A stretch of DNA of 64,000 nt, taken from IMG/VR virus record IMGVR_UViG_3300032331_002448, positions 1 to 64,000 of that record. One strand, given 5' to 3'. Shown here in pieces: positions 1 to 64,000 of this stretch. The notes under the pieces are model-generated. The model worked only from the letters and a program-made list of their open reading frames with translations. It was not told the DNA's origin and did no database searches. The DNA is from a virus. Both the position numbers and the translations under genes were made by a program. Every line of letters starts with the position of its first letter. Within the stretch, counting starts at the first letter, position 1.

Positions 1-279
1 GTCAACAATGATGGATTTGTTTGCAACCAAGCTGGAATTAATTACGACGAAGGCGATGAGTCCTCAACGGACGATTATCCAACAACGCAGTTAAAACCTG
101 GCACATACAGCATTTTAATCACAAATGATATTCGCTATTTGGAAACAACGTATAGCATTACAATCCAGTCCTCTTTGACAGACTGGCGCTATGTCACTGA
201 AGGTCTGACCGATTCATTTGATTTTGGTAGCGTAACGGATCCAGTGGAAGGTTCTATTGATTACGGAACCGTTAAATAA
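1..279 (+). CDS. C-terminal part of a probable virion structural protein (5' end outside window)
   Basis: Frame 1 is open from the first base to TAA at 277-279 and gives 92 residues. The end is rich in Asp, Gly, Ser and Thr and finishes with an acidic repeat-like tail (DFGSVTDP..., IDYGTVK), a composition I associate with cyanophage virion or fibre proteins. No domain is recognised. The reading frame is sure; the role is inferred from composition only. Confidence 0.6.
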   Translation, partial: VNNDGFVCNQAGINYDEGDESSTDDYPTTQLKPGTYSILITNDIRYLETTYSITIQSSLTDWRYVTEGLTDSFDFGSVTDPVEGSIDYGTVK

Positions 280-310
280 CTGCTAGACTGCAAGAAGCTT
301 GCAAATAACA

Positions 311-484
311 ATGGAGTACATTACCCTTCAGGATTTTGAAGAGAACTTTGACTTCATCTTAGATGATGTGCAAGCAAGTAAAGTTCATTACCAAATTGAA
401 TTGCCAAACGGTAATGCTGTAGTTTTGCTGCCAGCAGAAGATTATCAGTTCTTAAAAAACACCTATGAGGATTCGATTAAGTAA
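311..484 (+). CDS. Phd/YefM-like antitoxin-type protein
   Basis: 57 residues from ATG 311; an in-frame TTG at 299 is less likely. The pattern (ITLQDFEENFDFILDDV, then a basic/hydrophobic strand, then NGNAVVLLPAEDYQFL) matches the N-terminal half of the Phd/YefM antitoxin fold, which dimerises on operator DNA. No toxin gene lies beside it: the next gene is convergent and starts from the other side. In phages such solitary proteins may be small regulators or decoy antitoxins; that is inference. Short length limits certainty. Confidence 0.6.
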   Translation: MEYITLQDFEENFDFILDDVQASKVHYQIELPNGNAVVLLPAEDYQFLKNTYEDSIK

Positions 485-487
485 TCC

Positions 488-889
488 TTAAACCATCCTC
501 TTATCTAGTTCAGACTCGGTTGGGCCATAAACCCAGCCTGGAGTTTGATAACCAGGTTCTGGAGCACCTGCAGCGGGGCCTGCAGCAGAACGCGCTTTTG
601 CTTTAGCAAGTAAATCTTTTGTTACATCTTTTAATTCTGGGCTAGCTTGCGACGGAAGGCTGCCTTGATACGCAGCAATTTCTAAAAGATTACGATCTAA
701 ATTGCGCTGACCAATTTGCTCTGGTGTGCCAACTTGAGCTTCAAGTCGCTTGTTAGCAGCAACACTTTGGTCGTAGTAACTTTTACCTAATCTTGCTAAA
801 GCCTGGTACGATTCAATTGGATTCTTTGCCTGCATTACGGTAGCCGTTGCAGGGGGTGAATTGACAATTGTCGGGGGTGATCCGCCCAT
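488..889 (-). CDS. Probable minor virion/ejection protein
   Basis: 133 residues, starting at CAT 887-889, with a Ser/Pro-rich N terminus (MGGSPPTIVNSPP) resembling the start of the hendecad-repeat virion protein at 32875-34041 (MGSSSPVVYNPPPP). The middle is alpha-helical and Gln-rich, the tail Ala/Pro-rich. Its stop lies 4 nt from the stop of the convergent antitoxin-like gene. The similarity of N termini and the minus orientation suggest it belongs to the late virion set although it is separated from it. No known domain seen. Confidence 0.6.
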   Translation of the reverse strand: MGGSPPTIVNSPPATATVMQAKNPIESYQALARLGKSYYDQSVAANKRLEAQVGTPEQIGQRNLDRNLLEIAAYQGSLPSQASPELKDVTKDLLAKAKARSAAGPAAGAPEPGYQTPGWVYGPTESELDKRMV

Positions 890-949
890 ACAAACTCACT
901 TAAAACGCACTTCTATGCTAATTTTACTGTCAATAAACTTGTATAGATT

Positions 950-1294
950 TTGAGCGCCAATAACTCCGACAGGCAGGAAAATCAAGATCAGAAGGAGTTC
1001 GGCCCAGGTGATAGTCCGACGCATAGCAATAGTCCGTTTAAGTCAGAGTTTAGCGTATTGCTTGACAGTTTGTCTACCAGAGCCCTAGAGCATTTGTCAA
1101 CAACCCAACAAAAGAACTTGGCTAAGGCGCTTTGGGAAGCGTGCAATGTAGTAAAAAACCCTACGCCAGCGGACTACAGGAACCAAGAACCAATACATAA
1201 ATACTACAAGTGGGTTCTTTTGATGGAACATGAAGAGCAGTGGCGCCAGCACAATGTTGCAAAGGATCAAAAAATTGTTAAACTATCCTCATAA
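950..1294 (+). CDS. Hypothetical protein
   Basis: 114 residues. The only credible start is TTG 950, since the first in-frame ATG is far downstream. The N-terminal 30 residues are polar and probably disordered; the rest is helical (LLDSLSTRALEHLSTTQQKNLAKALWEAC). First of a plus-strand run with the genes at 1306, 1862 and 2260, which overlap or nearly touch, so probably one transcript. Function not recognised. Confidence 0.55.
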   Translation: MSANNSDRQENQDQKEFGPGDSPTHSNSPFKSEFSVLLDSLSTRALEHLSTTQQKNLAKALWEACNVVKNPTPADYRNQEPIHKYYKWVLLMEHEEQWRQHNVAKDQKIVKLSS

Positions 1295-1305
1295 AGATAA
1301 TTGCA

Positions 1306-1923
1306 ATGCTTGATCTTCCTTGGTTAAAAAATTCCAACTTTGAACAAGGGGAAGAAGAACTTGACTTGGATCTTGCTAGATCAAACAAGTACCTTAGCTA
1401 CCGTTTTAATAGCTTAGATATTAGCAAGGTAACGGTTGACAACTATGAAGAGCATTTAGTTCTATCATTAGCTGAGCAAGTCAGCATGTTTATTCCTCCT
1501 TCAGGGAGTTTTGAAACACCTGACTTGCAACGGTATCTTGAGCTTGTTCAAACCTATGAGACCAGCAGCAATGATCTTGTTCTTGGACTGTCATTAGCAG
1601 ACCAGATCAGGATTACTTTCAGCGATATGAAACCAGCCACGATCTGTGAGAAGTTTCCTGACATTGATCTGGCAACAAAACGCAGGTACCGGTGCGTAGC
1701 TGAGTATTTAATCCGCCAGCAAGAGCTGGAGAAGGTAAAAGATGAGCGTGGAAAGCTCGTTAAAAAAGTAGGAAACATGGGTAAACTGGTGGTTATCTAC
1801 CAGCCGTTAGAAAAAATTCGCAAGACCCTCCAACGTTCTGGCTTAACTCAATTCATTAAAAATGACCGACCCCCGCAAATCACGAATCTCCAAGCTCTTA
1901 TTGACAACTCCCTCTCAGACTGA
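1306..1923 (+). CDS. Hypothetical protein
   Basis: 205 residues starting 11 nt after the previous gene. Mixed alpha/beta protein with a charged helical C-terminal third (EYLIRQQELEKVKDERGKLVKK). It overlaps the next gene by 62 nt in another frame, so translation is probably coupled. The central part could be a small helical DNA- or nucleotide-binding domain, but no motif can be named. Function unknown. Confidence 0.7.
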   Translation: MLDLPWLKNSNFEQGEEELDLDLARSNKYLSYRFNSLDISKVTVDNYEEHLVLSLAEQVSMFIPPSGSFETPDLQRYLELVQTYETSSNDLVLGLSLADQIRITFSDMKPATICEKFPDIDLATKRRYRCVAEYLIRQQELEKVKDERGKLVKKVGNMGKLVVIYQPLEKIRKTLQRSGLTQFIKNDRPPQITNLQALIDNSLSD

Positions 1924-2263
1924 GCAACAGATGGCTCAGCTTGTTATGGAGCGGATCTGCGTTGATATGTCAGATCATTATGATAAGTTCTACGCCAACG
2001 AAGGCCCTGGAGCATTGGTGTACATGCCACAGGCAAAGCCAGAGGACTCTGCTTTTTACTTGACGCTGCCTGCTCTGCTGCAAGCTCAACACGACGCAAA
2101 GCAAGAGGAACAGGAAGGTCCAGCTGAGGTTCTGCGTAAGGCCATCGTAGAAGCTGAATCCTTGGTGCCAGGGAAAGGAGCTTTGTTCATCATTCAAGAT
2201 GACAAACAAATGCGGTTGATTCATTACAAACGAGAAGAAGAACGCTCTCCGTTATTCCTATGA
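1862..2263 (+). CDS. Hypothetical protein
   Basis: 133 residues from ATG 1862, inside the 3' end of the preceding gene, and overlapping the methylase-like gene by 4 nt (ATGA). The N terminus is basic (MTDPRKSRISKLLL); the centre is acidic and Gln/Glu-rich. Nothing in it matches a family I know. The tight overlaps on both sides show it belongs to the same operon. Confidence 0.7.
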   Translation: MTDPRKSRISKLLLTTPSQTEQQMAQLVMERICVDMSDHYDKFYANEGPGALVYMPQAKPEDSAFYLTLPALLQAQHDAKQEEQEGPAEVLRKAIVEAESLVPGKGALFIIQDDKQMRLIHYKREEERSPLFL

Positions 2264-2895
2264 AGAGCCACATTCTTACCCCTAGAGAAAAAAGAAACAG
2301 GTTTTACAACGCCTCTAGGGTTTATGCAATTGATGAGGACTGGTGTACGCCAGCAGAATATCTGCCGTACATTGATGCGGTCCTTGGTGACATTGATCTA
2401 GATCCTTGTACTACTGAAAAGTACAACAAAGAATTTATTAGAGCAAAACAAATTTACACCCCCAAGGAAGATGGATTAAACATCCAAGATCCTTGGGTTG
2501 GTGTCACCTATTTGTTTCCTCCTACCTATGGGCGTTGCTCATGGAACAAGGTCAGAGGCACCTGGCGCTGGGGCTTTAGGGCAGGGCCTACATCCATGGC
2601 ACCAACCAAAGCATGGTTCCTGCGACTAGAGCGAGAATGGAAGCTGAGGAACATTCCAGAAGCTCTGATGTACTCAACAAACCATGAGTGCTTAAGAAAT
2701 TGTCAGAATATCTGGGACTATCCGGTTTGTTTTCCCAAGGATCGGCCCTTGCTTATTCATGGTAAGCACATTACCAAAGTAAAGATCCCTTTTACTTGGG
2801 GTTATTTTGTTTATTTGCCAAAGCTAGAGCACGGTTTCAATCAAGTTGACAGATTCAAAGAGGTGTTCTCTCACCTTGGCAAAGTAATTTGTTAA
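2260..2895 (+). CDS. Phage Dam-like N6-adenine methyltransferase homologue with altered catalytic motif
   Basis: 211 residues. WCTP at 28-31, then DIDLDP at 44-49 followed by RAKQIYTPKEDGL are hallmarks of the phage DNA N-6-adenine methyltransferase family (PF05869), which methylates adenine in GATC-like sites to protect phage DNA. In that family the catalytic motif is (D/N)PPY after a hydrophobic strand; here the position reads LFPPTYG (85-91), so the polar first residue is Phe and a Thr is inserted before Tyr. Either the enzyme is inactive and kept for DNA or SAM binding, or the motif is rearranged. The family call is from pattern; inactivity is inference. Confidence 0.7.
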   Translation: MKSHILTPREKRNRFYNASRVYAIDEDWCTPAEYLPYIDAVLGDIDLDPCTTEKYNKEFIRAKQIYTPKEDGLNIQDPWVGVTYLFPPTYGRCSWNKVRGTWRWGFRAGPTSMAPTKAWFLRLEREWKLRNIPEALMYSTNHECLRNCQNIWDYPVCFPKDRPLLIHGKHITKVKIPFTWGYFVYLPKLEHGFNQVDRFKEVFSHLGKVIC

Positions 2896-3170
2896 CTAGG
2901 TGTAACCCTAAAAGGATTTCTAAAGGAAATTCTGCTGTCGGTATTGGTGATTTGAGTTGGCATCTGAGCAGTCGAAACGGTTCCTCCCATGCCGCCAAAA
3001 ACAAACCTACCTTGTTGTTCCCTGGTGTTACCTATACGGTTAATATCTGATTCACGTTTCCGTTCTATATATTTTTGCAAGAACTTAACACCAGAGTCAT
3101 CATCAACAGCACGCTCAACACCGCGATAGCGGTTGTCAACGCCGTGAGTTGTGCTAGTCTGTGGTCTCAT
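2892..3170 (-). CDS. Small probable virion protein
   Basis: 92 residues on the minus strand, overlapping the stop of the convergent methylase-like gene by 4 nt. Polar, Gly/Thr/Gln-rich sequence with a basic helical stretch (KFLQKYIERKRESDINRIG). No domain recognised. Its strand and composition match the late structural genes more than its plus-strand neighbours. Confidence 0.5.
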   Translation of the reverse strand: MRPQTSTTHGVDNRYRGVERAVDDDSGVKFLQKYIERKRESDINRIGNTREQQGRFVFGGMGGTVSTAQMPTQITNTDSRISFRNPFRVTPS

Positions 3171-3186
3171 ACCACCAGTTTAAACT

Positions 3187-3483
3187 GTGGCAACCCAATA
3201 CGTAGAAACAGCAGATCAAATTGAATCTGTATGCGATTCAATTAAGATCTTGTTGTTAGACAAAAATAAACGATATGGTGATTCAGCTTTAAATCCAACC
3301 AGGATTTTTAGTAAAGCTGATAGCGTTGAGCAACTTCTTGTTCGCATTGACGATAAACTTAACCGCATTCAAAAAGGTGCTGGGTTACTTGAAACAGACG
3401 AGGATGTTGTAGTTGACCTTATTGGTTACTTGGTCCTTCTTAAGATTGCATTGTCCCGCAAGATCTTAACCCATGATTTATGA
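3187..3483 (+). CDS. DUF1599 / nucleotide-modification-associated protein
   Basis: 98 residues from GTG 3187. The core (DKNKRYGDSALNPTRIFSKADSVEQLLVRIDDKLNRI, then DLIGYLVLL) is the DUF1599 signature found in many phages, sometimes linked with modified-base synthesis; the biochemical role is not settled. The family's Tyr-Gly-Asp-Ser and Arg-Ile-Asp-Asp-Lys motifs are intact. The following 51-residue gene overlaps its end by 11 nt. Confidence 0.75.
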   Translation: MATQYVETADQIESVCDSIKILLLDKNKRYGDSALNPTRIFSKADSVEQLLVRIDDKLNRIQKGAGLLETDEDVVVDLIGYLVLLKIALSRKILTHDL

Positions 3484-3628
3484 AGACTTTGTTAAAGCGT
3501 ACTGTCCAGAGTTAGAGCTGATTGACATGCTGGACTGGTTGCAGAACATCACAGGGACCGAGGGGAATCCAATCCCGCAGGCTTTTGATTCCAAAGAAAC
3601 CAAAACCGACGAAGAACTTCTCCGTTAG
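3473..3628 (+). CDS. Small hypothetical protein
   Basis: 51 residues from ATG 3473 to TAG 3628: a clean acidic protein beginning MIYEDFVKAYCPELELIDML. It overlaps the end of the DUF1599 gene by 11 nt, consistent with translational coupling, and runs 80 nt into the 3' end of the convergent lysozyme-like gene. Function unknown. Confidence 0.55.
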   Translation: MIYEDFVKAYCPELELIDMLDWLQNITGTEGNPIPQAFDSKETKTDEELLR

Positions 3629-4271
3629 TATCCCAATTCAGAAGTTTACCTTCCAGGTAATCAATCGCTTTGATCTGATTAATGCCACCGTGGTAGGTTT
3701 CTGGCACGTTTAAAAAGCACTGTTTAAGCTTGCAATTGTGTGGTACTAGTGTAGGAATTTCTTTGTTTGGCGCCAGGTAAACATTAAGCTCTGCTCTGCG
3801 GCGTGCTTTTAAAAGCGAACTGGCACCAATGTATTGGTTGTTAATGTAAGGTGACCACTCACGAATGATATCATTTTTCTTTGCTCTGTTGTTAATTAGC
3901 TCCAGCAACTTAGATTCCTTAAAAGAAGGAATGCCAATGCTATGCGCGTAACTTAAAACAGCACCGCGTTTGCTTTCGCTTAACGGCATGATGATGTAGT
4001 GCTCTACAAGTTCCGCAAACGGTTTTAAATCTTTTACCAGCTGGCGAACGCAATCTTCTTTATCGACACGCAATCCGCCATAAACTCGATTGCCAAACAT
4101 GTAGGCGCTGTCATAACCAACACGCCAATCGCCTTCAAACTTATCTCGATAAGCTCTGTATTGATCAAACCCTACGCAAACACGTAATTGCGTGTGGCTG
4201 GCAATAAGATCAATAGCGTATTGATTTAAAAATAAAGGCCAGGTACTTGTTTCTTCTTCAGGGAACAACAA
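3549..4271 (-). CDS. Lysozyme-fold (GH24-like) protein, catalytic Glu apparently missing
   Basis: 240 residues. Residues about 30-150 follow the T4-type lysozyme pattern: FDQYRAYRD..G.WRVGYDS resembles the active-site segment, and LSESKRGAVLSYAHSIGIPSF resembles the conserved helix L...Q..AL.SF.fNvG...F. The Glu that normally begins the active-site segment (EG...xxYxD) appears to be Gly. The C-terminal 90 residues have no match. It may be a structural or targeting relative of lysozyme; the intact endolysin is at 46875. It overlaps the 4258 gene by 14 nt. Confidence 0.6.
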   Translation of the reverse strand: MLFPEEETSTWPLFLNQYAIDLIASHTQLRVCVGFDQYRAYRDKFEGDWRVGYDSAYMFGNRVYGGLRVDKEDCVRQLVKDLKPFAELVEHYIIMPLSESKRGAVLSYAHSIGIPSFKESKLLELINNRAKKNDIIREWSPYINNQYIGASSLLKARRRAELNVYLAPNKEIPTLVPHNCKLKQCFLNVPETYHGGINQIKAIDYLEGKLLNWDTNGEVLRRFWFLWNQKPAGLDSPRSL

Positions 4272-4650
4272 CGCTGCCGTTATAACTCGCTACACTGTAG
4301 TCGTCAAACGTAATTTTTACAACATAAATCTTAGCGGCATTGGTAACGTTCATCGCAACTACACCTTTGCTTTTACCTGCTTTGTCAATATTAAAGAAAG
4401 ACCGGTAACCAGTAGGAGGAGCAGAGCCGTTAATGGCATCTTTTTGAAAGATTTGAATATCTAAGACACCATTACTGCGGTCAACAGTAAAAATAATGTT
4501 GCCAGTTGACTGTGGATCAACTTCAAAGAAGCGAACAGGGATTCCTTTGTCGCCAGGCTGACAACCTTTGTAAGCCAGAAGAACTGGACTGGTATTGTTG
4601 GTAGCCGTAAAAGAATCAAGCGTACCTTTGACTGCGCAGGTTGTTGCCAT
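4258..4650 (-). CDS. Beta-rich probable virion protein
   Basis: 130 residues, Gly/Ser/Thr/Asn-rich with alternating hydrophobic strands (GNIIFTVDRSNGVLDIQIF, AAKIYVVKITFDDYSVASY). This composition suggests a small beta-sandwich such as a capsid decoration or fibre-tip protein. It overlaps the lysozyme-like gene by 14 nt. No family recognised. Confidence 0.6.
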   Translation of the reverse strand: MATTCAVKGTLDSFTATNNTSPVLLAYKGCQPGDKGIPVRFFEVDPQSTGNIIFTVDRSNGVLDIQIFQKDAINGSAPPTGYRSFFNIDKAGKSKGVVAMNVTNAAKIYVVKITFDDYSVASYNGSVVVP

Positions 4651-4653
4651 GGC

Positions 4654-4875
4654 TCAAGAAAGTTCGTTCTTATTTAAAAATTTCAGACTGATGGTGGCAT
4701 CAATGCCATGATCTTTCAGAATATTTAAGAACAACTGCTGCTCTACCATTTTCTGATGAAGCATGTCAATGAAAGCTTCTTCCAACTCGTCACGATCAAG
4801 TTGACGAATTGCCAGAGCTGTGGCGTGGACCCTGAACTCATTGTCCATAGATAGCTCCAGGACATTGGTTTCCAT
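4654..4875 (-). CDS. nblA: NblA-like phycobilisome degradation protein
   Basis: 73 residues. The segment from residue 6 (LELSMDNEFRVHATALAIRQLDRDELEEAFIDML, then MVEQQLFLNILKDHGI) reproduces the NblA pattern: L(S/T)xEqxFkxr, a spacer, sxEelqxxlixl, and mmxxxxxFkxllK. NblA is a small two-helix adaptor that brings phycobilisomes to Clp protease, and freshwater cyanophages such as Ma-LMM01 carry it. Here it would strip antenna protein and release amino acids during infection. The assignment is by eye on a short protein; a chance helical hairpin is the main alternative. Confidence 0.6.
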   Translation of the reverse strand: METNVLELSMDNEFRVHATALAIRQLDRDELEEAFIDMLHQKMVEQQLFLNILKDHGIDATISLKFLNKNELS

Positions 4876-4962
4876 CAGTGCTTACCAATCTTGTTTTAAT
4901 CTTAGCAGAAATAAACTGAGTTGCCTTGAGCCCACGCAATGCGCTGTTGGGTTGGCTTGAGG

Positions 4963-5118
4963 CTACACGGTGTACCTGTGACGCTCAGCAGCGGTGCCAG
5001 GGACGTCGTTGGTAAAAGCTGGGTAGTCCTCACCTTCTTCAAACATCGCGTGAGCGGTGGATGCCTGGAGGTTCTGCAGATACTGATTTAAAAATTCTTT
5101 CTCTGTGGTGTCGGGCAT
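4963..5118 (-). CDS. Small hypothetical protein
   Basis: 51 residues from ATG at 5118 (MPDTTEKEFLNQYLQNL...). An upstream in-frame Met at 5172 would add 18 residues of poor composition, so the shorter form is preferred. Acidic, helical, no motif. Lies alone between nblA-like and the divergent 2OG oxygenase gene. Confidence 0.45.
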   Translation of the reverse strand: MPDTTEKEFLNQYLQNLQASTAHAMFEEGEDYPAFTNDVPGTAAERHRYTV

Positions 5119-5255
5119 AATTTTTATTTTGGTATGTGAAAGCCAAGGTTGCGGACAGGTATGCGCCAACAAAAGTTAAGGCTGCTAACAATAAGCTGGG
5201 CATACTTGCGTTTGCTTTTCAAATCTTGTAACATTTTAAGAGCAACAACCTACAG

Positions 5256-6053
5256 ATGGAACAAGAAGAACTGCTACAACAACTGAGGCATTCAGCATCT
5301 GTTGGCGTATCAAAAACAAGTTTAATCAATTATCTGAAAGAACTTAAATATACTGATTCAGAGATTAGGCGGCTGTTAAATAAGTTAAATTTAAAATCAC
5401 GACCCAAAGGTATAAACTATAGCTACTTTTATTTCTGCCCAATTCATCCTGAAGCAGTTCAACTTTCAAAACCTAAGTACAATACTCAAATTTATTCTCT
5501 TGATAATTTTCTATCAGAAGATGAATGCAATCATTTGACAGGAATTATTGATACAATTCAACGGCCATCTACAGTGGCTGACCCTAAAGATTCCAATGTT
5601 GTCAATCGGCATAGGACCAGCCAAACTGCTGATTTGCATACATTAGGGGATCCAGTCATCTCTATGGTGAACTACAAACTTGCAGAGCTGCTCGACCTAG
5701 ATTACAATTTAGGAGAAGCAATTCAAGGTCAAAAATATCTACCAGGGCAATACTATAAAGCCCATACAGATTTTTTCCGGTATCACACTAGAGAGCACAA
5801 GGTTTATACAGAATGGATGGGCCAACGTACCTGGACCACAATGATTTACTTGAATGATGTAGAAGAAGGTGGGGAAACTTACTTTAAGTATTTATATTTA
5901 AAAGTTAAACCAAAACGCGGTACTGTTGTGTTCTGGAATAATTTGTTTCAGAATGGCAGGCCAAATCAAAAAACTTTGCATGAAGCACTGCCTCCAACAT
6001 CGGAAACAAAGTACGTTATTACAAAGTGGTGGCGCAGCTGGCCAGTAATCTAG
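5256..6053 (+). CDS. 2OG-Fe(II) oxygenase, prolyl-4-hydroxylase type
   Basis: 265 residues. The C-terminal 180 form a P4H-like double-stranded beta helix: iron ligands His170 and Asp172 (YKAHTDFF), distal His242 (KTLHEA) and the 2-oxoglutarate-binding basic residue Lys252 (TKYVITKWW). RTWTTMIYLNDVEEGGETYF at 191-210 is the usual core strand pair. The N-terminal 50 residues resemble a small helical DNA-binding unit. Such enzymes hydroxylate protein side chains or bases using 2OG and O2 and are common in cyanophages; the substrate here is unknown. It sits alone on the plus strand, ending 4 nt into the convergent gene at 6050. Confidence 0.85.
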   Translation: MEQEELLQQLRHSASVGVSKTSLINYLKELKYTDSEIRRLLNKLNLKSRPKGINYSYFYFCPIHPEAVQLSKPKYNTQIYSLDNFLSEDECNHLTGIIDTIQRPSTVADPKDSNVVNRHRTSQTADLHTLGDPVISMVNYKLAELLDLDYNLGEAIQGQKYLPGQYYKAHTDFFRYHTREHKVYTEWMGQRTWTTMIYLNDVEEGGETYFKYLYLKVKPKRGTVVFWNNLFQNGRPNQKTLHEALPPTSETKYVITKWWRSWPVI

Positions 6054-6394
6054 TTAGCTGCAATAGTAAAAGTTACTTCAGCATCTGTGCCACCGGACTC
6101 ATCAAAGAAGGTGGCACGTAACTTTTTCATTGGGAATCCGGCGACATTGTATGCGTAGGTTCCGTTACGCAGGATTTCATTAGAGATCATGGCGCCAAAA
6201 TTGCTACCATCGGTAGTGCCATCCAGACGCACAACAACTCGACTATTAATGTTGTTAACAGTTGCTGTTAATGTGTAGTTCCGAGTAGAGAGGTAATTCG
6301 GAACATAAACATCTACAACATCAGTAGACCCTGGTGCGGTTAGTTTTGGAAACGCAAAGAATACTGTTTGCTGATAACTTTCAAAAAAACTCAT
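6050..6394 (-). CDS. Small beta-sandwich virion protein, copy 2
   Basis: 114 residues, paralogous to the gene directly upstream at 6391. Both start with a short SP/SF..TVFF segment, contain (R/V)VVR.(D/E)G(T/S).DG.NF and end in V.FT/V.(I/V)AA. The DG.NF core is typical of small phage surface or decoration proteins. Overlaps its paralogue by 4 nt (ATGA). Confidence 0.65.
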   Translation of the reverse strand: MSFFESYQQTVFFAFPKLTAPGSTDVVDVYVPNYLSTRNYTLTATVNNINSRVVVRLDGTTDGSNFGAMISNEILRNGTYAYNVAGFPMKKLRATFFDESGGTDAEVTFTIAAN

Positions 6395-6741
6395 CGTGCA
6401 GCAACAACAAAGGTTACTGTAGGCGTCCCAGTGCTGATGCTAACAAGGCGGCAACGAACAGCGTACAATGGTGTATTAGCAACAACAAAACCAACCGTTG
6501 TATTGGTTGTAATTGTCGTATCGCCACTGGAGTTTAAATTCCAAAAGTTAACTCCATCCAAGCTGCCTTCATAGCGCACAACAACGTTGGTACCAATGGT
6601 TGCAACAGTTGTTTGGAATGTAAAGTTCTGACCAGAAAAATCATCTGGATCAGCAACAACAAATGTAGCTGTTGTGCCAGTGGTGGTCAAAGGTGCTGGT
6701 TTGAAAAATACTGTATCTAAAAAGATTGGGGACGTTGACAT
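6391..6741 (-). CDS. Small beta-sandwich virion protein, copy 1
   Basis: 116 residues, Thr/Val-rich, with the shared motif VVVRYEGSLDGVNFW near residue 55 and the ending TVTFVVAAR. Tandem paralogue of the gene at 6050, so a local duplication. Likely displayed on the virion; this is inferred from composition and from its partner. Confidence 0.65.
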   Translation of the reverse strand: MSTSPIFLDTVFFKPAPLTTTGTTATFVVADPDDFSGQNFTFQTTVATIGTNVVVRYEGSLDGVNFWNLNSSGDTTITTNTTVGFVVANTPLYAVRCRLVSISTGTPTVTFVVAAR

Positions 6742-6745
6742 TGCT

Positions 6746-7237
6746 TCAGCTCCTGTAATCTAATGTTGATTTTAACAGCCATTGAAATTTCTTATGGGCA
6801 CGACCACGTTCAACAGCAAGATCTAAGGTAAGTTGGTCGCCAGCTTTTTCAGCTTCAGCAGCTAATTCTTCGCAGTTAATTGCCAACAGGTTATGGTTTT
6901 TTGCCAGCTGTAGAATCAAGCCGTCTTGATCAAAGCAATCTTCCGGGAGCTTCTCAAAGGTTGAGTAAGTTAAATCTTCTACAGACTTAGGTGCGCTGAT
7001 ATTCAATGATCGAATGTGTTCAGCAATTGTGTCAATTCCTTCTTGCATCTCTTCATAAATCATTTCAGTTAATTTATGAATAGAAAAGAATTTGGAACCC
7101 ATTAGATTCCAATGAACAATTGTTGTTTGATGGTACACGTAAGTGCTATCACGCAACAGTTGAACCAGAGAACAATGACAAGAACTGGACTTGTCTGTAG
7201 ACTTAACCATTTTTGCTTTAGTAATTTGGTTTACCAT
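6746..7237 (-). CDS. dps: Dps-like ferritin family protein
   Basis: 163 residues. The Dps/ferritin-like ferroxidase pattern is present: VHWNL (His42), SIHKLTEMIYEE (His54, Glu58), GIDTIAEHI (Asp69, Glu73), followed by RSLN. Family members form 12-subunit shells that oxidise and store iron and shield DNA from peroxide. The N terminus carries extra basic residues and CHC. In a phage it could protect replicating DNA or take up iron freed by host breakdown; that is inference. It lies in the same minus-strand run as 7248 and 7538. Confidence 0.8.
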   Translation of the reverse strand: MVNQITKAKMVKSTDKSSSCHCSLVQLLRDSTYVYHQTTIVHWNLMGSKFFSIHKLTEMIYEEMQEGIDTIAEHIRSLNISAPKSVEDLTYSTFEKLPEDCFDQDGLILQLAKNHNLLAINCEELAAEAEKAGDQLTLDLAVERGRAHKKFQWLLKSTLDYRS

Positions 7238-7247
7238 TTGTGTTTAT

Positions 7248-7535
7248 TCACCATTTTACCTGCGAACTCCACCACGCCGCCGACATTTTTCCTTTCCTAA
7301 TGTTAGCCGCATGACGTGCTTTAAACCGTTTACGACGGTTTGCATAAGCTTCTGATTCACCTTCTTTAGGCGGTGAACCTTTAACACCTTGTTGACCAAA
7401 GCGAATGATTTTTTCTTCACCACCTTCACACGCTTTAACAACGTGACTTTTAGTTGGATGGCTAGGTGTGCTTTGAGGTGAGTTACACTTCATACGTTCT
7501 TTAGCCAGGTGTTTAGCTTTTGCGTGATCAGCCAT
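7248..7535 (-). CDS. Conserved small basic protein
   Basis: 95 residues, very basic. The C-terminal half (GESEAYANRRKRFKARHAANI, then KGKMSAAWWSSQVKW) is a pattern I recall from many tailed phages as a conserved hypothetical protein, preceded by a GGEEKIIRFGQQGVKG segment. The charge suggests nucleic-acid contact, possibly in the virion. No experimental role known to me. Confidence 0.65.
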   Translation of the reverse strand: MADHAKAKHLAKERMKCNSPQSTPSHPTKSHVVKACEGGEEKIIRFGQQGVKGSPPKEGESEAYANRRKRFKARHAANIRKGKMSAAWWSSQVKW

Positions 7536-7537
7536 GA

Positions 7538-7726
7538 TTAACCCATGTAATCCCGTTGACGTTCATAGGAAGTTATTTCCATATTTGGTTGACCATTATC
7601 AATTTGCTTTAACGAATCAGGAATACGTTCTTTTTTGTGCTCTTCAATAACCTGCGCAACTGCGTCAGCATATAATCGAGCAAATGCCGCAGGATTTCTA
7701 ACAGGCTGCCCAACAGATTCCAACAT
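7538..7726 (-). CDS. Small hypothetical protein
   Basis: 62 residues starting MLESVGQPVRNPAAFARLYADAV, helical N-terminal half and polar tail. Its start overlaps the end of the HNH gene by 29 nt. Its position just before 7248 suggests co-expression with the conserved basic protein. Confidence 0.5.
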   Translation of the reverse strand: MLESVGQPVRNPAAFARLYADAVAQVIEEHKKERIPDSLKQIDNGQPNMEITSYERQRDYMG

Positions 7727-8111
7727 CGTTAACTAAGGTAGGCCGCGCTTGTTCTGAAAGCGTTGCTAAAGGTACAGAACAGCTTGGTTGTTCAAGCCAC
7801 GCTTTTATTTTACTAGCCCTTTGCTTTGAATAGTTAGGGTGAGTTTCATTGTAGTAATCAAAAACTAAAGCAGATGCTTTGTTTGAATTACATTTTACGC
7901 AGGCAGCTGCCATGTTGTTCCTGGTGCTTTGCCCTCCTTTGTGTTTAGATTTAATGTGATCAATGGTTGCCGAGTGCTCTGTAAGCTGGCAATCACAATA
8001 AGCACACTTCCATTCCCAAGCTTCAAAAATGCTTTGTCTGAAACGTTTTCTAGCGGCTTTAGGACTTAAGACAATTAAGTTAGCAAGCAGTTCACGTTCA
8101 GAATGAAACAT
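7698..8111 (-). CDS. HNH endonuclease
   Basis: 137 residues. The HNH/zinc motif is complete: CAYC, then SATIDHIKSKHKGGQST with the His-Asn pair, then CVKCN..K. The protein lacks a clear target-recognition domain, as in small free-standing homing nucleases. It sits just left of the three tRNA genes, a common location for phage HNH genes, so mobility into the tRNA region is plausible. Confidence 0.85.
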   Translation of the reverse strand: MFHSERELLANLIVLSPKAARKRFRQSIFEAWEWKCAYCDCQLTEHSATIDHIKSKHKGGQSTRNNMAAACVKCNSNKASALVFDYYNETHPNYSKQRASKIKAWLEQPSCSVPLATLSEQARPTLVNDVGICWAAC

Positions 8112-8181
8112 AAATGTTTACAATCTCTAACATGAAATTACGGTGCATACACCTTTCCAGTGCGCTAAGCTTGTAGCGGAT

Positions 8182-8254
8182 GCCCGAGTAGCCCAGCGGA
8201 AGAGGCAAGGACCTTAAAAGTCCTTCAGCGTGAGTTCAAATCTCACCTCGGGTA
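8182..8254 (+). tRNA. tRNA-Leu(UAA), short variable loop
   Basis: Cloverleaf drawn by hand: acceptor GCCCGAG/CTCGGGT, anticodon stem AGGAC/GTCCT around loop CTTAAAA (anticodon UAA), T arm GTGAG-TTCAAAT-CTCAC. The variable region is only about 5 nt (TCAGC), whereas leucine tRNAs are normally class II with a long variable arm, so charging with Leu is uncertain. No encoded CCA. Confidence 0.85.
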
Positions 8255-8257
8255 TTT

Positions 8258-8331
8258 CGGAACGTAGCTCAGCTTGGTAGAGCTTCGTCTTTGGGAGGCG
8301 AATGTCGCAGGTTCAAATCCTGTCGTTCCGA
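8258..8331 (+). tRNA. tRNA-Pro(UGG)
   Basis: Acceptor CGGAACG/CGTTCCG, D arm with AGCTTGGTAG, anticodon stem TCGTC/GGCGA with loop TTTGGGA (anticodon UGG), T arm GCAGG-TTCAAAT-CCTGT. Begins 3 nt after the tRNA-Leu, so the three tRNAs are surely one transcript. No encoded CCA. Confidence 0.92.
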
Positions 8332-8333
8332 CC

Positions 8334-8405
8334 GCCGGATTAGCTCAGTGGTAGAGCAACGCTTTTGTAAAGCGTAGGCCAACGGTTCAAATCCGTTATC
8401 CGGCT
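8334..8405 (+). tRNA. tRNA-Thr(UGU)
   Basis: Acceptor GCCGGAT/ATCCGGC, anticodon stem ACGCT/AGCGT with loop TTTGTAA (anticodon UGU), T arm AACGG-TTCAAAT-CCGTT. Begins 2 nt after tRNA-Pro. All three tRNAs read A- or U-ending codons, common in the AT-leaning phage genes and rarer in a GC-rich host. Confidence 0.92.
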
Positions 8406-8605
8406 TATCCAGCAATAGTCAGATCACTGGCTTCTTGTTCTTCTTGTTTCTGCTCAAGCACTGCATGATATTCAAGTGCACCAGCAATTTTCAAAAACCG
8501 TTCTTTTGCTTGCATTAGCTTTTGCTCGTGCTCGCGGATTTCAGATGCGGTTTGCTCCAGCTGAGCAGTCAGATCTTCTTTGAAGCTTTTCAGGGTTTCT
8601 TCCAT
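8405..8605 (-). CDS. Small coiled-coil protein
   Basis: 66 residues from ATG at 8605. Almost entirely one charged helix with heptad spacing (LEQTASEIREHEQKLMQAKERFLKIAGALEYH). Its stop codon abuts the 3' end of the convergent tRNA-Thr. Could be a tail-fibre chaperone or scaffold-type helper; nothing specific is seen. Confidence 0.5.
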   Translation of the reverse strand: MEETLKSFKEDLTAQLEQTASEIREHEQKLMQAKERFLKIAGALEYHAVLEQKQEEQEASDLTIAG

Positions 8606-8632
8606 GGTTAGCAATTAGCTTGTTAAATACTA

Positions 8633-9424
8633 TCACCTTTCAAAAGAAATCCACCAACCTGAGTTGTAATCCTCAAAATTCCAACGATTTCGGAAGAAAT
8701 TTCGTGGGTAGTGGACCGCTTCTCCGTTGGGATCTTCATAGGTGCCACGCAGGTAAGAAAACTTTCCTAGTGGATCGTTAGCAATGTATCGTTTCTTGTT
8801 TTCATCGTAGCCTACGACTGTAATCCAGTGCCCTTCGCCATGGACGTTGTAGCCGTCTCCTTCATTAAGAACGCAACAGATCAAAGGAACTGACATATCA
8901 ATAGCTCGCTTGACGTAAGAAAGATTGCCGTCCTTACGGTAAGTAGCTTGGATGTTAAGGCTCCTTAAGAAATCAATGTTGGCATGAGGAGATTCATGTC
9001 CACCAAACTTTTGCACGCCTTCATAGTATTCATCAGGGTGTGCAATTTTACCTGGCTTTAAAAACATTGCAACTGATGCGCAACATAAATAAAGAGAGGT
9101 TCTATAACCGCCTTCATGAATAGATTTTTGTTTAAAGTATGGAACGTGAAGATGCAACTTGCCAACTTCAGTCGTAATAATCTGCTTATCAATAGTTAAA
9201 GGACGCTCATCTAATCCTTGCCAATTCTTATCTTTAATCCACCACTCACCAAGAGATCCTAGATCTACATGAGTGTACTCATCTTTAGATGCTAAAACCT
9301 TACATTTATAGGCACGATTGCGATAGATTTTTACTTTCTTATCAGAAGGTAAATCAAAAGTTTCAATAGGTTCTTTCTTTAAAAATGTAGTGCATTTAGA
9401 AACAATGGTAATTGTTTGAGCCAT
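8633..9424 (-). CDS. C39-like cysteine peptidase with N-terminal SH3-like domain
   Basis: 263 residues. Residues 1-85 look like an SH3-type wall-binding or targeting module. Residues 95-240 match the C39-like papain fold: CCASVAMFL with the catalytic Cys (114 or 115), GHWITVVGYDE with His199, and YIANDPLG with the Asp. It probably cleaves cell-wall peptide cross-links at entry or lysis. It is the last gene of the fibre cluster, so a tail-associated entry enzyme is more likely than a second endolysin. Family well supported; role inferred. Confidence 0.75.
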   Translation of the reverse strand: MAQTITIVSKCTTFLKKEPIETFDLPSDKKVKIYRNRAYKCKVLASKDEYTHVDLGSLGEWWIKDKNWQGLDERPLTIDKQIITTEVGKLHLHVPYFKQKSIHEGGYRTSLYLCCASVAMFLKPGKIAHPDEYYEGVQKFGGHESPHANIDFLRSLNIQATYRKDGNLSYVKRAIDMSVPLICCVLNEGDGYNVHGEGHWITVVGYDENKKRYIANDPLGKFSYLRGTYEDPNGEAVHYPRNFFRNRWNFEDYNSGWWISFER

Positions 9425-9436
9425 TGCAGGCTAAAA

Positions 9437-11677
9437 TCATGCTGTTTGATAAGTAATCGTAGCAGTAAATGTTGCGGCTGTATCCATTGCAAGTGCAGCT
9501 GCCGTGCCATTGTTAACAGAGTTAATAGTTCCCGTTGTAGCGTTAGCAGTTACTAAGACAACTGGAATACCTGTAATGGTTAAATTGTTAGCGTAAGCTA
9601 CTGTTGTCGGGTTAAGGTTGGTAACGTTTGCAGAAGTAAACGGCAAACCGCTGATGGTCATATTGCCTGTACCTGTATGCGCCGACCAAGTAAGGTTCAG
9701 GTGTACTGTAACTGTGTTTCCAATTTTTGTGTACCTACCAACTTGCACTGAATAGGTTCCAGCACCTGCAAGTGTTGTGCCTGCAATTGCTGGTGTCCAA
9801 GTTCCTTCTTCGTAATCATCTAATGTATTAACATCCGTACAAGCTACTTGAGTAGCAGGGAATGTAACACCATTAGAAACTTGAAGTACACCGCCATTTG
9901 CAGTAGTAGTTGTAGTGCCGACTAATAGGTTACCAGTGGAGGCATCAAGACGCATCCGCTCAGTAACGGTGCCCGCTCCATCACTGCTTACTGTACTTTG
10001 AGTGGAAATTTGAAGCGACCCATCTCCAGCTTGTCTAATTCTGGATGTAAAGAAGTTAGCCCCACTTGCAGTCCAACTTGTAAGATTTAAATCGGTAGCA
10101 TTCCCAGAAACAGGAATTGTTCCGACTGAAATTGATCCATAAACAGTACCGCTACCATTTAAAAGAACATGATAAACTCCTGTTTGAAAACCAGATGTTG
10201 AAGTTGTACCGACCAATAACCTACCAGAACTATCAATGCGAACACGTTCTGTAGGCGTTGCTGCTCCATCAGCAGTAGTAAAGAACACAAGGCGCCCTGG
10301 CATATCATTAGCACCTGGGGTGCCATCTACAAATGCTTCAATGCGTGCAGCTTCTTCAAAGTTTGTACCATCATTGCCATTAAAAGATATTACGCCTAAG
10401 CGATTACCGCTGGAAACAAGTGCATTAGTTCCAATAGTGGCGCTACCTGACAGTCCAAACGTCAATGCTGGCGCAAAGCCGCCCGTTGCATAATTGATTA
10501 AACCTAAGCCAGTGTTCCAAGATGCTGTATTTGTCACAAATTGAGCACCTGGTGTAAAATCAGTTCCGAATCGAGCAACATTACTGATTGCGCTAGACGT
10601 GCCAACTAATAACCTGCCAGAACTGTCAATCCGCAATGATTCAGCATTGTTAACTCTAGCAATAAACGGAGCAGTAGAAGCAGCAGAATTAATTACAACT
10701 TGCCCCGAGTCCTGAACAGAGAACCGTAAAGCAGTGCTTGTAGAGTTATAGCAATAGTGGAAGTATGCAAGCCCGCCGGAACTACTTGTAGAAAGATCAG
10801 CGTAGTAACAATAACCGTTTGTAGAAGCTCCTAAGTTTTTTGTTAGCTTTGCGTGAAAGTTGGTCTGCGTGTTATAGATTCCGTTTACATCTGCATAATA
10901 ACCCGTAATGCTTTCAAGGTTGCTTTGAGTTTTAACAAATTCAACGCCATAATGCGTTGCAGCTCCTAAATTATTTGGAGTAGCACCAATAAGTTTTAAC
11001 GTAGAAAAAGTAGATACACCTGTACTGCTATTAATTCCAGAAATTGTTAAACCAGCTGTATTCGTATCGTTGCATTGAATATAAGTTCTTGATGTTCCTG
11101 GACTTGCAGTTCCAATCCCAACATTTCCACTTGCATCTACAAACAACCGCCCTGTACCAGCAGTAGATAAAGCAAGCTGGTTAGTACCCGGGCTATACAG
11201 ACCGTTATTTGTGTTGTTTAAATATACTCCTGAACCGGTAAATAACGGACCTAAAGAACCATTTAAAGCAACACCAACGGTACCTGAACTAACTTTATAA
11301 AATCCTGTACTTTTCTCGCTAGCAAATGTAATGCTTGGTGCAGAAGCAGAACCGTCAGGGAAATCTGCGCCAACATTAATATAATCAGCACCAGCAAGAA
11401 CAACGCCCCAGAAAGCTTCTCCCGTTTTGGGAGCAGAGCTAAAAACAATATTGCTACCAGAGAATCTAAAACCTTCTGCGCCTGTTGGGTCTGGTTTTTG
11501 TGGAACACCACCAACAGAAATTAAAACGTTCTGTTCGTTTACAGGAAACGGAACTGGCGTAATACCGTTAACACGCAAAGGGAACGACGTTGTTGTGCCG
11601 TTAAAACTTGCAGTCAAGCTGTCAATTAACAGGTAGCTTGAATATGCTGCTTGTAAGTTGTTCCCTAAGTAACCCAC
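9437..11677 (-). CDS. Large tail fibre protein
   Basis: 746 residues, Gly/Ser/Thr/Asn-rich. Contains at least four copies of the fibre motif D(S/A)SGRLLVGT(S/T) or SGNVGIGT, each followed by a variable beta-stretch, as in cyanophage fibre shafts. The N-terminal 100 residues (FPLRVNGITPVPFPVNEQNVLISVGG) resemble attachment domains seen in other cyanophage fibres. No S74-type self-cleaving chaperone domain is seen at the C terminus, so the end is probably the receptor-binding tip. The adjacent gene at 11680 is a candidate assembly chaperone. Confidence 0.8.
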   Translation of the reverse strand: MGYLGNNLQAAYSSYLLIDSLTASFNGTTTSFPLRVNGITPVPFPVNEQNVLISVGGVPQKPDPTGAEGFRFSGSNIVFSSAPKTGEAFWGVVLAGADYINVGADFPDGSASAPSITFASEKSTGFYKVSSGTVGVALNGSLGPLFTGSGVYLNNTNNGLYSPGTNQLALSTAGTGRLFVDASGNVGIGTASPGTSRTYIQCNDTNTAGLTISGINSSTGVSTFSTLKLIGATPNNLGAATHYGVEFVKTQSNLESITGYYADVNGIYNTQTNFHAKLTKNLGASTNGYCYYADLSTSSSGGLAYFHYCYNSTSTALRFSVQDSGQVVINSAASTAPFIARVNNAESLRIDSSGRLLVGTSSAISNVARFGTDFTPGAQFVTNTASWNTGLGLINYATGGFAPALTFGLSGSATIGTNALVSSGNRLGVISFNGNDGTNFEEAARIEAFVDGTPGANDMPGRLVFFTTADGAATPTERVRIDSSGRLLVGTTSTSGFQTGVYHVLLNGSGTVYGSISVGTIPVSGNATDLNLTSWTASGANFFTSRIRQAGDGSLQISTQSTVSSDGAGTVTERMRLDASTGNLLVGTTTTTANGGVLQVSNGVTFPATQVACTDVNTLDDYEEGTWTPAIAGTTLAGAGTYSVQVGRYTKIGNTVTVHLNLTWSAHTGTGNMTISGLPFTSANVTNLNPTTVAYANNLTITGIPVVLVTANATTGTINSVNNGTAAALAMDTAATFTATITYQTA

Positions 11678-11679
11678 GG

Positions 11680-12264
11680 TTATGCTTCCTCTGTAATATC
11701 AATTGTAGCCTCAACAGGCTCTGGCGTGATCAGACTTTCTGTTTCAACAACAGGAATCACTTCTCCAACAACTTCTGTTTCAATTACAACTTCAAAAAGT
11801 TCAATTGGAACTCTTTCTTCTACAACAATTTCTTCTGTAGTTTCCTCAATAACTGCACGTTCTTCTAACACGTTTTCAGGAGTTTCCACTGGAACCTCAT
11901 CTTCCTCCTTGCGTGTATTAGGCCCTGCTGTAGAAGGTTTTTCTGGCCACACAATTTCTAATGGATCACACCCTTCAAAAGTTTGAGGAATGTCCCTAAG
12001 GATCTGCCGGTACACAGCCCAGGCATGTTGATCTACAGTACAGCCCGGAATCATTGTCCAGTCTGAACTGTGCAAAGCTTTATTGCGTTTTTCTAAAGCT
12101 TGTTTCCAACTGTACGGTTGAACACCGGGATCAGGAAATGGCGTATTGCCTTCTTCTAACCATTGAAGATAAACAATGTAATCACCATTTGTTTCATCTG
12201 CAGGAATGCAAGCATTGTCCTCAAGACGAATAACAAAATTAGTAGCAGTAAGTTGATAACTCAT
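11680..12264 (-). CDS. Tail fibre assembly chaperone-like protein with acidic tail
   Basis: 194 residues. Residues 55-110 (WKQALEKRNKALHSSDWTMIPG, then AWAVYRQILRDIP) are the phage tail assembly chaperone signature (PF16778-like: R..RN..L..sDWT...YRq.LRdiP). After residue 120 there is a long Glu/Val/Thr-rich acidic tail, which is unusual and probably disordered. It lies between two fibre genes and overlaps the gene at 12264 by 1 nt. Confidence 0.75.
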   Translation of the reverse strand: MSYQLTATNFVIRLEDNACIPADETNGDYIVYLQWLEEGNTPFPDPGVQPYSWKQALEKRNKALHSSDWTMIPGCTVDQHAWAVYRQILRDIPQTFEGCDPLEIVWPEKPSTAGPNTRKEEDEVPVETPENVLEERAVIEETTEEIVVEERVPIELFEVVIETEVVGEVIPVVETESLITPEPVEATIDITEEA

Positions 12265-13151
12265 TATGCAACCTCAGCGGAAATAGAAAGAGTTTGAACG
12301 GCAGCCGTTGTCTGATAATATAAACCACTATTTGCATCTTGAGTTCCAGTAGGTTCTGCAGTAAATCCAGTTCCTCCGCCTGTAATAGTTGGCGTTGCTC
12401 TCATCGTAACTTTATAGTAAAAAGGAGCATAATCAGTTGCACTGGTAAACACTTTCTGTGTCAGTGCTTGAAAATACCTCTGACACGTCCTAAGCAAATC
12501 TCCATACTCCCTAGGCTCAAACGTACTAGCAACTAAACCTTCTTCAAGCTGTACATCGCCGATTGTCCAAGTACCGCTTGTTTGTGCTCCAACTGTAAAC
12601 AGAATCTCAATGCCAGTGGTAGCAGCAGCTGGCACAGCAAACGATGCCGTAAACCTTGTTAATGTGCTAGAAACTGTAAAGGTTCCTGTAGCAATCTGAG
12701 TTTTAGTTGGAGTACCAATCGTACCAAAAGTATCTGCTGTAGTAGCGTAAGAGGCTGTCCAAGTAACTGTTGTCAACAAAGAGTTGGCAAGGTCAACACT
12801 TAATGTTGCGTTATCGCTGACAAGATCATAAGAGTTGAGTCGCTCAATTCGCTGCCCAACACCAACAGCAGTAACCGATGCACCTCCTGTAATCTGCAGT
12901 CGGTTCTGCGTTCCGCCTGTACCAGCAACCTGCGCAGCAGTTACGTTAGCGCCAGTGGAATAAACAAACCACCGATCAACACAGGGATAGCCTGTGCTTG
13001 CTGTAGGAACGGTTGTACCAGCTGTAACGGTAGCCGAGGCCCCACGCTGAGCTACGCGCATACCACCGTTGATTAAACGGTTTCGGAACGGTCCTACAAC
13101 GTTATAAACGTTTGCATTTAAACCATCAGCATCAATTTTAGTAAGCGCCAT
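12264..13151 (-). CDS. Tail fibre protein
   Basis: 295 residues. The start region (FRNRLINGGMRVAQRG, then YPCVDRWFVYS) and the segment VQLEEGLVASTFEPREYGDLLRTCQRYF are characteristic of a widespread phage tail-fibre family with a jelly-roll carbohydrate-binding-like domain between them. The C-terminal 70 residues form the likely distal tip. Overlaps both neighbours by 1 nt, in one fibre operon. Confidence 0.8.
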   Translation of the reverse strand: MALTKIDADGLNANVYNVVGPFRNRLINGGMRVAQRGASATVTAGTTVPTASTGYPCVDRWFVYSTGANVTAAQVAGTGGTQNRLQITGGASVTAVGVGQRIERLNSYDLVSDNATLSVDLANSLLTTVTWTASYATTADTFGTIGTPTKTQIATGTFTVSSTLTRFTASFAVPAAATTGIEILFTVGAQTSGTWTIGDVQLEEGLVASTFEPREYGDLLRTCQRYFQALTQKVFTSATDYAPFYYKVTMRATPTITGGGTGFTAEPTGTQDANSGLYYQTTAAVQTLSISAEVA

Positions 13152-13495
13152 CAGGTTTGCTGCAGATAGCTAACGGTAACGTCTAATGCACTGGCAGTAT
13201 CAGAACTAGCCCGCAAAACATCGCTAGCGTTCATAATGATTTTACTGCCAGAAATCATTTCCAAAGAAGAGCCTGCAGGAATTGGCGCATTCTTAATTAA
13301 GAAAACAGCGTCACCAGTATTGGGAAGCAGATAAACATTTCCCAAAGCACTGCTACCAGTTTTGTTTGAAATTAAAACGCTAAGGATAATTAACGTTGCT
13401 CCACCGCTAACTGTGACAACATTAGTAGTTGAACTGGATGTTACATCCGCAGTTAGAAGGCTGGACTTTGTGGTTTTTGTAAATGTATTTGCCAT
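13151..13495 (-). CDS. Small tail/fibre structural protein
   Basis: 114 residues, Ser/Thr/Val-rich. The pattern (TLIILSVLISNKTG, then AVFLIKNAPIPAGSSLEMI and KIIMNASDVL) resembles small jelly-roll proteins found beside phage fibres. No catalytic motif. Inferred structural from context. Confidence 0.6.
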   Translation of the reverse strand: MANTFTKTTKSSLLTADVTSSSTTNVVTVSGGATLIILSVLISNKTGSSALGNVYLLPNTGDAVFLIKNAPIPAGSSLEMISGSKIIMNASDVLRASSDTASALDVTVSYLQQT

Positions 13496-13496
13496 G

Positions 13497-13901
13497 TCAG
13501 CCTAGGGCAACGATAAGAGCAAGGTTGTCTGTAGAGTTAAACGATCCGCTGATAGAAACGTTACCAGTAATGTTCACGTTGCCAGGGATAGTCACTGCGC
13601 CTGATGCATCTATTGTAAGTCCTGCAACACCTCCAGTAACAAGTGATAACCATCCTTGGCTGGGACTATAAATACCAGTGCTTGTGCTATTAGCAAATTT
13701 AATTGCTGGAGCAGCTAACGTACCTGATGCAAGCAGTGCGTTACTAAAATCTTCCCTAAGTAGAGGATAGCCGCCAAGTGTGGTACCGTCATTAACAACA
13801 ACAGTATTCTTAATTGTGTCAACAACAACTTCACCAAGGGCTCCAATAAAGCCGCTGATTTCTGGAGTTGTGCCCCTACGGAATTGTACTTGAGTTGCCA
13901 T
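13497..13901 (-). CDS. Tail fibre protein with Mtd-type N-terminal domain
   Basis: 134 residues. The first 50 (QFRRGTTPEISGFIGALGEV, then VVDTIKNTVVVNDGTTLGG) match the N-terminal domain of the phage major tropism determinant family (Mtd_N), a trimerisation and attachment module common at the start of cyanophage fibres. The remainder is a short beta repeat (TIDASGAVTIPGNVNITGNVSISGS). Confidence 0.75.
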   Translation of the reverse strand: MATQVQFRRGTTPEISGFIGALGEVVVDTIKNTVVVNDGTTLGGYPLLREDFSNALLASGTLAAPAIKFANSTSTGIYSPSQGWLSLVTGGVAGLTIDASGAVTIPGNVNITGNVSISGSFNSTDNLALIVALG

Positions 13902-13905
13902 AATA

Positions 13906-15624
13906 CTATCCTAACGCAATTGCAATTGCAATAGCAAAGTCTTGAGAAGCAAGAGTTGCAGTTTCATCTGGCATAGTTAAAACCCTGTTTGCAGTTAATG
14001 TTGTTGGCGTAATTGTTACAGCATAAGTGCTAGTACCTCCAGCTCGCCCTGTAACAATAATGCCATCTTGTGTAGCGGTCTGTCTAAAAGTTTGACCGGT
14101 TGCATTAGTAAATGTATTGGCGCCAGTGAACGCATTATTACTAGCTAAGTAAGCAATTGTACCGCCTGCACCAAAAGCAATACTTGAACCATCTGTTCCA
14201 GTAAACGTCAGTGTATTGGATACGGTTAACGTTTTACCATCAGCAATGGTTAAGGTTGCGCCTGTTGCTGGTGCAGTAATTGTTACTTTGTTAATTGTTG
14301 TTGCAGAAGCAACACCTAGGCTGGGAGTAACAAGAGACGGCGATGTAGCAAAAACTAACGATCCGCTACCTGTTTCATCACTGATAACACCAGCAAGTTG
14401 AGATGAAGTAGTAGAAGAAAAGAATGAAAGATTGTTAACACTTAAAGCAACGGTGCCTGTAGCATCTTGTAGTGTGACAGTTCTTGTGCCAGTTGGATTT
14501 GTAACAACAAGCTTGGTGCTATTTACAGTTGCAGTTGTTCCTTGAAAAACTAAACTACTTGTAGTTCCATCAAGGTAAAGAGAGTTTGCAGCACCAAGAG
14601 TTCCAGCGTATAACGTAGTTGCGGTTAAAGAAGTCAAACCTGCAACTGTATTGGTGCTACCTCCAAGCGTAATTGAGGTACTACCTAATTGAATGTTTGA
14701 GTTTGCCAGCTGGCTATTAGGAATAGCACTGGTGCCAAACTGTCCAGTTGAAGAACTGTAAGTTAATCCTGAGCCTACAGCGACGCTGAGAGTTCCACGA
14801 ATATTGGCGTCAGTAACAACAGCAAAATCGTAATTTCCAGTTGAAGAGCTATAGGTAAGCGTGCCATAACCTGTACCTGTTGTTGATGCAGTAAAGTTAC
14901 CGCGAATGTTAGCGGCAGTAACAACATTGTAGTTAATTGTGCCTGTTGCACTGTCATAACTGATAGAACCAAAACCTGTACCAGTATTGGTTACACTTAA
15001 TGATGTCAGCAGCGCAAGTGTGCCTGATGCGTTAGGCAGGTTAATGGTGCGTGTTGCTGTTGGATCAACAACACTAAGAGTTGTTTTATTTGCGTCAGCA
15101 GTAGCACCTTCAAAGACAATGCCTGTGCTGCCCAAGGTGATACTGTTTGCTGCTCCAGCAGCGCCTGCAATGACATTGGTGCTGCCAGTTACTGTAAGAG
15201 ATGTAAGAGCTGTAAGACCGCTGATACTGTTACTGGAGCCGCCAAGAGAAACAGATGTACTGCCAAAAGTAACCGAACTGTTGGCGAGCTGGGAATTAGG
15301 GATTGAGCTGGTTCCAAACTGACCTGTTGAAGAGCTGTAGGTTAAACCTGAACCACTGGCAACACTTAATGAACCACGAATGTTTGCATCAGTAACAACA
15401 GTGTAAGTAAAGGTTCCAGTTAAAGTGCTGTATGCAAGAGAACCGTAACCAGTACCAGTATTTGCTGCAGACAACACACCGTAAACACGGCCAGTTGTGT
15501 AATAAAGATTAAGACCTTCAGCAAGATCAGTTGTAGTATTGCCTGCAAAATCAAGTTTGTCTGTCGGTGTATTTACTTCTTGAAATAAACCACTGACTAA
15601 AGCAAGAGCTTTTCTGGTTGCCAT
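13906..15624 (-). CDS. Tail fibre protein with internal duplication
   Basis: 572 residues. Two long repeats of about 180 residues: each contains NTGTG(Y/F)GS, (V/A)TDANIRG, GSGLTYSSSTGQFGTS and IPNSQLAN, then a TATRTINLP/TGTRTVTLQ segment. The end (SNNAFTGANTFTNATGQTFRQ, then TLTANRVLTMPDETATLA) is a common phage fibre stalk ending. Probably a trimeric beta-helical shaft. The Ala-Ile repeat at the C terminus is odd and resembles the end of the 13497 protein (both finish ...ALG). Confidence 0.75.
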   Translation of the reverse strand: MATRKALALVSGLFQEVNTPTDKLDFAGNTTTDLAEGLNLYYTTGRVYGVLSAANTGTGYGSLAYSTLTGTFTYTVVTDANIRGSLSVASGSGLTYSSSTGQFGTSSIPNSQLANSSVTFGSTSVSLGGSSNSISGLTALTSLTVTGSTNVIAGAAGAANSITLGSTGIVFEGATADANKTTLSVVDPTATRTINLPNASGTLALLTSLSVTNTGTGFGSISYDSATGTINYNVVTAANIRGNFTASTTGTGYGTLTYSSSTGNYDFAVVTDANIRGTLSVAVGSGLTYSSSTGQFGTSAIPNSQLANSNIQLGSTSITLGGSTNTVAGLTSLTATTLYAGTLGAANSLYLDGTTSSLVFQGTTATVNSTKLVVTNPTGTRTVTLQDATGTVALSVNNLSFFSSTTSSQLAGVISDETGSGSLVFATSPSLVTPSLGVASATTINKVTITAPATGATLTIADGKTLTVSNTLTFTGTDGSSIAFGAGGTIAYLASNNAFTGANTFTNATGQTFRQTATQDGIIVTGRAGGTSTYAVTITPTTLTANRVLTMPDETATLASQDFAIAIAIALG

Positions 15625-15626
15625 GG

Positions 15627-16154
15627 TTAACTTAACTTAATCGTAGGTTCCAATTGAATTGAGAACCGAGTAGAAGAAACAGCCTGACCAACGCTAACAA
15701 CATATTTACCAGCACCAGAAGGAGCAACATTTGTGATTGCGCCAGGTGTGGTAGCAGACAGGTAGTAGTAATCCCCTACGTCTAAACCAGTTAAACCAAA
15801 AACACCAGCAACTAAAATTTGAATTTGATTGCCAACAGTTTGAGTTTCATTGGCAAATCCAATTACATGTGATTCGTTTTCTGTTCCAGAAGCAACAGCT
15901 GGGTATGCTGCGCCAGTAGTTTGATCTAAGTAGACAGCTTGCCCTTGGTTAATTGTGGTGCCAGCAGCGGTTTTAAACCCAACTTCTGGTGCAACATAAA
16001 CAGGAAATCCTTCCTTTAAATCAATAATGGCATCAACAAGACCGCGATAATTAGGAGCGTATGGTTCTCGCGTCATTGCAAAACCGTTACCTGACATCAA
16101 GTCAACAAGGGCTTCAATGGCACCTACTATGTTGGGATCGTAGGTGGCCGTCAC
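15627..16154 (-). CDS. Virion surface/decoration-type protein
   Basis: 175 residues from GTG at 16154. The C-terminal 120 (EVGFKTAAGTTINQGQAVYL, then ESHVIGFANETQTVGNQIQILVAGVFG) follow the DUF2190/decoration-like beta-tulip pattern. The N-terminal 50 are helical (IEALVDLMSG.., VDAIIDLKEGFP) and recall the collar or attachment helices of cyanophage fibres. Confidence 0.6.
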   Translation of the reverse strand: MTATYDPNIVGAIEALVDLMSGNGFAMTREPYAPNYRGLVDAIIDLKEGFPVYVAPEVGFKTAAGTTINQGQAVYLDQTTGAAYPAVASGTENESHVIGFANETQTVGNQIQILVAGVFGLTGLDVGDYYYLSATTPGAITNVAPSGAGKYVVSVGQAVSSTRFSIQLEPTIKLS

Positions 16155-16225
16155 TTGCTCTTTACTTCTAAACGTATTCTAAGTTGTTGAATCCCCTAGA
16201 ATAGTAAAAGCAGTTCAAGTTTAGA

Positions 16226-16483
16226 ATGTCGTTTGAGAATATCTTAGCGGCTGTATCTGGCGCTATTGGCGCATTTATTGGTATCAATAAAGCTTATAGC
16301 AATTTTCAAGATCGTTTAGATCAACGCTTTCGTAATATTGAAGATGATCTTGCAACATTAGAGGATCGTGTGATTCGTGACTATGTTTTAAAAGAAGATT
16401 TCCGAAGAGAAATGGAATCAGTTCACAAAAAACTTGACAGAATCCTTGACCGATTAATGGCATCAGGAACCCACTTGGGTTAA
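16226..16483 (+). CDS. Membrane-anchored coiled-coil protein, holin-like
   Basis: 85 residues. One N-terminal hydrophobic segment (ILAAVSGAIGAFIGI) is followed by a charged coiled coil (RFRNIEDDLATLEDRVIRDYVL, then MESVHKKLDRILDRLM). I recall similar proteins in cyanophages, sometimes called holin-like. It is alone on the plus strand inside the late minus-strand block and overlaps the stop of the convergent gene by 4 nt, so it must be transcribed separately. The lysis role is a guess from topology. Confidence 0.6.
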   Translation: MSFENILAAVSGAIGAFIGINKAYSNFQDRLDQRFRNIEDDLATLEDRVIRDYVLKEDFRREMESVHKKLDRILDRLMASGTHLG

Positions 16484-16893
16484 ATAAGTGTCCAGCTTGA
16501 GGTGCTAGTAAGATAAATATAAAGTCCAGTACCTTCTACATAGTGCAGTTGGCCATTAACAGGTCCAGCGGGAAATGATGCCCCTACCGAAGCAACAGCT
16601 TTACCAATTTGCCAGCTGCTGCCATCATAGATTTTAAAAATCTGACTGCTTGCTGTATCAAGCCAAGACTCACCTTTAGATAAAGAAATGTAACCAATAG
16701 GAGTTGAGTTGGGAGCTGTAGCACCTATAGCAATAGGTCCAGCTTTAACTAAAGAAGAATTAACACTGTCAGCAAAGAAAAGACCAGGATCGCCAGCATT
16801 GAGATTTACAGCAAGTTCAGCCAATCCTAAACGGTTAGGAAATGGCCTGTCATATAAAATCGTGGAACGACGACTAAGAATTTGAACAGTCAT
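16480..16893 (-). CDS. Tail/fibre-associated structural protein
   Basis: 137 residues. The start (TVQILSRRSTILYDRPFPNR, then LGLAELAVNLNAGDPGLFF) is a form of the hub or Mtd-like attachment region seen in phage fibres; the end (QLHYVEGTGLYIYLTSTSSW) is a small beta tip. Placed between the tail proteins and the fibre cluster. Confidence 0.6.
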   Translation of the reverse strand: MTVQILSRRSTILYDRPFPNRLGLAELAVNLNAGDPGLFFADSVNSSLVKAGPIAIGATAPNSTPIGYISLSKGESWLDTASSQIFKIYDGSSWQIGKAVASVGASFPAGPVNGQLHYVEGTGLYIYLTSTSSWTLI

Positions 16894-16895
16894 TA

Positions 16896-19433
16896 TTAGT
16901 AAGTGCCAGCATCAAGAACAAACTCTTGAGGGATACTAGGATCATAAGTTAAACAATCAAGAACAGTTACAGTTGCAGGATCTTCTGTTGGCGGATAACA
17001 GTTTACAATTCCTGATGTAGTTGCAAATGTCGTGGTAGATACAACAGTAAATGTTGTAGCTGTTACCGCTGTGATTCTTAAAATTGCATTTTCAGCTGTG
17101 CCAGTAACAATTTCCAAATAGACAGTGGTTCCAATTTGCAAGTTATGGAACACAGGAGTAGTAACTACAATGTCTGCTCCAACTTGAACATAAGTTGCAT
17201 TTGAGAAATTAAATCCTGAAGTTCTAGAGCCAACACTAGAAAAAGGTAAACCATTTAAATATAATCCATTATCAAGCAATCCGTACTGATAAGTTGTATC
17301 ATAATTGTACAAAGGCTGGTCAAGCATCCCAAAGTTTTCGCCAAGAATCTGACTAGGTTCAACGTTGATAAGCTTGCTCATCATCGCCGACATTCTTTGT
17401 GTGCTGTTTTGTAAAACTCCAGCCCTATTTAAACTTCCTGTTTCATCTCGACGGATGTTGTCCGTCATCATCATGGAAACAAGTTGCGTATCGTAATTAG
17501 CTACTTGCTCTGGTTGACTTGAAGTGTTAGTAACTTGCAAGCTACCAACCCACTTCATGCCCTGCTTCATCATCAACAACCGTTCAGCTGCTTGCCTAAG
17601 CCGGTTATTTTCTTTATTAAAGTTCTTATAGAAGGTATCAAGATCTTCACCGATAGGTTTATCGCTGGGTTCTAGCAACCATTGATCAATAAACTGGTGA
17701 CGCCTAATATTTGTTACAGAACAATAACCATTAGTTGTAGAGCTAAATGGATAAACAATCTTAAATGTATTGTTGTTAACAACCTCGGTTACTGTGTACT
17801 CTCCAGATATAGCAGAACCGCTAGTAAAAGTTACTTCAATTTTTCCGTTAGCACCTAACCCGTGGTTTTCAATTGTAATTAAAATGTTAGCGCCAGTTTG
17901 TTGGTAAGTTCCTGAACCAAGTATTGGAGCATTGCCTTCATCATGATTAATTGAAAACAAAGCAGCATAGATATGTTTGCACCAACGGAACTGATAATAC
18001 TTTAAATTGTTATAAGAAGTTGCAGAAACATCGTTATAATTAGGAGTATCATAAAAGTTTGCTACTGTTGCAATATAACCAAGATCACTAAATGTTCCAG
18101 GTTCATCACGTACATCCGAAATAGAGTTATCTTTATTTACTTTTTGTCCTGGCTTGACTGAAGTAATTGCAGTGACTGGAAATTTATTATTGGTATTTTC
18201 ACTGAATAAATTATATCCAGAGCGACGGCTGTAGTCTTGGCAAGTACACTGATAACGAACTTCGGTTGTCAAGAATCTGCCGACAGTAAATCCACGATAA
18301 GCCGGAGCAATTATTTCTGTTTTACTGTCAGTTGTTTTTGCGCTGTAACTATCATCACGTTGAAAGATTAATTCAGTTGTAGTGTAATCAACTCCAGTTA
18401 ATGTGTAACCTGCGTAGTCTTTGTAATCGTATCCAGGAATCAAACGGTTGATGATTAAGTTACCGCTTGTAGTTCCACTATCTGAAGTTGTGAACTGCAG
18501 TTGTGTTGGGCTAGTAACTGTAACTTCGTATTGTTTTGAAGTGACGCCTCCACTTGTAACAACTGCAAAAACCGTGTTTCCAGTTGCAAGGCCATGAGGA
18601 CTGACGCAGTTGGCAGTAACAGTAGTTCCTGTTCTGCTGTAAATAGCAAAAACTCCAGGGTCTTTTTCAACTACTCGATCTACTAATCGTTCATTAATAA
18701 AAAAAGGAATAGGCGGAAAAATTGCACGAAGTTTAACTCTGGTTTCGTTCCAATTTAAATCATCAAATGTTGTAGCAGTTTTAATATCAACGGATCCTAG
18801 CGTTACTGTTCCGCCTGTAACTGTGCAGGTAAATGTATCAGTTGTTACGGTTGCAATTGTTAAAGTTGCCGTGGATGCGCCGCCACTTGTTATAACTAAT
18901 GTAACAGTATCGCCAACTGAGTAACCATGGTCAGCTATTGTGACTGTTAATGTTGTTGCAGTCTGAGTGTAAGTTCCGCTTTTGACTGTTTTTAAATAAC
19001 GAACCGCAAGAATAGATAAACCAAAGTTGTAAAAGTTAAATCCGTTAGCATCTCTTATGCCAACAATTTGTTCATTAATTTCTTCATGAGCTGTAGGAAA
19101 TGTAAATACACGCGCAGGAATGTACACACCAGGAAACAACTGGTACGCACAGTACATCCTGAAGTCACCGTAAGAAGCTCGTTCAGTTGCGTACGAACCT
19201 AAAACACTTTGTGTAATCGTGTACAACTCATAGCCACGCCTCCAACGTGCCCACAAAGAATCACGATCGTAAAATCTGATCCTACTTTTAAAATCGTCGG
19301 ACCTTGGCGTAAACTTAAACGGATTATCTATTGCTTTGTAAGCTTCAATTCCATCAACAGGTTTACCTGGAGAATTAAATCCTTGAGCAAATCCAGAACT
19401 AAAGTTCCTGGTAAACCCGTTAATTCGAGCCAC
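16896..19433 (-). CDS. Large tail structural protein with four beta-sandwich modules
   Basis: 845 residues. The first 120 are a conserved-looking globular region rich in aromatic residues. Four modules of about 65 residues follow at roughly 150-215, 265-330, 500-560 and 760-815, each of the form Y.q....(V/I).(V/I)....Hgl..G..V.l..tSG......(V/I)t.vt..tF......t.G. A related fifth module is in the next gene (19442). The size and place, between the head genes and the fibres, suggest a tail nozzle or baseplate-like protein carrying adhesion modules. Exact role unknown. Confidence 0.65.
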   Translation of the reverse strand: MARINGFTRNFSSGFAQGFNSPGKPVDGIEAYKAIDNPFKFTPRSDDFKSRIRFYDRDSLWARWRRGYELYTITQSVLGSYATERASYGDFRMYCAYQLFPGVYIPARVFTFPTAHEEINEQIVGIRDANGFNFYNFGLSILAVRYLKTVKSGTYTQTATTLTVTIADHGYSVGDTVTLVITSGGASTATLTIATVTTDTFTCTVTGGTVTLGSVDIKTATTFDDLNWNETRVKLRAIFPPIPFFINERLVDRVVEKDPGVFAIYSRTGTTVTANCVSPHGLATGNTVFAVVTSGGVTSKQYEVTVTSPTQLQFTTSDSGTTSGNLIINRLIPGYDYKDYAGYTLTGVDYTTTELIFQRDDSYSAKTTDSKTEIIAPAYRGFTVGRFLTTEVRYQCTCQDYSRRSGYNLFSENTNNKFPVTAITSVKPGQKVNKDNSISDVRDEPGTFSDLGYIATVANFYDTPNYNDVSATSYNNLKYYQFRWCKHIYAALFSINHDEGNAPILGSGTYQQTGANILITIENHGLGANGKIEVTFTSGSAISGEYTVTEVVNNNTFKIVYPFSSTTNGYCSVTNIRRHQFIDQWLLEPSDKPIGEDLDTFYKNFNKENNRLRQAAERLLMMKQGMKWVGSLQVTNTSSQPEQVANYDTQLVSMMMTDNIRRDETGSLNRAGVLQNSTQRMSAMMSKLINVEPSQILGENFGMLDQPLYNYDTTYQYGLLDNGLYLNGLPFSSVGSRTSGFNFSNATYVQVGADIVVTTPVFHNLQIGTTVYLEIVTGTAENAILRITAVTATTFTVVSTTTFATTSGIVNCYPPTEDPATVTVLDCLTYDPSIPQEFVLDAGTY

Positions 19434-19441
19434 AAATTACC

Positions 19442-20227
19442 TCAATAGTATCCGCCTTGCATGTTGACGTAAAATCCGTTTGTAAGAGCTGTGCTACCGC
19501 CTACAGACACGTACAATGCGGAACCATTGCCGATTAATAATCCACGTGTCTTAGGTGCTACGGTGCTGTTAGCACTGGTAAAGTTTGAACCAGAATGTAC
19601 GACAGGTTGATTAATTAAAGGGAGAATTGAATTAAGAGTTAAGCTATAGTTTTGTGACGCAGAAACGCTGGGAATACTAACAGTAAATAAAGGCAAGAAC
19701 TGCGAAATGCTAGTGATGCTGCTGGTATTGACCAGATAAAAACAAAAATCTGTAGGCAGATAAATGTTTACGTTACCTGTAATTGGACCAGAAACAGAAG
19801 GAATTGTACAAGTAAATGTAGTAGCTGTAACAGCCGTTACTGAAAGAGAGTCATCAGCAGGAGCAGAGCCGGAGCTATAGCTAGTAAAGTCAAGATAGAT
19901 CTGTTGCCCAACTTGAACATTGTGGCCAGCATAAGTAACGGTGACACTGGTGCTGTTAGCAGAATACGTACCAGTTACTGCAGCCGTAGGAGCAAAATAT
20001 TTATTAACTAACTGACTGTACTGAAACCAGATTTCATCAATATAAGCACCACTAATTGAGTTGTCAGTACCAGCAGTATTAACGTCAATAATTTTTGTGC
20101 TGTTACCAGTAGCCGTCGGGATAAGGCTGGTAGTAAATGCTTGCCCAGATGCTGTTGTCACCAGAGTGCTGGTAAGCAACGGGCGATCCAGCATCATTGG
20201 CTGGCGGTTAACAGCTGTAGAACTCAA
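19442..20227 (-). CDS. Tail structural protein with one beta-sandwich module
   Basis: 261 residues, Ser/Thr/Val-rich. Residues 90-160 (TGTYSANSTSVTVTYAGH, VQVGQQIYLDFTSYSS, SVTAVTATTFTCTIP) are another copy of the module repeated in the 845-residue protein downstream. It lies 8 nt before that gene, so the two are co-translated. Probably a partner in the same tail substructure. Confidence 0.6.
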   Translation of the reverse strand: MSSTAVNRQPMMLDRPLLTSTLVTTASGQAFTTSLIPTATGNSTKIIDVNTAGTDNSISGAYIDEIWFQYSQLVNKYFAPTAAVTGTYSANSTSVTVTYAGHNVQVGQQIYLDFTSYSSGSAPADDSLSVTAVTATTFTCTIPSVSGPITGNVNIYLPTDFCFYLVNTSSITSISQFLPLFTVSIPSVSASQNYSLTLNSILPLINQPVVHSGSNFTSANSTVAPKTRGLLIGNGSALYVSVGGSTALTNGFYVNMQGGYY

Positions 20228-20265
20228 GGGTATCTCCGATTAATGCTAAAAGTATTGTAGCGCAA

Positions 20266-20442
20266 TCAATTACTAGGTTTTTTATTCTTTTCTTCAAGCT
20301 TGATACGCGCTTTCTTCACAGCTTCTTTCCGTTTTGCTTTATCACCTTCTTTCTTTTCCTCTGGACTAACGCCTTCTTTAGCTCCATTCTTTTCTGCTTT
20401 CTCTTTGAAATGAGCAAGAAGAGCAGGCGGCATTTTAGCCAT
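20266..20442 (-). CDS. Small basic lysine-rich protein
   Basis: 58 residues from ATG at 20442 to TGA at 20266. Highly charged, mostly Lys/Glu/Ala (MAKMPPALLAHFKEKAEKNG...), one long helix. This type of small KKAR-rich protein is frequent among phage virion genes and may contact packaged DNA. No domain. Confidence 0.55.
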   Translation of the reverse strand: MAKMPPALLAHFKEKAEKNGAKEGVSPEEKKEGDKAKRKEAVKKARIKLEEKNKKPSN

Positions 20443-20479
20443 TAGAGAATAACAACAAGTTGTACTTATTCTAAAGCAA

Positions 20480-20665
20480 TCAAATCAATCTTTGCTCAGC
20501 AAAACCGTGTGTCATCATGCCAGGAACATGTACTAATTTATCAGAACCATTGGCAGATAAATTCAAAGGATTCCTATGGTGCATAACAATTCCTTTATGC
20601 GCAGCCTGGTGTTCTTTAAGGGTCTGGCCTGCCATTCTAGTTTTAGATGGAACAAACTCAGTCAT
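20480..20665 (-). CDS. Small hypothetical virion-region protein
   Basis: 61 residues, His/Met-rich (KEHQAAHKGIVMHHRNPLNL). No family recognised. Stop and start fit neatly between neighbours in the minus-strand late block. Confidence 0.5.
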   Translation of the reverse strand: MTEFVPSKTRMAGQTLKEHQAAHKGIVMHHRNPLNLSANGSDKLVHVPGMMTHGFAEQRLI

Positions 20666-20691
20666 GTCTATTCAACAATTTGAATAAAGTT

Positions 20692-21087
20692 TTATCCTTG
20701 CTTCCAGGTACCGCCGCGACCCTGTGCAACATTTTTAGTTGTAACTGCTGCAGGTTTAGCGGCAGCTGGCGCAGGAGTAGTAACAGCGGTTGGTGCAGCA
20801 GCAGGAGTTGATGTTGGCATATCAACAGCTTCAGGAATTTGGACAGCATAAGCACCTTGTTGAGTATAACGGTTAGGTGCTTTTTGTGCTGAAAAAGTGC
20901 CTGGAGTTTGGCCACCAAAAATAGTTCCAGCCATGCGATTAACTGTTTCTGGATTGCTAAAGTCCGCAGAACTAATGGCAGCAGAAATAAGATCTTTATT
21001 TGATCCTGAGGTAGGAACTGCTCCTGCAATGTTAAGAAGAGCTTTTGCTGTTGGAACGTCTGATAGTTTCTTGCTACTTTTTCCCAT
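20692..21087 (-). CDS. Ala/Pro-rich virion-region protein with RGGTWKQG C terminus
   Basis: 131 residues from ATG at 21087; an in-frame TTG 9 nt upstream is ignored. The first half is globular (SKKLSDVPTAKALLNIAGAV...), the second a flexible Ala/Pro/Thr linker ending VTTKNVAQGRGGTWKQG. The next gene upstream ends in nearly the same 14 residues, pointing to a duplicated C-terminal cassette and perhaps a shared virion-binding signal. Confidence 0.55.
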   Translation of the reverse strand: MGKSSKKLSDVPTAKALLNIAGAVPTSGSNKDLISAAISSADFSNPETVNRMAGTIFGGQTPGTFSAQKAPNRYTQQGAYAVQIPEAVDMPTSTPAAAPTAVTTPAPAAAKPAAVTTKNVAQGRGGTWKQG

Positions 21088-21134
21088 AATAATCAATTAA
21101 ATTGAATTAATTGTTTTGAAGATAATTTAAAGTT

Positions 21135-21476
21135 TTATCCTTGTTTCCAGGTACCGCCGCGACTCCGTGCAACATTTTTAGTTGTAACTGTAGCAGCTTT
21201 AGTAGCAACTGCAGCAGGTTTAGCAGCAACTGTGGTAGGAGCTGCGCCTGCAGTTTGACCTGCCATTGGAGCAGCTGGCTTAGCAGCGGCTGGTGCAGGA
21301 GCAGTAACAGTAGCTGGTTTGGTAATAACAACGTTTGGCGCTGGCGTAGCAGCAGTTGGTGCAGGTTTAGCAGGAGCTGTATCGGGAGTTACACCTATGG
21401 CTTGACCTGCCATTTGAGTGGCTGGTTTAGCAGCAGCTGTAGCAGTTTGACTTATCTTAGAGGGACTAGCACCCAT
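21135..21476 (-). CDS. Ala/Pro-rich low-complexity protein with RGGTWKQG C terminus
   Basis: 113 residues, about 60 percent Ala, Pro and Thr in PAxxAP repeats, finishing VTTKNVARSRGGTWKQG, the same end as the 20692 protein. Likely a disordered spacer joining a conserved C-terminal peptide to the particle. The other frames are open by accident here because of the repetitive codons. Confidence 0.55.
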   Translation of the reverse strand: MGASPSKISQTATAAAKPATQMAGQAIGVTPDTAPAKPAPTAATPAPNVVITKPATVTAPAPAAAKPAAPMAGQTAGAAPTTVAAKPAAVATKAATVTTKNVARSRGGTWKQG

Positions 21477-21514
21477 AATCTTATATCAATCTTTATTCAG
21501 TATAACAGGGCAAA

Positions 21515-22183
21515 TTAAACGTACTGAATGGGTTTAGATGCTGCAGCAATAGCAGTATTTAAATAGCTTTGAGCGTTAACGGGAGAACTTAAGAGTCTTT
21601 GTACCATGTCAGCAGCTCCTGTTGGTTCTTCTTCTGGTTGCAGTTGCTTGGTTAATTGAGAAATCAATTCATTGTTCTTTTGTAAGTACGCTTTTAATTG
21701 CTCTTTGCCAGGATCTTCTGTTGTTTCTTGTGTTGTTTGTGGTTGTTGTAATTGTTCAGCACCAGGGATTGTTGCCATTAACTTTCCTTCAGGCGTTTTC
21801 CATCGGCCTGTCGCACCCCATTCAATTTGTGCAGGAGTAAAAGTTGCTTTTTTTGGATCTCCAATGGCAATGTGAACATGCTCAGAATGACCGGGATCCC
21901 CTGGGCCTAAAACTTCTGTTAATCCTGGAACAGTTTTTGCCAACTGTTTAAATCGCCAACTTAATTCACCTGTACGTGTTTTCCAATCTTTAGCAGGACC
22001 ACCTTCATAGGCTGGAGCAATGTCTGGGCGCCAATCAGTAACGTCTATGGCATTGCCAGAATAATGATGAGAACCTGGCGCATGAGTACCTACCCTGCCA
22101 GAACCAAAAGCAGGATTTTCGCCAACTTTTAAACCGTATTTTTGAAATGCTCGCCCTAAATCAACAACACTTATTCCGGCCAT
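21515..22183 (-). CDS. M15-like peptidoglycan peptidase with helical tail
   Basis: 222 residues. THAPGSHHYSGNAIDVTDWR carries the His (39/40) and Asp47 zinc ligands, and GHSEHVHIAIG the third ligand, as in M15/VanY-like LD- or DD-carboxypeptidases. Residues 150-222 are a polar helical tail ending PIQYV. It lies beside the SLT transglycosylase at 22189, so the pair probably cut host wall during ejection. Fold well supported; bond specificity not determinable. Confidence 0.75.
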   Translation of the reverse strand: MAGISVVDLGRAFQKYGLKVGENPAFGSGRVGTHAPGSHHYSGNAIDVTDWRPDIAPAYEGGPAKDWKTRTGELSWRFKQLAKTVPGLTEVLGPGDPGHSEHVHIAIGDPKKATFTPAQIEWGATGRWKTPEGKLMATIPGAEQLQQPQTTQETTEDPGKEQLKAYLQKNNELISQLTKQLQPEEEPTGAADMVQRLLSSPVNAQSYLNTAIAAASKPIQYV

Positions 22184-22188
22184 TGTTT

Positions 22189-22857
22189 TTAAACGTAAGA
22201 GTAAGATGATTGCAACATTTGATTTGCAACGTCTTGAGGATTAACTGGTTTAGGAATAGGAATATTACTTAAACCATAAGGGTCATTATTTTGAGTAGAA
22301 CTTTCTTTTCTTGATCTAACAAGTGCTTCTAAAAGTTCATTTTGCTTGCCAAGATGTTCTGTAAATGTTGCAAGAAATTCGTTGCTTGTTGGTGTTGTTT
22401 GTTGTTGTTGTTTTGGTTGACCTAATTGAGCTGCGCCTTGTGCTTGTTGAGCAAAGTTAATTGGCCCAAGAATGTTTTGAACATACTTATTTGTTTCCGC
22501 GTATTTTCTACTTGCTTCTACAGCGCCAGGGCCAGCGTTGTATGCACGCAAAGCGTTTTCATAAGCATTGCGAATTTTCTCGGGATCTGAATTATTAAAC
22601 CCTCCAAAGGTACGCACATATCCTGCCATGTTTTTTGCGGCAGCATCTAATGCAGCTGCAGGATCATCAGGATTTACGCCCCAACCTTTAGCAGTTCCTG
22701 GCATAATTTGTGCAATGCCACGAGCACCTGCAGGCGAAATTGCGTTAGGGTTAAACCCTGACTCCATTTTAATTTGACGTGTAAACACGTCAGGAAATAA
22801 TCCATACTTTTGCGCTGCGCTTCTTGCAACACTTGGCCAATCTGTTTGCCTTGACAT
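22189..22857 (-). CDS. SLT-type lytic transglycosylase, virion associated
   Basis: 222 residues from ATG at 22857, chosen because a Shine-Dalgarno (AGGTGAGG) lies 9 nt upstream; an in-frame ATG at 23019 would overlap the previous gene. Catalytic Glu32 in MESGFNPNAIS, then GARGIAQIMPGTA and ALRAYNAGPGAVE are the lysozyme-like SLT motifs. The enzyme cleaves the glycan strand to a 1,6-anhydro product. The C-terminal 80 residues are a Gln-rich and helical tail ending SYSYV. Likely ejected to open the wall. Confidence 0.85.
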   Translation of the reverse strand: MSRQTDWPSVARSAAQKYGLFPDVFTRQIKMESGFNPNAISPAGARGIAQIMPGTAKGWGVNPDDPAAALDAAAKNMAGYVRTFGGFNNSDPEKIRNAYENALRAYNAGPGAVEASRKYAETNKYVQNILGPINFAQQAQGAAQLGQPKQQQQTTPTSNEFLATFTEHLGKQNELLEALVRSRKESSTQNNDPYGLSNIPIPKPVNPQDVANQMLQSSYSYV

Positions 22858-22867
22858 TATTTTTACC

Positions 22868-23347
22868 TCACCTAAAATCTTCCATAAACTTAATCCTGGT
22901 GCCAATAGAAACATCAGCAGGGCCAGGTAAAGCTTGAATAAATTCTGAACCTTCTCGGTTGAATCTATAACGTGCTTGCTCTGGATTCCTATAGTTAGGA
23001 ACGTATAAGTGCAATGCAAGTCGATCGGTTTCGTACAGATAAATCTGTGTCCAAGTTTTTAACGTATCTTTAAAGTCAGTGGTGCTAACTGTACGAACAA
23101 CGTCACCAGCAATATTCTCTAAACGTCCTTTTGGAACTTCTGAATTATTAACACTGCCCGTCATGTCAGTGCGCTTTTCAGCTTCATCACACCGACCAAT
23201 CTGTTCAATGATTTTGCTGTACCAAAAAGAGTCTTGAATATTGTTAATTGCTTCTTCTAAACGTGCTTGGTCACCAGCTGGCACCGAGGTTAAGTTATAA
23301 CCAAGGTGCCAACGAACTTTAGATTGATTGAATGTATCTAGTTTCAT
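22868..23347 (-). CDS. Probable head-tail connector/structural protein
   Basis: 159 residues, alpha-rich at the N terminus with a beta region in the middle (TWTQIYLYETDRLALHLYVP). Its position between the capsid and tail genes fits a head-completion or adaptor protein, but no family signature is recognised. Confidence 0.55.
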   Translation of the reverse strand: MKLDTFNQSKVRWHLGYNLTSVPAGDQARLEEAINNIQDSFWYSKIIEQIGRCDEAEKRTDMTGSVNNSEVPKGRLENIAGDVVRTVSTTDFKDTLKTWTQIYLYETDRLALHLYVPNYRNPEQARYRFNREGSEFIQALPGPADVSIGTRIKFMEDFR

Positions 23348-23365
23348 TGCATAAATTTATTGCAC

Positions 23366-23806
23366 TTATTCGACTCTTACGAGATTTTCTGCAATAATTT
23401 CATCCCAGTCAACACGTTTAATTGACTTGAGCTGATCCAACCGCAGAAACTTCTCGCCAGGCATCGAAGTTTGCAGATCTTTAATGTCTCTAGCTGTCTT
23501 TAATCCTACTCCAGGTAATGCGTCAGCAATCTGCCTGGCACTTGCCGTATTGATATTCAATCGAACATCAACAGGGAACGTTTCTTTATTTGACGGTTCT
23601 GGAGGAGTAACGCCATCTTGCTTCAAGACTTCACGCAAGCGCTCCTTTGTCCGTTCTTTTTCATTGGTTGCGGAAAGATGCGGGACGAGGTTATCTTTTT
23701 CAAGATAATGAACCTCATCCTGCGCATCCACACACATTACAATTCCTTCGCCGTAATCAGCAAGGACTTCGACTAATCCGCCAGTCAGTTTGTATTGATA
23801 GAGCAT
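23366..23806 (-). CDS. Helix-hairpin-helix (ComEA-like) protein
   Basis: 146 residues. An N-terminal SH3-like beta portion (YQYKLTGGLVEVLADYGEGIV, MCVDAQDEVHYLE) precedes a ComEA-type HhH at 83-110: LNINTASARQIADALPGVGLKTARDI, which binds the DNA backbone without sequence specificity. In a late operon next to the capsid genes it may act in packaging or in holding DNA at the portal; inference. Confidence 0.7.
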   Translation of the reverse strand: MLYQYKLTGGLVEVLADYGEGIVMCVDAQDEVHYLEKDNLVPHLSATNEKERTKERLREVLKQDGVTPPEPSNKETFPVDVRLNINTASARQIADALPGVGLKTARDIKDLQTSMPGEKFLRLDQLKSIKRVDWDEIIAENLVRVE

Positions 23807-23852
23807 TTAAAGGTTAATTGCACTATCAATACATTAACTGACTCAACTTACA

Positions 23853-24713
23853 TCAGCCGTTAACGCCAGGGCCATCGCCACCACCAATCTGGGACGGGAA
23901 GTCGATGAAGCCTTGGATCTCACGCCAGCCAGCAGCGCTAGCAGCACGGAGATAGTTAATACGGCAAACAATGTAACCGGTCTTACCGTTGGCAACGTCA
24001 GTAGCACTGATGTCCACACCAGAACCGTTAGCAGTTGTAGCAGCAGCGGTAAGCACGCTGTACACACCAAAGGTTGTAGCACTGGTCACTTTGTAGAACA
24101 TCGAGCTGTAGAAGTCAGCAGCAACGATACCAGCAGAAGTAACAGAGTTAGCAAAAGGCAGAGAGCCAGCAGTAGCGTTACCGTTGGACAGAGCAGAAGT
24201 ACCTTGAGCAAAGGCATTGCTAGCAGCCGTCAGGTAAGCAACAGCGTTGCCAATACCAAGAGCTTTGTTAGCGGTAGTAACGCCAGCGGGGACACCGCCG
24301 TTGTCAGGACCAAACAGAAGCAGATCGCTGGTAGTACCAACAAGATCAGCAGTCACAGGCACGCCTGGGAAACCAGGCAGAGCACCAGTGCCATAACCAA
24401 CGCCAGAAGGGATGTCCTGGGCAATGGCAATAGAAGCACCGTAAATGAACGAAGGTTGGGCGCTTGAAGCCGGAACAACCATAGAAGTCAGGTTGTCACG
24501 AACACGATCATCAACGCGACGGTCAGGGGAGGGAACCGTGATGTTGGTGAAAGTCTTAATCAAAGTTGAGGTAGTGATGGGCACATAACCAACAACTTCG
24601 TAAGCTTCAACGCCAGGCCAACCAAAAACACCTTCTTGGTTGTAACCGGAAAGACGATTGATTTGGTCGCCGGGATAAAGAACGGCACCACCACCAGTTT
24701 TGTAAGTAGCCAT
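23853..24713 (-). CDS. Capsid-associated structural protein
   Basis: 286 residues immediately downstream of the major capsid gene, with a strong ribosome-binding site (AGGAGG, 10 nt before ATG 24713), so high expression is expected. Gly/Ala/Val/Thr-rich, and its codons are noticeably more GC-rich than the tail genes, as in the capsid gene. Likely a decoration or second capsid protein. No fold signature seen. Confidence 0.65.
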   Translation of the reverse strand: MATYKTGGGAVLYPGDQINRLSGYNQEGVFGWPGVEAYEVVGYVPITTSTLIKTFTNITVPSPDRRVDDRVRDNLTSMVVPASSAQPSFIYGASIAIAQDIPSGVGYGTGALPGFPGVPVTADLVGTTSDLLLFGPDNGGVPAGVTTANKALGIGNAVAYLTAASNAFAQGTSALSNGNATAGSLPFANSVTSAGIVAADFYSSMFYKVTSATTFGVYSVLTAAATTANGSGVDISATDVANGKTGYIVCRINYLRAASAAGWREIQGFIDFPSQIGGGDGPGVNG

Positions 24714-24730
24714 GATTTAGTTACCTCCTA

Positions 24731-25870
24731 TCAAACAATGGTGAATGCAACGGTGCAGAAGTCCTTGTTCAGGTTCGCAAAACCAGCGTACAGCTGCCAG
24801 ATCAGAATGATAAAGCGGCTGAAGTCGTCGTTGTTGTTAATGAGAACTTGAGCGTTAGGACCACCGATACCAATACCAACAGCCTGAGGACCGAAGAACA
24901 GACCAGGAGGAGTTGTATGGCTGATAGAACCGCCACCATCACCAATGTCAACAGTAGCGGTGAGATTGGTAAAGTTGGTTGACTCGAAGAAACGCACACC
25001 TTCAAACACAAAGCCGGAAGGCATGATGGGCTCGCCGCCCACAAATTGAGCTTGGCCGTACTGACCACCACCATAGATGGCTTGGTTCGGACCCATGGCG
25101 CCCATCATTGGATTGCCAGCGCCCATGCCAGGATAACGGGCAACTTCACGGAAGCCTTGGTCAGCACGCAGATCCTTCATAAAGGAGGGATCAGCAATAC
25201 AGCGGTAGTAACCATCTTGGAAGACGGGAACGTTACGCTTACGCAGACCTTTGACCACTTCCAGAAGGTCACTCTTCACGTTAAACTTATAACGCTCAGA
25301 GGCATACTCAGTAGCGGTATAGGTGCTAACCGTACCACTGGTATTGGTGTGGTTGTTCGGGTAGTAGTAACCACCTTGGGTGTCGGAGGCTTGACCACGG
25401 GAGAAGGACTTGTACAGCTCATCGAGCAGCACACGGTCACGCCAGCGGCGGTAGTCATCAAGCAGAGTCAGCGAACCGATGGACTGGTGGAACATGTTGA
25501 GGTTCCCCGTGTCCAGCAGCAGACGCTGAGCAGTCATCAGCGTTTCCCGAGCAATTTTGAAGGTGCTGGGAGCGTTGGAGTTGTTCGGGTCAGCAGGGCC
25601 GGTGTACTCACGCAGAGACACAAGCACTTTATCTTTAACAATCGAACGGCTGTTAGCAGTACCGATTGTTTGATCTTGCGTCCGCTCACGGCTCGCCTTC
25701 GTGCCAGGGTTACCCCAGAAACGATAGCGGTCTAACTGAACGGTCTGACCGGGTTGTTTGGTGAAGTCGTGAACGACCACTGGCTCAGCGGCCATTTCCA
25801 CGATATAAGCTGGATGGGGGCGGTACAGTTCCGCACCCAACAGCTTCGGGAAATCATTATCAATGAACAT
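24731..25870 (-). CDS. Major capsid protein
   Basis: 379 residues. The central motif block (FQDGYYRCIADPSFMKDLRA, then ASERYKFNVKSDLLEVVKGLRKRNVP) resembles the N4 gp56-family of HK97-fold capsid proteins. Codon choice is more GC-rich than its neighbours, typical of the most expressed gene. It has its own extended -10 promoter and a structured 5' leader at 25902-25983. The position downstream of portal and scaffold agrees. Confidence 0.75.
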   Translation of the reverse strand: MFIDNDFPKLLGAELYRPHPAYIVEMAAEPVVVHDFTKQPGQTVQLDRYRFWGNPGTKASRERTQDQTIGTANSRSIVKDKVLVSLREYTGPADPNNSNAPSTFKIARETLMTAQRLLLDTGNLNMFHQSIGSLTLLDDYRRWRDRVLLDELYKSFSRGQASDTQGGYYYPNNHTNTSGTVSTYTATEYASERYKFNVKSDLLEVVKGLRKRNVPVFQDGYYRCIADPSFMKDLRADQGFREVARYPGMGAGNPMMGAMGPNQAIYGGGQYGQAQFVGGEPIMPSGFVFEGVRFFESTNFTNLTATVDIGDGGGSISHTTPPGLFFGPQAVGIGIGGPNAQVLINNNDDFSRFIILIWQLYAGFANLNKDFCTVAFTIV

Positions 25871-25901
25871 GTTGGTTATTCAGCGTAAGGGTTAGCTGAT
25901 A

Positions 25902-25943
25902 CCAGGAAGAAGCTCCTGGATTGACCACAACTAACTGTGATCA
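25902..25943 (-). promoter_or_regulatory. Two hairpins in the capsid-gene 5' leader
   Basis: Two inverted repeats in the leader of the major capsid gene: CCAGGA/TCCTGG (25902-25919) and TTGACCACA/TGTGATCAA (25920-25943). Placed between the promoter and the start codon they may stabilise the 5' end of a highly expressed mRNA; that is inference. Confidence 0.5.
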
Positions 25944-25974
25944 AAAACCTGGAACTTCAGTCCCATTAAATAAA

Positions 25975-25983
25975 ATTATAGCA
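25975..25983 (-). promoter_or_regulatory. Extended -10 promoter for the major capsid gene
   Basis: On the minus strand the sequence is TGCTATAAT, a perfect -10 hexamer with the TGn extension, 105 nt upstream of the capsid start and outside the neighbouring coding regions. No good -35 is present, as expected for extended -10 promoters. It would be read by the host housekeeping sigma factor. Confidence 0.6.
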
Positions 25984-26016
25984 AGCACTTACTTACCTGA
26001 ATTAATAACAGTGGTA

Positions 26017-26277
26017 TCAGAACCCACCAATTACATTTCCAGGATTGTAGTAGTTGGGATTTACTGGTCCCATGCGATGGTATGGATTGTACATGCCATC
26101 AGCAGGTTGTAAATCAGATCGCTCACCTAAACCAATGCCAGCAACTTCAGGCATTAAACCTGCAGCACCCATTCCCATTTGCCCTTGCATTAATGCCTGA
26201 GCCATTGCAGATTGTTGCTTTGCTTCAGTAACTCGTTTAGCTTTTTTCTTTGCAGCTTTTGCTTTATTGGTGTCCAT
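26017..26277 (-). CDS. Small Met/Gly/Ala-rich virion-region protein
   Basis: 86 residues from ATG at 26277, overlapping the previous stop (TGATG). Lys/Ala-rich N terminus (NKAKAAKKKAKRVTEAKQQ), then Met/Gln/Gly-rich, ending with Asn/Tyr/Pro. First of three small overlapping genes between scaffold and capsid. Function unknown. Confidence 0.6.
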   Translation of the reverse strand: MDTNKAKAAKKKAKRVTEAKQQSAMAQALMQGQMGMGAAGLMPEVAGIGLGERSDLQPADGMYNPYHRMGPVNPNYYNPGNVIGGF

Positions 26278-26768
26278 CAACCCCTCCTGTACATTGCAGC
26301 TTGTTGTGCCATTTGATCAGCTTGCGTCATTGGCAGGTTGCCACGAGGAATCATCATGCCAGACATCATCTGTTGTTCGTTTGCCATAATTGCATCTTGA
26401 ACAATTTGAGCACGGCGTGTTGAGTTAGCTGCAAGCATTCCCATTGGTCCCAAAGGAGAACCTGGCTGATTTAAATGCAAATAACCAGCTTGTAAATCAT
26501 CTGCTAATGGAGAACCTTGTCCCATCACAGGAACAGCACCAGCAGGGCCAGGCATTGCTGTAGATGCAGATACAGTATTAATGCCGCCTAATGCTGGCCC
26601 AGACATCCGTTGCATAGCTGGATTATGCGGAAGGTTAGCGGCAGCAACAGTTTGAGCAGCACCAGAAGACAATGAATGGCCAAGAGCACCTAAGATCCCA
26701 GAGGACGTTGGCCCTTGAATGAAAGAACTAATGCGGTCCCTGATTGGTTGTTTAGAAGCTTGAGTCAT
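26277..26768 (-). CDS. Met/Pro/Gly-rich virion-region protein
   Basis: 163 residues, rich in Met, Pro, Gly and Gln with little predicted secondary structure beyond an N-terminal helix (QPIRDRISSFIQGPTSSG). Composition resembles the ejection-type proteins at 34-38 kb. Overlaps its neighbour by 1 nt. No family. Confidence 0.6.
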   Translation of the reverse strand: MTQASKQPIRDRISSFIQGPTSSGILGALGHSLSSGAAQTVAAANLPHNPAMQRMSGPALGGINTVSASTAMPGPAGAVPVMGQGSPLADDLQAGYLHLNQPGSPLGPMGMLAANSTRRAQIVQDAIMANEQQMMSGMMIPRGNLPMTQADQMAQQAAMYRRG

Positions 26769-26782
26769 TGTTTTAATAATAA

Positions 26783-27247
26783 TCAGTAACGAATCATTTG
26801 CGCTGCAATGTTACTAGCAGCAGCAAAAGCTGGGGACTGCATCATGGCAGCTTGTTGTTCTTGTGCTTGTTTTTTTCTTTGTTGAATTGCTGCATAACCT
26901 AACGCAGCACCTCCACCTGCAAGTGCTAAGCTTCCTGCAAGTCCAAGCCCACCACCAGGGAATCCAGAAACTGCTTGAGCAACATTTTGACCAAACTGAC
27001 TTTGGCCAATATTTTGCGCAGCTCCTGCAATGTTTTGACCAAACTGACTTTGACCGATATTTTGCGCGACCTCTGCAACTTTTTGCCCTGCAGCACTTTG
27101 CTTCATGCTACGAGATTTATTTTTTAAAAAATTCTTTGCTGCATCACGCGCTGACCGTCGTTTACCAATAACTTCTGCAGTGACATCAACTGTCTGACCA
27201 GCAGCCCCTGGACCAGAAGCTCCCATCCATGGATCTGGAATGTTCAT
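26783..27247 (-). CDS. Membrane-type virion-region protein with short repeats
   Basis: 154 residues. Contains two exact copies of AQNIGQSQFGQN with a related third lead-in (residues about 60-100), then a long hydrophobic Gly/Ala/Leu segment (LGLAGSLALAGGGAALGYAAI), which could span a membrane. A basic N-terminal region precedes the repeats. The layout fits a protein ejected into the host envelope; inferred. Confidence 0.6.
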   Translation of the reverse strand: MNIPDPWMGASGPGAAGQTVDVTAEVIGKRRSARDAAKNFLKNKSRSMKQSAAGQKVAEVAQNIGQSQFGQNIAGAAQNIGQSQFGQNVAQAVSGFPGGGLGLAGSLALAGGGAALGYAAIQQRKKQAQEQQAAMMQSPAFAAASNIAAQMIRY

Positions 27248-27292
27248 CTTAAATGCTCAATATAGTTATTGTATTTCAGCTAAACCTGTAAT

Positions 27293-27316
27293 AAAAAAGG
27301 GCAGAATAAACTGCCC
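27293..27316 (-). terminator. Intrinsic terminator after the scaffold gene
   Basis: On the minus strand: GGGCAG, loop TTTATT, CTGCCC, then TTTTTT. A textbook rho-independent terminator 44 nt after the scaffold stop. It separates the packaging/portal/scaffold transcript from the capsid group, which then needs its own promoter (seen at 25975). Confidence 0.85.
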
Positions 27317-27359
27317 TACTCGGATTCTTAATAAACGTAGTTTACTTAGATTCTTGATA

Positions 27360-28382
27360 TCATTCCATAACCAGAAGTTTCTGGCGGAACACATCAGGGT
27401 TGCTAGAAGCTTGGTTAAGATAGCGCCAGGCATTAGCAGGATCACGCTCAGCCAGAGCGCCAAAGCTATCCCAGAAAGCAGCAGGATTACCCTGGGCTTG
27501 AGGTTGGGGAGGCACCGGCATTTGAGGACGCTCAAACTGTTGTTGCTCTGGACGAGCAATTGAACGGTAACCAGTGCTCACGCCTTGAGGAGCGTAACCA
27601 ACTTCATCGGGAATCGGATAAGGACCATTCTCACCGAAGAACTGACAGGTGTAATCAGCAAGAATGTCTGGATCCGTCAGGATAGCTTCGTAAGCGCGAT
27701 GCTCATTACCAAGCTCTTGGAGTAAGCTAACGGCCTCAATCAATTGATCGTTGGTAACAATCAGATGATTCTCAAGTTCGCAAGCATAGTTATTGAGGGC
27801 CTGAGGAGCATCAGGGCCAAAATAATCAATAACTTCAAGGCTTGCTGGGCTTACCCCGTTTGCCAGGAGCTGTTCCTGGCTGATTGCCAGTGAAGTTGGG
27901 GAATAGCTGTTGGAGTAACCCTGGTTGCTGCTGATTCCAGGCGTAAAGGTCTGCTGACCCGGATACACGCTGTTGTTGCTGTACGGGGAATACGCCTGGG
28001 AATTGTAATTGGCCGGGGCGATTTGTTCGATCGCTTGTGATTGTTGACCCTGGAACGGGAATTGGACCGGCGAACTCAGGAGTCCCACCACCCGGTTGAA
28101 TGCCTCCTTGTAAGGATTCTCCGATGGCTGCGGGGCTGCTGGTTGGTAAGCCTGGGGATACGACTGAGTAGGGCTGTATTGGGGTTGCTGGACCCCCATC
28201 TGGGCCTGCATTTGCGGGGCTGGGGCCACCGCTGCCTGGTAAGGCGCCACCCATTGCGGCGTTGTAGCCACTGAAGGAGCTTGAGCTGCCGTCTGCTGAG
28301 CTACCGGCGCCGCGTAACTGGTCGGCTGGGTCTGGTAAGACTGGGGTGCCGATTGGATCGGCGCTGCGGTATCTGCCTGCAT
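27360..28382 (-). CDS. Scaffold-like head assembly protein
   Basis: 340 residues from ATG at 28382, preceded by AGAGG (SD). The N-terminal 180 residues are a disordered Gln/Ala/Pro/Tyr-rich region, the C-terminal 160 mostly helical (SQEQLLANGVSPASLEVIDYF, then ACELENHLIVTNDQLIEAV). This layout and the place between portal and capsid suit a scaffolding protein. The first 548 nt of the gene lie inside the 3' end of the portal gene in another frame, and the N-terminal low-complexity region is exactly the overlapped part. Confidence 0.65.
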   Translation of the reverse strand: MQADTAAPIQSAPQSYQTQPTSYAAPVAQQTAAQAPSVATTPQWVAPYQAAVAPAPQMQAQMGVQQPQYSPTQSYPQAYQPAAPQPSENPYKEAFNRVVGLLSSPVQFPFQGQQSQAIEQIAPANYNSQAYSPYSNNSVYPGQQTFTPGISSNQGYSNSYSPTSLAISQEQLLANGVSPASLEVIDYFGPDAPQALNNYACELENHLIVTNDQLIEAVSLLQELGNEHRAYEAILTDPDILADYTCQFFGENGPYPIPDEVGYAPQGVSTGYRSIARPEQQQFERPQMPVPPQPQAQGNPAAFWDSFGALAERDPANAWRYLNQASSNPDVFRQKLLVME

Positions 28383-30111
28383 AGGTTACCTCTTTTTGAA
28401 GACTTTCTAAAGTTCTGTAAAGGAACGGGGTGAGATTTAATCTAGGATCCGCAGCCATTGGAAGATTAGGTTGCTGCGGATGTGGAGTCCTCATCTGTAA
28501 ATTGACTAAATCAATAAACGATGAATACGCCCTTTGTACCTCTCCTACCATTCTAAACGGATAACCAGAAAGCATTCCTGCAATCTCATCATCAGTTTTT
28601 GAAGGGAAAAGGTACTTCAGTGCTTCAATGCTATCAACACCTAATTCTTGTAGGTTTCGTGTAAAGATTGACTGGTTAAGTTTGTCCTGTGCAGTGTCTT
28701 CATAAACTGGTCCCATCCAGCGCCAGCACACGGTTCTGTCGCCATCTGGCGCTAATCCAAGCACACCGTTGGGGATTTCTTTTGTTTCAATTGCGTTATC
28801 AATGGCCTTCTGTAAGCCCTTCTCATATTTGATTTTTGCTTTCTCATATTTGGTTTGTTCGACTGGATCATTAGAATTTTCTGGTGGAATGGGATAAACC
28901 AAACCAGAAGCTTGCGCCAGGCTCTTGCGGAAGATTTGTTCTTCCTGAAAGATCATTAACTCAAAACATTTGCACAAACCATAGGTGTAAAGTTGCAAAC
29001 ATTTTTTCTTGGCAGTAGCACTAACACGACCGTAAGCAGATTTAATTTCAGTAGCGGTAACGTTGGTAATGCTGAGGTCATCAATACCGCCAAGAGCAAG
29101 CCGAATTTCTGAACGAAGCTGATCAACATAACGAGCTTGTTCAGAACTAACTGCCATTGGTGTAATAAAACCAACGCGATCTGTTGGCTCCAGGTTGGCA
29201 ATAACCCTTGGCACTCTCATGCCTGAACCAGGGCGCCCAATGTACCCAGGCGGATTGCGGCTTACATTATCTTGCTTGTAAGTAGAAGATGAAAGGCTGA
29301 ACTCAGATTGGAAACCGGATTGGCTGGAGATGCTAGGACGTTGGGCAACTTCACCATCTTGCTTCTCAATGATGTCCTGTTTAGGACGAGAAGAAAGCAA
29401 AGTTGGATTACCAAAGAACGAAAGGTTTGCCCTGATGTTTTTAACCATCTCATCATGGGCAATAACCTGATTAGCCAGCCATTCAAATTCACCACTGCCT
29501 TCAGTACCAAACGCATCAGGGTTATTAAAAACTTCAATACAAGGAATAAATTCCAGAGTATTGATTACAGTTTTTGAATTTAAAGATGCAAAGTTTTCAG
29601 GCATATCAAAGGTGATTTCCTGTTCACTGTGCGATTCCTCAATCTCAGTAGCGGTAATCCGTAACCGCATGTACCGTTTATCCGTAGTAAGTCCGACTCC
29701 ACCAAAACCACGGGAGGACTTAACTTTATAGGGATAAATAATAATTACTTCTTCTAAATCACCTTCGGGAGTGTAGTATGTACGGTACGCATCTTTGTCA
29801 AACCAATACAATCTATAGGTTTTCTTTGTTGGACGAATATAAAACAAGCCTTTGCCGTACGCCAGAAACCTATCCCAAATGGCATCTAATCGAGCGTCTA
29901 ATTTGTTAAACTTAATGACTTGCTGGATAAAGTCAAACCGCTGGGTGCCAAAGTTATCTTGATCAGGATAAAATTCAACGCCCTGCCTGATCCCAAACAT
30001 TTTCATTTGGGAAAGGTGGGCGTTAATGAGCATGGTATCTGCTGCGCCTGTTGACTCGCGGTTTACCGCAGCACGCAACATCCCCTCTAACAATGTGTTG
30101 GTTTCGCTCAT
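27835..30111 (-). CDS. Portal protein
   Basis: 758 residues. Residues 1-560 have the look of podovirus portals: a helical entry (SQMKMFGIRQGVEFY), a beta/alpha core (ARLDAIWDRFLAYGKGLFYIRP), the segment LRSEIRLALGGIDDLS and a long helix with acidic and Gln residues. Residues 580-758 form a Pro/Gly/Ser/Gln-rich tail. That tail is encoded by the 548 nt shared with the scaffold gene and is GC-rich compared with the rest, so it may be an overprinted extension. Encoded directly after TerL and the small AbrB-like gene. Confidence 0.75.
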   Translation of the reverse strand: MSETNTLLEGMLRAAVNRESTGAADTMLINAHLSQMKMFGIRQGVEFYPDQDNFGTQRFDFIQQVIKFNKLDARLDAIWDRFLAYGKGLFYIRPTKKTYRLYWFDKDAYRTYYTPEGDLEEVIIIYPYKVKSSRGFGGVGLTTDKRYMRLRITATEIEESHSEQEITFDMPENFASLNSKTVINTLEFIPCIEVFNNPDAFGTEGSGEFEWLANQVIAHDEMVKNIRANLSFFGNPTLLSSRPKQDIIEKQDGEVAQRPSISSQSGFQSEFSLSSSTYKQDNVSRNPPGYIGRPGSGMRVPRVIANLEPTDRVGFITPMAVSSEQARYVDQLRSEIRLALGGIDDLSITNVTATEIKSAYGRVSATAKKKCLQLYTYGLCKCFELMIFQEEQIFRKSLAQASGLVYPIPPENSNDPVEQTKYEKAKIKYEKGLQKAIDNAIETKEIPNGVLGLAPDGDRTVCWRWMGPVYEDTAQDKLNQSIFTRNLQELGVDSIEALKYLFPSKTDDEIAGMLSGYPFRMVGEVQRAYSSFIDLVNLQMRTPHPQQPNLPMAADPRLNLTPFLYRTLESLQKEVTYAGRYRSADPIGTPVLPDPADQLRGAGSSADGSSSSFSGYNAAMGGALPGSGGPSPANAGPDGGPATPIQPYSVVSPGLPTSSPAAIGESLQGGIQPGGGTPEFAGPIPVPGSTITSDRTNRPGQLQFPGVFPVQQQQRVSGSADLYAWNQQQPGLLQQLFPNFTGNQPGTAPGKRGKPSKP

Positions 30112-30138
30112 TACTTCTTAATTTGCCGTGTCTTTATC

Positions 30139-30312
30139 TTACTCAACCTCATAGCCAGGTGTCAGCCGTTTGAAAATAATCGAATCATCTTCCACTTCAA
30201 TGTCAAACCGTTCACCAGGAACCAGCCCCATGTCATGACACAGTTCATCAGGAAGAGAGAAGATAGCAGAGCCGTAACTATCCTGCTCTAATTCAATTTC
30301 AAAATACTGCAT
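30139..30312 (-). CDS. AbrB/MazE-like small DNA-binding protein
   Basis: 57 residues from ATG at 30312 to TAA at 30139. The sequence (SAIFSLPDELCHDMGLVPGERFDIEVEDDSIIFKRL split over two strands) matches the swapped-hairpin SpoVT-AbrB fold: ..i.lP.el...lgl..Gd.vevevedg.iil.p. Such proteins are antitoxins or transition regulators that bind AT-rich DNA as dimers. Here it lies between the HNH insertion and the portal gene with no toxin partner. Confidence 0.7.
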   Translation of the reverse strand: MQYFEIELEQDSYGSAIFSLPDELCHDMGLVPGERFDIEVEDDSIIFKRLTPGYEVE

Positions 30313-30337
30313 AACAAGATTGTATGATCTAAATCGT

Positions 30338-30393
30338 CAATACTCTAACTCTAGTTTTCCTTTGGCCATCAATCCGTTGCATAACCAAACGAG
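30338..30393 (-). repeat. Duplicated 3' end of the terminase gene left downstream of the HNH gene
   Basis: Read on the minus strand, this stretch encodes LVWLCNGLMAKGKLELEY and a stop, identical in protein to the last 18 residues of TerL (copy at 30845-30901), but with about ten nucleotide differences, almost all synonymous. The first part of the copy overlaps the end of the HNH gene (…FGYATD) in another frame. The two copies flank the HNH gene as a 54-bp imperfect direct repeat. It looks like the original terL terminus displaced when the endonuclease arrived with its own recoded copy. Confidence 0.85.
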
Positions 30394-30845
30394 AATTTAT
30401 TTTGCTGCAGCAATTTATTAAAAAATTCAAGGTCGTGAGTTTTAATGCGGTGACAATTAGCACACAGCACCTGGCATTTTTTTATTTCCAAAAGCAACGT
30501 TGAAACATTTGTAGTGTGCATTTTTGCAATGTCTCGTTTTTTTGTGGCTGGATCCAAATGATCAAAATCTAAAGCGCAAGCATGTGCATTATATCCACAG
30601 CATTCGCAACCACGTTTTAATTTTTCTTCTTGAATAATTTTGACGTTTCTTTGTTGTGACCGTTTTGCTGCGTTTTTGCAACTTAAATTTCTTTTTGCCC
30701 ACGCCTCAGGTGTAAGCCAATTTATTTGAAAAGTTCCGTCTTTATTGATTCTAGATTTTCGCCGATACGCTAAAAAAATTCGACCATCTGGTCCAATCTC
30801 ACCGTATTTCCAAGGTTGGTTTGTTTTGGGATTCAATCTTTCCAT
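30369..30845 (-). CDS. HNH homing endonuclease inserted behind terL
   Basis: 158 residues. CECC…HACALDFDHLDPATKKRDI…CQVLCANCHRIKTH is an HNH with a two-pair Cys zinc site. The N-terminal part (KYGEIGPDGRIFLAYRRKSR) is a basic recognition region. The start codon overlaps the TerL stop (TAATG), and a second copy of the TerL C-terminal codons follows the gene, so the element sits inside a duplicated target. Probably cuts terL of rival phages. Confidence 0.85.
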   Translation of the reverse strand: MERLNPKTNQPWKYGEIGPDGRIFLAYRRKSRINKDGTFQINWLTPEAWAKRNLSCKNAAKRSQQRNVKIIQEEKLKRGCECCGYNAHACALDFDHLDPATKKRDIAKMHTTNVSTLLLEIKKCQVLCANCHRIKTHDLEFFNKLLQQNKFSFGYATD

Positions 30846-32368
30846 TAATACTCTAACTCTAGTTTGCCTTTAGCCATTAGGCCATTGCACAACCATACTA
30901 AGGCATCGACCGTATCGTCGTGAGAGCTGACGCCAAAGTTTACGATTTCATCTGTCAATGCTTGGAACTTACGGTATTTGTTGAATTTAATTTTGCGTTG
31001 TTCAAACAATCCCATAATGCCCCTAAACCGTGCAACTTTATCGCCACGGAATCCTTTGATTGGGTGCCAGATCATATTGTAAAGTCCATGGTCACCCAAA
31101 CAGATTCGTTTGAAGTCAGCTTCTAACGATGCTTGATACGCTACAGCTTCTGACCAAACATCAACACTGGTGCCAGTTGGATGGTAATTGTCTCCATCTT
31201 TATGGACTATCCCCCACTCGTAAAGCATTTCCATTAGGGCCTCTAATTTTTCCAGGTTGCCCATGATACGGATGCGTTTGCAATCAATAATGTAAACCTT
31301 GTCTCCAACGCGTCCGCCTAAAACAAAAACACTGTAGTCATTTCTTTCTCTGACGCCAGCAGAAAGGTCAACGCCAATTCCAATACGATCAAACTCTGTA
31401 GGAATTTGACCTTTAACAATCAAGTCAGGAGACAGTGAAAGCTCACTGGTTTGAACAATTTGATTTTGGTACTGAAAGCTAAAGCTAATTGGTGCTTGCC
31501 GACGGCGATCTTGTAGGTATTCCAGTGACCACATTTCTGGCCAATAAGAAACTTCATCACCTTCTTTGTCAACAGTAACTGCAGACTGGACAAGCTGAAC
31601 CCAGTTATTTGCTGGAGTAAACGTTGTGTTGTGAATGTCGTCATGACGGAATCTGGTGCCAAGGCAGATGGCCCTACCACCTTCAAACATGGTTGGAACA
31701 ATAACGGAGTTCCAGTTATCTTCCATCATCAATCGAATATCTTTGTTTTTAATATCGTCAGCACTTTTTACAACGTCATCAAGGATAAGAAGATGACTAC
31801 GTTTTGAGGTCACAGCACCTTTAAGACCTGCGCAACAAACGGTAAATTCTTCTTCACCAGTAGATTTGATGCCAGCAAACTTCCAGTCAATGCTCCAATA
31901 CTCGTTAGAGTTAATGCCTTTGGCAATCTTAACCATTGGAAAGATCTCTCGATAGAGTTTGCTTTCTTCAATGGTTCGCTTGATAGCTGCGCTTTTAGGA
32001 CGCGCAACATCAACTGTGTAGGAAATGTAAAGAATCTTTAAGGGTTTCTTGTGTAGTGCGTGGACGCCAATAGCCCAAGCAGTAAACAAACCAAGAACTG
32101 TGCTTTTAGCTGATCCGCGTGGCGCCAGAATGTCAACGTTAGGACCGCTAATGCTCTTCAAACATTCAGAGTCTTCGCCAGTGCAAAGATACTGGTGCCA
32201 TTGCATGTGATGTTTTGCAGGTTTTTTATCTCCTACTACATCACAAAAATATGCAAAATCAGTACGTGCTCTTTCAACGTCAATGTCTGATGTTTTTTTT
32301 ACAACGTGTTGTTTTGCAGCAGCGCGTGCTGTTCTCCGATAAACGGAATAGATGCTGGTTCCTGACAT
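30845..32368 (-). CDS. terL: Terminase large subunit
   Basis: 507 residues. ATPase domain: Walker A APRGSAKST at about 80-88, Walker B LLILDDVV at about 194-201, followed by the coupling motif LGTRFRHDD. Nuclease domain: GIGVDLSAGVRERNDYSVF at about 330 with the first acidic residue, and SHDDTVDALVW near the C terminus with the last. It pumps DNA into the prohead through the portal and cuts the concatemer. The last 18 residues are encoded twice in the genome because of the HNH insertion. Confidence 0.92.
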   Translation of the reverse strand: MSGTSIYSVYRRTARAAAKQHVVKKTSDIDVERARTDFAYFCDVVGDKKPAKHHMQWHQYLCTGEDSECLKSISGPNVDILAPRGSAKSTVLGLFTAWAIGVHALHKKPLKILYISYTVDVARPKSAAIKRTIEESKLYREIFPMVKIAKGINSNEYWSIDWKFAGIKSTGEEEFTVCCAGLKGAVTSKRSHLLILDDVVKSADDIKNKDIRLMMEDNWNSVIVPTMFEGGRAICLGTRFRHDDIHNTTFTPANNWVQLVQSAVTVDKEGDEVSYWPEMWSLEYLQDRRRQAPISFSFQYQNQIVQTSELSLSPDLIVKGQIPTEFDRIGIGVDLSAGVRERNDYSVFVLGGRVGDKVYIIDCKRIRIMGNLEKLEALMEMLYEWGIVHKDGDNYHPTGTSVDVWSEAVAYQASLEADFKRICLGDHGLYNMIWHPIKGFRGDKVARFRGIMGLFEQRKIKFNKYRKFQALTDEIVNFGVSSHDDTVDALVWLCNGLMAKGKLELEY

Positions 32369-32392
32369 CCCTTTAGGTTACGCTACTAAACC

Positions 32393-32902
32393 TTAGGATT
32401 CTTCTGCCAGGATTTTTGTCCACACGCCCATAGAAGCAACCTGCAAAGATTCCTCAATGGGATCATCTCTAAAGATAAGAAGCAATTCTCTTAAGGAGCG
32501 ATCGGCGCCAGCAAGAATTAAACCTTGTTTATCTGTCAAATGTTTTTCGTCATTTAGCTGTTTGATTGCACCACGCAATTCTTTCTGCAGCATTGCAATA
32601 CGAGCAGTTCCCATATCTTGCTTTACCATTCCCATGTCAATGCCTTCGCGCAGCTTGGCAATGTCAACCTGCATGGAAGCAATCTCAGTTTCTAAAACCA
32701 AGTTAAAGTTTGGTTTTTTGTATTGCTGTTGAGCCCACTGATCACATTCAACAATTGAGCCTTTAAACCCCATGAAACGGGCATAAAGGTACATTTGAAT
32801 TGGAGAAGAAACTTTCTTGCAGAAAGCAAGATAAGATTCTTTCTCGTTTTCAGTTAACCGTTCTAACCAAGACGTTACGCTCTGTACGCTTTTTGCGACC
32901 AC
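32393..32902 (-). CDS. Probable terminase small subunit or packaging helper
   Basis: 169 residues, all helical: SWLERLTENEKESYLAFCKKV at the N terminus, then MGFKGSIVECDQWAQQQYKKP, which may be a helix-turn-helix, then a long coiled coil (LETEIASMQVDIAKLREGIDM). It directly precedes terL (24-nt gap), the usual place of terS. Assignment rests on position and helical pattern only. Overlaps the end of the repeat protein gene by 28 nt. Confidence 0.5.
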   Translation of the reverse strand: MVAKSVQSVTSWLERLTENEKESYLAFCKKVSSPIQMYLYARFMGFKGSIVECDQWAQQQYKKPNFNLVLETEIASMQVDIAKLREGIDMGMVKQDMGTARIAMLQKELRGAIKQLNDEKHLTDKQGLILAGADRSLRELLLIFRDDPIEESLQVASMGVWTKILAEES

Positions 32903-34041
32903 TCGTAATCACGTTGCGACTTGTACTTATCATAATCTTGTGCTTGTTGTTGTGCAAGCCTGGTTTGCCTGCCACTTTCGCTGATTCCTAACCGTTCTTG
33001 CTCTCCTGCTGTAACAGTGCCTAAGCGTTGCTGTTGACCAGTTTCACGGATTCCTAAACGTTGCTGTTCACCTGAAGCAGCAGTCCCCAAGCGTTCTTGT
33101 TCCCCTGCTGTGACTGTTCCCAACCGTTGTTGTTCTCCGGCAGTAACAGTACCTAAACGTTGCTGCTCACCTGTTTCACGGATTCCCAGACGTTCTTCTT
33201 GCCCTGCGGCAGCCGTTCCTAACCGCTGTTGTTCACCAGCAGTAACAGTCCCTAATCGCTGTTGTTCGCCGGTTTCACGGATTCCTAGCCGCTGTTCTAC
33301 GCCAGCAACAAGAGTCCCTAAACGTTGTTGCAAACCGCTTTCACTAATTCCTAAACGTTCTTGTTCACCAGCAGTAACAGTTCCTAAACGTTGCTGCTCA
33401 CCGGCTGTAATCGTGCCTAACCGTTGTTGCGCACCAGTTGCACCAATTGCTAAACGCTCTTGCTCACCTGCGGTTACTGTGCCTAACCGCTGCTGTTCAC
33501 CAGCAGTCACTGTACCCAGCCGTTGCTGCTCACCTGCGGTAACAGTTCCTAATCGCTGTTGTAAACCGCTCTCACCAATTCCCAAGCGTTCTTGTTGTCC
33601 TGCTGTGACTGTTCCTAAACGCTGTTGTTCACCAGCAGTAATTGTGCCCAAGCGTTGCTGTAATCCAGATACAAGTGTACTAAGACGCTCTTGTTCGCCT
33701 GCTGTAACAGTTCCTAGCCGTTGCTGCTCACCAGCCGTAACGGTACCAAGACGCTGTTGTTCTCCAGCTGTAACGGTGCCTAAGCGTTCTTGCTCGCCTT
33801 GTGTTTGCAAGGTGCTACGTGTTTCTGCACCAGTTGCTTGCGTCTGGCGGACATTCTGGCCAGTAAAGAACTCACTGTTTGCACGATCAAGCTCAGCGCC
33901 AAGTCGCATGTTCATCTGCTGTTGCTGCCCACTGGTTTCCATCAATGCAGTTTGATTTTGCAAAGACTGGGTAGACACCGCTTGAGTAGACGGAGGCGGC
34001 GGCGGCGGTGGATTGTAAACAACAGGAGAAGAACTGCCCAT
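32875..34041 (-). CDS. Virion protein with 26 tandem 11-residue (hendecad) repeats
   Basis: 388 residues: a Pro-rich start (seven prolines at 11-17), a Gln-rich helix (27-81), then residues 82-367 built of exactly 26 uninterrupted 11-residue units of the form G(E/L)Q(Q/E)RLGTVTA or G.Q.RLGIRE(T/S), and a charged 21-residue end. A hendecad period predicts a right-handed coiled coil, so a rod some 40 nm long is possible. Placed with the ejection-type proteins. The antisense strand of the repeat is also open for 281 codons, but this is a by-product of the repeat. Confidence 0.8.
   Translation of the reverse strand: MGSSSPVVYNPPPPPPPSTQAVSTQSLQNQTALMETSGQQQQMNMRLGAELDRANSEFFTGQNVRQTQATGAETRSTLQTQGEQERLGTVTAGEQQRLGTVTAGEQQRLGTVTAGEQERLSTLVSGLQQRLGTITAGEQQRLGTVTAGQQERLGIGESGLQQRLGTVTAGEQQRLGTVTAGEQQRLGTVTAGEQERLAIGATGAQQRLGTITAGEQQRLGTVTAGEQERLGISESGLQQRLGTLVAGVEQRLGIRETGEQQRLGTVTAGEQQRLGTAAAGQEERLGIRETGEQQRLGTVTAGEQQRLGTVTAGEQERLGTAASGEQQRLGIRETGQQQRLGTVTAGEQERLGISESGRQTRLAQQQAQDYDKYKSQRDYEWSQKAYRA
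32941..33798 (-). repeat. 33-bp tandem repeat array within the hendecad protein gene
   Basis: 858 bp made of 26 units of 33 bp, each coding for 11 residues. Units differ mostly at third positions, so the array is old or under selection to diverge at DNA level, which would limit recombination. It is coding and has no unique spacers, so it is not a CRISPR array. Confidence 0.9.
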
Positions 34042-34081
34042 TACGTTAACTCGTTAGTATCAGTATAGCAAGGTTAAAAGA

Positions 34082-34603
34082 TTAAGCCGTGAAAGTTTGA
34101 CCAGCATAACCCATCCGCCCAGGTTGTTTTGCGGCAATCAGCTGATTAGCAAGTGCATTGGATAACGCAGCATCAGCTCCTGCTGTATTGGCTAAGTTGC
34201 TTGAAGCAATGAATCCACGTTGAACTTGAGCTGTTGGAGAATTTTCTCGATAATCTAATCCAGCTTTTTGAAGTTGCAGATCATACAGCTTGGCCTGGTT
34301 AATACCAGGTTGATAGATGTCCCGCCAAGCTGTAGCAGCTTGTTGCGTTGCCATATCTCCGTATGCTTGTTGATACCTTAAAGCATCTTCAGGAGTCCAA
34401 AGACCATAACGAGATAAATCTGGCGGACCTTCTAGTTTAGTTTTTCCTGAAGTATCCAAGTTAAAAGGATCAAACTTGGGCGCTTCAATTCCTTTGGAAT
34501 CAAATTGCGGAACTTTATAGTTAGCGTAATTTTTTAAAAAAGGAAGAGCTTTCCAGATACCGTTACCAAGAGCTGAGCTAAAGTCAGTGCTGGAATCTGC
34601 CAT
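34082..34603 (-). CDS. Probable ejection/internal virion protein
   Basis: 173 residues from ATG at 34603 (3 nt after the stop of the preceding gene); a TTG two codons upstream is not needed. Polar, Gln/Ala-rich helix in the second half (MATQQAATAWRDIYQPGINQ). Shares with 34606 a G/PPDLS(R/Q)YG segment (GPPDLSRYG here, GPPSLSQYG there), so the two may be distant paralogues or bind the same partner. Confidence 0.6.
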   Translation of the reverse strand: MADSSTDFSSALGNGIWKALPFLKNYANYKVPQFDSKGIEAPKFDPFNLDTSGKTKLEGPPDLSRYGLWTPEDALRYQQAYGDMATQQAATAWRDIYQPGINQAKLYDLQLQKAGLDYRENSPTAQVQRGFIASSNLANTAGADAALSNALANQLIAAKQPGRMGYAGQTFTA

Positions 34604-34605
34604 GA

Positions 34606-35373
34606 TCAAACATACCCGCCACGCATTGTTGCAGCTTGTAACATAGCTTGGTTACCTTGCTGAGCAAGAGCTTGTGCACCAAGCTGAGCTTGAGACATGG
34701 CTTGAGCACCTTGTTGTAGCCGAGTCCTTAATTGAGCGCCAGCACCTTGACGAAGAAGGTCTGCATTTTGTGCTTTAGTAATCATTTCATATTGATACGG
34801 CATTAACGTTTTCATCTGCTCTAACTGACTACGAGCTTCCATTTCGCCTCGTAGCATCTGACCACGAGCAGCACTATTAAGAGCTGCAACGTCCATGTAA
34901 CTGTCAGGACCATATTGACTTAAAGAAGGAGGGCCTGGAAGATTTACCTCACCAGTTGCTTCAGGTGTAGTAAGTTGTTGGCCTGCTCCTAAAAGTTCCA
35001 TCGAACCACGAAGAGCATCACCAGCTTTGCGGCTACCTGGCGTCAGCGCAGAAGCAAGATTAGCTGCTAAAGGAGCACCTCCAAATCCAATAACACCAGT
35101 AGCAATGCCGGGAGCAAGCGCTCGATATGCACTTAAATTCTTTGTTATTGGACCAAAAGGAATTTGACCAAAAAGTCTTCCTTCACCAAAGGCAGCAGCT
35201 CTTTTGCCCAATGAAGGTGCAAATCCAGTTACGGCACCAGCAGCTCCACCAGCCATTAATGCTTTGCCAAGGTCACCGCCTGTTTGATCATAGGTTGCCT
35301 TTGCAGTTCCTAAACCAGCCAGTGTAGGAATAACATAAGGAAGCACTCTTGCCCCAAAAACTCCTAAACTCAT
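34606..35373 (-). CDS. Probable ejection/internal virion protein with hydrophobic segments
   Basis: 255 residues. Three Gly/Ala-rich hydrophobic stretches (LPYVIPTLAGLG, ALMAGGAAGAVTGF, ATGVIGFGGAPLAANLASAL) could insert in membrane; a Gln/Ala-rich helix follows (RLQQGAQAMSQAQLGAQALAQ). It ends in GGYV, a C-terminal Tyr-Val shared by several proteins of this block. Likely ejected with DNA; inferred. Confidence 0.6.
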   Translation of the reverse strand: MSLGVFGARVLPYVIPTLAGLGTAKATYDQTGGDLGKALMAGGAAGAVTGFAPSLGKRAAAFGEGRLFGQIPFGPITKNLSAYRALAPGIATGVIGFGGAPLAANLASALTPGSRKAGDALRGSMELLGAGQQLTTPEATGEVNLPGPPSLSQYGPDSYMDVAALNSAARGQMLRGEMEARSQLEQMKTLMPYQYEMITKAQNADLLRQGAGAQLRTRLQQGAQAMSQAQLGAQALAQQGNQAMLQAATMRGGYV

Positions 35374-35413
35374 AATCTAACTCCTTATGTTTAGTATTTT
35401 AAGCTGAGTAAGT

Positions 35414-35797
35414 TTATCCAAACAACCCGCCAGTCAACGTGCGCATACCTGCTCCTAAAGCTGCGTTAGCAATCTTTTCGCCCCAGCCAGGTTGCCCAGC
35501 AATGTATTGACTTGGCCCACCACTTTGACTAATAATTCCAATATCAGCGGTAAACGGATTAAAGTTTGCACCGTAAGCACCTCCATCTCTAAAAGGAGAA
35601 GATGATGAATAACCTTGACCGCCAAATAAATTTTGTGTAAATTGGTTTAAAAAGTCTTTACCAAAGTTTTTTCCTGAGCCAGTATTTTTGGTAAAATCTT
35701 TATTCCAATCTGTCTTGTATGCGTCATCAAAACTCCCTCCCCAGCCAGAACTAGCTCCAGGATCAAACTTAAAATCTGTAGAAGCGTTCCAAGCCAT
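35414..35797 (-). CDS. Gly/Ser/Phe-rich virion-region protein
   Basis: 127 residues from ATG at 35797. Low complexity with Gly, Ser, Asn and Phe, few helices. Starts 3 nt after the stop of the 35800 gene. No domain recognised; grouped with the ejection-type proteins by context. Confidence 0.55.
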   Translation of the reverse strand: MAWNASTDFKFDPGASSGWGGSFDDAYKTDWNKDFTKNTGSGKNFGKDFLNQFTQNLFGGQGYSSSSPFRDGGAYGANFNPFTADIGIISQSGGPSQYIAGQPGWGEKIANAALGAGMRTLTGGLFG

Positions 35798-35799
35798 AA

Positions 35800-37164
35800 T
35801 CAAACGTAAGAAGCAAGTTCTTGCCAGCTACGGGCATTTGGTTGTCCTAGTGCTGCACTTGCAGCTTCTAAACTACCGTGTTTGTGTTTTAAGTATTCTA
35901 CCGGATTACTTTTTTTAATCCGTTGCTCTGATGCTTTCTGCAATGCTTTCTTGGTCGCATAACCAACACCTAATGCTGTAGCAATGCCAGCGCCAGCAAC
36001 GGCTAAATTTTTGTACGGACCTAAAGCTTGCCCTGCTTGTTGGATAAAGTTTAAATCAGGTCCAGGTGCATTAGCAGCTCTCTCACCAACTTCTTCAATA
36101 CGTTTGTGGAGATGTTCTATTTTTTTACCGTAAGTTTCTGCGCCGGTTAAATTTTTGCTAAGCTCTTTTAGTTGATTAAAATATTCAGGATTAGTAGAAA
36201 CTTTTCCACCCGCAGTTGCAACTTGACTTGGCATTGGGTAGCTAGCAGTTTTTGCTGCTGTACCTAATGTTTTAACTGTCTTGCCTAGTTCATTTTCTAA
36301 CTTTGTTACCATTGAGTTAAGTTTTACTTTCCTACTAAAAGGTACTTCAGTTGCTGCTTGCAATCCTTTCATTGCAGCATATCCTGCACCAATGCCAGCA
36401 ACAGCGCTAACAGTAACGGGCCGTCCCATGAGACGAATTTCTGGATCACCTGCTAAACCTTCAACTGATCCCCTAACAATTCCTTGCGCAGTAACAAACG
36501 TTCCTGTTTCAGGATCAATAGTTACGTACTTCCCTGGTTTATTTTTCTTTTGAAGATAACTACGATAACGCTGATACTGACTTGGAAGAATATCTGGACG
36601 TTCTTCTTTGTATAAGTGGTATGAAAGAACATCACCAGGGCGACCTGTTAAGAAGCGAAGAGTTGCATCTACTGGCGCAGAAATAGGAGTACGTCCTGTT
36701 GGATCTTCTTCTAATGATGCTGGCGCCAATGATTTATAACCTTTAGGTCGGAAACCTTCTTTGACATATCCAAAGCCTCCTCCGCTTACTGTTTGATTAA
36801 CAAGAGGAACTCCAATTCCAACCAAAGCTCCAGCAAGAGTGCCACTCATTCCTAAATCTCTTCCCATAGCCCGGCCAATATCTCCTGCCATGCGAGGAAC
36901 ATTTGTGTAATGCCACCACTCGCGCCGAGTTTGATCAGTTAAAAGATCGTTAATAGTCCCAGCAGCTGCTGCAGTAGCTTTTTTTACTTTGCCAGCTTGG
37001 TTTGCTGCATATTGCGCATACTTGCCAATGTGTTTAAAAGTTGAACCGTAACCGTAATTGCCTTCCCATACATTTGCTTCAGCTCTTTTAAAAACATCTT
37101 GAGCAAAGTTCTGCGCAAACTTTAATCCATTGTTCAGATAATTATTTACGGTCTGTGGATTCAT
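35800..37164 (-). CDS. Probable internal virion protein with membrane segments
   Basis: 454 residues. Helical N terminus, hydrophobic segments near 105-120 (GTLAGALVGIGVPLV), 265-280 (AVAGIGAGYAAM) and 400-420 (LAVAGAGIATALGVGYAT), and amphipathic helices between. Ends ELASYV. The pattern of glycine-rich membrane segments in a soluble virion protein resembles T7 ejection-channel proteins functionally, but no homology can be claimed. Overlaps the start of the 37164 gene's stop by 1 nt. Confidence 0.6.
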   Translation of the reverse strand: MNPQTVNNYLNNGLKFAQNFAQDVFKRAEANVWEGNYGYGSTFKHIGKYAQYAANQAGKVKKATAAAAGTINDLLTDQTRREWWHYTNVPRMAGDIGRAMGRDLGMSGTLAGALVGIGVPLVNQTVSGGGFGYVKEGFRPKGYKSLAPASLEEDPTGRTPISAPVDATLRFLTGRPGDVLSYHLYKEERPDILPSQYQRYRSYLQKKNKPGKYVTIDPETGTFVTAQGIVRGSVEGLAGDPEIRLMGRPVTVSAVAGIGAGYAAMKGLQAATEVPFSRKVKLNSMVTKLENELGKTVKTLGTAAKTASYPMPSQVATAGGKVSTNPEYFNQLKELSKNLTGAETYGKKIEHLHKRIEEVGERAANAPGPDLNFIQQAGQALGPYKNLAVAGAGIATALGVGYATKKALQKASEQRIKKSNPVEYLKHKHGSLEAASAALGQPNARSWQELASYV

Positions 37165-37577
37165 TACACATACCTTTTGGAAATTCCTTGCGCATACATC
37201 TGCATTGCAATATCAGCAGGGTCGTGCCTGGTCTGATGAATCACTTCCGTAGGTTGTTTTTCAGCTTGGATTAAACTAAGTCTCTGTAAGTAACGTTGAT
37301 GTTCAATTGCAGCTTGCTGATATTGCTGAGCACTAAGTCCTAAAGTATTGCCAACGTAAGAAGTGTGCGCTTCAGGTTGAATAGCGGCACTGATTGGCGG
37401 TTGCATTGCATTATTAATTGCACCAGTAATTCGCGGATTTAATGCACTGGTAACTGCATTTGCAGCTAAACCTACGCCAGCATCAAAGGCAACCCTTTTG
37501 CCAAACCCTTGTACAGTAGGTGAGTTAAAAAATGCGCCTAATGCTTGTCCTGCTTTGCGCATGTTGCTAATGTCCAT
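37164..37577 (-). CDS. Small ejection-type protein
   Basis: 137 residues. Gly/Ala-rich middle (FGKRVAFDAGVGLAANAVTSAL) and a Gln-rich amphipathic helix (SAQQYQQAAIEHQRYLQRLS). Ends SKRYV, with Tyr-Val like its neighbours. Overlaps the start of the 454-residue gene by 1 nt (TAATG). Confidence 0.55.
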   Translation of the reverse strand: MDISNMRKAGQALGAFFNSPTVQGFGKRVAFDAGVGLAANAVTSALNPRITGAINNAMQPPISAAIQPEAHTSYVGNTLGLSAQQYQQAAIEHQRYLQRLSLIQAEKQPTEVIHQTRHDPADIAMQMYAQGISKRYV

Positions 37578-37586
37578 GGTTTAATT

Positions 37587-38051
37587 CTATACGGCGTTAG
37601 GTCCAGAAAGACCAACTTTTCGTGACGTTTCTCCAGTATTAAATGAACCGCTTTGATACGGTGCGCTTTCTCCGATAATTCTTCCAATTGCATTTGTATC
37701 TACAGGTTGCTGGATTAAACCAACATTAGAACCTTGAATGTATTTATCTAAGAATCCCTGGGCAATCTGATTTTCAAAACTCTTAGGATCTAACGTATTG
37801 TTAAAATCACCAAAGTTAGGAGTAACACCAATCTTTTTTGCTTCACTAATAATAGGTTCGGGATCATCAAACCCTACCCTGTCAAGCGGATTGGTCCTTG
37901 AATTTTTAATAAAAGCAGTTCGGAAATCTTTAGGATTAAATGCTGGTGGATTTTCTTTTAAATCATCTCCACGAGAAGCAGGTTCTCCTGCTCGTACCTT
38001 TTTTGCAATTGGAGAATCATATTGAAATTGACTGCCACCTGGCATTACCAT
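37587..38051 (-). CDS. Small polar virion-region protein
   Basis: 154 residues, polar, Asp/Pro/Asn-rich with no clear secondary structure. No family recognised. Tightly placed in the operon between 37164 and 38057. Confidence 0.55.
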   Translation of the reverse strand: MVMPGGSQFQYDSPIAKKVRAGEPASRGDDLKENPPAFNPKDFRTAFIKNSRTNPLDRVGFDDPEPIISEAKKIGVTPNFGDFNNTLDPKSFENQIAQGFLDKYIQGSNVGLIQQPVDTNAIGRIIGESAPYQSGSFNTGETSRKVGLSGPNAV

Positions 38052-38056
38052 TGCAA

Positions 38057-38257
38057 TTAACTCCCTTTGCGTTTGCGCAGTTTACTTAATGTCTTAGCTA
38101 ACCGTGCTTGCTTTACGGTTTTTTCATCATACCGATCTGGATTGGCTGTTACCTGTGCAGCATATTCACGCACTGACGTTCCTGCTTTCTCAGCTTTAGC
38201 TGTAAAAGCGCCAGGGTGCTCAATTGCTTTTTGAATCCACTTTTTATCTTCTGCCAT
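38057..38257 (-). CDS. Conserved small phage protein (WIQKAIEHPGAFT type)
   Basis: 66 residues, basic. The start KKWIQKAIEHPGAFTAKAEK AGTS… is a motif I recall from many phages as a short conserved protein of unknown role, often next to structural genes. Helical, Lys/Arg-rich end (LAKTLSKLRKRKGS), so DNA contact is possible. Confidence 0.65.
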   Translation of the reverse strand: MAEDKKWIQKAIEHPGAFTAKAEKAGTSVREYAAQVTANPDRYDEKTVKQARLAKTLSKLRKRKGS

Positions 38258-38259
38258 GA

Positions 38260-38697
38260 TTACTTGGGAAGGTAGCTACGGATCAAAGACACTGCATCTT
38301 TCTTAGGAAGGCCGCCGCTAATGTGCTCCTCAAAGAACTTAGAAACGGTTAAACCAGTTGGAGTTTCAGCGGCAGCTTTAAAGTCAGCGTATTTAGCAGC
38401 AGCTTTATCAGGCAACCAAAGCTCAGCAACTTTGCCAGCAACGTAAGCAATTTCACCGCCAGTAAGTTTGCCGTCGCCCACGGCTTCTACTGCAAGGCGA
38501 ATAGCTTGCGCAGTTTCTGAACCACTCCACTTGTTCATGTACATGATAAGTGCAGGATCAAGAATGTCAAAGATGCGCTTAAGCAAAGGACCGTACTTAA
38601 GAGCAGTACCCAACGCCCTTAAGGTGCTGAGTTTATTAAAGCCTGCCACCGCAATTGCACCAACTGCAGCGGCAATGATGGGTTCTAGAAATGTCAT
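38260..38697 (-). CDS. Membrane-anchored hypothetical protein
   Basis: 145 residues. Hydrophobic N terminus (LEPIIAAAVGAIAVAGF), then a helical region and a soluble C-terminal half (KAAAKYADFKAAAET). One membrane anchor with a cytoplasmic domain resembles some holin or envelope-associated phage proteins; not decidable from sequence. Confidence 0.55.
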   Translation of the reverse strand: MTFLEPIIAAAVGAIAVAGFNKLSTLRALGTALKYGPLLKRIFDILDPALIMYMNKWSGSETAQAIRLAVEAVGDGKLTGGEIAYVAGKVAELWLPDKAAAKYADFKAAAETPTGLTVSKFFEEHISGGLPKKDAVSLIRSYLPK

Positions 38698-38736
38698 AAT
38701 TGTTCTTCTCTTGACTTTAATTTAGCATCAAAAACG

Positions 38737-41700
38737 TTATCGGTTGAATCGCAAACTAAGTTGTTCTTGCGGTTCAACATAACGGAATTGACCAGAAGAT
38801 TGTCCCGCTCTTCGTGCCATGTAATCACTAAGCTGTTGCCTTAGAGTATCAGCTTCTGTTGGCGTTGAAGCTGCCTTGCTTGTGCCAGGGATAGTCAGCT
38901 GCCCTGCTGACCGACTGGTAGACACAGCTTGTGCCCTGTACCGCTCAAGATCAGATGGACGTGAAGGTGGCGTAATACCTGGGCCTAACGTTTGCCCAAG
39001 AACGTCCTCTGCAAACCGAGTAACCCGTGTACCTAAGTGAGGATTGTACGGTTCGGACATCGGAGTATGCGGTGTTTCATGTCCTGAGATACTACGTCGT
39101 GTCATTTCAGGGCCAGTAGACATTCCTGCATAACGCCCTGATTCTCCTGCAATCATTTGTTGACGTGCAGTTTGTTTTTGACGCGCTTGCTCTAGTAAAG
39201 CTTCTTGTGCAATTTTTTCAGTTTGTTTGTTTCTTGCAAGTTTTGCACTTTGTTGTTGTAGCTGTCGCGCAGATAGTTTAGGAGTTTGTTCAGCTGCTGT
39301 GATAAAAGATTCAGTTGATCCTGCGGGCCTAATAGCAGCAAGCGGATCTCGTGATGGATACAATGAGCTGCTAGCTACTTGTGACCAATCTGTTTTTTCT
39401 GTTTTTGGTAAATTAACATCACCAGCTAACCCTGCCCGAATATCACGTTCAAGTTGCATTTGAACTGCAATATTTGCACCTTGCTCTGAAGTACCACGCC
39501 GACCGGGTTTATTTTGTCGTTCAGTTGCTTGGTTTTTTAAACGAACACTTTGCATTAGCAAGTTACTAGCACCTTCAAGATCTCCTTTGGCTTTAAGTGC
39601 TTTTGCTTGTTCGTTTAACTCATGAGTACGTTCAAGAAGACTCAATGCAGCTTTACGTTCTTTGCGTGGCGCAAACTCAGCAGAGGAAACAAGTGCTCGT
39701 TGAACATAAGTTAAACCTTCTGGTGTTTTTAACCAAGGTTGTTCAGCTGCAATTGTTGGATCAGCAATAGAAGCAGGGTTAACTCCTTCTTCCGTACCGG
39801 CACGATAACCTTTACCAGAAGCAGTGACCATGACCTGTTCTGGAGAAATTTCTCCTCGGCCTAATCCTTTAAACCCAATGTTAGTTGGGGTTTCAGCTGC
39901 TGTTTGATATAACTCAGGAGTGTATAAAGATTTGTAAGCTTGGCGAGGTTCTGCTCCATAAATTCCTAAAGGATTCTGTTCCGTTGAAAATGATGGATGA
40001 CTAAGGAAGGTAAACCCACGAGTGCCTTCGCTACCTGCACGCATTAATCCCAGGTTTGCAAGATTTTCTTCAGTGCGTGCAGTTTTTCCTGCTAATTGGT
40101 TTTGAACATTTTCATGCTCAAGCTCCCATTTGCTTAACTCTTGTGCGTATGGAGCAATGCTTGGATGGAGATGAGGAGCAGCATCAAAGTTAGCAATGTC
40201 GCGTGGATCTCTTAATTGGCTGCGCTTTATTTCAATAGCTGCTTGAAGAGCACTACCAGCTGCAGATTTTTTGTTTAAAGCTTCAATTTCTTGACCACGT
40301 AAAAACTTGATTTCACTACCAGCGCGATTTAAGCCTGGATGAGCAATGCCCATTTCTCCAAGCTCAATTGCTTTTTGTTCTGCACTTAAAGGAATAGAAC
40401 CTTCTGTACCCGTAACCCCTACCTCGTAAGGAAGCTTGCGAAGATTACTAATATCTAGTAAAAATTTTGATGTAGGAACATTTTCTAATACGTCCGTTCC
40501 AGCAGGAGAAGTTCCTGCGTAGGCAGTAGTAGAAAGATCTTTTAATGCCCTTCCTTTTAAAACATCCTCAACAATTCCAGTATCGCCAGTAGTTGCAGAA
40601 AGGTTTAGTGCTTTTTGCAAATCTTGATAAATGTATTTATTGCTTGGACTTGGTTCTCTCTTTCCATATTCCAAACTTCCTTTGTAGTATGGCGCCAGTC
40701 GATCTTGAATAGATGGGCGATTAACTGGTGCGTAATTAGAAATTGGAGTTGATTGCGGAACGCCAATATCTGATGTTTGCTGGTCAAAGTTTACATTGCG
40801 TTCAAAGCCAGGCATTGCAACAGGGCCTGCAGCTGTTACATCGCTAATTGATTGAGCAGGAGGTAAAAGATTTTGCGTTGTAGGCAGCTGCGTAGTTCTT
40901 GTTTGTTGCAGCTCTGTTAAGAAACTTTGCGCACGATCAGCAACAGATGCCTCTCCAGTCCACGGTTTATTGCTACGAACAGTGTACTCGCCAGTAAAAG
41001 GATCTGCGGTGTGAGTGTAACCAAGAGCCGCAGGAGATTCAGTCTGTTGAATCCAGTCTCGTGTTGCAGTTGAAACAGGTCTACCTTCTGAGTAACTACT
41101 GGCGGGAGCACCACCAATAATTCCTAATCCACTTGAACGTGCTGCAAGAACATCTGGTGTAGCACGTCGAAAGGCTGGATGAAGAGGATTGACAAGATCT
41201 GGTACATATTCAGCTTCTTTGTCAGGGCGATAAAGATTTGCACTGCCAGCAGCAGTAGAAGCTACATCAAGTGGACCACGTGGTTGAGGTGAAAAGTTCT
41301 GGCTAGTAGCAATTGTTGGAGAGCCAGTACCAAACCCCTTACCCATTGCATCTTTTAAATCAACTTGCGGAGGCGCACCGCTTGTTGCTTGCAATAATCG
41401 TGTCTGCGAAGGAATAACATCCTGGGAGTAACGCTGTGCAGTAGTAGGTGGAGTCACATCACCGGATGTTTCAACAACTTGCGTGCCAGGAGTACGCACA
41501 TTGCCCATCATCCCGCCAAGGAAATCAGAGACGCGAGTTTTAATATCACCAATATGAGTATTGATAGCGCCAGCAGCTTCCTGTGCTGCACGTTGAACGG
41601 TTGGATTACGCGCTAAAGCTACGCCACCAGCAATACCACCAGCAACAAGAGCTGTTTTTCCTGCAATATCAACTGCACGACGGAACCTACCCTGCTCTAC

Positions 41701-42009
41701 AGCATGGTCAGCCTGCTCACTTTCATAATGTTGGCTGGTTAACGACTGATCATGGGTGCCAGCAACCTTAGGGATGCGATTATCTGGTGTAACAGGCGCT
41801 TGAATTAAAGAATCAGCATTTGGATGAGCAACAGCATCAGGTTGATCATAAGAAATGCGAGAAATATCCCTAACGCCCCCTTTACGACCTAAATTGCGGG
41901 TGAAATTATGTACTTCAGGTGCAAGTGCAGCCCTTTCGTGAACACTACGAGGGTATTCATTGCCAGTAAGCCTTGCCCACAGGTCAAAATCTTGCGGAGA
42001 GACAGGCAT
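38737..42009 (-). CDS. Giant internal virion/ejection protein
   Basis: 1090 residues, the largest gene. Mostly polar and Gln/Ala/Pro/Thr-rich, with one hydrophobic segment near 110-125 (ALVAGGIAGGVALA) and helical zones near 600-640, 780-850 and 930-960. The C terminus (LRQQLSDYMARRAGQSSGQF) is helical. No enzymatic motif found. It is the first gene of the late minus-strand block and probably forms part of the ejected core. Its low-complexity nature makes homology hard to see. Confidence 0.65.
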   Translation of the reverse strand: MPVSPQDFDLWARLTGNEYPRSVHERAALAPEVHNFTRNLGRKGGVRDISRISYDQPDAVAHPNADSLIQAPVTPDNRIPKVAGTHDQSLTSQHYESEQADHAVEQGRFRRAVDIAGKTALVAGGIAGGVALARNPTVQRAAQEAAGAINTHIGDIKTRVSDFLGGMMGNVRTPGTQVVETSGDVTPPTTAQRYSQDVIPSQTRLLQATSGAPPQVDLKDAMGKGFGTGSPTIATSQNFSPQPRGPLDVASTAAGSANLYRPDKEAEYVPDLVNPLHPAFRRATPDVLAARSSGLGIIGGAPASSYSEGRPVSTATRDWIQQTESPAALGYTHTADPFTGEYTVRSNKPWTGEASVADRAQSFLTELQQTRTTQLPTTQNLLPPAQSISDVTAAGPVAMPGFERNVNFDQQTSDIGVPQSTPISNYAPVNRPSIQDRLAPYYKGSLEYGKREPSPSNKYIYQDLQKALNLSATTGDTGIVEDVLKGRALKDLSTTAYAGTSPAGTDVLENVPTSKFLLDISNLRKLPYEVGVTGTEGSIPLSAEQKAIELGEMGIAHPGLNRAGSEIKFLRGQEIEALNKKSAAGSALQAAIEIKRSQLRDPRDIANFDAAPHLHPSIAPYAQELSKWELEHENVQNQLAGKTARTEENLANLGLMRAGSEGTRGFTFLSHPSFSTEQNPLGIYGAEPRQAYKSLYTPELYQTAAETPTNIGFKGLGRGEISPEQVMVTASGKGYRAGTEEGVNPASIADPTIAAEQPWLKTPEGLTYVQRALVSSAEFAPRKERKAALSLLERTHELNEQAKALKAKGDLEGASNLLMQSVRLKNQATERQNKPGRRGTSEQGANIAVQMQLERDIRAGLAGDVNLPKTEKTDWSQVASSSLYPSRDPLAAIRPAGSTESFITAAEQTPKLSARQLQQQSAKLARNKQTEKIAQEALLEQARQKQTARQQMIAGESGRYAGMSTGPEMTRRSISGHETPHTPMSEPYNPHLGTRVTRFAEDVLGQTLGPGITPPSRPSDLERYRAQAVSTSRSAGQLTIPGTSKAASTPTEADTLRQQLSDYMARRAGQSSGQFRYVEPQEQLSLRFNR

Positions 42010-42075
42010 CTTTATAGTTTTTTTCTTGATATAAACGATTTTAATGCTTCTACATGCGCCAGGAGGTAAATAATC

Positions 42076-42111
42076 ACCCCTAATCGGCCATAGAAATGGC
42101 CAATTTGGGGT
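42076..42111. terminator. Strong hairpin in the divergent region
   Basis: ACCCC…GGGGT encloses GGCCAT-AGAA-ATGGCC. The structure is nearly symmetrical and lacks a good T-run on either side, so it may be a barrier or a protein site rather than a plain terminator. Confidence 0.5.
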
Positions 42112-42218
42112 AAAAATTCCAACAGGTATCAGAGTTACTATACGCGCGGCGGGCCGTGCGAGGAAAAAAAGAAAGGAGGGAGCTGTTCCGTGCGGAGGTG
42201 AATGAGTGAAGGGTGATG

Positions 42219-42241
42219 GCCTTGTAGGGGATAGGCTCCCT
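42219..42241 (+). ncRNA. H-type pseudoknot A (family I)
   Basis: GCCT (42219-42222) pairs with AGGC (42233-42236) and AGGG (42226-42229) with CCCT (42238-42241), with GAT just before AGGC. Same layout as the seven copies downstream. Lies 17 nt before the GTG start of the first early gene. Confidence 0.7.
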
Positions 42242-42257
42242 TCGATTAGAGGTTATT

Positions 42258-42494
42258 GTGACTGAGACCAATTTGCTGGCCAAGAAAGCTCTTGCGAAGG
42301 CAAAAGAGATGGGCTGGGAAGCCCGCTGCCAGTATGACCAGTCTGACGTGTTGGATTGGTCTACGGTGGTGGCTTGGGAGCCAGGTGCATCCCGAGCCCG
42401 CTACATAACGTTTATTGAAGGAACCGAAGCCCGCAAGGGCTGGGTTCCGTTGAAGGATATTGAGCAAAGGTTGAAGCGTACTGATTGTTACTGA
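42258..42494 (+). CDS. Early small protein 1
   Basis: 78 residues from GTG 42258. N-terminal basic helix (LLAKKALAKAKEMGWEARCQY), then a beta-rich half with aromatic residues (YITFIEGTEARKGWVPL). AGAGG lies 6-10 nt upstream. First gene of the cassette series. Its 3' end overlaps the first strand of the three-way junction RNA. Function unknown. Confidence 0.7.
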   Translation: MTETNLLAKKALAKAKEMGWEARCQYDQSDVLDWSTVVAWEPGASRARYITFIEGTEARKGWVPLKDIEQRLKRTDCY

Positions 42495-42535
42495 GTGAAA
42501 GGCGTGAGCTGGGGGATCGAATCCCCCCACTTGGT
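42490..42535 (+). ncRNA. T-loop three-way junction 1
   Basis: Outer stem ACTGAGTG/CACTTGGT (42490-42497 with 42528-42535), small hairpin GGC-GTGA-GCT, and hairpin GGGGG-ATCGAAT-CCCCC (42511-42527) whose 7-nt loop resembles a tRNA T loop. The stop codon of the preceding gene lies in the outer stem. Most divergent of the five copies. Confidence 0.6.
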
Positions 42536-42537
42536 GT

Positions 42538-42562
42538 TGCCTTTAGCGGAGATAGGCACCGC
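42538..42562 (+). ncRNA. H-type pseudoknot B (family I)
   Basis: TGCCT (42538-42542) with AGGCA (42554-42558); GCGG (42546-42549) with CCGC (42559-42562); AGAT between. Three bases after the three-way junction and 15 nt before the GTG of the next gene. Confidence 0.8.
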
Positions 42563-42577
42563 GCAACGGAGAACACC

Positions 42578-42733
42578 GTGCAAGAAGGTACCGAAAGCTG
42601 GAAGATGGTTGTTGCACGCGCAGCAACTGCCGCCGTGCTGACGTATGTGACGCGGGAAGCTGTGAAAGCAGCGGCCCCGCATGTAAAGCAGTTCCTTGTT
42701 TCAAAGTTTATGAAGCAAGAAGAAGCTGCATGA
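42578..42733 (+). CDS. Early small protein 2
   Basis: 51 residues from GTG 42578, chosen because GGAG lies 8 nt upstream directly behind the pseudoknot; longer in-frame starts would run through the RNA structures. Basic, Ala/Val-rich amphipathic helix (WKMVVARAATAAVLTYVTRE) and a Lys-rich end. Followed immediately by hammerhead ribozyme 1. Function unknown; might be membrane-active. Confidence 0.65.
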   Translation: MQEGTESWKMVVARAATAAVLTYVTREAVKAAAPHVKQFLVSKFMKQEEAA

Positions 42734-42734
42734 T

Positions 42735-42795
42735 GGCGAAACCAGTGGGCGCAAGCCCCTGGTCGGGTAGCTTGAGATGCTGCCCCTGACGAGCC
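42735..42795 (+). ncRNA. Type II hammerhead ribozyme 1
   Basis: Core complete: GAAA (42738-42741), U63-C64 cleavage site (GGTC, cut after 42764), CUGACGA (42786-42792). Stem III CCAG/CTGG closed by GGGC-GCAA-GCCC; stem I GGGTAGC/GCTGCCC; stem II open, GGC (42735-42737) with GCC (42793-42795). Open stem II makes it type II, the form known from bacteria and phages. Starts one base after the stop codon of the preceding gene. Confidence 0.9.
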
Positions 42796-43166
42796 TCTCT
42801 TTATAGCTTAAATATACCTTTATATTTAACGAATCGCTATATATTATTAACTAAATAGAGATTAATGCCCTTAAATAATACTATCACCCCCTTAAAACCC
42901 AGTCGTACCAACCCCTCTCACGTTTGGAACGCCAGGTAGGAAGTAACTGCGCAACGTGCAGAACGTGCGCTGCGTACCGCCTGTGGAGAGAGTATCTTGA
43001 TGCTTTTGACACTTGATGCAGATTACTGCATTTAATCAGGAATTTTGCTTGGTAGTTAATTACCAGATGGTTGCCTCCAGGGAATTAACCCTAGATGCAG
43101 CCTTTAGGTTGCGATTAACAGCCTGAGCTTGTTGTCTGCATTGCAGGTAACTGAGTAAAGGTTTTT
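42796..43166 (+). promoter_or_regulatory. AT-rich non-coding stretch with candidate promoter
   Basis: No plausible gene in 371 nt. 42800-42890 is very AT-rich. TTGACA at 43006 with TTTAAT at 43031 (19-nt spacing) is a weak promoter candidate. Short hairpins follow: GGTA/TACC near 43055, AGGG/CCCT near 43083 and GCAGCC-ttta-GGTTGC near 43098. The end (TTGTTGT.TGCA… then CTGAGTAAAGG) resembles the leader before the 44779 gene. Confidence 0.4.
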
Positions 43167-43189
43167 TGCTCCAGGGAAGATAAGCACCC
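43167..43189 (+). ncRNA. H-type pseudoknot C (family I)
   Basis: TGCT (43167-43170) with AGCA (43183-43186); GGG (43174-43176) with CCC (43187-43189); AAGAT in the loop. Compared with the others, the first stem is TGCT/AGCA instead of TGCCT/AGGCA, a length change made on both strands. 17 nt before ATG 43207. Confidence 0.75.
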
Positions 43190-43206
43190 CACCGTTAGTT
43201 AAGACC

Positions 43207-43383
43207 ATGAAAGCTTTTGCTGTTGGTTTGATGATTGCTGCAGGTTTCACAGCTGTAGCTACTGCACCGATCATGATGCGTAGCACCTATGAAGCTACTG
43301 CTGCCAGGTGCATTGCAAGAGGACTGCCTGTTACGGAAGCAACAGGTTATCTCAAGCTTTGTAACGCCACATTGAACAACTGA
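43207..43383 (+). CDS. Early small secreted/membrane protein
   Basis: 58 residues, ATG 43207 to TGA 43383. Begins with a signal-like segment (MKAFAVGLMIAAGFTAVATAP) and continues with a short soluble part containing two Cys (ARCIARGL, KLCNATLNN). Could be periplasmic or membrane anchored. The last codons and stop form one strand of the following three-way junction. Confidence 0.65.
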   Translation: MKAFAVGLMIAAGFTAVATAPIMMRSTYEATAARCIARGLPVTEATGYLKLCNATLNN

Positions 43384-43426
43384 GTCCGTCAAAGCGGCGT
43401 GCCTGGGTGCAAAACCCAGGCCAGTT
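43378..43426 (+). ncRNA. T-loop three-way junction 2
   Basis: Outer stem AACTG/CAGTT (43378-43382 with 43422-43426), hairpin CCG-TCAAAG-CGG, hairpin GCCTGGG-TGCAAAA-CCCAGGC (43401-43421). The stop codon TGA is inside the structure. Immediately followed by AT and pseudoknot D. Confidence 0.75.
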
Positions 43427-43428
43427 AT

Positions 43429-43453
43429 TGCCTCCAGAGGAGATGGGCACCTC
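43429..43453 (+). ncRNA. H-type pseudoknot D (family I)
   Basis: TGCCT (43429-43433) with GGGCA (43445-43449); GAGG (43437-43440) with CCTC (43450-43453). The second stem is GAGG/CCTC where most others have GCGG/CCGC: a compensatory change. Confidence 0.85.
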
Positions 43454-43470
43454 ACCAGCAGGAGAACACT

Positions 43471-43635
43471 GTGCTTGACACAGTAACAGTCGATCAGGAC
43501 GAATATTACGAGCTTCTGCCTTGCGGTGGAGTTGTCGTAATACTGTACCGAGAATCGGCGCAAAACTCTGGCTATACGGTCGAAGAGTGTGATTTTGCAC
43601 TCTACGGACCTGTAGAAAGAGAGGCTGAGCCGTAA
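43471..43635 (+). CDS. Early small protein 4
   Basis: 54 residues from GTG 43471, with AGGAG 7 nt upstream. Acidic, mixed beta protein (QDEYYELLPCGGVVVILYRES) ending in EREAEP. The in-frame upstream ATG at 43399 would read through the pseudoknot and is rejected. Function unknown. Confidence 0.65.
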   Translation: MLDTVTVDQDEYYELLPCGGVVVILYRESAQNSGYTVEECDFALYGPVEREAEP

Positions 43636-43670
43636 AGACGGCCTAGGGAGGTTTGATGCCTCCCACAGCT
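43623..43670 (+). ncRNA. T-loop three-way junction 3
   Basis: Outer stem GGCTG/CAGCT, hairpin CCGT-AAAG-ACGG (43630-43641), hairpin GGGAGG-TTTGATG-CCTCCC (43646-43664). The last four codons and stop of the preceding gene are part of it. Two bases separate it from pseudoknot E. Confidence 0.75.
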
Positions 43671-43672
43671 AT

Positions 43673-43697
43673 TGCCTACAGCGGAGATAGGCACCGC
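43673..43697 (+). ncRNA. H-type pseudoknot E (family I)
   Basis: TGCCT (43673-43677) with AGGCA (43689-43693); GCGG (43681-43684) with CCGC (43694-43697). Closest to the consensus. CAGGAG follows at 43702 and ATG at 43715. Confidence 0.85.
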
Positions 43698-43714
43698 ACA
43701 CCAGGAGCACCCTG

Positions 43715-43966
43715 ATGACCACCTTTGAGTCTGTGAGCGAGCAACTGCACCCGCAGTCCGCCTCGGTGTTTTATGCCACTGAGGAAGCAATGAAGAACAT
43801 TGTTGCTAGCGATGAAATTGCTACGCGGAACAAGGTGATTGCTGTTGTTGCTGTTGCTGCAGGTGTTGCTGCAGGTGTTGCATACTTTGCAGCACGTTCA
43901 AGATTGAAGACCCGAGTCGCTGATCTAATGAAGAAGACAGTAACTACAACTGCTGAGTCCGTTTAA
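43715..43966 (+). CDS. Early small membrane protein
   Basis: 83 residues. Soluble N-terminal half, one transmembrane helix at about 48-63 (VIAVVAVAAGVAAGVAYFAA), short basic end (RSRLKTRVADLMKK). CAGGAG lies upstream. A membrane-targeted early protein may act on the host envelope or photosynthetic membranes; inference. Confidence 0.7.
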   Translation: MTTFESVSEQLHPQSASVFYATEEAMKNIVASDEIATRNKVIAVVAVAAGVAAGVAYFAARSRLKTRVADLMKKTVTTTAESV

Positions 43967-43998
43967 GCGGCCAGGGAGGTGCAATGCCTCCCGTCAGC
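43952..43998 (+). ncRNA. T-loop three-way junction 4
   Basis: Outer stem GCTGA/TCAGC, hairpin CCG-TTTAAG-CGG, hairpin GGGAGG-TGCAATG-CCTCCC (43974-43992). The outer stem differs at several positions from copies 2, 3 and 5 but stays paired. Confidence 0.8.
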
Positions 43999-44001
43999 TA
44001 T

Positions 44002-44026
44002 TGCCTACAGCGGAGATGGGCACCGC
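44002..44026 (+). ncRNA. H-type pseudoknot F (family I)
   Basis: TGCCT (44002-44006) with GGGCA (44018-44022); GCGG (44010-44013) with CCGC (44023-44026), AGAT between. 17 nt before ATG 44044. Confidence 0.85.
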
Positions 44027-44043
44027 ACACACCTTGAGGTTTT

Positions 44044-44277
44044 ATGACCAGCAACACGTTGGTTTATGCTGTCCTTGGCCGTATTTATAGTGAATGCGGT
44101 TCAGATGAGACTTGGATTCATTCTGTTCACGCAAGTGAAGAAAGTGCGTACGAGCAACGAGCTACTTTAATTAAAGAGTCTTTGCAGAATAAACTTGCTG
44201 AAATTGAAGCGGATAACAAAGTTTTTATTGATATGAGGAAGTATTGGAGTGTTGCAAGCTATGAACTAATCCGTTAA
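44044..44277 (+). CDS. Early small protein 6
   Basis: 77 residues. Looks like a small alpha/beta domain: TLVYAVLGRIYSECGSDETW, then HASEESAYEQRATLIKESLQNKL, a pattern often seen in phage proteins that display a side-chain-rich helix. TTGAGG lies 7-12 nt upstream. Function unknown. Ends within the fifth three-way junction. Confidence 0.7.
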   Translation: MTSNTLVYAVLGRIYSECGSDETWIHSVHASEESAYEQRATLIKESLQNKLAEIEADNKVFIDMRKYWSVASYELIR

Positions 44278-44310
44278 AGCGGGTGGCCAGGTGCAAACCC
44301 TGGCCTAGTT
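44264..44310 (+). ncRNA. T-loop three-way junction 5
   Basis: Outer stem AACTA/TAGTT, hairpin CCG-TTAAAG-CGG, hairpin GGCCAGG-TGCAAAC-CCTGGCC (44285-44305). AACTA/TAGTT against AACTG/CAGTT in copy 2 is a direct compensatory pair. Confidence 0.8.
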
Positions 44311-44311
44311 A

Positions 44312-44339
44312 TTGCCCTGTTCGCGCCTTGGGCAAGCGC
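44312..44339 (+). ncRNA. H-type pseudoknot G (family I, variant)
   Basis: TTGCCC (44312-44317) with GGGCAA (44330-44335); GCGC (44323-44326) with GCGC (44336-44339). The fold is kept but the GGAGAT core is replaced, so it may be a relaxed or differently tuned copy. Confidence 0.6.
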
Positions 44340-44353
44340 ACCGCCTTGTAGCC

Positions 44354-44602
44354 GTGACTGAAGTTTCGGTGTACAACGTCATCCAGGATCTTCGTATCCT
44401 GGCACGAAGAGACTGGCCTGCTGGTCCTGTGGATCAGCAGTTAGAGTCCTTTAGGCTGCAGTTCTTCACTGCGTTTGAGCAGTGGATGGACGGCGCCACG
44501 GTAGATCTTGTTCCATTTATGGAGCACGCTACCAGAGTGGTCTCGGTCAATCGAGACCTTGTGCGCTGGCTTAAGCGTAAGCTTGAGCAAGACGCTGTGT
44601 AG
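44354..44602 (+). CDS. Early small protein 7
   Basis: 82 residues from GTG 44354; the longer in-frame start at 44312 lies in the pseudoknot. Helical and charged: TEVSVYNVIQDLRILARRDW, then LESFRLQFFTAFEQWM, then a Lys/Arg-rich end. The stop codon TAG provides the first bases of hammerhead 2. Function unknown. Confidence 0.7.
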   Translation: MTEVSVYNVIQDLRILARRDWPAGPVDQQLESFRLQFFTAFEQWMDGATVDLVPFMEHATRVVSVNRDLVRWLKRKLEQDAV

Positions 44603-44670
44603 GCGAAACTGGGAGCTGTGCTTGCATGGTTCCCGGTCTGCCAGGTTGACGCCCTGGCACTGATGAGCCT
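44601..44670 (+). ncRNA. Type II hammerhead ribozyme 2
   Basis: GAAA (44605-44608); stem III CTGGGA/TCCCGG; cleavage site UC, cut after 44638; stem I TGCCAGG/CCTGGCA; CUGAUGA (44660-44666); open stem II AGGC (44601-44604) with GCCT (44667-44670). Every conserved core nucleotide of the hammerhead is present. Overlaps the stop codon of the preceding gene. Confidence 0.93.
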
Positions 44671-44725
44671 GTCAGTAAACCTTGGTTACTTGTTGTTGCA
44701 ATGAGTAACCGAGTAAAGGATATTA

Positions 44726-44750
44726 GCCTCCTAGGGAGATAGGCACCCTA
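44726..44750 (+). ncRNA. H-type pseudoknot H (family I)
   Basis: GCCT (44726-44729) with AGGC (44741-44744); TAGGG (44732-44736) with CCCTA (44746-44750). The second stem is a further compensatory variant and is extended by a pair. A hairpin GGTTACT/AGTAACC lies just upstream (about 44688-44710). Confidence 0.85.
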
Positions 44751-44754
44751 CCAA

Positions 44755-44771
44755 GTTATCTAGAGGATAAC
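44755..44771 (+). promoter_or_regulatory. Hairpin masking the ribosome-binding site
   Basis: GTTATC-TAGAG-GATAAC, with the SD-like AGAGGAT at its loop and 3' arm, 7 nt before ATG 44779. Formation would hide the SD, so pseudoknot H just upstream may set its accessibility. Confidence 0.5.
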
Positions 44772-44778
44772 GAAATCA

Positions 44779-45000
44779 ATGAGCAAAAGAAGGTATTACT
44801 TTTCTTTGCTCACTATGAGCACCGCAGCTGCCATTGTTTATGTTGGTGGCATTCGCTTGCAAGAACAGAGTAATGCTGCTGCAGTTAAACACTGTACTGG
44901 TATTTACAAAGTTGTATCAAGCTCTACAGCGTTTGGTCCTGTCAAACGTTGTGTTTCTATTGTTCAATCTGACGGTCCTTCACTTCCTTTGCAACCATGA
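44779..45000 (+). CDS. Small membrane/secreted protein
   Basis: 73 residues: basic start (MSKRRYYF), hydrophobic helix (SLLTMSTAAAIVYVGGI), soluble tail with two Cys (KHCTGIYK, KRCVSIVQ). Signal-anchor topology, reminiscent of the protein at 43207. Overlaps the next gene by 4 nt (ATGA). Function unknown. Confidence 0.7.
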   Translation: MSKRRYYFSLLTMSTAAAIVYVGGIRLQEQSNAAAVKHCTGIYKVVSSSTAFGPVKRCVSIVQSDGPSLPLQP

Positions 45001-45230
45001 ACAGAATTAACGTCTCTTCTTCGCTTGATTTGCTGCCAGAAACTGTTGCTTACCTGATGGTCATTGCAGCTGAGAATAACGTGACGCTTGATGAAATGCT
45101 TGCTCAAATTCTAGATGAGAGCGTTGTTGCCAGTATGGCAATTGACAAACACATCGCTGAGCAGGAAGCAGCTAAAGATTCTTACGAGATGAACGTAGAG
45201 AAGCAGGTTGAAGAGCAACTCTCTTCATAA
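44997..45230 (+). CDS. Small acidic helical protein
   Basis: 77 residues, translationally coupled to the membrane protein (ATGA overlap). Sequence SSLDLLPETVAYLMVIAAEN NVTLDEMLAQIL resembles the arm of a ribbon-helix-helix or ParD/CopG-type protein (…e.a..l…A….g.T..e.l…il), but the basic strand is missing. Acidic coiled tail. Function unknown. Confidence 0.65.
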   Translation: MNRINVSSSLDLLPETVAYLMVIAAENNVTLDEMLAQILDESVVASMAIDKHIAEQEAAKDSYEMNVEKQVEEQLSS

Positions 45231-45299
45231 TTTCTTTACATTCCCTTATGGCCAACAGCAGCCTGGCCTTGGATGCTGCAATTCACTTGCTTTACAGTC

Positions 45300-45458
45300 A
45301 TGCAACTGTTCCAAGATCTTACCCGCCAGGAAGAAACCGAGTTTCGCAACTGGGCCAGGGAGAACTACCTTCCTTTTGCTGACATCAGGGGCATTTGGCA
45401 TCCTGTTGTCCAAGATGAATGCCGTCGCATCAACGAACAAGCACAAGTTTTTGGATGA
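45300..45458 (+). CDS. Conserved small cyanophage protein
   Basis: 52 residues from ATG 45300 (MQLFQDLTRQEETEFRNWAR…). The pattern QEE.EFR.WAR.NY….I.G.WHPVVQDEC is one I recall as repeated in cyanophage and cyanobacterial small proteins of unknown function. An in-frame Met 27 nt upstream is possible but the shorter start aligns better. Confidence 0.6.
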   Translation: MQLFQDLTRQEETEFRNWARENYLPFADIRGIWHPVVQDECRRINEQAQVFG

Positions 45459-45533
45459 TAAATCCGCAGTTGCTTATCTTGTTGATAGGTAATTGTGTGC
45501 AGGATTAAGTGACATCTTGATGTCAGCACTCAG

Positions 45534-45565
45534 GGGCGTAAGGTTTCTTAATCTTATGCCCTTTT
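45534..45565 (+). terminator. Intrinsic terminator before ssb
   Basis: GGGCGTAAG (45534-45542) pairs with CTTATGCCC (45553-45561), one wobble, followed by TTTT. A second hairpin CTGGCTTC-TTTT-GAAGTCAG and the TTCTTTGC box follow before the ssb start. Confidence 0.65.
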
Positions 45566-45607
45566 CTGCTGGCTTCTTTTGAAGTCAGTGTTCTTTGCTT
45601 TAGCACC

Positions 45608-46075
45608 ATGTCAGCTGCAAACAGCGGCACTATTGTCGGTACTATTGTGACCGACATCACGACCAGGGTTCCTAATGACAGTCTGCAGGTCACGCAATTC
45701 CGCGTTGCTCCTGTCGATAGCAAGGAAACCGAGTCTCCCATTCCTCTGACCGCATACAATGGTGTCGGTCAGAAGATCCTCCAGCGGTACAACAAAGGTG
45801 ACACTGTTGCCATTGAGTACCGTCTGCGCTACACCACCTGGCAGACGCCAGAGGGTGAGCCCCGTGGCCGTATGGAAGTGGTTGTTGTTTCGACTACGAC
45901 CATCCGCCTTGGCCAACTGAGCATTGCTCAAAGAGCTGAGCGTGCTGCAGCAAATCAGTCTGCGCCAGCACCTGAACCTGTTGAAGCAAGCGATCGTACT
46001 GCTGCTGTCAACAGACTTGCCAACTTTATTGAAGGCAAGAAGGATAAAGTTCTAGAAGCAGACCCTGTGTTCTGA
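45608..46075 (+). CDS. ssb: Single-stranded DNA-binding protein
   Basis: 155 residues. An OB-fold with the SSB rhythm: GTIVTDITTRVPNDSLQVTQF RVAP…, KGDTVAIEYRLRYTTWQTPEG and RMEVVVVSTTTIRLG. The C-terminal 45 residues are polar and disordered, ending in EADPVF, close to the acidic DxxF tail that recruits replication proteins. It would coat ssDNA during phage replication with the polymerase at 61433. Confidence 0.85.
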   Translation: MSAANSGTIVGTIVTDITTRVPNDSLQVTQFRVAPVDSKETESPIPLTAYNGVGQKILQRYNKGDTVAIEYRLRYTTWQTPEGEPRGRMEVVVVSTTTIRLGQLSIAQRAERAAANQSAPAPEPVEASDRTAAVNRLANFIEGKKDKVLEADPVF

Positions 46076-46096
46076 TTACTGATAGCTGCACTTAGG

Positions 46097-46137
46097 GGTT
46101 TAAAACTTTCAAGTTTTTGTTAGTTTTAAACCTTTTT
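46097..46137 (+). terminator. Intrinsic terminator after ssb
   Basis: GGTTTAAAACT (46097-46107) and AGTTTTAAACC (46122-46132) form 11 perfect pairs, followed by TTTTT. Like the one before ssb, it is followed by a second hairpin (CAGCTTTCG-ttctta-CGGAAGCTG, 46141-46164) and TG-TTCTTT. Confidence 0.8.
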
Positions 46138-46184
46138 CTGCAGCTTTCGTTCTTACGGAAGCTGTGTTCTTTACCAGAAAGATC

Positions 46185-46415
46185 ATGCAAGCTCAAGACA
46201 GCTGGATTTATTTGCCACCTGTAGACAATCATCGCATTCTTTGGAATGGTGGTGATTCAACCATGATTCACTTCCAAGTTTTCGATGGCTCTGAATGGAA
46301 TGACATGAGCAGTAAAACGTTTATGTCATTCCCAACTGGATCCAAAGAACTGTATTGCGAAATGCAAGAGTTCTATCAAGACTGCTTGGAGGAGCATGGC
46401 CTCAACCAAGCTTGA
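46185..46415 (+). CDS. Hypothetical protein
   Basis: 76 residues from ATG 46185. Aromatic and beta-rich (QDSWIYLPPVDNHRILWNGG, MIHFQVFDGSEWNDM), then an acidic helix (YCEMQEFYQDCLEEHG). No family. Overlaps the next start by 20 nt. Confidence 0.65.
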   Translation: MQAQDSWIYLPPVDNHRILWNGGDSTMIHFQVFDGSEWNDMSSKTFMSFPTGSKELYCEMQEFYQDCLEEHGLNQA

Positions 46416-46779
46416 AGAGCTTCACCCTGTAGAAATACTGATCTTGGTATTTCTTGTAGTGCTTGAAGCCATCATTACACTTTGCACCGTCACACCAAAA
46501 CTATGGAAATCAAAGGATTCTGCAACGATCTCAGCATCGACGAAGTTGAGTGCCAGCTCGAAGACCAGTACGAGTGCGCCAGAAGAGAGCCAACCACAGT
46601 CAACGTCTACATTGTCAGCACCAGTGAAACAAGCGTCGGCATCTGTAAGCACGCGCACGCGGTCAACACGTTCTGTGTCTTCTCGAAAGAACAGGCAATC
46701 AGGACTGCAAAAGAACAGTACATTAAGTGGCGCAACTACAACGGTGACTCCCCTCACTCAAAATTCATCACCAGCATGA
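46396..46779 (+). CDS. Small membrane protein, possible holin-type lysis protein
   Basis: 127 residues from ATG 46396. One transmembrane helix at 12-32 (VEILILVFLVVLEAIITLCTV), then a Ser/Thr-rich tail that lies entirely inside the 46503 gene in another frame. The N-terminal membrane part looks selected; the tail may only be passenger. Being two genes before the endolysin suggests a lysis role, but this is speculative. Confidence 0.4.
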   Translation: MASTKLEELHPVEILILVFLVVLEAIITLCTVTPKLWKSKDSATISASTKLSASSKTSTSAPEESQPQSTSTLSAPVKQASASVSTRTRSTRSVSSRKNRQSGLQKNSTLSGATTTVTPLTQNSSPA

Positions 46780-46844
46780 GAGTAAGTGTCAAATTTGACA
46801 CTAACCCTGCAAAGCACAAGACTTGGTGGTTACATTCTAAATAG
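46503..46844 (+). CDS. Hypothetical protein nested with the membrane gene
   Basis: 113 residues from ATG 46503 (MEIKGFCNDLSIDEVECQLE...). Balanced composition with several Cys, and a clear helix-strand pattern, so this frame is more protein-like than the overlapping Ser-rich tail. Ends 30 nt before the endolysin. Function unknown. Confidence 0.6.
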   Translation: MEIKGFCNDLSIDEVECQLEDQYECARREPTTVNVYIVSTSETSVGICKHAHAVNTFCVFSKEQAIRTAKEQYIKWRNYNGDSPHSKFITSMRVSVKFDTNPAKHKTWWLHSK

Positions 46845-46874
46845 GTAGAATGGTGCCAGTGTTTCTCTGGCACC

Positions 46875-47501
46875 ATGAAATTACTTGATTTCTTTAAGCA
46901 TTACAAAGGATTGCCGCACCAGGACAAAGCGATTGAGCAGTTAGAGCCTCTGATTGATCCAGAGGTACTGACAGCTGCTCAATCGTGGTACAAGACTTGG
47001 AGTACGCCACCTTCTGCTCCTGCCACCACCACAGCCAACTATGCACCAGCAGTACAGCTGATTAAGGAGTACGAAGGTTGTGTTCTGAAAGCGTATCCTG
47101 ATCCTGGTACTGGCGGTGATCCTTGGACAATTGGCTATGGCAATACATTTTATCCAAACGGCGCCAGGGTTAAACCGGGTGACGTAATTACTAAAGATAA
47201 AGCAACGGAGCTTTTGTATGGAGAGGTTAATCGCATTGCGAAGATCCTCGAATCAAAAATTCCTGCTTGGAAAGAACTGAACAATAATCAACGGTCAGCA
47301 CTTATAAGTTTTTCTTATAACGTGGGGCCTTACTGGTACAACTCAGACGGCTTTGGAACAATCTCGCGCACAATTGCGTCCCGCCTTTGGAAGAATGTTC
47401 CAGACGTTTTCAAGTTGTACGTCAACCCAGGTACTTCAGTTACTTTTGGATTAACCAGGCGTCGTATCGCTGAAGGAAATCTCTGGTTTAAACCAGTTTG
47501 A
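46875..47501 (+). CDS. Endolysin, GH24 lysozyme
   Basis: 208 residues. N-terminal 55 residues form a small helical region and a Pro/Ala/Thr linker (STPPSAPATTTANYAP). The catalytic domain follows: EYEGCVLKAYPDPGTGGDPWTIGYGN with Glu67, Asp76 and Thr85 in T4-lysozyme order, and LNNNQRSALISFSYNVGPY. Degrades host peptidoglycan at the end of infection. No signal peptide, so a holin or pore is needed. Catalytic triad looks intact, unlike the 3549 protein. Confidence 0.9.
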   Translation: MKLLDFFKHYKGLPHQDKAIEQLEPLIDPEVLTAAQSWYKTWSTPPSAPATTTANYAPAVQLIKEYEGCVLKAYPDPGTGGDPWTIGYGNTFYPNGARVKPGDVITKDKATELLYGEVNRIAKILESKIPAWKELNNNQRSALISFSYNVGPYWYNSDGFGTISRTIASRLWKNVPDVFKLYVNPGTSVTFGLTRRRIAEGNLWFKPV

Positions 47502-47539
47502 GTTACGTTTATTTTTTGTACCAACTTTGGAGATGATTA

Positions 47540-47731
47540 ATGACTGCTTTTTTTGACCGCGAGTTGTTAATTGAAAATTATGTTGAGCAAATTATTGATA
47601 ATATGGACAGTAAAACAATGATGCGCATAATTTATGAAACTCTGGTGGACAATCTTTCATCTTATTCTGATGAAGAATTGATCACTGTGGTTACAGAGCA
47701 CTATCCTGAATTACTGGAGAATGTCAAATGA
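47540..47731 (+). CDS. Conserved small cyanophage protein
   Basis: 63 residues: LIENYVEQIIDNMDSKTMMRI IYETLVDNLSSYSDEELI…EHYPELL. I recall this type (…DMKTL…YE.L…Y.eEEL…YPdLL) as common in cyanophages with no known role. Acidic, all-helical. Followed by a 26-nt inverted repeat (TTTTGATC/GATCAAAA) near 47732-47758. Confidence 0.65.
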   Translation: MTAFFDRELLIENYVEQIIDNMDSKTMMRIIYETLVDNLSSYSDEELITVVTEHYPELLENVK

Positions 47732-47810
47732 CTTTTGATCATGAATTTCTGATCAAAAATTGCATCTTACTTTCTTTTTTATAAGTTACTGAGTAAAAGT
47801 TAAGTTTGAT

Positions 47811-47838
47811 TAGGGGGCTGCGCATCCTATAAACGCAG
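47811..47838 (+). ncRNA. H-type pseudoknot, family II copy 1
   Basis: TAGG (47811-47814) with CCTA (47826-47829), loop GGG; CTGCG (47818-47822) with CGCAG (47834-47838), loop 3 TAAA. Followed by TTCTTTGC at 47843 and ATG 47861. The stem order resembles compact riboswitch pseudoknots such as preQ1-I, but the sequence is different. Confidence 0.8.
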
Positions 47839-47860
47839 AACGTTCTTTGCTTTTTTTCTC

Positions 47861-48151
47861 ATGTCCTTTGGATACGGAATGGACATCACTGTTACGTGGC
47901 CAAGAATCTGGTGCCATGAAGCCAAGCGCATGGTTCCAGGAAAAGTTTTTCAACTGATAAATAGCACCGAGCCAGATGATCTTGAGGATCTTCAAGAGAT
48001 TCTTCGCTCTGCTTATATCACTGGTAAGGAAATTACTATTGAACTCAGTCAATGGCAACCGTCAGATGAAGATTTGTGCGGTGAGCCGCCAATGACAATG
48101 GATGAGATGCACAATGAAGCTTGGAAACAGCATCAAGAGATGCATTCTTAA
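47861..48151 (+). CDS. Hypothetical protein
   Basis: 96 residues: beta-rich start (MDITVTWPRIWCHEAKRM), then LEDLQEILRSAYITGKEITI and an acidic, Met/Gln-rich end. Preceded by family II pseudoknot 1. No family recognised. Confidence 0.7.
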   Translation: MSFGYGMDITVTWPRIWCHEAKRMVPGKVFQLINSTEPDDLEDLQEILRSAYITGKEITIELSQWQPSDEDLCGEPPMTMDEMHNEAWKQHQEMHS

Positions 48152-48169
48152 ATGCTGAACTGAACTACA

Positions 48170-48196
48170 AGGGGGCTGCGCATCCTACAAACGCAG
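48170..48196 (+). ncRNA. H-type pseudoknot, family II copy 2
   Basis: AGG (48170-48172) with CCT (48184-48186); CTGCG (48176-48180) with CGCAG (48192-48196), ACAAA in the last loop. Outer stem one pair shorter than the other copies. Before ATG 48222. Confidence 0.75.
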
Positions 48197-48221
48197 AACT
48201 TTACACACTCACTTCACTACC

Positions 48222-48509
48222 ATGAAAGACATTGTTTCAATTGAATCTTTCAAACTAAATAGAGAGGGTGACATTGTTGTCACTGCAATAGTTGAAGATG
48301 TTGTTTGTGTGCTTGCAGGATCTCATCTTGATCCTCCTGAGTATGCACCAGGCTATTGCGCAATTACAGTGCCAGCGATGGATCTTCCTCCTATCTGTTT
48401 GACAGATCTTAATGAAGAAGATCTAGAGGAAGTTGTAAATCGTTACGCAAACCTCAATGCGTACGAGTGGAAGCCTATGATTGTTGACGTCTCAGATTTG
48501 GAGGATTGA
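48222..48509 (+). CDS. Hypothetical protein
   Basis: 95 residues, acidic, beta-rich (GDIVVTAIVEDVVCVLAGS) and with the segment LDPPEYAPGYCAITVPAMDL PP…. The pattern resembles small phage proteins with a conserved E(Y/W)APG…, but no domain can be named. Followed 3 nt later by 48513. Confidence 0.7.
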   Translation: MKDIVSIESFKLNREGDIVVTAIVEDVVCVLAGSHLDPPEYAPGYCAITVPAMDLPPICLTDLNEEDLEEVVNRYANLNAYEWKPMIVDVSDLED

Positions 48510-48512
48510 TCA

Positions 48513-48752
48513 ATGACTGACATTGAAACCTGGATGAAACCTTTTGTTCCTGCAGATCCTATTAACATCAGCAGCGATAGTGGAAATATTGGTAGATTTT
48601 ATTGGCAAAATAAAGTAACATGCAGCATAGAACAATGGGGAGATAACAATTTTTATGAGATTGTTATCTCCGAACTTAATGGTGTGTCTGCCTTTCTTTG
48701 GACTGAATTTGATTGGATTGCTTGGGTAATGGGAGGATGGAACAATGACTAA
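48513..48752 (+). CDS. Hypothetical protein, Trp-rich
   Basis: 79 residues with seven Trp, including FLWTEFDWIAWVMGGW near the end. Possibly a small beta barrel. Overlaps the next gene by 8 nt. Function unknown. Confidence 0.65.
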   Translation: MTDIETWMKPFVPADPINISSDSGNIGRFYWQNKVTCSIEQWGDNNFYEIVISELNGVSAFLWTEFDWIAWVMGGWNND

Positions 48753-49098
48753 CCAACACCCCGTCACCCCACCGCCGGATCTGGTGCAGCAGTGGGTAGC
48801 CGAAATCTGGCACGAAGGGACCCCAGTTCGAGTTGCACTTAGCGACGAACACATCGCCACCCGCGCTGCCCAATGGGGCGCCGACCAGGAGCTGGAGGCG
48901 TGTCTCAGGTTAGTTGAAATTGAAGTTTGCGATGGCGCCTATGAGTTGTCTCGCTACATCCGCACAGCCCGCCGCCCCAAGCCTCCGACTCTGAACAGCA
49001 TTGCCCTGCAGATGCTGGGCACCATCGAGCGTGACGCTCACTATCTGCCTGAGATCACCGACACCATCCGCAAAGCACTGGAGCAACTCAATGATTAA
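48745..49098 (+). CDS. TPPPxLVQQW-type hypothetical protein, copy 1
   Basis: 117 residues. The start VTPPPDLVQQWVAEI and the segment HIATRAAQWGADQELEACL are nearly the same as in the 57001 protein; both then have RRPKPPTL/RCPKPLSL and end with a short helix. This family is, to my knowledge, common in Synechococcus/Cyanobium genomes and phages. More GC-rich codons than the neighbours suggest transfer from a host-type genome. Function unknown. Confidence 0.7.
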   Translation: MTNQHPVTPPPDLVQQWVAEIWHEGTPVRVALSDEHIATRAAQWGADQELEACLRLVEIEVCDGAYELSRYIRTARRPKPPTLNSIALQMLGTIERDAHYLPEITDTIRKALEQLND

Positions 49099-49291
49099 TC
49101 ATCACATCATCGTTACCACGCAAGAACAAGAAGCTATTGTCAACGCATTAGCTTTCTTCGATTGGATGTTTTATCAATCTATTGGAGAAGAAGGAAGTGA
49201 CTGGTCAATGAAAGATTGGAAAGATGTTGCTAAAGAATATCCATCTGATTTGATGGATAAGTTAGCGACAAAGGTTGCTACCAGTAACTAA
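49091..49291 (+). CDS. Small hypothetical protein
   Basis: 66 residues from ATG 49091, overlapping the previous stop by 8 nt. HHIIVTTQEQEAIVNALAFF, then EEGSDWSMKDWKDVAKEYPS. Helical, no family. AT-rich codons, unlike its upstream partner. Confidence 0.6.
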   Translation: MINHHIIVTTQEQEAIVNALAFFDWMFYQSIGEEGSDWSMKDWKDVAKEYPSDLMDKLATKVATSN

Positions 49292-49303
49292 GAAGTAAAT
49301 CAA

Positions 49304-49331
49304 TAGGGGGTTGCGCATCCTATAAACGCAA
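49304..49331 (+). ncRNA. H-type pseudoknot, family II copy 3
   Basis: TAGG (49304-49307) with CCTA (49319-49322); TTGCG (49311-49315) with CGCAA (49327-49331). The first pair of the second stem is T-A here and C-G in copies 1 and 2: a compensatory change. TTCTTTG follows at 49336, ATG at 49357. Confidence 0.85.
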
Positions 49332-49356
49332 ACCATTCTTTGTTTTGCACTTAACC

Positions 49357-49647
49357 ATGAATGATGACACACCTAAAGGACCATACGAAACCTATCTTCT
49401 TGTTACAGATAAAGATGACTACGAATCTGTAATGGAAATTCAAGAAGATGAACTTCTTGATCTTGAGGTATTAATTTCTAAATGGATTGAACGTGACCTA
49501 GATAATGGTTGGTATCTAGTTCAACCGTTTGATTCCAACAACAAAATCTTTGGTGATTATTATGCTGTCATTATTACTGATTGGCGGCCATTAGATTCTG
49601 TTGTTGTTTGGGAGGGAGCATACTTTTTTGTTGACTGCAAAGAATGA
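49357..49647 (+). CDS. Acidic hypothetical protein
   Basis: 96 residues, strongly acidic (DKDDYESVMEIQEDELLDLEV). Beta-rich centre (YAVIITDWRPLDSVVVWEGAY). Could be a DNA mimic given its charge, which is speculation. Overlaps the next gene by 4 nt. Confidence 0.7.
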   Translation: MNDDTPKGPYETYLLVTDKDDYESVMEIQEDELLDLEVLISKWIERDLDNGWYLVQPFDSNNKIFGDYYAVIITDWRPLDSVVVWEGAYFFVDCKE

Positions 49648-49862
49648 AATCAAAATCTATCTGTATTGATCCTGTTGCCAAACTTATTGATCATCTTGAT
49701 GAGCTGACAGTTGATGCACTTAATGCATACACTTCAGCTTATAAAGGTGCTACATGGCATGAAATTGGCAAAGCATTTGATGCTGTTGTAGCGCACCCTG
49801 CAAGTAGATGGACCCGCAAGGATCTGTCTGCCAGGCAGAAAAAATTACACTTTGGTTTTTAA
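49644..49862 (+). CDS. Small hypothetical protein
   Basis: 72 residues, helical N-terminal half (AKLIDHLDELTVDALNAYTS) with a basic end (TRKDLSARQKKLHFGF). ATGA overlap with the acidic protein. No family. Confidence 0.6.
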   Translation: MKSKSICIDPVAKLIDHLDELTVDALNAYTSAYKGATWHEIGKAFDAVVAHPASRWTRKDLSARQKKLHFGF

Positions 49863-49868
49863 TTGATT

Positions 49869-50009
49869 ATGCTTACCACAGTTGTTGTTGCCATCAAAAT
49901 TGATGGCGCATGGAAGGAATATTCATTTGAATGCAGAGATCCCCAATGGCGCATTGCATTCAAAACAATGAAAGATAGCGGCTATCCTATTCGTTTGCTT
50001 TATCGTTGA
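49869..50009 (+). CDS. Very small hypothetical protein
   Basis: 46 residues, ATG 49869 to TGA 50009, beginning MLTTVVVAIKIDGAWKEYSF. Looks like a compact beta-alpha-beta unit. Its stop precedes the next ATG by 2 nt, so it fits the operon spacing. No family. Confidence 0.55.
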   Translation: MLTTVVVAIKIDGAWKEYSFECRDPQWRIAFKTMKDSGYPIRLLYR

Positions 50010-50011
50010 CA

Positions 50012-50197
50012 ATGAAAACTACTACTGAAGACAAACTTTACAGTAAAACTTGTGAGGTTTGGCACTTGCTTCACACAGCAGAGCAATTGATTGTCAACGA
50101 TGAAAACTTTCACCCCAATGTTCTGCAAAGTTTAAACAATTGTCTTGACATTGTTGAGACTTTACAAAACAAACTTGAAAAAACAATTGCAAGCTAA
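50012..50197 (+). CDS. Small helical protein
   Basis: 61 residues from ATG 50012. Helix-rich (CEVWHLLHTAEQLIVNDENF, LNNCLDIVETLQNKLEKTI). Ends exactly at the next start (TAATG). Unknown. Confidence 0.6.
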   Translation: MKTTTEDKLYSKTCEVWHLLHTAEQLIVNDENFHPNVLQSLNNCLDIVETLQNKLEKTIAS

Positions 50198-50463
50198 TGG
50201 AAACTGAAATCAAGCCTTCTCCGTATCTACCAGATGTATATCCCAACTACCAAGCAAAGAAAGAACCATTCAAAGGTTCTGCTTATGCTGGCAGGAATGG
50301 CATGGGATACGGATCAAAGATTCCAACTGATTGGATGATTCGTATTAACAAAAAGTGGCATCGTGTTTACGTTGTTTGTTATAGCAACGTAGGCACAGCG
50401 TACATCAAAACGAAAGAACATCCTTTCATTGTTGTACGTGATTGCGATCTACCAACTGATTGA
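50197..50463 (+). CDS. Small hypothetical protein
   Basis: 88 residues; basic beta domain in the second half (TDWMIRINKKWHRVYVVCYS), Pro/Tyr-rich start. TAATG overlap with the previous gene. Small beta domains of this kind are frequent in cyanophage hypothetical proteins. Unknown. Confidence 0.65.
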   Translation: METEIKPSPYLPDVYPNYQAKKEPFKGSAYAGRNGMGYGSKIPTDWMIRINKKWHRVYVVCYSNVGTAYIKTKEHPFIVVRDCDLPTD

Positions 50464-50485
50464 ACTTTACCAACGCACTTAAACC

Positions 50486-50689
50486 ATGTACTTTGATCGG
50501 TTTGACATTTGTAAAGCGTGGTATCTATGGCTTAGCCACTACCATAGCGGTCAATGGAGTGATGAGTACGTCAGGCTCTGTAAGCTATCGACGTACTTCA
50601 CTCCAGGTCCATTGCTTTCTTATGAGTCTTTGTCTGAGAATGGCAAAGCTATCTACGACAACCTTTGCACTAAGGAGAACAGCAAATGA
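50486..50689 (+). CDS. Conserved cyanophage-type small protein
   Basis: 67 residues: MYFDRFDICKAWYLWLSHYH SGQWSDEYVRLCKL…LSENGKAIYDNL. I recall the (F)DRFDI..AWY.(W/Y)L..(Y/W)HSGQWS pattern from cyanobacterial and phage small proteins. No known function. Overlaps the next start by 4 nt. Confidence 0.7.
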   Translation: MYFDRFDICKAWYLWLSHYHSGQWSDEYVRLCKLSTYFTPGPLLSYESLSENGKAIYDNLCTKENSK

Positions 50690-51156
50690 CTGACACCATC
50701 AAAGACCATGCTGAGCAGATCATGGCAGCATTCTGGACTGCTCCACGATCAGCCACCAGGCGCCAGCAGGTAGCAGCCGCATTGAAAGCTGCTACTGAAT
50801 TACTTCCTAAAGATGACACAGTAACTGATACCTTTGAAGAAGGTCTTCAGTATGGACTGATAACTGCATCGAAGATCTTCCTTGATATTGCTACAGAATT
50901 AGAGATAGAAATATCTAACACTATTAAATGGGAGGTTGAATACACCGATACATTTGGAGGAGAAGCTAACTACTCCTGGGTTAAGCGTGCAGAGTTTGAG
51001 ATGCCAGACAACGCAACCAACAATCAAATCACAAAGAAAGCTAAAGCTGCAATAGGATTGACAGGCGTACGCTGTTCAACAGTAGAACTGTGGGATGGAT
51101 TCCAGATCACTCCTATCAACTCTTGCACTACTGTATTTGTTACGTCGGTGATATAG
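50686..51156 (+). CDS. Hypothetical protein
   Basis: 156 residues. Helical N-terminal half (MAAFWTAPRSATRRQQVAAALKAATEL), then a beta-rich domain (KWEVEYTDTFGGEANYSWVKRAEFEMPD) and a C-terminal strand pair. The two-part build suggests a helical domain fused to a small beta sandwich. Unknown. Confidence 0.65.
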   Translation: MTDTIKDHAEQIMAAFWTAPRSATRRQQVAAALKAATELLPKDDTVTDTFEEGLQYGLITASKIFLDIATELEIEISNTIKWEVEYTDTFGGEANYSWVKRAEFEMPDNATNNQITKKAKAAIGLTGVRCSTVELWDGFQITPINSCTTVFVTSVI

Positions 51157-51157
51157 G

Positions 51158-51343
51158 ATGATAAATTTTATTTGCTTAACAATTTTATGTGTGCAGTCTC
51201 ACCTTGGACTAGGGACTGTGCGTTTTCAATCTCAAGATTATCTTATCTATTTAACAGATACTGCAACTTATTTGTGTCACATCAATGATACAAATTACAA
51301 GTGCAATTACCTTGAGAAAGGTGTGTTCTTACCACTCTACTAA
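51158..51343 (+). CDS. Small secreted or membrane-linked protein
   Basis: 61 residues with an N-terminal hydrophobic stretch (MINFICLTILCVQSHLGLG) like a short signal peptide, then a Tyr/Thr-rich part with two Cys (YLCHINDTNYKCNYL). Possibly exported. One nt after the previous stop. Unknown. Confidence 0.55.
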   Translation: MINFICLTILCVQSHLGLGTVRFQSQDYLIYLTDTATYLCHINDTNYKCNYLEKGVFLPLY

Positions 51344-51345
51344 TC

Positions 51346-51678
51346 ATGTTCCGCAACCTTCTTCGTTTCTTTCTTCATCGCAACAAAGACAAGGCAGCAA
51401 TTAAAAGCACCATTAAAAATACTGCATCTGCCAGCAAAGAATTAGATGAGAGCGATGCTTACAGCCTTGAAGTCCTGAATGCAATGCAAGCTGTAATCAG
51501 AATGAAAGAAGCTGCTGATCGTGAAGGTGTTGGTTTTGCTGCTGGCTTTGTCACACCCAACGGCAAACGATTCCTTGTCAGTAATGTTGGTGGAGAGAAC
51601 CAGGGCACTAAGTATGTCAACTACTGGCTTGACAAAACAGAGCAGCGTATTAAGAAAAGTAACAAGGAGGCTAGCTAG
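51346..51678 (+). CDS. Hypothetical protein
   Basis: 110 residues. Basic N terminus (FRNLLRFFLHRNKDKAAIKS), helix, then a short beta region (VGFAAGFVTPNGKRFLVSNVGG). No family recognised. Begins 2 nt after the previous stop. Confidence 0.65.
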   Translation: MFRNLLRFFLHRNKDKAAIKSTIKNTASASKELDESDAYSLEVLNAMQAVIRMKEAADREGVGFAAGFVTPNGKRFLVSNVGGENQGTKYVNYWLDKTEQRIKKSNKEAS

Positions 51679-51719
51679 GTAGCACCGTAAAGTACGCTTA
51701 CAAGTTACAAGACCCTCCA

Positions 51720-52031
51720 ATGAACCTGTTCACTGCCATGGAAAACAAACAACAATCACGAGAAACCAAATTGCGTTCTTCTTACTCTGCAAAGCTGAGC
51801 ACTGTCCTTGAGATCATGAAGGATCTTTCAGCTCAAAGTTTGTTCATCGACTGCATCACTTCAGATCAAGAGGCAAACATTGATGCCACCATTGAATTTA
51901 TTACAGCAGTAAAGAATCAAGTGGATCCTGTCTTCTTTACTTCAAACCTGAACCTTGCTCTTGCCGAACAGGATCAGAAATTTAAGGAGGATCAGGAAGC
52001 ATGGGAGCAAAAGCTTGATCAACCTATGTGA
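51720..52031 (+). CDS. Helical hypothetical protein
   Basis: 103 residues, long helices (SSYSAKLSTVLEIMKDLSAQ, LNLALAEQDQKFKEDQEAWE) and acidic. First Met at 51720; an internal Met six codons later is an alternative. A hairpin (TGGGTC/GACCCA) follows at about 52058-52078. Unknown. Confidence 0.65.
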   Translation: MNLFTAMENKQQSRETKLRSSYSAKLSTVLEIMKDLSAQSLFIDCITSDQEANIDATIEFITAVKNQVDPVFFTSNLNLALAEQDQKFKEDQEAWEQKLDQPM

Positions 52032-52111
52032 TCATTAACAAAATCTAAAGAGATGAACTGGGTCCTAAGCATGACCCATCAAAAAAGGCTTGTTCTTTGC
52101 ATGAAACTATC

Positions 52112-52294
52112 ATGTTCTACACCTCGGCTCAGTTCCTGTCAGCTATCAATCAACTGAAGCTCATCAACCAGATGACAGGATCTTACGTTCAGCCTACGGT
52201 TAACGTTGAGCAGTTCATGAAACCTTTTAACTGCCCGCCTGCCCCTAAGCTGCACGATTGGCTGCCTGATCTTGATCAACACAACAACTTCTGA
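52112..52294 (+). CDS. Small hypothetical protein
   Basis: 60 residues from ATG 52112. Preceded by TTCTTTGC (52093-52100). Helical start (FYTSAQFLSAINQLKLINQM), Pro-rich end (KPFNCPPAPKLHDWLPDL). An ATG at 52101 is out of frame and soon closed. Unknown. Confidence 0.6.
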   Translation: MFYTSAQFLSAINQLKLINQMTGSYVQPTVNVEQFMKPFNCPPAPKLHDWLPDLDQHNNF

Positions 52295-52297
52295 TCA

Positions 52298-52525
52298 GTG
52301 CCAGCAAGAAATTACTGGAGGCAGTACGCACTATTTAAAAGTAGTGTGTACGCAGTCAACAGTATCACATCAGTTCTAGTGGTCCTATTTGCTATGGACC
52401 ACATTTTTTTTAACCGTTCACTCAAAGGATTGAAGCCATGGCAGGTTGCATTGCTCGTCGAGCGCATACCTAAAATGCTTTCAACTCTGCAACAAACCTT
52501 TACAAAAACTAGGAGGTATCATTGA
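52298..52525 (+). CDS. Small membrane-associated protein
   Basis: 75 residues from GTG 52298. One hydrophobic helix (SVYAVNSITSVLVVLFAMDH), then a basic amphipathic part (FNRSLKGLKPWQ…RIPKMLSTLQQ). Three nt after the previous stop. Unknown. Confidence 0.55.
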   Translation: MPARNYWRQYALFKSSVYAVNSITSVLVVLFAMDHIFFNRSLKGLKPWQVALLVERIPKMLSTLQQTFTKTRRYH

Positions 52526-52564
52526 CGGCAAATTAAGAAAGCTTTAATGATTTCACTGGTATAG

Positions 52565-52604
52565 AAGAGGTTCCATCACTACGGTAAAGGAGCCTCTTTT
52601 TTCA
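52565..52604 (+). terminator. Intrinsic terminator
   Basis: AAGAGG-T-TCC pairs with GGA-G-CCTCTT around a 14-nt loop and is followed by TTTT. Ends the operon from 47.5 kb or divides it. An outer CACTG/CAGTG pair encloses the whole. Confidence 0.8.
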
Positions 52605-52692
52605 GTGGTGCCAATGGTTTTAAGAACTACAAAGACCTGGACTCAGCAAGGTTTCTTCCCCGCATAATAAGATACCGGGAAGTAAATAAACC

Positions 52693-52860
52693 ATGGAAAA
52701 CACCACAGAAAACGCAACAAAACTTGCTTGGGCAGTTCTTGTTAAAGGAGCCAACGGAAGGAGTGAAGTTATTAAAGTTACCAACCACGAGGATGCTGAT
52801 CAAACGATCCTAAGTAATCCTCAAATGTTCTACAAGTCTGGTCCTTTTGTTTTAAAGTAA
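52693..52860 (+). CDS. Small hypothetical protein
   Basis: 55 residues, ATG 52693 to TAA 52860: beta-alpha-beta start (KLAWAVLVKGANGRSEVIKV), acidic centre. Follows a leader with a hairpin (CTTCCC…GGGAAG) after the terminator. TAATG overlap with the next gene. Unknown. Confidence 0.6.
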   Translation: MENTTENATKLAWAVLVKGANGRSEVIKVTNHEDADQTILSNPQMFYKSGPFVLK

Positions 52861-53249
52861 TGCTTGATTCCCAAATAGAAACACTTTGGCAAGAGTCTTT
52901 AAACACCTCCAGGATACCTGTTCAGGGTGGAATGTCTCAAACCTATGATCCTATTAAAGTTTTTGCTAAAAAGATTGCTGAGTATCTTGTTGATCAAACA
53001 GCAGATCCTGTTTCAAAGGATCAAATTAGAAAAGCTTGTGGACTCTTTGAAAGGTCAAGTGTAGTTGTTTCTACCGTTAATGGCAAAAGTTTTGAGGTGA
53101 AAGATGCAGTAGTTCTTACTCATGAGCATTTAACTGAACAAGAATGGAGAAACTATAACAGTGCTGCTCCAATGGAAAGGCGTGCAATCGCTAAAGACAG
53201 AGGAACTCCTTTGAAGCAACTAATACAATTAGATACCCTGCTACGGTAA
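52860..53249 (+). CDS. Hypothetical protein
   Basis: 129 residues. Helical (LWQESLNTSRIPVQGGMSQ, KVFAKKIAEYLVDQTADPVSK), then a beta part (VVVSTVNGKSFEVKDAVVL) and a basic helix with AIAKDRGTPLKQL. The last 30 residues may form a helix-turn-helix, not convincingly. Coupled to 52693 by TAATG. Confidence 0.65.
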   Translation: MLDSQIETLWQESLNTSRIPVQGGMSQTYDPIKVFAKKIAEYLVDQTADPVSKDQIRKACGLFERSSVVVSTVNGKSFEVKDAVVLTHEHLTEQEWRNYNSAAPMERRAIAKDRGTPLKQLIQLDTLLR

Positions 53250-53290
53250 CTTACAATACAATTTTCAAAAAACCCAAAACTTTTCAAACA

Positions 53291-53482
53291 ATGAAAATTC
53301 CAGTCACCGGCTACGTTGTCATGATGCACCACCAGGATCTTGGTACGTTTGCGCCAGCATTCAGAACCATTGACGAAGCTGAGGAATTTTCTAATGCCAT
53401 GAAGCTCGGGTCAACCTTTATGGTTGCAGAAGCTGTTCCAATTGTTCAGACAATTACCAGTACAGAGTACGTTACTCACTGA
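53291..53482 (+). CDS. Small hypothetical protein
   Basis: 63 residues: VTGYVVMMHHQDLGTFAPAFRTIDEAEEFS…, a small beta-alpha domain. Followed by a terminator-like hairpin. Unknown. Confidence 0.6.
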   Translation: MKIPVTGYVVMMHHQDLGTFAPAFRTIDEAEEFSNAMKLGSTFMVAEAVPIVQTITSTEYVTH

Positions 53483-53503
53483 TCAAACTTAATAAGAGTA
53501 ACG

Positions 53504-53535
53504 CTGTGGTATCTTTTAGGTACTGCAGCTTTTTT
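53504..53535 (+). terminator. Intrinsic terminator-like hairpin before the RHH gene
   Basis: CTGTGGTA (53504-53511) with TACTGCAG (53521-53528), two wobbles, then six T after one C. Sits 4 nt before ATG 53540, so it may attenuate the regulator gene. Confidence 0.55.
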
Positions 53536-53539
53536 GTAC

Positions 53540-53797
53540 ATGGCCATTGTTGTTAGCGTGTCTGTACCAGATGAACTTGCTACTCGTTGGCAGGAATCTG
53601 ATCTGGACATCAGCCCTTCACGTTTATTTCAAACTGCATTAGAGACCGAACTCAATAAATCCAATCAGCATCTTACTTATTGGAGTACACGTGCTCTTAA
53701 TGCAGAGAAAAAACTGAAGGCAATCGCTCAACTTGCCAATGCCAATGACAAAACCATCAAGAAATTCTTGATGATGGACACGTTAAATAAAGATTGA
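53540..53797 (+). CDS. Ribbon-helix-helix-like regulator
   Basis: 85 residues from ATG 53540. The start (VVSVSVPDELATRWQESDLDI SPSRLFQTALETEL) is the RHH arrangement: a basic-hydrophobic strand followed by two helices, as in CopG/Arc-like repressors. The second half is a coiled coil for oligomerisation. It lies directly before the regulator cluster at 54.1-55.5 kb. Confidence 0.7.
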   Translation: MAIVVSVSVPDELATRWQESDLDISPSRLFQTALETELNKSNQHLTYWSTRALNAEKKLKAIAQLANANDKTIKKFLMMDTLNKD

Positions 53798-54069
53798 GTT
53801 AAAAAAATGACTCAATTTGTAAGTGGTATCACTCCCGCCAGGGGGTAACCACCACCAAAGGCTATATCTATTAAATAAACTAATACATAATCAATAAACA
53901 ATAACAACTAACAATCAACCAATAAAAAAGCCAAGGGCACTACTCCTTGGCTCAGTTGCTTTGCACACACACACCAGGGGACCATGCTCCCCTCTTGCAT
54001 TTTACCTGTTTACAGCTACACTATCCATGCAGGCGTGGCCACACGCTGCACACACCTCTTCGTTTCCTC
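53798..54069 (+). promoter_or_regulatory. Non-coding region with candidate promoter and hairpin
   Basis: 272 nt without a gene. 53870-53925 is AT-rich. GCCAAGG (53930-53936) pairs with CCTTGGC (53945-53951), with an A-run before it, so on the minus strand it is a terminator. TTGCAT at 53995 and TACACT at 54017 (16-nt spacing) form a promoter-like pair for the regulator operon starting at 54070. Confidence 0.5.
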
Positions 54070-54507
54070 ATGAGCCCCTTCAACTTCCGTTCTGTCCAGT
54101 CCCTTGAGCTGTCCAATGATGACAACCCGACGGTCACGATCAAGGACAACATCCTTGTGCTGACTGCTACCAGGGGGACTGAGCAGATTCAGATCACCAC
54201 GCCGATCAAGTTTTCTACGATCATTCAGAACACAGTGACGGCGCCAGTGCGTCACCGTGATTACTCCAGCCGTAGGGGTGTTCCTATTGCTGGTGGAGAC
54301 AAGCGTGCCGGAGAGAAAAATAAGATGGCAAAGCTTACGGATTCTGCTGTTCGTGAAATTCGCATGATCCTTGCCGATGAAGGCATGGTGAAGAAGTATC
54401 CAAATAAAAGTGCTCTGTATCAAGATATTGCAAAAGCTTATGGTGTTCACATGTACACCATTAAAAATGTAGCAACCAACGTTAGCTGGAAGCACATCAG
54501 TATTTGA
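54070..54507 (+). CDS. Two-domain protein with C-terminal helix-turn-helix
   Basis: 145 residues from ATG 54070. Residues 1-60 form a small beta domain (VQSLELSNDDNPTVTIKDNIL VL…). Residues 90-145 (KLTDSAVREIRMILADEGMV, then ALYQDIAKAYGVHMYTIKNV, WKHIS) are a homing-nuclease-type HTH: A..yGV…TI.n…..W.hI. The end resembles that of the HNH protein at 63285, so it may derive from a homing endonuclease that lost its nuclease. Confidence 0.7.
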   Translation: MSPFNFRSVQSLELSNDDNPTVTIKDNILVLTATRGTEQIQITTPIKFSTIIQNTVTAPVRHRDYSSRRGVPIAGGDKRAGEKNKMAKLTDSAVREIRMILADEGMVKKYPNKSALYQDIAKAYGVHMYTIKNVATNVSWKHISI

Positions 54508-54508
54508 T

Positions 54509-54877
54509 ATGAACACTTACCTCTTTCGTGTTCAGCTTGGTGATGGCAAGCCAGTAGAAGCTCCTATCAAAGCGAAAGATGTAGTGACGGCAGTTACAGC
54601 AGGGTATCGCCAGTACCCTGCTGCCAGGAACCTGCATCTTATTTCTGTTATTCATCCTGATCCGCCCGAACCAGTTGTGTACCCTGATCTAATCGAGGAA
54701 TCTCACCCTTTGTTTGGTGATTCAGTTATCAGTGTAAAGAACAGGTCTCCTGATACTAAAGAGAAAATTAAGGAGGCTATTGCTCTTCGATGGAAAGGTT
54801 TGAATTACAGACAGATCGGAAAAGAACTTAATGTTCCTGCCCGTCGTGTTTCTTCTTGGCTCAATCAGTATTGTTAA
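54509..54877 (+). CDS. Protein with C-terminal helix-turn-helix
   Basis: 122 residues. N-terminal 60 residues resemble a small beta domain (TYLFRVQLGDGKPVEAPIKA) also found in T4-like cyanophage proteins. C terminus (KEKIKEAIALRWKGLNYRQI GKELNVPARRVSSWLNQY) is a sigma4/resolvase-like HTH. Probably binds DNA as part of the regulator operon; target unknown. Confidence 0.7.
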   Translation: MNTYLFRVQLGDGKPVEAPIKAKDVVTAVTAGYRQYPAARNLHLISVIHPDPPEPVVYPDLIEESHPLFGDSVISVKNRSPDTKEKIKEAIALRWKGLNYRQIGKELNVPARRVSSWLNQYC

Positions 54878-54881
54878 TCCT

Positions 54882-55211
54882 ATGGCTGTTAAATGTCCTG
54901 AGTGTCAACAACTGAATAACCGGACTCTAGAAGTTAGAGTTTTGAATGACGACACTGCAGTCAGGCGGCGTAAGCTCTGCAAGGACTGTGGCGCCAGGTG
55001 GACAACCTACGAACGTTATGAAATTCCTTACAACTTTAATGTTTGTGGTTCTAAGAATCACAACTCAGTTCTCTTAGAAAAAAACATAAGAGATATACGT
55101 AAGGAGTTTCATGAAGGAACAAGTTGTTTAGAACTTTCTCGTAAGTACGGTGTTAGTCAGTCAACAATAAGTCGGATTATCCGGCGTGTTACCTGGGGCC
55201 ATGTTGCATGA
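54882..55211 (+). CDS. NrdR-type zinc ribbon fused to a helix-turn-helix
   Basis: 109 residues from ATG 54882. Residues 1-45 (MAVKCPECQQLNNRTLEVRV…RRRKLCKDCGARWTTYERYE) match the zinc ribbon of NrdR: CPxC…RRR..C..C..R(W/F)TTYERxE. Instead of the NrdR ATP-cone the protein continues into an HTH (LELSRKYGVSQSTISRIIRR, W). NrdR represses ribonucleotide reductase genes. A phage hybrid may recognise host nrd boxes or phage DNA without nucleotide control; inference. Confidence 0.75.
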   Translation: MAVKCPECQQLNNRTLEVRVLNDDTAVRRRKLCKDCGARWTTYERYEIPYNFNVCGSKNHNSVLLEKNIRDIRKEFHEGTSCLELSRKYGVSQSTISRIIRRVTWGHVA

Positions 55212-55486
55212 CGGAACCTAAGATCAGTAGTTACTATCGTAACAAAGATGATGAAGTAAGTTATTACTTATCATTGGTTAAGAGGCCACTAAAGAAAAAC
55301 AAAACAAGCAAGTACAGAGGAGTTTGTTATCTTAAACCTAGGAATCTGTACTCAGCTCGTTTGGATTTTAAAGGCCGTAAGTATTATTTAGGTGCTTTTA
55401 AAACTGAAGACAAAGCTGCAATTGCTTGGAACAATGCTGCTCTTAAAATCATTGGACCTCATGTTCCTTTGAATGTTATTGAGTAA
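55208..55486 (+). CDS. AP2-domain DNA-binding protein
   Basis: 92 residues. KTSKYRGVCYLKPRNLYSAR…GRKYYLGAFKTEDKAAIAWNNAALKIIGPHVPLN is a complete AP2 domain, with the WR-type strand, the YLG(A/T)F turn and the amphipathic helix. Stand-alone AP2 proteins in phages are usually relics of HNH-AP2 homing endonucleases or DNA-binding regulators. Overlaps the zinc-ribbon gene by 4 nt. Confidence 0.85.
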   Translation: MTEPKISSYYRNKDDEVSYYLSLVKRPLKKNKTSKYRGVCYLKPRNLYSARLDFKGRKYYLGAFKTEDKAAIAWNNAALKIIGPHVPLNVIE

Positions 55487-55507
55487 AAGTTAAACGATTA
55501 ATTAATA

Positions 55508-55546
55508 CCCTGGCGTACACAACAGTGTTGTAAGTCCAGGGGTTTT
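55508..55546 (+). terminator. Intrinsic terminator after the regulator operon
   Basis: CCCTGG (55508-55513) with CCAGGG (55536-55541), an inner ACAAC/GTTGT, then GTTTTATTT. Ends the regulator operon. TTCTTTGC follows at 55552 before the ArdC-like gene. Confidence 0.75.
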
Positions 55547-55568
55547 ATTTGTTCTTTGCACTTCATTA

Positions 55569-56525
55569 ATGACTACCACGCAAGCCAAGCTTCCTAAGGT
55601 TCCTGACAAAGCACTCGAAGCTTTGACTCAAGGTATTCAATCTGTTCTTGATTCAAAAGATTGGGGAGGATTCTTGTCAGCTATCAAACAGATTCATAGC
55701 TACAGCTTTAACAATCGACTGCTCATTATGAGTGAGCAATTCAAAAGAGGCTGGGAGCTTAGTCCGTTTGTTGCTGGCAAAACTAAATGGAATGAGAAGT
55801 TTAAGCGCCAGCTGAAAGAGGGAGAATATACAAAACCTATCTGGATTCTTGCTCCTGTTCTTGTTGACAAGCTTGATGACAATGGCAAGGTAATCTATAA
55901 ACCAGATGGAACACCTTTCAAGATTGCAATTAGATTCAAAGGTGTGCGTGTTTATGATCAGCATCAAACGCATGGTGAACCTATTCCTGAGGTAAATACA
56001 AATGAAATGATGTCACAATTAACTGGTAATGTGCCAGAGCAATTGTTAAATTGCTTTGTTAAAATTGCAAGGCAACGAAGTGTAGATGTTGATATTAATG
56101 TAGATACTGCAGCTATGCAAGGTGCATTGGGACGTTGCTGGTTTAAGAATGCAGGACGTGCTAGCAAGATTGAATTAGTTCAAGATTTAAATCTTGCAAC
56201 ACAAGTTAGCGTAATGGCACACGAACTTGCTCATGCAATTCTACACAATCGTGACGAATATCTTGAGCATGATTCTAGTTCTATTAAAGAGCTGGAGGCA
56301 GAATCAGTTGCATATCTTGTTTGCTCTCACTATAATCTCGACCTTGGTAATAGAAGCTTTCGGTATATTGTTTATCACAACACTGCATCAGATGATGTTG
56401 TTGCAGACCTTTTGAAATCTGGTAGCAGAATTATTACTGCTTACGAAGAGATCATTGGTAAGGCCGACGCAATGCTTGCACCTGTGTCAAGTTTTGTAAC
56501 GGATAAAGTTTTGGTTCCAGCTTGA
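55569..56525 (+). CDS. ardC: ArdC-like antirestriction protein with metallopeptidase domain
   Basis: 318 residues. The N-terminal 130 match the ArdC-type ssDNA-binding domain (QIHSYSFNNRLLIMSEQ, then FVAGKTKWNEKFKRQLKEGE, W.L.P). The C-terminal half has HELAHAILH near 218 and ELEAESVAYLVC near 243, the zinc motif and third ligand of ImmA/IrrE-like peptidases. ArdC proteins shield incoming ssDNA from restriction in conjugation. In this phage it may protect replicating DNA or cleave a host defence regulator. Confidence 0.8.
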   Translation: MTTTQAKLPKVPDKALEALTQGIQSVLDSKDWGGFLSAIKQIHSYSFNNRLLIMSEQFKRGWELSPFVAGKTKWNEKFKRQLKEGEYTKPIWILAPVLVDKLDDNGKVIYKPDGTPFKIAIRFKGVRVYDQHQTHGEPIPEVNTNEMMSQLTGNVPEQLLNCFVKIARQRSVDVDINVDTAAMQGALGRCWFKNAGRASKIELVQDLNLATQVSVMAHELAHAILHNRDEYLEHDSSSIKELEAESVAYLVCSHYNLDLGNRSFRYIVYHNTASDDVVADLLKSGSRIITAYEEIIGKADAMLAPVSSFVTDKVLVPA

Positions 56526-56537
56526 CAGTAATCTATG

Positions 56538-56560
56538 CCAGGGAATCCCCCTGGTTTTTT
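56538..56560 (+). terminator. Intrinsic terminator after the ArdC-like gene
   Basis: CCAGGG-AATCC-CCCTGG followed by TTTTTT, only 3 nt before the next start ATG 56564. A compact textbook terminator so close to a start codon may also act as an attenuator. Confidence 0.85.
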
Positions 56561-56563
56561 CTT

Positions 56564-56902
56564 ATGGCACATTCAATTAACACGCGCTTCATTCCTTCCG
56601 AAGAACAGGTAGCTGAATGGCTATCTAAAATCTACGGCATGACATTAAATCGTGCTCCATCTATGCAAGAAAAAATGCTTGCAAAGATAGCAGCTGAATG
56701 GGGATTGCACCAGAAAGAATCCTATGAAGAATTTCTTTTTTCTGAAGGATTATTGACAAGCCAAAAGGTTGTTGATGCTATCAAAAAAGTGGTTATCCCA
56801 ACAATCAATGCTCATGATACAAAAGAAGAATGGATTACTCTTCTTGATGAAAAAGATATTTTAGAGATACTTAATGTAGCTATTGATGCCATGAGGGACT
56901 GA
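56564..56902 (+). CDS. Hypothetical protein
   Basis: 112 residues from ATG 56564, directly behind the terminator. Helical, acidic (SEEQVAEWLSKIYGMTLNRA, DEKDILEILNVAIDAMRD). The first half resembles small phage DNA-binding helices but gives no clear match. Its stop overlaps the next start (TGATG). Confidence 0.65.
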   Translation: MAHSINTRFIPSEEQVAEWLSKIYGMTLNRAPSMQEKMLAKIAAEWGLHQKESYEEFLFSEGLLTSQKVVDAIKKVVIPTINAHDTKEEWITLLDEKDILEILNVAIDAMRD

Positions 56903-56991
56903 TGGATTTTTATCATTTGTTTTTAATTTGTGCTGGTTACTGGTTAATTTGTGCAGCTCTTATTTGCCTTGCTAAATCTATTCTTCCTTGA
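56902..56991 (+). CDS. 29-residue membrane microprotein
   Basis: ATG 56902 to TGA 56991, coupled to the previous stop by TGATG. Almost all hydrophobic with aromatic residues and Cys (MDFYHLFLICAGYWLICAAL…), so a single membrane helix. Such micro-proteins are easily missed; coupling and uniform composition argue it is real. Confidence 0.5.
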   Translation: MDFYHLFLICAGYWLICAALICLAKSILP

Positions 56992-57000
56992 CACACAATT

Positions 57001-57351
57001 ATGACTGACACCAACAATCCCTACCCGATCACCCCACCGCCTGAGCTGGTGCAGCAGTGGATCAACGAGGAAGATGGCCTCACTGCGGGGCACATCGCCA
57101 CCCAAGCCGCTCAATGGGGCGCCGACCAGGAGTTGGAGGCGTGCGTGAGCTGGTTAATTAAAAACCAGAATCCACGATGGGCTCTCGCCCTTCAAGACGC
57201 CCGCTGCCCGAAGCCCCTGAGCTTGAAGGAGCAGGCAATGCGCGTCCTCGTTGAGAATGGCACCAACTTAGATGGACGCATGGAGCTTGATTCCACCGAC
57301 ATTGAAACTATCCGCAGCGCACTGGAGGCGCTTCCTAATGATCAACATTGA
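57001..57351 (+). CDS. TPPPxLVQQW-type hypothetical protein, copy 2
   Basis: 116 residues. ITPPPELVQQWINEE, HIATQAAQWGADQELEACV and RCPKPLSLKEQAM mirror the 48745 protein. GC-rich codons. First gene of a tightly overlapping run to 58912 that looks imported from a Synechococcus/Cyanobium-type genome. Function unknown. Confidence 0.7.
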   Translation: MTDTNNPYPITPPPELVQQWINEEDGLTAGHIATQAAQWGADQELEACVSWLIKNQNPRWALALQDARCPKPLSLKEQAMRVLVENGTNLDGRMELDSTDIETIRSALEALPNDQH

Positions 57352-57529
57352 CTCCGATCAAGGCCGCATTGGTGAGCTGTGGTGGATCAATTCCGAGCCC
57401 TCAGTCAAGCATCGCGTTGACTTTGGTTTTGACTTTGCTGGTAACCGCGTTCTTATGAACTTAGTGCGTTGGGGAACCTGCGGCATCGGTCGTGACATTC
57501 GTGTTGCAATGGAGCCGGTCAATGACTGA
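57338..57529 (+). CDS. Small hypothetical protein
   Basis: 63 residues from ATG 57338, overlapping both neighbours. Beta-rich (IGELWWINSEPSVKHRVDFG) and Trp-containing. Unknown. Part of the GC-rich run. Confidence 0.6.
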   Translation: MINIDSDQGRIGELWWINSEPSVKHRVDFGFDFAGNRVLMNLVRWGTCGIGRDIRVAMEPVND

Positions 57530-57857
57530 CCTTTCACCACAAGCGCAGGCGGTGCTGGATACTGTGCGAGAAATCTGTCCTGCACCGGCTGACGAAATTG
57601 CCGCCGCCGCCCTTCGTGCTGCTGCGGATCAGGTGGTGCCGGGATGGCCGTGCGGCAACGACTGTTGTATAACCACCTGCGAGCAAATCCGTGCTGACTT
57701 CCTTGCCATCGCCGCCGAGCTTACCGCTCCAACATTGATGGAACGCGCCTTAGCTGGCGACAAGGACGCTGCCAGGCAGTTTCTTTTTGAAGCTGGCTTC
57801 ACTGACGAGCACGGCCAACTTACTGGACCTTACAAATCGGAGCAAACTAATGACTGA
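57522..57857 (+). CDS. Ala-rich hypothetical protein
   Basis: 111 residues: ADEIAAAALRAAADQVVP… is a pattern I recall from many cyanobacterial and phage small proteins (.IAAALRAAADQV.p). Cys-rich centre (CGNDCCITTCEQ). Overlaps neighbours by 8 nt each. Unknown. Confidence 0.65.
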   Translation: MTDLSPQAQAVLDTVREICPAPADEIAAAALRAAADQVVPGWPCGNDCCITTCEQIRADFLAIAAELTAPTLMERALAGDKDAARQFLFEAGFTDEHGQLTGPYKSEQTND

Positions 57858-58086
57858 TTACCGCGCCCTATGCGAGCAATTGATGGAGTTTGCTGAAGGG
57901 AGACGATACGACGGCAGTGCTGTGATAGCCAAAGCCCGTTTCGCCCTAGCCCAGCCCGAGCCGGTGGCTCCAGTGGCGCCGACTGATGAGGAGCTGATTG
58001 ACCTTTTTGAAAAAGACTACTGTCACTTCCACATCTGTTCAGAAACTTTTCTTGACATTGCTCGTTCTGTACTGGAGTTACGATGA
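57850..58086 (+). CDS. MTDYRALC-type small protein
   Basis: 78 residues: MTDYRALCEQLMEFAEGRRY…FALAQPEPVAPV…. The start is shared with the next gene (MTDFRALCAELLEALENAI… AALAQPEP). Such MTDYRALC…LAQPEP proteins are frequent in Synechococcus genomes. Unknown function; paralogue pair. Confidence 0.65.
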   Translation: MTDYRALCEQLMEFAEGRRYDGSAVIAKARFALAQPEPVAPVAPTDEELIDLFEKDYCHFHICSETFLDIARSVLELR

Positions 58087-58631
58087 CTGACTTTCGAGCG
58101 CTGTGCGCTGAGCTTCTTGAGGCATTGGAGAACGCTATTCGCGTGATTTACCGCGAAGACGGCACCAAGCACATCAGTACTGCGGATCCCGTTATTGCTA
58201 AAGCTGATGCCGCCCTGGCCCAGCCCGAGCCGCAGGGGTTGACAAACGAAGAGATTGAAGAAGCGGCAAAGCTGATTCACGCCTCAATGCGTTTTGCCGT
58301 TCCTGACAACCATTACACCAGTGACTGGGTAGAGCATGGCAACTCGCTAATGCAAGACGAAGCTAGAAGGACTGCCCGCGCCGTCCTGGCCCGCTGGGGC
58401 CGCTTTGCCATCGAGCCGGTGCCGGTGAGTGAGCGCCTGCCGGGGCCGGAGGATTGCGATGCGGAGGGGCGGTGTTGGGTCTACTGGACCAGGGGCACGC
58501 GCTGGGTACTTGACCACTGGATAGACGAGGACTTTGAACAATTTTTGGCCGAACCTTTAGTGGAAGGTGCTATTTCCCACTGGCTCCCCCATTGGGCGCT
58601 GCCGGTGCCGCAGCAGAAGGCAGGTCAATGA
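58083..58631 (+). CDS. MTDYRALC-type protein with DUF551-like C terminus
   Basis: 182 residues. N terminus as above, then a helical part (EEIEEAAKLIHASMRFAVPD…ARRTARAVLARWGR), then VSERLPGPEDCDAEGRCWVYW …HWLPHWALPVP, a DUF551-like domain. GC-rich codons differ from the phage core genes, which suggests recent gain from a host-type genome. Function unknown. Confidence 0.7.
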   Translation: MTDFRALCAELLEALENAIRVIYREDGTKHISTADPVIAKADAALAQPEPQGLTNEEIEEAAKLIHASMRFAVPDNHYTSDWVEHGNSLMQDEARRTARAVLARWGRFAIEPVPVSERLPGPEDCDAEGRCWVYWTRGTRWVLDHWIDEDFEQFLAEPLVEGAISHWLPHWALPVPQQKAGQ

Positions 58632-58912
58632 AAGCGCCACGGCCTGAGCCCGATTACCGCCCTGGAATGCGGGAGTACGTCCAATGGGAGAAGGAGTGGA
58701 AGGAGAACGGCTCCACTGGGTCGTTCCAGCTATTCCTTATGGACAAGGCTGCGGACTATGCAGCAGACGTTGAGATGCGGCTGTGGTCTGGGATGCTGAG
58801 TGGCGTGGGCTTCATGCACATTGCCGCCACCTACGAGAGGGAGCGCAGGCCTGTTCCGCCCAAGCCTGAGATCCAGCACAACGGTTTTACCTATCGCCTT
58901 GTTGAAGAATGA
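58628..58912 (+). CDS. Hypothetical protein
   Basis: 94 residues from ATG 58628. Charged start (APRPEPDYRPGMREYVQWEK), helical centre (DKAADYAADVEMRLWSGML) and a beta end (PEIQHNGFTYRLVEE). GC-rich. Overlaps both neighbours by 4 nt. Unknown. Confidence 0.65.
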   Translation: MKAPRPEPDYRPGMREYVQWEKEWKENGSTGSFQLFLMDKAADYAADVEMRLWSGMLSGVGFMHIAATYERERRPVPPKPEIQHNGFTYRLVEE

Positions 58913-59535
58913 CAACCACCTTTGTTCACTGCACGCCAAACGCTGAGCAGCTTATCGTCAAGATGGCCAGGGTGAGCAACCCAGCCAACGCCGACAATAC
59001 CGCGACAGCGCCAAAGCTGCTGCGGTACTTGATCAACCACAAGCACTGGTCGCCATTTGAAATGACGAGTCTGTGCATCAAGATCGACACCGAGCGCGAC
59101 ATTGCTGCTCAGATTCTCAGGCACAGATCGTTCAGCTTCCAGGAGTTCAGCACCCGCTATGCCAAGACCATGCTGGCTGAGATCCCTGCACTGCGTCGGC
59201 AAGACACTAACAACCGCCAGAACAGCATCGACGACTTGCCAGATGCGGTGATTGCTGAGATGAACCGCAGAATGTGCGTCCTATTAATAGATGCTCACCG
59301 GCTGTATCAGGACATGCTGGATCTTGATGTAGCTAAGGAGACGGCACGCCGTATCCTGCCGCTATGTACTCCGACCACGATCTACATGCACGGCACCCTG
59401 CGCAGCTGGTTGCATTACATCGAGGTTCGCACTGGCCCTGAAACCCAGCTGGAACACCGGCTGATTGCTGAAGGTTGCCGGGCAATTTTTGCTAAACAGT
59501 TTCCTATTATCGCCGAGGCCGCTTTCCTTGATTGA
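58909..59535 (+). CDS. thyX: FAD-dependent thymidylate synthase
   Basis: 208 residues. The ThyX motif RHRSFSFQEFSTRY stands at about 70-83 (family RHRx7-8S), with the preceding HKHWSPFEMTSLCIKI and the later IYMHGTLRSWLHYIEVRTGP…AQ/LEHR segment that binds dUMP. It methylates dUMP to dTMP with FAD, NADPH and methylene-tetrahydrofolate. GC-rich codons like the genes before it, so it may have arrived with them. Confidence 0.93.
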   Translation: MTTTFVHCTPNAEQLIVKMARVSNPANADNTATAPKLLRYLINHKHWSPFEMTSLCIKIDTERDIAAQILRHRSFSFQEFSTRYAKTMLAEIPALRRQDTNNRQNSIDDLPDAVIAEMNRRMCVLLIDAHRLYQDMLDLDVAKETARRILPLCTPTTIYMHGTLRSWLHYIEVRTGPETQLEHRLIAEGCRAIFAKQFPIIAEAAFLD

Positions 59536-59563
59536 TTTAATTACTCCTTAATTTACTAAACAA

Positions 59564-59860
59564 ATGCCTAAAGGATTTGGTCCTCCGCCTAAGTACAAAA
59601 CAAAACAACTTTGGGTTTCTCTTTATAGTCAAGACAATGAAGATGAACCCATGGAAGTTAAACGTTTACAGGTTCCATTTCTGCCAGGGCAGAACCCTGT
59701 AGAAAAAGCAAGGGATCAAGCACGTCTCTGGATGAATGAAAATTCAAACATCTGGGATGTGCTGATCTATGACGGCCCTGATCAAGAGCCAACTAGCGGT
59801 GACGCTATCTTGGTTCGGATGTGTCGGGAACCTTTTAATGAGTGTGTACAGCTTCAGTAA
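59564..59860 (+). CDS. Hypothetical protein
   Basis: 98 residues: a small beta/alpha protein (TKQLWVSLYSQDNEDEPMEV…) with a Pro-rich N terminus and a segment DVLIYDGPDQEPTSGDAILV. AT-leaning codons return here. No family. Confidence 0.65.
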   Translation: MPKGFGPPPKYKTKQLWVSLYSQDNEDEPMEVKRLQVPFLPGQNPVEKARDQARLWMNENSNIWDVLIYDGPDQEPTSGDAILVRMCREPFNECVQLQ

Positions 59861-59936
59861 TTGTTGTCTGTGTAAGTCATTCTTTAAAAAGATAGGGTGG
59901 GACTTCACCGTGATCAGCGGCAAAGTCCTTCAGTTG

Positions 59937-59973
59937 CCAGGTAGGGGAAGCGATAAAAACCCTACCTCCCTGG
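59937..59973 (+). promoter_or_regulatory. Leader hairpin before the 60038 gene
   Basis: GGTAGGG (59940-59946) with CCCTACC (59960-59966), extended by CCA/TGG with a short bulge. Lies in a 177-nt non-coding leader (59861-60037). No terminator T-run follows, so it may be a protein or RNA-stability site. Confidence 0.45.
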
Positions 59974-60037
59974 TAAAAAGACCCTGACATCGCTCTTCTT
60001 CGGGCCTCAATTATTCTACCACCTTTTAAAACAAACC

Positions 60038-60199
60038 ATGAACAAGTACACAGCACCAACTATTGTTCTGCTTTTGTGGATGATACTTACTTTTGTTTTT
60101 CTTGTAAACCCTCACCTATCAGGCAGATATCTTGCTGTCTGCAACATCTGCATTTACGTTGGTTCTTTGCTTATGCTTTGGAATGACCAAGATTCTTGA
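60038..60199 (+). CDS. Small two-helix membrane protein
   Basis: 53 residues, ATG 60038 to TGA 60199. Two hydrophobic helices (PTIVLLLWMILTFVFLV and VCNICIYVGSLLMLW) separated by NPHLSGRYLA. Size and topology suit a small holin or membrane regulator. Overlaps the next plus-strand start by 17 nt. Confidence 0.6.
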   Translation: MNKYTAPTIVLLLWMILTFVFLVNPHLSGRYLAVCNICIYVGSLLMLWNDQDS

Positions 60200-60443
60200 C
60201 CCTAGAGAGCGGCCTAATGCTTGGCTTCGTTCTGTTCTTCTTGATTGTTTAGAAGATCAGGATCCAGAGTCGAAAGCAATGCTCCAGTATGCCATTGATC
60301 AACTAAGTCAATGGATAGAACCTGGCTTAATAGATTCATTGTTTCATCCATGGATAACTGCGTACCTTGAACTTTTGGATGAATCCGAAAAGAATCAAAG
60401 TAACGCAGGTCCAGAGTGTTTGCTAGAGGATCTTCAGGAATAA
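60183..60443 (+). CDS. Hypothetical protein antisense to the 60214 gene
   Basis: 86 residues from ATG 60183. Helical acidic protein (MTKILDPRERPNAWLRSVLL…). The strand and overlap with the membrane gene fit the operon, but 230 nt are also coding on the opposite strand, so one of the two may be spurious. I lean to both being possible. Confidence 0.45.
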   Translation: MTKILDPRERPNAWLRSVLLDCLEDQDPESKAMLQYAIDQLSQWIEPGLIDSLFHPWITAYLELLDESEKNQSNAGPECLLEDLQE

Positions 60444-60906
60444 CTTTTTCAATTTTGAATTGATCCCAAATTTGATCCGTTGAATAGGGAGGTCTATACC
60501 AATAGAACTTCCTATCAACAAAATCAACCAGCCATTCTGGATGTTGTTTATGCCAGCGTAACCAAGCTTTGAATTGCTTGTCAGGTTCTTTTGAGGTGCA
60601 ATCCAGCATCATGCAATCGCCTGGTTCAATGTTCCAACGCATCCGCAATACTGCATTGAATCCTTCTTTGATTGCTTTGATGCCATTGCGGCCTGTCAAT
60701 TGATTGTTGAGACTGCGCCAGCGTTTGTTTTTGCGTTTCCAATACCAGTCATTAATTTGACGTTTGGATTTACCAATAGCAAACCCTACGTTCCATGCCC
60801 AAAACCCTGGCAAGTATTCATTGCATGGCTCCAGAAAAACTTTACAAAGTTGACCGTTAACTTTAAATGTTTGGCTGGTAGTATGCCTGCGTACTCGGTA
60901 GGTCAT
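60214..60906 (-). CDS. Minus-strand hypothetical protein inside the early block
   Basis: 230 residues from ATG at 60906 (an upstream Met at 60927 is possible). Basic, Trp-rich first half (KSKRQINDWYWKRKNKRWRSL), acidic helical end. 60444-60908 has no other credible gene, and the frame is protein-like throughout, which supports it. Its start is 2 nt from the divergent gene at 60909. It might be a late-expressed or captured gene. No family. Confidence 0.6.
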   Translation of the reverse strand: MTYRVRRHTTSQTFKVNGQLCKVFLEPCNEYLPGFWAWNVGFAIGKSKRQINDWYWKRKNKRWRSLNNQLTGRNGIKAIKEGFNAVLRMRWNIEPGDCMMLDCTSKEPDKQFKAWLRWHKQHPEWLVDFVDRKFYWYRPPYSTDQIWDQFKIEKVIPEDPLANTLDLRYFDSFRIHPKVQGTQLSMDETMNLLSQVLSIDLVDQWHTGALLSTLDPDLLNNQEEQNEAKH

Positions 60907-60908
60907 GT

Positions 60909-61193
60909 GTGGAAGAATTAATTTCACTGATCCAGAACGATCCTGAATTGTGGGAGATCGTTGATCGGCTTAAGCACCAGGACGAAGACCTGGATGATTT
61001 CATCTTGAGCATAGCTCAGATGCTTTCAATGGAGTTTGAAGAATTGCATCGAACAGATCTCAGCGATAAACTGAGTGCTCTGTTCGGTGGTTTGCCTCCT
61101 ACGGCGTTCCGTATGGCACCATTGATGTTGCACATTGCATTGGATATTTTCTTGATGCGTTCTATTCCTGATCACAATTCAATTCGGGATTGA
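60909..61193 (+). CDS. Acidic helical hypothetical protein
   Basis: 94 residues from GTG 60909. Helices with acidic residues (EELISLIQNDPELWEIVDRL, DLDDFILSIAQMLSMEFEEL) and a Met-rich hydrophobic end. Begins a run of three genes ending with the DNA polymerase. Unknown. Confidence 0.6.
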   Translation: MEELISLIQNDPELWEIVDRLKHQDEDLDDFILSIAQMLSMEFEELHRTDLSDKLSALFGGLPPTAFRMAPLMLHIALDIFLMRSIPDHNSIRD

Positions 61194-61196
61194 ACA

Positions 61197-61436
61197 ATGC
61201 AAACAGGATTTGTTCTTTGCAGCCCAGATCTTTCTCGGGTTGTGTGTTTAACGCCAGACAAGAATGGGTTTCAATTAGAGGATGTTGAAAACACTTTAGT
61301 GTTGAACCGTGCCATGTGCTTTCACAACCGCACAGAAGCAAAAAACATCTTAGGTCGCATTGAAGCTCAAGTAAAAAGAGAGTTAGATATTGAAGTTAAA
61401 AATATTGCTCTCCTCTACAAAAAGTTTTACGGATGA
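61197..61436 (+). CDS. Small hypothetical protein
   Basis: 79 residues: GFVLCSPDLSRVVCLTPDKN…, a beta region, then a helix with NRTEAKNILGRIEAQVKREL. Overlaps the polymerase gene by 4 nt, so translation is coupled. Possibly a polymerase accessory, on position only. Confidence 0.6.
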   Translation: MQTGFVLCSPDLSRVVCLTPDKNGFQLEDVENTLVLNRAMCFHNRTEAKNILGRIEAQVKRELDIEVKNIALLYKKFYG

Positions 61437-63280
61437 CTCGTTTCATTCTTGACATTGAAACCAATGGTTTGCTTCCTGTTCTTACAAAGATCCACTCTAT
61501 TGTTCTAAGGAATGTAGACACAGGAGATGTAATTAGTTGTGCTGATGATCCTGATTATTTCAGTATTGAAAGAGGGCTTGATTACATCTCTGAAGCTACA
61601 GAATTGATTGGCCATAACGTCATTAAGTTTGACCTGCCAGTAATTAAAAAGTTGTATCCAGTCCTTACATTGCGTGATGACTGTAAAATTTATGACACTT
61701 TAATTACTAGCAGATTGTTTTGGCCTGAGCTAGATGATGTAGATCATGCCAGGTGGAGTCACATTGATAAGAAGTACGTTGGCAGACATTCGCTTGCAGC
61801 CTGGGGTGAACGCCTAGGTGTTGCCAAGATTGCATTCAAAGAAGAAACAAAGAAAGAAGATAAAGGTAAAGATGTATGGGCTGAATGGACTCAAAGTATG
61901 CAAGTTTATTGCGAACAAGACACTTTGGTTTCATTAAAGTTGTATGAGTATATGTTGAGTCAGGATGCTGATCCTCGTTCAGTTGAGCTAGAGCATGAGT
62001 TTGCAAAAGTAATTGCAAAGCAAGAAGGATTTGGTTTTCCCTTTAATGAGAAAGCTGCTTACGCTTTGGTCAATACATTAAAAGCAAAACGTGGTGAGCT
62101 TGCTGAAGAATTACAGCAAGTGTTCCCTCGTATTGTTCAAGAACGTTGGTCAACCAAAACAGGTAAGCGCCTCAAAGACAACGTCATTGAATTTAATCCT
62201 GCTTCTAGGCAGCAAACTGCTGACCGCTTGAAGGCAAAGTACCCTGAGATTACTTTTGAAACAACAGATAAAGGTAATCCTCAAGTTGATGATGATGTTC
62301 TTGAAGCGTTAGGTAAGAATTATCCAGAAGCTAAGTTGCTTGCTGAGTACCAGCTGCTAAACAAACGGTTAGGTCAGATTGCAGAAGGTAAAGAAGCATG
62401 GTTTAAACACTGCCAGGTTTACGGTGATGGTCGCATCCACGGGGAGGTTGTGACCAATGCTTGCATCAGTGGTAGGTGCGCTCACAAGCGGCCCAACATG
62501 GCCCAGGTACCTAGCGTTGGTCATGCGTACGGTGCTGAATGCCGTGCATTGTTCTATGCCCCAGAGGGTTGGACCCTGGTGGGAGCCGACGCTTCTGGTT
62601 TGGAGCTACGTGCTTTGGCTGCTTGGCTTGCTTACTGGGATGATGGGGAGTACGCCCGTCTTGTCAGTGATCCTGCCAGTGATATTCATACTTACAATGC
62701 GTTAATGTTTGGTATTTATGATAACAATGAACCTATAAGTAAAGCTACTAGGGATCTATCAAAGCGTTTGATTTATTGTATTTTGTATGGTGGCGGAGCA
62801 AAGAAGACAGGTTCAATTATTTGTCCAGAAAAATTTGAAGATCAACAGTACAGACAAGGAAAGAAAACTATTGATACTTTCTACTCTAATCTTCCTGCTA
62901 TTAAATCATTGAAAGATACAATTGATAAGAGAGTTGATGCTAAAGGTTATCTTACAGGTATTGATGGTAGGCGTTTGCAAATTAGATCCAAGCACTCAGC
63001 TTTGAATCAATTGTTACAATCTACTGGTGCGTTATTAATGAAAAAAGCTACTTGTATTTTGCATGATGATTTAGAAGAGCAAGGTTTAAAACATCATAAA
63101 GATTGGGGGTTTTGTGTTTTTTGTCATGACGAATGGCAAATTCTAACAAAACCTTATTGTGTAAATATTGTTGCAGAAACATCAGTTAATGCTATTGAAA
63201 AAGCGGGAAAGTATTTCAATTTGAAATGTTTGTTTACAGGTGAGTATCGGATAGGTCAAAATTGGCAGGAAACACATTAA
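61433..63280 (+). CDS. polA: Family A DNA polymerase, T7-like
   Basis: 615 residues. Proofreading exonuclease: DIETNG (7-12), GHNVIKFD (60-67) and YCEQDTL near 160. Polymerase: motif A DASGLELR near 385, motif B SKRLIYCILYGG near 443-455 (a Tyr at the sugar-selecting place, as in T7), motif C HDEW near 565. It ends IGQNWQETH, close to the T7 gp5 C terminus (MGPNWAICH), so it is complete though shorter than T7 gp5 (704). It replicates the phage genome together with the SSB. No helicase or primase is in the window. Confidence 0.93.
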   Translation: MTRFILDIETNGLLPVLTKIHSIVLRNVDTGDVISCADDPDYFSIERGLDYISEATELIGHNVIKFDLPVIKKLYPVLTLRDDCKIYDTLITSRLFWPELDDVDHARWSHIDKKYVGRHSLAAWGERLGVAKIAFKEETKKEDKGKDVWAEWTQSMQVYCEQDTLVSLKLYEYMLSQDADPRSVELEHEFAKVIAKQEGFGFPFNEKAAYALVNTLKAKRGELAEELQQVFPRIVQERWSTKTGKRLKDNVIEFNPASRQQTADRLKAKYPEITFETTDKGNPQVDDDVLEALGKNYPEAKLLAEYQLLNKRLGQIAEGKEAWFKHCQVYGDGRIHGEVVTNACISGRCAHKRPNMAQVPSVGHAYGAECRALFYAPEGWTLVGADASGLELRALAAWLAYWDDGEYARLVSDPASDIHTYNALMFGIYDNNEPISKATRDLSKRLIYCILYGGGAKKTGSIICPEKFEDQQYRQGKKTIDTFYSNLPAIKSLKDTIDKRVDAKGYLTGIDGRRLQIRSKHSALNQLLQSTGALLMKKATCILHDDLEEQGLKHHKDWGFCVFCHDEWQILTKPYCVNIVAETSVNAIEKAGKYFNLKCLFTGEYRIGQNWQETH

Positions 63281-63284
63281 AGAA

Positions 63285-63776
63285 ATGGAAGCAAAAGAAC
63301 TTGAAGACGCTCCAGGGTATTGTATTTATCCTGACGGAAAACTTTGGTCTAAAAAAACAAATAAATTTTTAAAAGATCAAAGAGGCGGTTACAAAGGCGA
63401 ATACAGAAAATTTTCATTATGGGTAAACGGTAAATACATTAATAAGTATGTTCACGTTTTAGTTATGAATTATTTTGGCCCAATAAAACCAAGCATTAAT
63501 CATGAAATTAATCATATTGACAGTAATAAGTTTAACAATACATTAAACAATTTGGAGTGGGTAACTTCTTCCGAAAATACAAAACACGGAGTAAAAAACG
63601 GTTTATTTAGCCGCGTTCAATTATCTATTGAAGAAGTAAAAGAAATTAAAAACATGTTTAAGAATACTCCAGATTATTATGGAAAAGTTGCAAGCATTTC
63701 CAAAATGTACGGAGTTTCTTATCACGTTATTTCACAAATTAAACATAATAAAAACTGGAGTTATGTCGAAATTTGA
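63285..63776 (+). CDS. HNH homing endonuclease behind the polymerase gene
   Basis: 163 residues. A NUMOD4-like start (DAPGYCIYPDGKLWSKKTNK), the HNH core (VHVLVMNYFG…HEINHIDSNKFNNTLNNLEWVTSSEN) and an HTH end (ASISKMYGVSYHVISQIKHN, W). 4 nt after polA; free-standing HNH genes commonly sit beside the gene they target. I looked for a repeated polA terminus after it, as found at terL, and saw none. Confidence 0.88.
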   Translation: MEAKELEDAPGYCIYPDGKLWSKKTNKFLKDQRGGYKGEYRKFSLWVNGKYINKYVHVLVMNYFGPIKPSINHEINHIDSNKFNNTLNNLEWVTSSENTKHGVKNGLFSRVQLSIEEVKEIKNMFKNTPDYYGKVASISKMYGVSYHVISQIKHNKNWSYVEI

Positions 63777-63825
63777 TGTCCATTAATAAAAAGTTTAAGT
63801 ATTGACAAAAAGTTTATTGATTTAA

Positions 63826-63853
63826 TTGCCATCCTACAAAAACCCTGTACACT
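63826..63853 (+). promoter_or_regulatory. Candidate promoter
   Basis: TTGCCA (63826-63831) and TACACT (63848-63853) with 16-nt spacing, 22 nt before the ATG of the last gene. Same -10 form as the candidate at 54017. Moderate sequence match only. Confidence 0.45.
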
Positions 63854-63874
63854 GTTCTGGTCCTCCAGGCTTTT

Positions 63875-64000
63875 ATGGAACCGCAGCGCATCTCTGAGAT
63901 CAAAGCGTCCTTGCTCAACATGGGAACGGACGAGCTTCAAACGATGAGCGACAATCTTAGTGATCTCATTTCAGTCTTGATGACTCGCCAAGTGGCTGTT
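63875..64000 (+). CDS. Start of a gene running out of the window
   Basis: 42 residues from ATG 63875, open to the window end (MEPQRISEIKASLLNMGTDE…). Helical and acidic. The product cannot be told from this fragment. Preceded by the candidate promoter at 63826. Confidence 0.6.
   Translation, partial: MEPQRISEIKASLLNMGTDELQTMSDNLSDLISVLMTRQVAV

Follow-up and report, generated by a model that had tools for sequence, protein, structure and literature searches.

The stretch of viral DNA analysed here (the window; 64,000 nt, IMGVR_UViG_3300032331_002448) carries, from position 42219 on, an array of small genes on the + strand. The first-pass annotation proposed eight pseudoknots, one per small gene; all eight are readable from the sequence at the positions below, each with a small ORF behind it:

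42219..42241, +, pseudoknot 1, the first of the array; stem 1 42219-42222/42233-42236 (GCCT/AGGC), stem 2 42226-42229/42238-42241 (AGGG/CCCT); from sequence
42258..42494, +, small ORF, 78 aa, GTG start; its stop overlaps the next tRNA-like element
42538..42562, +, pseudoknot 2; stem 1 42538-42542/42554-42558 (TGCCT/AGGCA), stem 2 42546-42549/42559-42562 (GCGG/CCGC); from sequence and covariance model
42578..42733, +, small ORF, 51 aa, GTG start picked behind the pseudoknot
43167..43189, +, pseudoknot 3; stem 1 43167-43170/43183-43186 (TGCT/AGCA), stem 2 43174-43176/43187-43189 (GGG/CCC); from sequence
43207..43383, +, small ORF, 58 aa; from reading frame
43429..43453, +, pseudoknot 4; stem 1 43429-43433/43445-43449 (TGCCT/GGGCA), stem 2 43437-43440/43450-43453 (GAGG/CCTC); from sequence and covariance model
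43471..43635, +, small ORF, 54 aa; from reading frame, GTG start picked from pseudoknot position
43673..43697, +, pseudoknot 5; from sequence and covariance model
43715..43966, +, small ORF, 83 aa; from reading frame
44002..44026, +, pseudoknot 6; from sequence and covariance model; as in pseudoknot 5, the stems read from the sequence are TGCCT/(A,G)GGCA and GCGG/CCGC
44044..44277, +, small ORF, 77 aa; from reading frame
44312..44339, +, pseudoknot 7, a variant; stem 1 44312-44317/44330-44335 (TTGCCC/GGGCAA), stem 2 44323-44326/44336-44339 (GCGC/GCGC); from sequence
44354..44602, +, small ORF, 82 aa; from reading frame, GTG start picked from pseudoknot position
44726..44750, +, pseudoknot 8; stem 1 44726-44729/44741-44744 (GCCT/AGGC), stem 2 44732-44736/44746-44750 (TAGGG/CCCTA); from sequence
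44779..45000, +, small ORF, 73 aa, the last with such a leader; from reading frame

The array extends beyond 44750, and the further genes there have no pseudoknot leader. A Pfam search of the small ORFs gave no match above the cut-off. The annotation's view of the leader as a module reused in front of unrelated genes holds across the wider family: 154 small proteins encoded behind class A elements fall into 49 families, and both leader types occur in 8 of the 19 small-protein families with multiple members.

In the whole 84-kb record, GGAGATRGGCACC with at most one mismatch occurs five times on the + strand, and not at all on the - strand or in a reversed control; the full pseudoknot pattern was found in 65 other viral stretches. 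Among 188 distinct matches to a loose version of the pattern, stem 1 is mainly TGCCT/AGGCA (62), TGCCC/GGGCA (46), or TACCC/GGGTA (45), and stem 2 mainly GCGG/CCGC (152) or GTGG/CCAC (22). Loop 1 is 3 nt long in 164 of the 166 pseudoknots with a fully paired stem 1. Pairs 51-69, 54-66, and 59-73 vary on both sides, and covariation backs both helices. The description as an H-type pseudoknot thus stands as to its two crossing, covarying helices, but not as to loop 3, which at 0–1 nt is atypical and too short to span stem 1 if the helices stack coaxially in the classical manner; one helix may form instead of the other, or the two may stack differently.

The pseudoknots make up just the 3′ half of a bigger two-part element. 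At most junctions this begins ~45–50 nt further upstream than the first-pass annotation placed it, with a tRNA-like three-way junction that overlaps the stop codon of the upstream gene and consists of an acceptor-type stem, a D-arm-like hairpin, and a T-arm with a 7-nt T-loop. Three of the eight window pseudoknots (42219, 43167, and 44726) have no tRNA-like part directly upstream; ahead of the others are:

42490..42535, +, tRNA-like element, class B; T-loop ATCGAAT 42516-42522, T stem 42511-42515/42523-42527, 12 of 12 pairs; covariance model match with pseudoknot 2 at 42490-42562 (E 3e-5)
43378..43427, +, tRNA-like element; P1 43378-43382/43422-43426, T stem 43401-43407/43415-43421, T-loop 43408-43414, discriminator-like A 43427, predicted cut 43427/43428; covariance model match 43378-43453 (74.7 bits, E 8e-14)
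43623..43671, +, tRNA-like element; T-loop TTTGATG, predicted cut 43671/43672; covariance model match 43623-43697 (62.1 bits)
43951..44000, +, tRNA-like element; T-loop TGCAATG, predicted cut 44000/44001; covariance model match 43951-44026 (69.1 bits)
44264..44311, +, tRNA-like element; T-loop TGCAAAC, predicted cut 44311/44312; covariance model match 44264-44344 (69 bits)

As in tRNA, the acceptor and T stems together make up 12 bp, divided 5+7, 6+6, or 7+5. At least 11 of these 12 pairs form in 58 of 68 sequences, vs. 1.2% of shuffles, and P1 is fully paired in 106 of 156 copies, whereas exchanging the 3′ strands among copies gives a mean of 59.6 and a maximum of 70. The stack halts there, a 13th pair being present in only 23 of 106, so that the base preceding P1 is usually unpaired. 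A correctly spaced hairpin with a 7-nt loop is present in 158 of 173 copies; nearly all of these loops fit NNCRANN (C56 and A58), and the types include TGCAAAC, ATCGAAT, and TTCRANY. Position 55 is frequently G rather than U, and in class B position 54 is A. Both sides of the G19-C56 contact between D-loop and T-loop are nearly invariant, although automatic assignment of the D-loop is ambiguous. Over the tRNA-like and pseudoknot helices together, 99.0% of cells are paired, both sides change in 14 of 24 pairs, and the covariation score (0.435, vs. 0.156) was reached in 0 of 500 shuffles. With homologues added, the selected fold that the annotation had proposed from two covarying stems is confirmed, and we consider the structure of the two-part element nearly certain.

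The element is not a functional tRNA: it has no anticodon arm, and neither ARAGORN nor RF00005 recognizes it in the window or in the array of the isolate Synechococcus phage S-EIV1. The tRNA-like part has no GAAA or CTGANGA core and is not itself a hammerhead. A terminator scan marks two of the T-arms, but with weak T runs, and what it flags is just the T-arm of a larger fold; a promoter scan found no excess. RNase III sites as in T7 were likewise rejected, a 12-bp stack being short for that enzyme.

Glutamine-I/II riboswitches, suggested in the annotation as the first class to compare, find no counterpart here: cmscan of the window returned neither RF01739 nor RF01704 at E up to 10, nor did the S-EIV1 array at E up to 1, and no other Rfam covariance model matches the element in either. 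At or near threshold, the window yields three genuine tRNAs, one hammerhead that stays below the cut-off, and nothing else, and no Rfam family was found for the tRNA-like/pseudoknot element. The tRNA-like half and two hammerheads in the array, all overlooked in the first-pass annotation, make RNA processing a likelier function than ligand sensing:

42735..42795, +, type II hammerhead; predicted self-cleavage 42764/42765; from descriptor scan, with 0 matches in shuffled sequence
44599..44672, +, type II hammerhead; predicted self-cleavage 44638/44639; from descriptor scan

Both have the CTGANGA, GAAA, and TH core, with stems I–III in type II order. The second coincides with an RF02276 match at 44601-44674 whose 30.3 bits (E 0.04) fall short of the gathering score, 37 bits, and the first is absent from the Rfam cmscan listing of the window. 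One relative has a hammerhead directly ahead of the pseudoknot. For phage hammerheads that flank single genes, cleavage of long transcripts into mRNAs the size of one gene has been proposed and in part demonstrated (Perreault et al., 2011, PMC3088659). Those clustered phage and prophage ribozymes also flank single small genes of varying identity, and share the type II form with the window; most junctions here, however, have no ribozyme core, and the tRNA-like fold would need an enzyme. The pseudoknot or hairpin cap does not seem to have a counterpart in that description (PMC3088659).

Members of the element family were found in more than 100 viral contigs and in S-EIV1, whose array has them at 43722-43795 and 43427-43501 on the minus strand. 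Pattern scans of genome contigs from ~85,000 species found no cellular occurrence, arguing against a cellular origin. In the T7-like cyanophages P-SSP7, Syn5, and S-SBP1, the tRNA-like part lies upstream of the major capsid gene, a slot that in relatives holds a genuine tRNA-Gly, with TTGGC directly after its 3′ end, or another conserved hairpin. Since the element thus takes the place of a ribozyme or a real tRNA in other phages, it probably marks points at which transcripts are cut.

That the elements act instead as folded DNA, as attC-like recombination sites that shuffle gene cassettes, would fit the cassette-like arrays and the gene families with differing leader types. However, acceptor-stem pair 2-46 is AU in 22, GU in 18, and GC in 9 cases and never AC, and such G-U pairs point to RNA of the sense strand; tRNA geometry and exchange with hammerheads and tRNA would moreover be meaningless at the DNA level. 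We find this explanation barely plausible.

Our preferred reading, which we hold to be probable, is a tRNA-like punctuation of polycistronic phage transcripts. The upstream mRNA would be closed by the first part: a minimal tRNA mimic that has a D-arm-like hairpin, a 7-nt T-loop, and a 12-bp acceptor/T stack but lacks the anticodon arm, or, at certain junctions, a type II hammerhead. The second part, a compact pseudoknot or plain hairpin followed by the start-codon region, would open the downstream mRNA. A cut between them, made by the hammerhead itself or by a tRNA-maturation enzyme of the host, would yield single-gene mRNAs structured at both their 3′ and 5′ ends, which may thereby be protected. 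RNase Z would be the likeliest enzyme, cutting after the discriminator-like base (A/UUGCC), so that the downstream mRNA would begin at its cap. Ahead of the P-SSP7 capsid gene, the predicted cut lies at TACTCA/ATTTGG or one base further on. In class A, the base after the tRNA-like stack is A in 152 of 171 copies and the next is U in all 171. RNase Z cuts directly after the discriminator and is inhibited by a trailer C (PMC7479834); here the discriminator-like base is unpaired and the trailer never begins with C. On the other side of the ledger, the archaeal enzyme requires a mature 5′ end (PMC7479834), and the 5′ side here is an entire mRNA; a prior RNase P cut would usually take away the upstream stop codon. 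The deviations at T-loop positions 54 and 55, and the three window pseudoknots with no tRNA-like part directly upstream, also speak against the reading.

RNase P could itself be the main enzyme, cutting 5′ of the acceptor stem so that the downstream mRNA would start with the mimic; were both enzymes to act, the mimic would be excised as a small RNA. RNase P, too, gauges the length of the acceptor/T stack and holds on to the elbow (PMC4810234), its substrates include tRNA-like structures and some mRNAs (PMC12710915), and the helix ends at 12 bp with a mostly unpaired base before P1. Its cut would, however, precede the upstream stop, which ends 5–6 nt within P1, in most copies (86 of 136), producing nonstop mRNA, and the fixed 3′-side boundary would be left unexplained. 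We consider this explanation unlikely.

A device acting in translation without cleavage, by coupling termination to the next initiation or by riboswitch-like control, is suggested by the stop codon lying mostly within the element, by the start codon 14–18 nt 3′ of the pseudoknot, and by the small hairpin that Shine-Dalgarno sequence and start often share. We judge it distinctly unlikely: the slot is exchanged with hammerheads and genuine tRNA, T7-like copies lie ~118–173 nt from the capsid start codon, no known riboswitch matches in the window or the S-EIV1 array, and the downstream genes are unrelated.

The cap behind the boundary, directly adjoining it, is exchangeable between pseudoknot and plain hairpin. 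Structured caps flanking a short U-containing linker could also serve purely to stabilize mRNA by blocking RNase J or 3′ exonucleases, while RNase E cuts at the unpaired bases between modules, but this would not account for the 12-bp tRNA ruler, the T-loop, or the genuine tRNA in the slot, and is highly unlikely.

For punctuation by tRNA-like RNAs there are several points of comparison. In mitochondria, tRNA-shaped RNAs between genes mark the cuts in polycistronic transcripts; here, by contrast, they occur in bacterial viruses, overlap stop codons, and are mainly reduced mimics that tRNA searches do not recognize, and their processing is predicted. MALAT1 mascRNA (RF01684) is tRNA-like without tRNA function and guides RNase P and RNase Z to cut the longer transcript that contains it. 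It belongs to a eukaryotic lncRNA and has no statistical homology to the phage element, the match of the Syn5 element to its model being weak and non-significant (23.4 bits, E 0.78). The glutamine-II riboswitch/Downstream-peptide RNA (RF01704) has a pseudoknot fold and resembles the element as a cyanophage RNA ahead of short ORFs, but has no match in the window, and near the capsid slot of T7-like cyanophages it is an RNA of its own, located upstream of the tRNA-like element or its equivalent. The tRNA-like structures of TYMV and other viruses, on which RNase P acts (PMC12710915, PMC4810234), likewise join elbow and acceptor mimicry to a pseudoknot. These lie at the 3′ end of an RNA genome, terminate in CCA, and have their pseudoknot within the acceptor arm, whereas here the pseudoknot is behind the acceptor arm and part of the next mRNA. 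A literature search, with incomplete coverage of subscription papers, found no prior description of tRNA-like elements in cyanophages or of tRNA punctuation in phages.

We see about an even chance that cyanophages, both S-EIV1-like and T7-like (P-SSP7, Syn5), generally mark the cutting sites of their mRNAs with tRNA mimics, as a phage equivalent of tRNA punctuation in mitochondria, with an exchangeable 5′ cap and a slot that these mimics share interchangeably with genuine tRNAs, hammerheads, and at least one further conserved hairpin. The reading makes single-nucleotide predictions that can be tested in existing infection systems (S-EIV1, P-SSP7, and Syn5), and the modules may be useful, too, as small building blocks with which to split operons in cyanobacteria. 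If it is correct, a structured RNA family absent from Rfam would gain a function, the tRNA gene ahead of the capsid gene in phage NATL1A-7 would be accounted for, and widespread viruses of cyanobacteria would split their messages with a host tRNA-maturation enzyme, which as a general system is to our knowledge known only in organelles.

All eight H-type pseudoknots that the first-pass annotation placed at 42219-44750 (+), each before a small ORF of a gene array, are present in the window. The virus record from which the window is taken has 84,149 bp, and a virion structural protein that it encodes has its sole match among phage records in Synechococcus phage S-EIV1 (51% identity over 99%). Across the whole record, the pseudoknot core pattern has no match on the other strand and none in a reversed control. 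It occurs in 65 stretches in IMG/VR, and a looser pattern in at least 119; two scans of cellular genome contigs found none. The glutamine riboswitch classes named in the annotation have no match in the window or the S-EIV1 array. Because loop 3 is only 0-1 nt, classical stacking of the two helices may be absent, or the helices may alternate. That loop 1 stays constant at 3 nt speaks for a single fold.

The pseudoknot observation is confirmed and also extended: the pseudoknot itself stands, while the element's extent had been drawn too short, since a second structured module lies upstream. When the upstream sequences are lined up, this ends 2 or 3 bases 5′ of the pseudoknot. It is a three-way junction. 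Its outer stem (P1) encloses two hairpins: a small one, of type CCGTTAAAGCGG or GGCGTGATGCC, and one whose loop has 7 nt (e.g., TGCAAAC, ATCGAAT, TTCGATT). Loops of the latter kind fit the tRNA T-loop. P1 and the T stem are contiguous on the 3′ strand and total 12 bp, as do the acceptor and T stems of tRNA, from which this mimic differs by its variable split (5+7, 6+6, or 7+5). Of 68 sequences, 58 have at least 11 of the 12 pairs, vs. 1.2% of shuffles; a 13th pair forms in only 23 of 106, and the helix therefore ends at 12 bp. P1 is fully paired in 106 of 156 copies, compared to a mean of 59.6 and a maximum of 70 after exchange of 3′ strands among copies. Neither ARAGORN nor Rfam calls the elements of the window and the S-EIV1 array as tRNAs. 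In another viral locus (L150:13268-13362), ARAGORN lists an array element with a TTGCCACACGCTGAG cap hairpin directly 3′ as an unassignable tRNA; this may be a stage between tRNA and mimic.

Covariation was scored on 49 distinct copies of class A, one form of the element, picked by conserved landmarks at fixed spacing with no requirement for P1/T-stem pairing. The proposed structure, pseudoknot included, has 99.0% of cells paired and both-side changes in 14 of 24 pairs; its score (0.435, vs. 0.156 in shuffles) is reached by none of 500 shuffles, and sliding the pairing partners abolishes the signal. Most T-stem pairs vary on both sides, as do pseudoknot pairs 51-69, 54-66, and 59-73, in agreement with the covariation first noticed there. 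With a covariance model, the window gives five copies at E < 1e-4 and a weak sixth (44666-44749), the isolate S-EIV1 gives two (92.5 and 63 bits), and 20 virus records chosen as known carriers give 2-6 each. That the structure is real is near certain.

The cap behind the tRNA-like part was classified in 171 class A copies: 71 have a pseudoknot, 14 a pseudoknot-like form, and almost all of the other 86 a plain hairpin with the same TGCC at its start. Since the cap is exchangeable, and the array's first pseudoknot in the window has no tRNA-like part, in our reading the upstream gene ends with the first module and the downstream one begins with the second. The upstream stop codon ends 5-6 nt inside P1 in 86 of 136 scored copies, and in most copies the start codon is 14-18 nt 3′ of the pseudoknot. 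The leader is indeed reused before varied genes, as had been suggested (154 distinct small proteins, 49 families), and both leader types occur within 8 of the 19 multi-member families.

At window 42564-42580, and in many relatives, the Shine-Dalgarno sequence and start codon lie in one small hairpin (CACGGAGAACACCGTG, CAGGAGATTCCTGTG) 3′ of the pseudoknot; other copies have a CA-rich unstructured leader without a Shine-Dalgarno sequence. S-EIV1 has further repeated, structured-looking intergenic sequences between small genes (minus strand, about 41480, 40790, 39540, and 38810: CCCTGGGC..TCCAT..TAAGTCCCAGG; GTCCTGAGTATGAC..TTAAA), with no Rfam match.

Other elements occupy the same slot. A descriptor scan found 10 distinct type II hammerheads in the collected loci and window, and none in shuffled sequence; one viral locus (L010) has a hammerhead directly 5′ of the pseudoknot. 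Those in the window are:

42735-42795, type II hammerhead, directly 3′ of a stop codon
44599-44672, type II hammerhead, directly 3′ of a stop codon

For phage hammerheads flanking individual genes, a role in splitting long transcripts into single-gene mRNAs has been proposed before (PMC3088659).

Among phage records, a consensus search also matched T7-like cyanophages. Between their major capsid gene and the gene upstream of it, a tRNA-like element is present in S-SBP1, S-CBP42, S45-C4, S-TIP37, P-GSP1, P-SSP7, P-SSP2, S-TIP28, and Syn5 (background, 2.2% per region); the S-CBP2 match is dubious. NATL1A-7 has an annotated genuine tRNA-Gly there (L219:419-489), its 3′ end directly adjoining TTGGC, and a viral contig (L308:6154-6224) has a genuine tRNA-Gly with the same leader directly 3′. 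In eight other T7-like phages the slot holds a hairpin with an invariant 15-nt loop and a variable stem, directly 5′ of the capsid gene leader:

L203:553, L206:549, L207:556, L211:478, L212:432, L213:437, L216:465, L218:564, and many viral contigs (L220 onward), CACCTCAGAGTCGGA-loop hairpin

This hairpin may be a further cutting signal or ribozyme, and the loci tested give no Rfam match for it. In 76 of 110 distinct copies, TTGG or a near variant begins 11 nt past the loop. Most slot elements of these phages are followed by related leaders starting TTGG or TTTGG. Glutamine-II riboswitches (RF01704) of T7-like cyanophages occur at L203:209, L208:335, L211:204, L213:237, and L216:333, upstream of the small ORF preceding the tRNA-like or equivalent element.

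The exchange of self-cleaving ribozyme, genuine tRNA, and mimic in one slot is the main argument for cleavage, predicted between the tRNA-like part and the cap. Of 171 class A elements, 152 have an A directly after the 12-bp stack, and all 171 have a T at the next position. RNase Z cleaves directly after the discriminator base, where a C suppresses cleavage (PMC7479834); the NATL1A-7 tRNA end before TTGGC is the same kind of boundary as in the mimics. A serious difficulty for RNase Z is that the archaeal enzyme requires a matured 5′ end (PMC7479834). The tRNA elbow is gripped by both RNase Z and RNase P (PMC4810234), and we rank RNase P second because its cut would usually fall 5′ of the upstream stop codon. 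An RNase Z cut would retain that codon and leave the pseudoknot or hairpin at the extreme 5′ end of the next mRNA. Structures in this position hinder 5′-end-dependent decay. The three phage tRNAs at 8181-8405 in the window (Leu, Pro, Thr) lack an encoded CCA, so that the phage presumably already relies on host 3′ maturation of the RNase Z type.

The junction element is likely an RNA-processing mark. Both tRNA punctuation and tRNA mimicry are already known; the literature searched holds no description of either as punctuation of phage operons.
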